From DASVDK01 sp036381125 [NCBI: Thermodesulfobacteriota bacterium] (GTDB lineage Bacteria; DASVDK01): a stretch of 7,956 bases of DNA. The notes under the pieces are model-generated. The model was not told the origin of the DNA and did not search any database. It saw only the letters and a list, made by a program, of their open reading frames with translations. The stretch lies in NCBI GenBank assembly GCA_036381125.1, contig DASVDK010000088.1:1-7956 (forward strand), read 5' to 3'. Shown piece by piece: positions 1 through 7,956 of this stretch (within the stretch, counting starts at the first letter, position 1; each line of letters starts with the position of its first letter). The position numbers and the translations under genes are program-made.

Positions 1-176
1 GGGATCGGCAGGTACCCGATCAGCGTCACCAGGAAGAGCATCAGCGGGAAGAGGCTGAAGAGGAAGTAGTACGCGAGCTGCGCTGCCTGGCCCGCGCAGT
101 CGTCCTCCGAGACCTCCTTCACCAACCGCCTGGCGACCTCGCCGACCGAGAGTCCGCGCAGCCCGGGTATCGGCAT
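1..176 (-). CDS. YihY/BrkB-family inner-membrane protein, N-terminal fragment (runs off left edge)
   Basis: Reading the minus strand from the ATG at 176 gives 58 codons with no stop before the window edge, so this is the 5' part of a longer gene. The product starts MPIPGLRGLSVGEV, has a charged amphipathic stretch (residues about 12-27, with EVSEDD), then a hydrophobic segment from about residue 32 containing QLAYYFLFSLFPLMLF. An acidic cluster followed by 'AxxLAYYFLFxLFPLxLFL' is the typical start of the YihY/BrkB family (once mislabelled ribonuclease BN): integral membrane proteins of about 300 residues with several helices and no firmly established function. The start is supported by GGAG at 182-185, five bases upstream. 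The gene is separated from the chemotaxis operon by a repeat-rich gap of about 525 bp and is probably unrelated to it. Family assignment is from motif memory on a fragment. Confidence 0.85.
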   Translation of the reverse strand, partial: MPIPGLRGLSVGEVARRLVKEVSEDDCAGQAAQLAYYFLFSLFPLMLFLVTLIGYLPI

Positions 177-190
177 GGAGTCTCCATCAA
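175..190 (-). promoter_or_regulatory. Ribosome binding site and dyad over the YihY-family start codon
   Basis: On the minus strand the sequence TTGATGGAGACTCCATG carries a GGAG Shine-Dalgarno core (182-185) five bases before the ATG. The same bases form a perfect 6-bp dyad, ATGGAG-A-CTCCAT (175-187). As RNA it could fold as a 5-bp stem with a GAC loop that would pair the ribosome site with the start codon. The symmetry is seen directly; a regulatory role is inference. Confidence 0.45.
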
Positions 191-306
191 CGGCTCGCGG
201 CCGCCGTCCGCTCCGCCCGGGGTGAACCCGGGCTCCGCTCCACGCGGGCCTGCGGCCCGCTCCAGACCGGGGGCCGCTCGCCTCGCTCGGCGGCTCCGCC
301 GCCTCG
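186..306. repeat. Composite hairpin repeat, unit I (most complete copy)
   Basis: This 121-bp unit opens with a 26-bp head (186-211, starting ATCAACGGCTCGCGG) that recurs exactly at 307-332. Then come fixed module 1 (217-241), variable segment A (242-265), fixed module 2 ACCGGGGGCCGCTCGCCTC (266-284) and variable segment B (285-306). Module 1 overlaps a perfect hairpin at 215-233 (GCCCGGG, loop GTGAA, CCCGGGC). Segment A is a 7-bp hairpin at 244-260 (GCGGGCC, loop TGC, GGCCCGC). Segment B is a 6-bp hairpin at 289-303 (GGCGGC, loop TCC, GCCGCC). Module 1 recurs exactly at 461-485 and module 2 exactly at 512-530. Nothing here looks protein-coding. The element type is not one I can name. Confidence 0.8.
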
Positions 307-335
307 ATCAACGGCTCGCGGCCGCCGTCCGCGCC
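307..335. repeat. Composite hairpin repeat, unit II (head only, truncated)
   Basis: Positions 307-332 are identical over 26 bp to the head of unit I (186-211). Three bases later a new head begins at 336, so this copy holds only the head and lacks both modules and both hairpins. It looks like a partial duplication or the remnant of a deletion. Confidence 0.75.
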
Positions 336-460
336 ATCAACGGCGGGCAGGCTGCCGTCCGCTCCGGCCGGGGCAAGCCCGCGCTCCGCTCCTCCGGGGC
401 TTCGCCCCGGACCCACACCCGGAGGCCTGCCCGCCTCAGCGGCCGCTACGCGGCCGCCCG
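336..460. repeat. Composite hairpin repeat, unit III (diverged copy)
   Basis: The unit starts ATCAACGGCGGGCAGG and aligns with the unit I head and module 1 over about 56 bp with one 1-base indel and scattered substitutions. Module 1 is at 368-392 and its own hairpin is degraded to about 4 bp. Segment A (393-416) is a perfect 8-bp hairpin at 393-411 (TCCGGGGC, loop TTC, GCCCCGGA). Module 2 is diverged and two bases longer (417-437). Segment B (438-460) is an 8-bp hairpin at 439-457 (GCGGCCGC, loop TAC, GCGGCCGC). The stems share no obvious sequence with those at the same places in units I and IV, but all are perfect inverted repeats. Confidence 0.75.
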
Positions 461-571
461 CCGGGGTGAACCCGGGCTCCGCTCCTCGGCGCGCCGCTCG
501 GCGCGCCCACCACCGGGGGCCGCTCGCCTCTACCGGCGCTCCCGCGCCGGGCGGCAACGGCTCGCGAGCCG
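461..571. repeat. Composite hairpin repeat, unit IV, plus trailing palindrome
   Basis: Module 1 (461-485) matches unit I 25/25 and module 2 (512-530) matches 19/19. Segment A (486-511) forms a hairpin at 488-507 (GGCGCGCC, loop GCTC, GGCGCGCC). Segment B (531-554) forms a hairpin at 533-550 (CCGGCGC, loop TCCC, GCGCCGG). It is followed by a third copy of CAACGGCTCGCG (555-566; also at 188-199 and 309-320), here part of a 14-bp perfect palindrome CGGCTCGCGAGCCG (558-571). This copy lacks the full head in front of module 1. Confidence 0.78.
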
Positions 572-701
572 AGCAAGCCCCGTGCCAGGCCGGCCCGGGC
601 CGCGCGCCGCCTGCCGAGCGTAACACCGGCAGGTCCAGTGCCGCGCGTCCGTTTCCCGCACCGGGCCGCCCTGGCCGGAGCGCCCGCCGCGCCGGGGCCC
701 T
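572..701. other. Non-coding DNA between the repeat array and the receptor gene
   Basis: Apart from the inverted repeat at 610-633 (listed separately) and the 12-bp palindrome CGGCCCGGGCCG at 591-602, I see no gene, promoter or RNA in this stretch. On the minus strand it is the 3' flank of the receptor gene. No T-rich run follows any stem, so a classical intrinsic terminator cannot be called. Confidence 0.5.
610..633 (-). terminator. Candidate transcript-end hairpin downstream of the receptor gene
   Basis: A 7-bp perfect inverted repeat (CCTGCCG at 610-616 and CGGCAGG at 627-633, 10-base loop) lies about 70 bp past the receptor stop codon in the direction of transcription. It has no following T tract, so it is at best an atypical terminator or an RNA 3'-end-stabilising stem. 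Its place at the end of the operon is the main argument. Confidence 0.25.
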
Positions 702-2663
702 CTAGACCCTGAACTGCCCGACCAGGCTGTTCAGCGTGTCGGCCAGGCGGGTCAGCTCCTGGGTGGTACGCGCGATCTCCTCGCTGCCCGCCGCCGTCTC
801 CTTGGTCACCGTGCTGATGGTCCCCACGCTGGCGGCGACCCTGTCGCTCACCGTCGCCTGCTCCCGCGAGGCGGCGGCGACGACCTCGATCATGCGCGCC
901 GTCTCCTCGACGGAGCTGTGCAGCTCCTTCAGGGCCTCCCCGGTCTCGGCCGCGAGCTTGCTGCCCGCCTCGACCTCGCGCACGACGGCCTGCATCGCCT
1001 CGGTCGCGCGCCCGGTCTCGCTCTGGATCTCGCGGATCAGCTCGCCGATCTTGACCGTCGACTCGGCCGACTTCTCGGCGAGCTTGCGGATCTCCTCGGC
1101 GACGACCTCGAAGCCGCGGCCGTGCTCGCCCGCGCGTGCCGCCTCGATGGCGGCGTTGAGCGCGAGCAGGTTCGTCTGGGCGGCGATGTCCTTGATGACC
1201 TCGACGATCTGACCGATCTCCTGGCTGCGGGTGCCGAGGCCGCTCATCATGGCGGCCGAGGCCGAGACGGCCTGCTCGATCGTCGCCATGCCGGCCAGCG
1301 AGGCGCGCACGGTGTCCGCACCCTTCTTGGCGCTGGCCGTCGCCCGGGCGCTGACGCCCTGGCTCTTCTGGGACGTGTCGTAGACGAGGTGGACCGAGTT
1401 GGCCAGCTCCTCGATCGCGCTGGCCGCCTCGGTGGTCTGCCGCGCCTGGTTCTCGGAGCCGGCCGCGAGCTGCTCGGTGGCGGCGGCGATCTGCTCGGAT
1501 GCCGAGGCGACGCTCGCGGCCGACTCCTTGATCCGCCCGATGAGTCCCTTGAGCTGCTCGGCGGTGCGGTTGAGCGCCCCGGAGAGGCGGCCCATCTCGT
1601 CCTCACCCGAGTGCTCCACCTGGCGGGTGAAGTCGCCCTGCGCGAGGATCTGCGCGAAGGCCACGCCGTCGAGGACCGGCCGGGCGAGCTGGCGCGCGAA
1701 GAAGACGGCGCCGAGCGAGACGACGGCGGCCGCCACGAGGACGATGAGCATGACGACCCCGAAGAGCGTGTTGGCCGCCTGGAAGGCGACGCTCGTCGGC
1801 TGCACCGCGATCGCCGTCCACCCGAGCCCCTTGTAGTCCCGGGAGCCGTGCGAGACGGCATAGCCCACCAGAAGCTCGCCGTCGGGCGTGTTCTCGACCC
1901 GCGCCCCCTCCTGGCCGGCCCGGGCCCGTGCGAGCGCCTCGAGCCCCTCGACGCTCTCCGGCCTGACCGTGGCCTCCCTCGGTCGGGCGAGGACCTTCCC
2001 GTTCTTCCCCAGGATGAAGACCTCGACCGGCCGGCCGGCCGCCCGGGTCTCGGCCAGGATGGAGTCGAGCGCCGAGATCACGAAGTCCCAGTCGAACCGG
2101 CTGCTGATCACGCCCGCGGGCTGCCCGGTGATGCCGTCGCGCACGGCGGTCGAGAAGAGGACCGACCGGCCCTGGACCTCGGGGCGTTCCTGGACGTCCG
2201 CGACGTGGACCTCGCCCCGCATGGCGGCCTGGAACCACGGCTGGTCGGCAACGCTCACCCCCTGCAGGCGGGTCGTGATGGCCGGGTCGCTCGCGGCCAC
2301 GACCGTCCCCGTCGCGTCGAACAGGAGGACGCCCGAGTAGACGCCGTAGGTGCGCGAGAGCTGGTCGAGGGCCTCGACCGCCTTGTCGTAGGTCTGGAAC
2401 TTCAGGGCGCCCTTGAAGACCGCCTGCTCGGCCCACGCCTGGATGTCGCCCCAGCGCGCGAAGAGCAGACGATCGAGGCCGTCGAGCGTCTGGGCGGCGG
2501 CCGACCCCAGCTCCTGGCCGATCGCCCGCTCGAGCGCGCGCCGCGCGCCGAAGTAGGCCATCAGGGCCACCGCGATCATGCTCGTCAGCGAGAGCGCGAG
2601 GAACCGACTGAGGAGACGTGCGGTGAGCGTTCCGTTCACGAGTCGAGCGACACGAGCCAGCAT
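702..2663 (-). CDS. mcp: Methyl-accepting chemotaxis protein (dCache-type sensor, HAMP, MA signalling domain)
   Basis: A transmembrane chemoreceptor of 653 residues that relays a periplasmic signal to CheA. Domains in order: short cytoplasmic N-terminus; TM1 about 18-40; extracytoplasmic sensor about 41-297 with dCache-like landmarks ([11 protein letters not shown] at 140-150, [15 protein letters not shown] at 189-203, [14 protein letters not shown] at 215-228); TM2 about 299-322; HAMP about 323-371 (RPVLDG, DEMGRL); long coiled-coil signalling domain with the conserved hairpin tip at about 488-530 ([28 protein letters not shown]). Each arm spans about 20 heptads by rough count, which suggests the 40H class. 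The protein ends in LVGQFRV and has no C-terminal NWETF-like pentapeptide for tethering CheR/CheB. The amino-acid-binding RxWY-type signature of some dCache receptors is not intact (QPWF), so the ligand is unknown. Starts at ATG 2663 behind GGAGAG (2670-2675). It is the last gene of the che operon and presumably its cognate receptor. Confidence 0.96.
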
Positions 2664-2733
2664 GGATGTCTCTCCACGAGAACTACCCCTCGTCGGGGCG
2701 CGCCTTCCCCACGAAGACGCCCCCGTCCCACCG
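2664..2733 (-). promoter_or_regulatory. cheB-mcp intergenic gap with receptor ribosome binding site
   Basis: This 70-bp gap is the longest inside the operon. It carries GGAGAG at 2670-2675, with GGAG eight bases before the receptor ATG. A weak 4-bp stem (CCCC at 2686-2689, GGGG at 2695-2698) is the only other structure. I see no convincing -35/-10, sigma-28 or sigma-54 promoter, so read-through from cheB is the simplest view. Confidence 0.5.
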
Positions 2734-3840
2734 TTACCTGCGTGCGCGAGCCAGGGCGTCGATGGCGCGGCCGATCTCCTCGCCGAGCCGCCCCACCGGC
2801 GCCACGACGTCCGCGAGACCGGCCCGGACGGCCGACCCCGGCATGCCGTACACCACGGACGTGGACTCGTCCTGACAGAGCGCGATCCCGCCCGCGGCCT
2901 TGACGGCGGCGAGCCCGTCGGTCCCGTCGTTGCCCATCCCGGTGAGCACGACCGCCACGGCGCCGGCGCCGTAGACGCGCGCCACCGATTCGAAGAGGCG
3001 GTTGACCGACGGCCTCAGCGTGATCGCCGCCGGCTCGTCCGAGACGCACAGGCGCGCCCCCTGCGCGCCCGCCCCGCCGGCGACCACCGTGAGGTGCCGC
3101 CCCCCCGGCGCGACGTAGACCCGGCCGGGCTGGACCGGCTCGCCGTCGCGCGCCTCGCGGGCCGGCAGGCCGGTCGAGTCCTCGAGGAGCTGCGCGAACG
3201 CCGCCGTGAAGTGCGCCGGCATGTGCTGCGCGACGAAGACCGGCGCCTCGAGCGGCGCGCGCAGCTTCGCGAGCACCGCCTGCAGCGCCATCACGCCCCC
3301 CGTCGACGCCCCGATGGCCACGCCGCACCGGGGCGCCCGGCGCACGGCCTGGACCTCGGGCGGCCGCGGCGCACGGTCGCGGCGGCCGTCGATCGGCGGG
3401 CGGAGCGACCGCCCGCGCACGGAGGCCGCGGCCAGCACCTTCGCGATCAGCTCGTCGCGCAGCGCCCCGAGGTCCATCGAGACCGAGCCGTCCGGCTTGG
3501 TCACGAAGTCGACGGCCCCCTGCGCGAGCGCCCTCAGCGTCACGTGCGCCCCGGCGGCGGTGCGCGCGGAGACCATCAGCACCGGCGTCGGCCGGCGCCG
3601 CATGATGGCCTCGAGCGTCGCCAGCCCGTCCTGACCCGGCATCTCCACGTCGAGCGTCACCACGTCGGGCTCGAGCGCGAGCAGGCGGTCGAGCGCGGCG
3701 TCGCCGTCGGCCGCCTCGCCGGCCACCGCGACCCGCGGGTCCGACGCGAGCAGCCGCGCGAGCGCCCGGCGGACGAAGTGCGAGTCGTCCACGACCAGGA
3801 CGCGGACCGGCCGCGCCGCCCTGGCCGACGCGACGCTCAC
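2734..3840 (-). CDS. cheB: CheB: protein-glutamate methylesterase/glutamine deamidase response regulator
   Basis: Removes methyl groups from receptor glutamates, and in many species deamidates receptor glutamines, when phosphorylated by CheA; cytoplasmic. The 368 residues divide into a receiver domain (about 12-120), a basic/proline-rich linker (about 140-170) and the CheB esterase domain (about 171-366). Receiver residues seen: acidic pair D18-D19, phosphoacceptor D64 in LDVEMPG, and K115 in TKPDG. The catalytic triad fits S179 (GASTGG), H206 (AQHMP) and D305 (GMGNDG), each in its family motif; length is normal. The start is GTG at 3840, chosen because it sits just ahead of the receiver ([10 protein letters not shown]) and overlaps the stop of the upstream mini-ORF as GTGA; a GGAG lies upstream within that mini-ORF. 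Stop is TAA at 2734-2736. All key residues are present, so the enzyme should be active. Confidence 0.97.
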
Positions 3841-3869
3841 GCCGCCCGCTCCGCCGGCTCGCGGCTCAT
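3837..3869 (-). other. 10-codon mini-ORF bridging cheA and cheB
   Basis: The minus strand reads ATG AGC CGC GAG CCG GCG GAG CGG GCG GCG TGA, encoding [10 protein letters not shown]. Its ATG overlaps the cheA stop as ATGA (3866-3869). Its TGA overlaps the GTG start of cheB as GTGA (3837-3840). It fills the whole cheA-cheB gap and could let ribosomes finishing cheA restart and be delivered to the cheB start. The peptide itself is unlikely to have a function. The overlaps are seen directly; the coupling role is inference. Confidence 0.4.
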
Positions 3870-5599
3870 GCCGCCGCCATGTCGCCGGCCAGGGCGAGGA
3901 GCCCGAGCACGTCGGCGATGAGGACGAGCTCGCCGCTGCCGAGCAGGCTCGCGCCGGCGATGCCGCGCACCGGCTGCGGCAGCCGGGCCAGGTAGGGCCC
4001 GAGCGCCTTCAGGACCGTCTTGTCCTTGCCGCAGACCTCGTCGACGAGGAAGCCGACGCGCCGGTCGCCGTGCCGCACCACCACGACCGGCACCGGCGCG
4101 GTGTCGGGCAGCGCGCCCGACTCCGGCGCGCCGAGCGGGAGGGCGAGCGGCATCACCGGGATCGCCTGCCCCCTGAGCAGGTGGACCCGCTGGTGCCCGA
4201 CGATCTGGAACTCCCTGGGCGCCACCCGGATCGTCTCCTCCACGTACGTGAGCGGGAGGCCGTAGAGCCGCCCCGCCACGCGCACGAGGAAGATCTGGAT
4301 CATGGCGAGCGTGAGCGGGACGCGGAGCGTGAACGTGGTGCCCTGCCCGACCTGCGTGGCCAGCTCCACCGTGCCCCCGAGCCCCTCGACGGCGGTGCGC
4401 ACGACGTCGAGCCCGACGCCCCGGCCGGAGATGCGGTCGACCCGGTCGGCGGTCGAGAAGCCCGGCGAGAAGATGAGGCGCCGGACCGCCTCGGGCGTGA
4501 GCGGCGCCTCCGCGTCGGCCGCGGAGAGGAGCCCGCGCTCGGCCGCACGGCGCCGGACCGACGCCTCGTCGATGCCGCGTCCGTCGTCGGAGACCTCGAT
4601 GACCACGTGGTCCTGCGCGTGCCGCGCCGCGAGCCGCACGCGGCCGGTCGCCGGCTTGCCCGCGGCGGCGCGGGCCTCCGCCGGCTCGATGCCGTGGCCG
4701 ATCGCGTTGCGCACGAGGTGGACGACCGGGTCGTGGACCGCCTCGACGATCGCCTTGTCGAGCTCCGTCGCCTCCCCCTCGAGCTCGAGCACCACCGGCT
4801 TGCCCGCCTCCCGCGCGGTGTCGCGCACGAGGCGATGGAACTTCTGGAAGAGCGTCCGGATGGGGACCATCCGGATGGAGAGGACCTCGCCCTGGAGCTG
4901 GTCCGCCAGCCGGGAGAGGCCGGCCGCGACGTCCTCCAGCTCCCGGTGGTGCGTGCGGCGCGAGAGGCTCGCAAGCTGCGACCGGCTCGCCATCAGCTCC
5001 CCGACGAGGTTCACGAGCCGATCGAGCCGGGCCGTCGAGACGCGGATGGTGTCGCCGTCGCGGCCGCGGCGGCCGTCGGCCGCGGCGCGGTCGGCCGGCG
5101 CCGGCTCGGCGCCGGCCGCGACGGCCGGATCGTCCGGCGCCCCCCGGGACCACCCGGCCGCCGGCGCCGCCGCGGCCTCCCCGGCGCCGGCGTGCAGCGC
5201 CTCGAACCGGGCGAGCAGCGACTCCAGCTCGGCGGTGAGCCGGCCGGCGTCCCCGCCCGGCTGGCCCGGCGCGGCCGAGGCGAGCAGCATCCGGCAGGCG
5301 TCGAGCCCGCGCAGCAGGAGGTCGAGGAGGTCCGGACCCGAGGCGAGCGAGCCGTCGCGCACGCGCCCGAGGACGTTCTCCATCGAGTGCGCCAGGGTCG
5401 CCAGGGTCTCCATCCCCATGAACCCGGCGTTCCCCTTGAGCGAGTGCGCCGCGCGGAAGACGCGGTGCAGGACGTCGCGGTCGTCCGGCCGCTGCTCGAG
5501 CAGCACCAGGTCGCGCGCGACCGCGTCGAGCAGCTCTCGGCTCTCGTCGAGGAACTCGCCGTAGAGGCCGGTCAGGTCGGGCTGTCCCGCGTCCGTCAT
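3866..5599 (-). CDS. cheA: CheA: chemotaxis sensor histidine kinase (P1-P3-P4-P5, no P2)
   Basis: The central kinase: it autophosphorylates on a histidine under receptor control and passes phosphate to the receiver protein and CheB. The 577 residues contain: HPt/P1 about 8-130 with phosphohistidine H52 (AAHSLKGNAGFMG); an Ala/Pro/Gly-rich linker about 137-182; dimerisation P3 about 183-247 (LDRLVNLVGELM); ATPase P4 about 248-428 with N box (LVRNAIGHGIE, 295-305), G1 (SDDGRG, 337-342), F box (IFSPGFSTA, 377-385) and G2 (GRGVGLDVV, 392-400); and CheW-like P5 about 429-570. No P2 response-regulator-docking domain fits in the short linker, so it is shorter than E. coli CheA. One oddity: the N box usually reads NAIDHG, and here the Asp is Gly301. 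ATG at 5599 lies nine bases after the cheY stop, with only a weak purine-rich ribosome site. TGA at 3866-3868 overlaps the mini-ORF ATG. Confidence 0.98.
   Translation of the reverse strand: MTDAGQPDLTGLYGEFLDESRELLDAVARDLVLLEQRPDDRDVLHRVFRAAHSLKGNAGFMGMETLATLAHSMENVLGRVRDGSLASGPDLLDLLLRGLDACRMLLASAAPGQPGGDAGRLTAELESLLARFEALHAGAGEAAAAPAAGWSRGAPDDPAVAAGAEPAPADRAAADGRRGRDGDTIRVSTARLDRLVNLVGELMASRSQLASLSRRTHHRELEDVAAGLSRLADQLQGEVLSIRMVPIRTLFQKFHRLVRDTAREAGKPVVLELEGEATELDKAIVEAVHDPVVHLVRNAIGHGIEPAEARAAAGKPATGRVRLAARHAQDHVVIEVSDDGRGIDEASVRRRAAERGLLSAADAEAPLTPEAVRRLIFSPGFSTADRVDRISGRGVGLDVVRTAVEGLGGTVELATQVGQGTTFTLRVPLTLAMIQIFLVRVAGRLYGLPLTYVEETIRVAPREFQIVGHQRVHLLRGQAIPVMPLALPLGAPESGALPDTAPVPVVVVRHGDRRVGFLVDEVCGKDKTVLKALGPYLARLPQPVRGIAGASLLGSGELVLIADVLGLLALAGDMAAA
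5063..5118. repeat. Long perfect hairpins inside the cheA linker-coding region
   Basis: Positions 5092-5118 form a perfect 12-bp inverted repeat (CGGCCGGCGCCG, loop GCT, CGGCGCCGGCCG). Just beside it, GCCGCGGC occurs at 5063-5070 and again at 5079-5086, giving an 8-bp stem with an 8-base loop. Both fall in the DNA for the low-complexity linker between the HPt and dimerisation domains of CheA (the 12-bp hairpin covers about residues 161-169, AGAEPAPA-type sequence). Stem composition and the 3-base loop resemble the intergenic hairpins at 215-571. Confidence 0.7.
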
Positions 5600-5608
5600 C
5601 CCGTCGCC

Positions 5609-5974
5609 CTACGCGAAGACCTGGTCGATCGCCTCGAGGAGCTGATCGGGCTGGAAGGGCTTGTTGAGGAAGAAGCGGGCGCCGAGCGAGAGCGCCGTCT
5701 GCCGGTCGGCCTCGCCCTTCTCGGACGTGAGCATGATGACCGGCAACGCGCTCGTCTCCGGCCGCTTCTTGATCTCGCGCAGCACCTCGAGCCCGTTCAT
5801 CCGCGGCATCATGATGTCGAGGATGAGCAGGTCGTACTGGGCCTGCGGGAGCTTCTCGAGCGCCTCGATGCCGTCCGACGCGATGGTCACGTCGTGCCCC
5901 TTGTACTTCAGGGTGAACGAGATGAACTTCTGCGTCGCCGGCGAGTCCTCGGCAATGAGAATCTTCCGCGACAT
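5609..5974 (-). CDS. cheY: CheY-like single-domain response regulator
   Basis: A 121-residue stand-alone receiver domain and the likely diffusible output of CheA. The fold is complete: first strand KILIAEDS with acidic residues E9-D10, phosphoacceptor D53 in LLILDIMMPRMNG, T83 in IMLTSEKG, aromatic switch position F102 and conserved K105 in FFLNKPF. There is no DNA-binding or enzymatic output domain, so it must act by protein contact. Whether the target is a flagellar switch, a pilus motor or a CheA phosphate sink cannot be told from sequence; it resembles general CheY/PilG-type receivers rather than a clearly enteric CheY. The start is ATG 5974, because a strong AGGAGGG lies just before it and the receiver begins at once; the open frame continuing upstream overlaps cheR and is not needed. 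It lies 8 nt after cheR and 9 nt before cheA. Confidence 0.95.
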   Translation of the reverse strand: MSRKILIAEDSPATQKFISFTLKYKGHDVTIASDGIEALEKLPQAQYDLLILDIMMPRMNGLEVLREIKKRPETSALPVIMLTSEKGEADRQTALSLGARFFLNKPFQPDQLLEAIDQVFA

Positions 5975-5976
5975 GG

Positions 5977-5984
5977 TCCCTCCT
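5977..5984 (-). promoter_or_regulatory. Strong ribosome binding site of cheY, overlapping the cheR stop codon
   Basis: The minus strand reads TAGGAGGGACCATG: the cheR stop TAG (5985-5983) runs straight into AGGAGGGA, followed by the cheY ATG. It is the best Shine-Dalgarno in the operon, so the receiver may be made in excess of its neighbours. It also fixes the cheY start. Confidence 0.8.
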
Positions 5985-6789
5985 ACGCCTTCTCGTACAC
6001 GAGACCGCCCTTCACGCTTCGGATCTGGAACGGCACGCGCGAGATGTCGATGGTCTCGGCGCCGCCCATGAGGAGCAGGCCCCACGGCGCGAGCACGCGG
6101 TGGAACGCCTGCGCCGCGGCGAGCTTGGCGGCGTCCGACAGGTAGATGAAGACGTTTCGGCACACGATCAGGTCCTGCTCCGGCACCGCGGCCAGCGCGT
6201 CGGGGTCGGCGAGGTTGAGCTGCCGGTACGCGATCTGCGCGGCGTACTGGGGCTTGAGCCGGTAGCCGCCCCCCTCCTCGACGAAGAACCGCGCCCGGCG
6301 CGCCTCGCTCACCCCGCGCATGCGATGGGCCGGGAAGCGCGCCCCGCGCGCCGTCTCGAGCGCGCGGGCCGAGATGTCGGTCGCCAGGATCTCCACCGGG
6401 CCGAGCACCCGCTCGGCCAGGAACATCGCGAGCGTCGCCGGCTCCTCGCCGGTGGCGCAGGCCGCGCTCCAGGCCCGGAACGGCCTCGGGTGCCCGTTGC
6501 GCACCGCGGCGAGCACGGGGAGCGCGTCGACGAGGACCTCGAACTGCTCGGGCGATCGGAAGAAGCTCGTCTCCTGCACCGTCAGGAGGTCCACGAGCGC
6601 CTGCAGCTCCGCCTCGCCGTCGGGGCTGTACTTGAGGAAGTAGTAGTAGTCGCGGGCCGAGGCGATGCGCCGCGCCTTGAGCCGCTCGCCGACGCGCGCG
6701 TCGAGGTAGTCGACCCGGTTGTCGCGGACGTGGATGCCGGTGCGCTCGCAGACGTAGTCGCGCAACGCCGCGAACTCCTCGAACGTCAT
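5983..6789 (-). CDS. cheR: CheR: SAM-dependent chemoreceptor glutamate methyltransferase
   Basis: Methylates specific receptor glutamates using S-adenosylmethionine; cytoplasmic, the counterpart of CheB in adaptation. The 268 residues show the all-alpha N-terminal domain (about 1-75, ending in QETSFFRSPEQF) and the Rossmann-type SAM domain: WSAACATGEEP (107-117, with E115), ATDISARALE (136-145, with D138), the small beta subdomain about 159-193, and VCRNVFIYL (209-217, with N212). There is no TPR or other C-terminal extension. Motif I is a little unusual: the Tyr that normally follows GEEP is Ala118. The start is ATG 6789 (MTFEEFAAL), the usual CheR beginning; the same frame stays open far upstream but only inside the HEAT gene. 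The ATG overlaps the HEAT-gene TGA as ATGA, which indicates translational coupling. Stop is TAG at 5983-5985. Confidence 0.97.
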   Translation of the reverse strand: MTFEEFAALRDYVCERTGIHVRDNRVDYLDARVGERLKARRIASARDYYYFLKYSPDGEAELQALVDLLTVQETSFFRSPEQFEVLVDALPVLAAVRNGHPRPFRAWSAACATGEEPATLAMFLAERVLGPVEILATDISARALETARGARFPAHRMRGVSEARRARFFVEEGGGYRLKPQYAAQIAYRQLNLADPDALAAVPEQDLIVCRNVFIYLSDAAKLAAAQAFHRVLAPWGLLLMGGAETIDISRVPFQIRSVKGGLVYEKA

Positions 6790-7956
6790 TGGCGCGCCCC
6801 GGTTCGCTCGAGCGCCAGCTCGGCCGCCCGGCGCGCCGACGGGTGCGGGTCGTCGAGGAGCGCCGCCAGCGCGTCCTGCGCCGAGGTCTCCGCCCGCCGC
6901 CCCAGCGCCGTGGCGGCCGCCGTCCGCACCTTCCAGGAGACGTCGCCGAGCGCCGATACCAGCGCGCCGAGCACGGCGTCCCCGGAGAGCCGCCCCACCG
7001 CCTCGACGACCGCCTCGCGGACGTCCTCGTCCGGATCGGCGGCCAGCGCGAGGAGAGGCCCGACCGCCTCGGCGTCCCTGAGTTCGCCCAGCGCGCGGGC
7101 GGCCGCGAGCCGCACGGCCCCGACCGGGTCGGCCAGCGCCTCGCGCAGCGCCGGCGCGCCGCGGCGGTCGCCGATGGCGCCGATCGCGCGAGCCGCCTCG
7201 TACCGGACCCAGGGGTCGGCGTCGCGCAGCGTGAGGCGAAGCGGCTCGAGGGTCCGCGGATCGCCCAGCTCGCCGAGCACGGCGGCGGCCGAGCGCCTGA
7301 GCACCGGGTCTTCCGAGCCGAGGAGCATGAGCGGCAGCGACCCGACCTCGTCCTCGTCGAAGACCGCCAGGGCGAAGACGGCGGCCTGCCGCACCTCGGG
7401 CCGCGCTGCGTAGAGCAGCCGCTTCAGGGGCTCGACGGCCCGCCGGTCGTGAATGCGCGAGAGCGCCTCGATCGCCGAGCGGACGTCGCCCCCCTCCGGG
7501 TCCTCGAGGCGGCCGAGCAGGAGGTCGACGACGCCGGGGAACCGGCCGCACTGCGCGACCGCGTCGACGGCGGCCTGCCGCACCCGCTCGGCGGGGTCGC
7601 GGAGCGCCGGCAGGAGCGCCTCGACGACCTCGGGCGTGTCCAGCTTGCCGAGGGCGCGCACCGCCTCGGCCCTGAGGTCGTCGTCCCCCTCCGCCTCGCC
7701 GGCCGGGTCGGCCAGGTCCGCGAGGCGGCGGCGGCAGGCCGCGAGCCGCGCCTCGCCCGCCGCGAGCGCGGCGAGCCGCCGCGCGGCCGGCGCGCCGGAG
7801 GCGAGAAGGTCCTCGATCGCGGCCGCGGCCGCGCCGCCGGGGTCGCGCCGGGCCAGCGCCGACAGCTCGAGCGCCGAGACCCGCCCGTGGTCGTCCTCCG
7901 CGGGGCTCTCGGGCGGGGCCGCGTCGTCGGCGACCAGGCCCGCCAGGGCCGGGACC
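6786..7956 (-). CDS. HEAT-repeat (PBS-lyase-like) protein, C-terminal part (5' end beyond right edge)
   Basis: The frame is open from the right edge to TGA at 6786-6788, giving 389 visible residues. From about 7670 downwards there are nine to ten helical repeats of about 31 residues with the phasing 'VRxxAAxALGxLGDxxAVxPLxxLLxDPxxx', for example VRYEAARAIGAIGDRRGAPA, LRRSAAAVLGELGDPRTLEP and VRLAAARALGELRDAEAVGP. The upstream 98 codons are more degenerate, Ala/Leu/Arg-rich and acidic, but still look helical. A GTG at 7661 is not a credible start, since it sits inside a repeat (LRAEAVRALGKL). HEAT solenoids are protein-interaction scaffolds; no catalytic motif is seen. The ATGA overlap with cheR and the shared operon suggest a chemosensory partner or localisation role. 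HEAT-like proteins are known from some other che clusters (as I recall, Myxococcus Che7). The specific function is unknown. Confidence 0.9.
   Translation of the reverse strand, partial: VPALAGLVADDAAPPESPAEDDHGRVSALELSALARRDPGGAAAAAIEDLLASGAPAARRLAALAAGEARLAACRRRLADLADPAGEAEGDDDLRAEAVRALGKLDTPEVVEALLPALRDPAERVRQAAVDAVAQCGRFPGVVDLLLGRLEDPEGGDVRSAIEALSRIHDRRAVEPLKRLLYAARPEVRQAAVFALAVFDEDEVGSLPLMLLGSEDPVLRRSAAAVLGELGDPRTLEPLRLTLRDADPWVRYEAARAIGAIGDRRGAPALREALADPVGAVRLAAARALGELRDAEAVGPLLALAADPDEDVREAVVEAVGRLSGDAVLGALVSALGDVSWKVRTAAATALGRRAETSAQDALAALLDDPHPSARRAAELALERTGARQ

What the first reader, a model, noticed from the sequence alone, without database searches (positions are those of the whole stretch)
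186..571. Composite repeat in which fixed modules alternate with hairpins of changing sequence
Three units (I 186-306, III 336-460, IV 461-554) share the order module 1, segment A, module 2, segment B. Modules 1 and 2 are identical between units I and IV (25/25 and 19/19 bp). Segments A (24, 24 and 26 bp) and B (22, 23 and 24 bp) differ in sequence in every unit, yet each is a perfect inverted repeat: stems of 7, 8 and 8 bp for A, and 6, 8 and 7 bp for B, with 3-4 base loops. Conserved linkers with non-conserved but self-complementary inserts suggest that structure, not sequence, is kept, as in a structured RNA, a protein-binding cruciform array or a mobile palindromic element. Extreme GC makes short palindromes common, so chance must be tested.
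Basis: partly seen in the sequence, partly recalled or inferred. Interest (0 to 1): 0.62.

Follow-up and report, generated by a model that had tools for sequence, protein, structure and literature searches.

The report
Intergenic array of perfect, shifting hairpins
Between two genes of an unidentified very GC-rich bacterium lies a short stretch of repeated units whose hairpins stay well paired although their letters change, with loops of one particular kind on one strand; the pattern is real, probably a repeat kept palindromic at the DNA level, but its function could not be tested.

Summary
Modules 1 and 2 are identical between units I and IV at 217-241/461-485 and 266-284/512-530. All six A/B segments carry perfect stems of 6-8 bp; their summed length is 44 bp against a mean of 24.3 and a maximum of 35 in 5000 dinucleotide shuffles. 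The array lies in the 525-bp, 82% GC gap between an MCP gene and a BrkB/YihY gene, is not coding by base composition, and reaches no Rfam gathering score.

New here: on the minus strand all four 3-nt loops are GNA (GCA, GAA, GGA, GTA) and one of the two 4-nt loops is GNRA. Such triloops are about 4% per orientation in shuffles and in GC-rich control DNA. The stems of the three units differ at 13 compared pairs.

Best reading: a tandemly duplicated, BIME-like palindromic repeat kept palindromic at the DNA level, most likely by fold-back template switching. A minus-strand RNA is a close rival; REP-type hairpins lack the REP tetranucleotide. No relative was found in the viral, phage, plasmid and genome-collection searches made. 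The window's own genome is not held, so the covariation test on other genomic copies could not be run.

The parts
177..701 (.). Intergenic region, 82% GC, downstream of the MCP gene and upstream of the BrkB/YihY start (both on -)
   Evidence: base composition by codon position flat, 0.84/0.80/0.80, for 626-177 in the BrkB frame
186..306 (-). Unit I (121 bp): head ATCAACGG, outer stem arm, module 1 hairpin, hairpin A, module 2, hairpin B
307..335 (-). Unit II: head-only fragment, 94% identical with the start of unit I over 303-335
   Evidence: family D3
336..460 (-). Unit III (125 bp), diverged
461..554 (-). Unit IV (94 bp), without head
555..571 (-). Remnant of a further unit end (CAACGGCTCGCG...), containing the loopless 14-bp palindrome 558-571
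217..241 (.). Module 1, identical copy at 461-485
461..485 (.). Module 1, second identical copy; diverged copy 369-392
266..284 (.). Module 2, identical copy at 512-530
512..530 (.). Module 2, second identical copy
244..260 (-). Hairpin A of unit I, 7 bp, minus-strand loop GCA
289..303 (-). Hairpin B of unit I, 6 bp, minus-strand loop GGA
393..411 (-). Hairpin A of unit III, 8 bp, minus-strand loop GAA
439..457 (-). Hairpin B of unit III, 8 bp plus one flanking G-U pair, minus-strand loop GTA; its arm continues the unit-end sequence GGCGGCCGCG
488..507 (-). Hairpin A of unit IV, 8 bp, minus-strand loop GAGC (the exception)
533..550 (-). Hairpin B of unit IV, 7 bp, minus-strand loop GGGA (GNRA)
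342..435 (-). Outer stem of unit III: 342-352 with 425-435, 11 perfect pairs, enclosing module 1 and hairpin A
   Evidence: p 0.0002
192..282 (-). Weaker outer stem of unit I: 12 of 15, placed by eye at 192-206 with 268-282
   Evidence: p 0.03; longest perfect run not significant, p 0.45

Best explanation
A tandemly duplicated, composite palindromic repeat in an intergenic gap, comparable in layout to BIME-type elements. Units of about 120 bp arose by local duplication and partial loss (shown by the identical modules). Their hairpins diverge in sequence but are returned to perfect pairing at the DNA level, most likely when a nascent strand folds back on a stable GNA minihairpin and copies its own arm (fold-back template switching, inferred). 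The minus-strand GNA loops are then the fold-back points, and the paired stems need not be selected for. Any present function, such as holding the RNA between the MCP and BrkB genes in stable hairpins, would be secondary (inferred, untested).
For: Perfect stems far beyond chance. All 4 triloops are GNA on the minus strand and all six A/B loops are closed by C-G; composition-matched shuffles give the + strand form TNC in 81 of 2018 and GNA in 45 of 2018 triloop hairpins, and 1.2 Mb of control DNA gives 81 of 966 for both orientations together. GCGNAGC occurs 7 times on the minus strand of 177-571 and never on the plus strand, shuffle mean 0.97, maximum 6 in 3000; 3 of these 7 are tips of stems of 6-8 bp, against 0 of 17 elsewhere in the window. 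Two unit ends look rewritten by fold-back: 439-457 extends the unit-end GGCGGCCGCG by its own reverse complement, and 558-571 turns CGCGAGCCG into a loopless palindrome, where units I and II are not palindromic. Template switching is known to make imperfect palindromes perfect, with a strand bias (PMC7202029, passages), and is proposed to create and maintain hairpin stems (PMC8794818, abstract and first part of Results). GNA loops are called very stable in PMC6479982 (passages), which cites Yoshizawa 1997 on extraordinarily stable DNA minihairpins; of that paper I saw only the reference.
Against: In control DNA from four genomes of the phylum of Kitasatospora, GC-GNA-GC tips are not extended more often than other GC-NNN-GC tips (7 of 2033 against 254 of 33376 at 6 bp or more), so no general fold-back effect of GNA is seen there. 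Only one locus was available, so common descent of the loops cannot be separated from repeated events. The GNA test was chosen after seeing the loops. Four of the seven GCGNAGC lie in repeated linkers and are not independent. Hairpin A of unit IV has a GAGC loop. The absence of G-U pairs inside the stems is no evidence, because stems were searched as Watson-Crick runs, and hairpin B of unit III does go on with one G-U pair.
Confidence: 0.37

Rival explanations
1. A structured RNA or leader on the minus strand: each unit folds as hairpin B followed by an outer stem that encloses hairpin A and the module 1 hairpin, and the array acts as leader, stabiliser or terminator region between MCP and BrkB.
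For: Both flanking genes are on the minus strand and the array ends 9 bases before the BrkB ATG. Units I and III fold better than shuffles, z -2.25 and -3.63. Outer stem of unit III 11 bp perfect, p 0.0002. GNA and GNRA loops are on the strand of the genes. One stem goes on with a G-U pair.
Against: No Rfam match at gathering score, and only sub-threshold ones at E 0.2 and 0.69. The module 1 hairpin fails in unit III, where the predicted fold instead pairs it with hairpin A. Outer stem weak in unit I and its head arm missing in unit IV. No promoter-like or T-tailed terminator-like site in 100-800 (consensus scan only).
Confidence: 0.28
2. REP-type or other single-strand mobile hairpins (TnpA-REP or a relative) that accumulated in this gap.
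For: The group 3 REP of S. maltophilia is a 23-nt element with an 8-bp perfect stem and 3-nt loop (GCT) whose first G is needed for cleavage, while block changes of the stem had no drastic effect (PMC8266576, Introduction and S. maltophilia section); here stems of 6-8 bp with G-first 3-nt loops occur on one strand.
Against: No common tetranucleotide (GTAG) before the stems: the minus-strand 5' flanks are TCTGGA, TGTGGG, GTGGTG, GATCGA, CGGCGG, TGCCGC. No copy in the collections searched. Dispersed copies and a transposase could not be looked for in the genome.
Confidence: 0.18
3. A CsrA/RsmA-type decoy RNA with GGA in linkers and loops.
For: 16 GGA on the minus strand of 177-571 against 3 on the plus strand.
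Against: GGA excess not significant against dinucleotide shuffles (mean 11.9, p 0.07), A.GGA once, as expected; no CsrB-type match in the Rfam searches.
Confidence: 0.03
4. Chance palindromes in extreme GC, or a translated N-terminal extension of BrkB.
For: The BrkB frame has no stop through the whole gap.
Against: Stem sum unreached in 5000 shuffles; flat base composition by codon position against 0.66/0.38/0.95 in the BrkB fragment; unit lengths 121, 29, 125, 94 shift the frame.
Confidence: 0.02

Closest known systems
REP/BIME elements with TnpA-REP (group 3 REPs)
   Same: Intergenic, clustered, short perfect palindromes; the S. maltophilia REP has a 3-nt loop beginning with G and only one strand is recognised (PMC8266576, Introduction and one Results section)
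   Different: No GTAG tetranucleotide, loops all point the same way, stems differ in every unit, no transposase or dispersed copies demonstrable
Hairpins made or maintained by template switching (quasipalindrome correction)
   Same: Perfect stems of arbitrary sequence, changes on both arms, strand bias (PMC7202029, passages; PMC8794818, abstract and part of Results)
   Different: Here several hairpins with a shared loop type inside a tandem composite repeat; a shared GNA loop is not in the parts of those papers that I saw
Repetitive hairpin-forming elements of sponge mitochondria
   Same: Hairpin repeats in intergenic DNA (PMC2800124, search listing only)
   Different: Mitochondrial; not compared in sequence

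Membership tests
[quoted passage not shown]
   5' flanks of the six A/B stems share no tetranucleotide
REP element (TnpA-REP type) | High copy number in intergenic regions of the genome | not testable with these tools
   Own genome not held
REP element (TnpA-REP type) | tnpA-REP gene in the genome | not testable with these tools
   None among the seven window proteins scanned with Pfam; genome not held
BIME | REPs in inverse orientation separated by linkers, often tandem | tested here: not met
   Tandem units with linkers, but five of six A/B loops read GNA or GNRA on the same strand, so orientation does not alternate
Known structured RNA (Rfam 15) | Match above a family's gathering score | tested here: not met
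   0 matches in the window; best sub-threshold match in 150-720 20.6 bits against 41.2 needed
Structured RNA in general | Covariation across independent copies or species | tested here: inconclusive
   Only three units of one locus: 13 pair differences within stems located as perfect runs; no relatives found
Intrinsic terminator | G+C-rich hairpin followed by a T run | tested here: not met
   0 sites in 100-800
Template-switch-maintained palindrome | Ancestral imperfect palindrome becomes perfect in a descendant | tested here: inconclusive
   Suggested at 439-457 and 558-571 by comparison with units I and II; no outgroup

The most novel reading that the evidence does not exclude
A class of self-writing DNA hairpins: GC-GNA-GC seeds on one strand fold back during replication and prime copying of whatever lies upstream, so that perfect hairpins of ever-changing sequence grow at fixed places between conserved linkers, without transposase and without selection on an RNA.
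Probability: 0.13. Interest if true: 0.7.

Novelty: new variant of a known kind. Interest (0 to 1): 0.4.

Why it matters
Compensatory changes are usually read as proof of a selected RNA structure. If an array like this is kept perfect by a DNA-level process with a loop signature, it offers a natural case, and a sequence criterion (loop type, strand, whole-arm replacement), for telling mutational maintenance of stems from selection.

Tried and rejected
Own-genome copies: not held. Pattern for module 1 (CGGGGNNANCCCGNGCTCCGCTCC): 0 in viral contigs; 1 in genome contigs, in Kitasatospora, where by eye no hairpin array surrounds the match and one frame is open through it, taken as chance. This spent the single genome-contig scan; a protein query there would probably have served better to reach relatives. 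Other viral contigs patterns: 1 hit inside an ORF, 0, 1 hit inside a 1091-aa ORF, and 29 hits for a 16-base core. Around those 29, non-overlapping stems of 6 bp or more numbered 5 in L094 (a collagen-like reading frame), 3 in L083, 2 in L074 and L097, and 0 or 1 in the other 25; none looks like this array. Distant DNA search: 1 plasmid hit (46 bp in an annotated oxidoreductase gene) and 1 phage-labelled hit in a record without annotation (77 bp, 75.9%), where I read 501 bases and saw no module. A local BLAST of 177-571 against the loci held at that time gave six short matches (24-79 bp) at E 0.003 or below: L006, L007, L029, L082 and two control stretches, L056 and L061; I did not pursue the last two. 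Protein searches of viral contigs: 1 distant relative (36%) for the MCP, 0 for the HEAT-repeat protein.

Host: CheA reaches at most 44% identity among the listed matches in 198 genomes of the phylum of Kitasatospora, 50 of which have a match at 1e-70 or better; the MCP matches 49 of 60 such genomes, the best at 39-42% over the C-terminal half. That phylum (Actinomycetota; name recalled) is therefore unlikely. Rokubacteria came to mind from GC content, but the reported range is 64-71% (PMC5712423, passages) against 75% here; this stays a guess.

Coding extension of BrkB, CsrA decoy and T-tailed terminators rejected as given under rivals. A general fold-back bias of GNA tips was looked for in control DNA and not found. 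I lowered the best explanation from 0.42 to 0.37 and the novel case from 0.15 to 0.13, and raised the RNA rival from 0.25 to 0.28 for that reason; interest went from 0.42 to 0.40. Literature: seven searches showed no description of such an array in their listings; this is no proof of absence.

Full report
Setting. The window carries, all on the minus strand, a HEAT-repeat protein, CheR, a response regulator, CheA, CheB, an MCP (702-2663) and the first 58 codons of a BrkB/YihY protein (ATG at 176). The finding lies in the 525-bp gap 177-701 between MCP and BrkB, 82% GC against 75% for the window. The gap has no stop in the BrkB frame, but its GC by codon position is flat (0.84/0.80/0.80 over 626-177) while the BrkB fragment shows 0.66/0.38/0.95 and CheA 0.81/0.49/0.98, and the unit lengths shift the frame, so it is not protein-coding by these signs.

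Anatomy. Units begin with ATCAACGG at 186, 307 and 336, with a remnant at 555. Unit I (186-306) and unit III (336-460) are complete, 307-335 is a head alone, and unit IV (461-554) lacks the head. In the minus-strand sense a complete unit reads: hairpin B, outer stem arm (in module 2), hairpin A, linker, module 1 hairpin, linker, outer stem arm, GTTGAT. The outer stem is good in unit III (11 perfect pairs, p 0.0002 against shuffled arms) and weak in unit I (12 of 15 at the best register, p 0.03; longest perfect run 6, p 0.45) (my hand comparison of unit I in that call was out of register and gave 6 of 16).

Chance. Six perfect A/B stems sum to 44 bp; 5000 dinucleotide shuffles give mean 24.3 and maximum 35, and 20000 sets of windows from 721 onward give maximum 33. 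Single segments have p from 0.0006 to 0.059. The module 1 hairpin has p 0.007 in unit I, 0.08 in IV and 0.66 in III. Folding energies: unit I z -2.25 and unit III z -3.63 as minus-strand RNA, 177-571 z -3.94 as plus-strand DNA.

What changes and what stays. Arms of the same segment compared from the loop outward agree at 28 of 41 positions over six unit comparisons, or 22 of 35 without the closing pair, where about 50% is expected by composition. They may thus be diverged homologues. The 13 differing positions are paired in both units, but the stems were located as perfect Watson-Crick runs, so this and the lack of G-U inside them follow in part from the search; the informative fact is that such runs exist at the same place in every unit. 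Beyond the perfect runs hairpin B of unit III goes on with one G-U pair and the other five stems stop at a mismatch. The counts are pairwise and not independent.

Loop signature. On the minus strand the loops are GCA, GAA, GAGC (segment A of I, III, IV) and GGA, GTA, GGGA (segment B): 4 of 4 triloops are GNA and 1 of 2 tetraloops is GNRA; all six are closed by C-G. Among triloop hairpins of 6 bp or more in 3000 shuffles of the region, 81 of 2018 have the + strand form TNC and 45 of 2018 GNA. In 1.2 Mb of control DNA from four genomes of the phylum of Kitasatospora (920 kb of it from one genome, G024; 64-74% GC in the first 400 kb) 81 of 966 have either form: 63 of 788 in long ORFs and 18 of 178 outside. 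Taking 4% per orientation, four of four in one orientation has a chance of about 5 in a million (my arithmetic, after the fact, loops assumed independent). The heptamer GCGNAGC lies 7 times on the minus strand of 177-571 and 0 times on the plus strand (shuffle mean 0.97, maximum 6 of 3000); 3 of the 7 are tips of stems of 6-8 bp and 4 lie in linkers with a 2-bp stem; outside the array 0 of 17 exceed 4 bp. In the whole window the heptamer is not enriched: 24 against 21.4 expected.

Traces of fold-back. Units I and II end in GGCGGCCGCGAGCCGTTGAT. At the IV/III junction the same ten bases GGCGGCCGCG are followed by TA and the reverse complement GCGGCCGC, which makes hairpin B of unit III. At the remnant, CGCGAGCCG has become the loopless palindrome CGGCTCGCGAGCCG at 558-571. 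Both look like an arm copied back on itself; without an outgroup the direction is inferred. Loopless palindromes of 12 or more bases are also found 14 times in the other 7255 bases, so the second case alone is weak.

Mechanism. Template switching at imperfect inverted repeats turns them into perfect ones, and a strand bias is reported (PMC7202029, passages). It has been proposed to create stems and maintain their pairing (PMC8794818, abstract and first part of Results). GNA loops are called very stable in PMC6479982 (passages), which cites Yoshizawa 1997 for DNA minihairpins. Together these give a simple account of perfect stems of changing sequence with a fixed loop type on one strand. Against it, GNA tips in the control DNA are not extended more often than other tips (7 of 2033 against 254 of 33376), so if the mechanism is real it is not a general property of GC-rich genomes. 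A functional minus-strand RNA is the main rival; REP-type hairpins the next, since the S. maltophilia group 3 REP has an 8-bp perfect stem and a 3-nt loop whose first G matters (PMC8266576), but the REP tetranucleotide is missing.

Relatives. None found: module patterns in viral contigs and genome contigs, distant DNA search of plasmids and phages, and the Rfam searches gave only matches that I take as chance, or sub-threshold ones. The genome contigs pattern was exact and fairly strict, so diverged copies in related species would have been missed. The host was not identified; its CheA reaches at most 44% among the listed matches in the phylum of Kitasatospora.

Verdict.

Noticed in passing
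window 5092-5118: A 12-bp perfect hairpin with loop GCT inside the CheA coding sequence, in the stretch between the Hpt and dimerisation domains.
   Followed up: no
window 610-633: A 7-bp inverted repeat with a 10-base loop (cctgccg...cggcagg) about 70 bases after the MCP stop, without a T run; read by eye.
   Followed up: no
window 591-602: Loopless 12-bp palindrome CGGCCCGGGCCG between the array and the MCP gene.
   Followed up: no
window 6786-7955: A protein of HEAT/PBS-lyase-type repeats lies directly upstream of cheR in a chemotaxis cluster.
   Followed up: no
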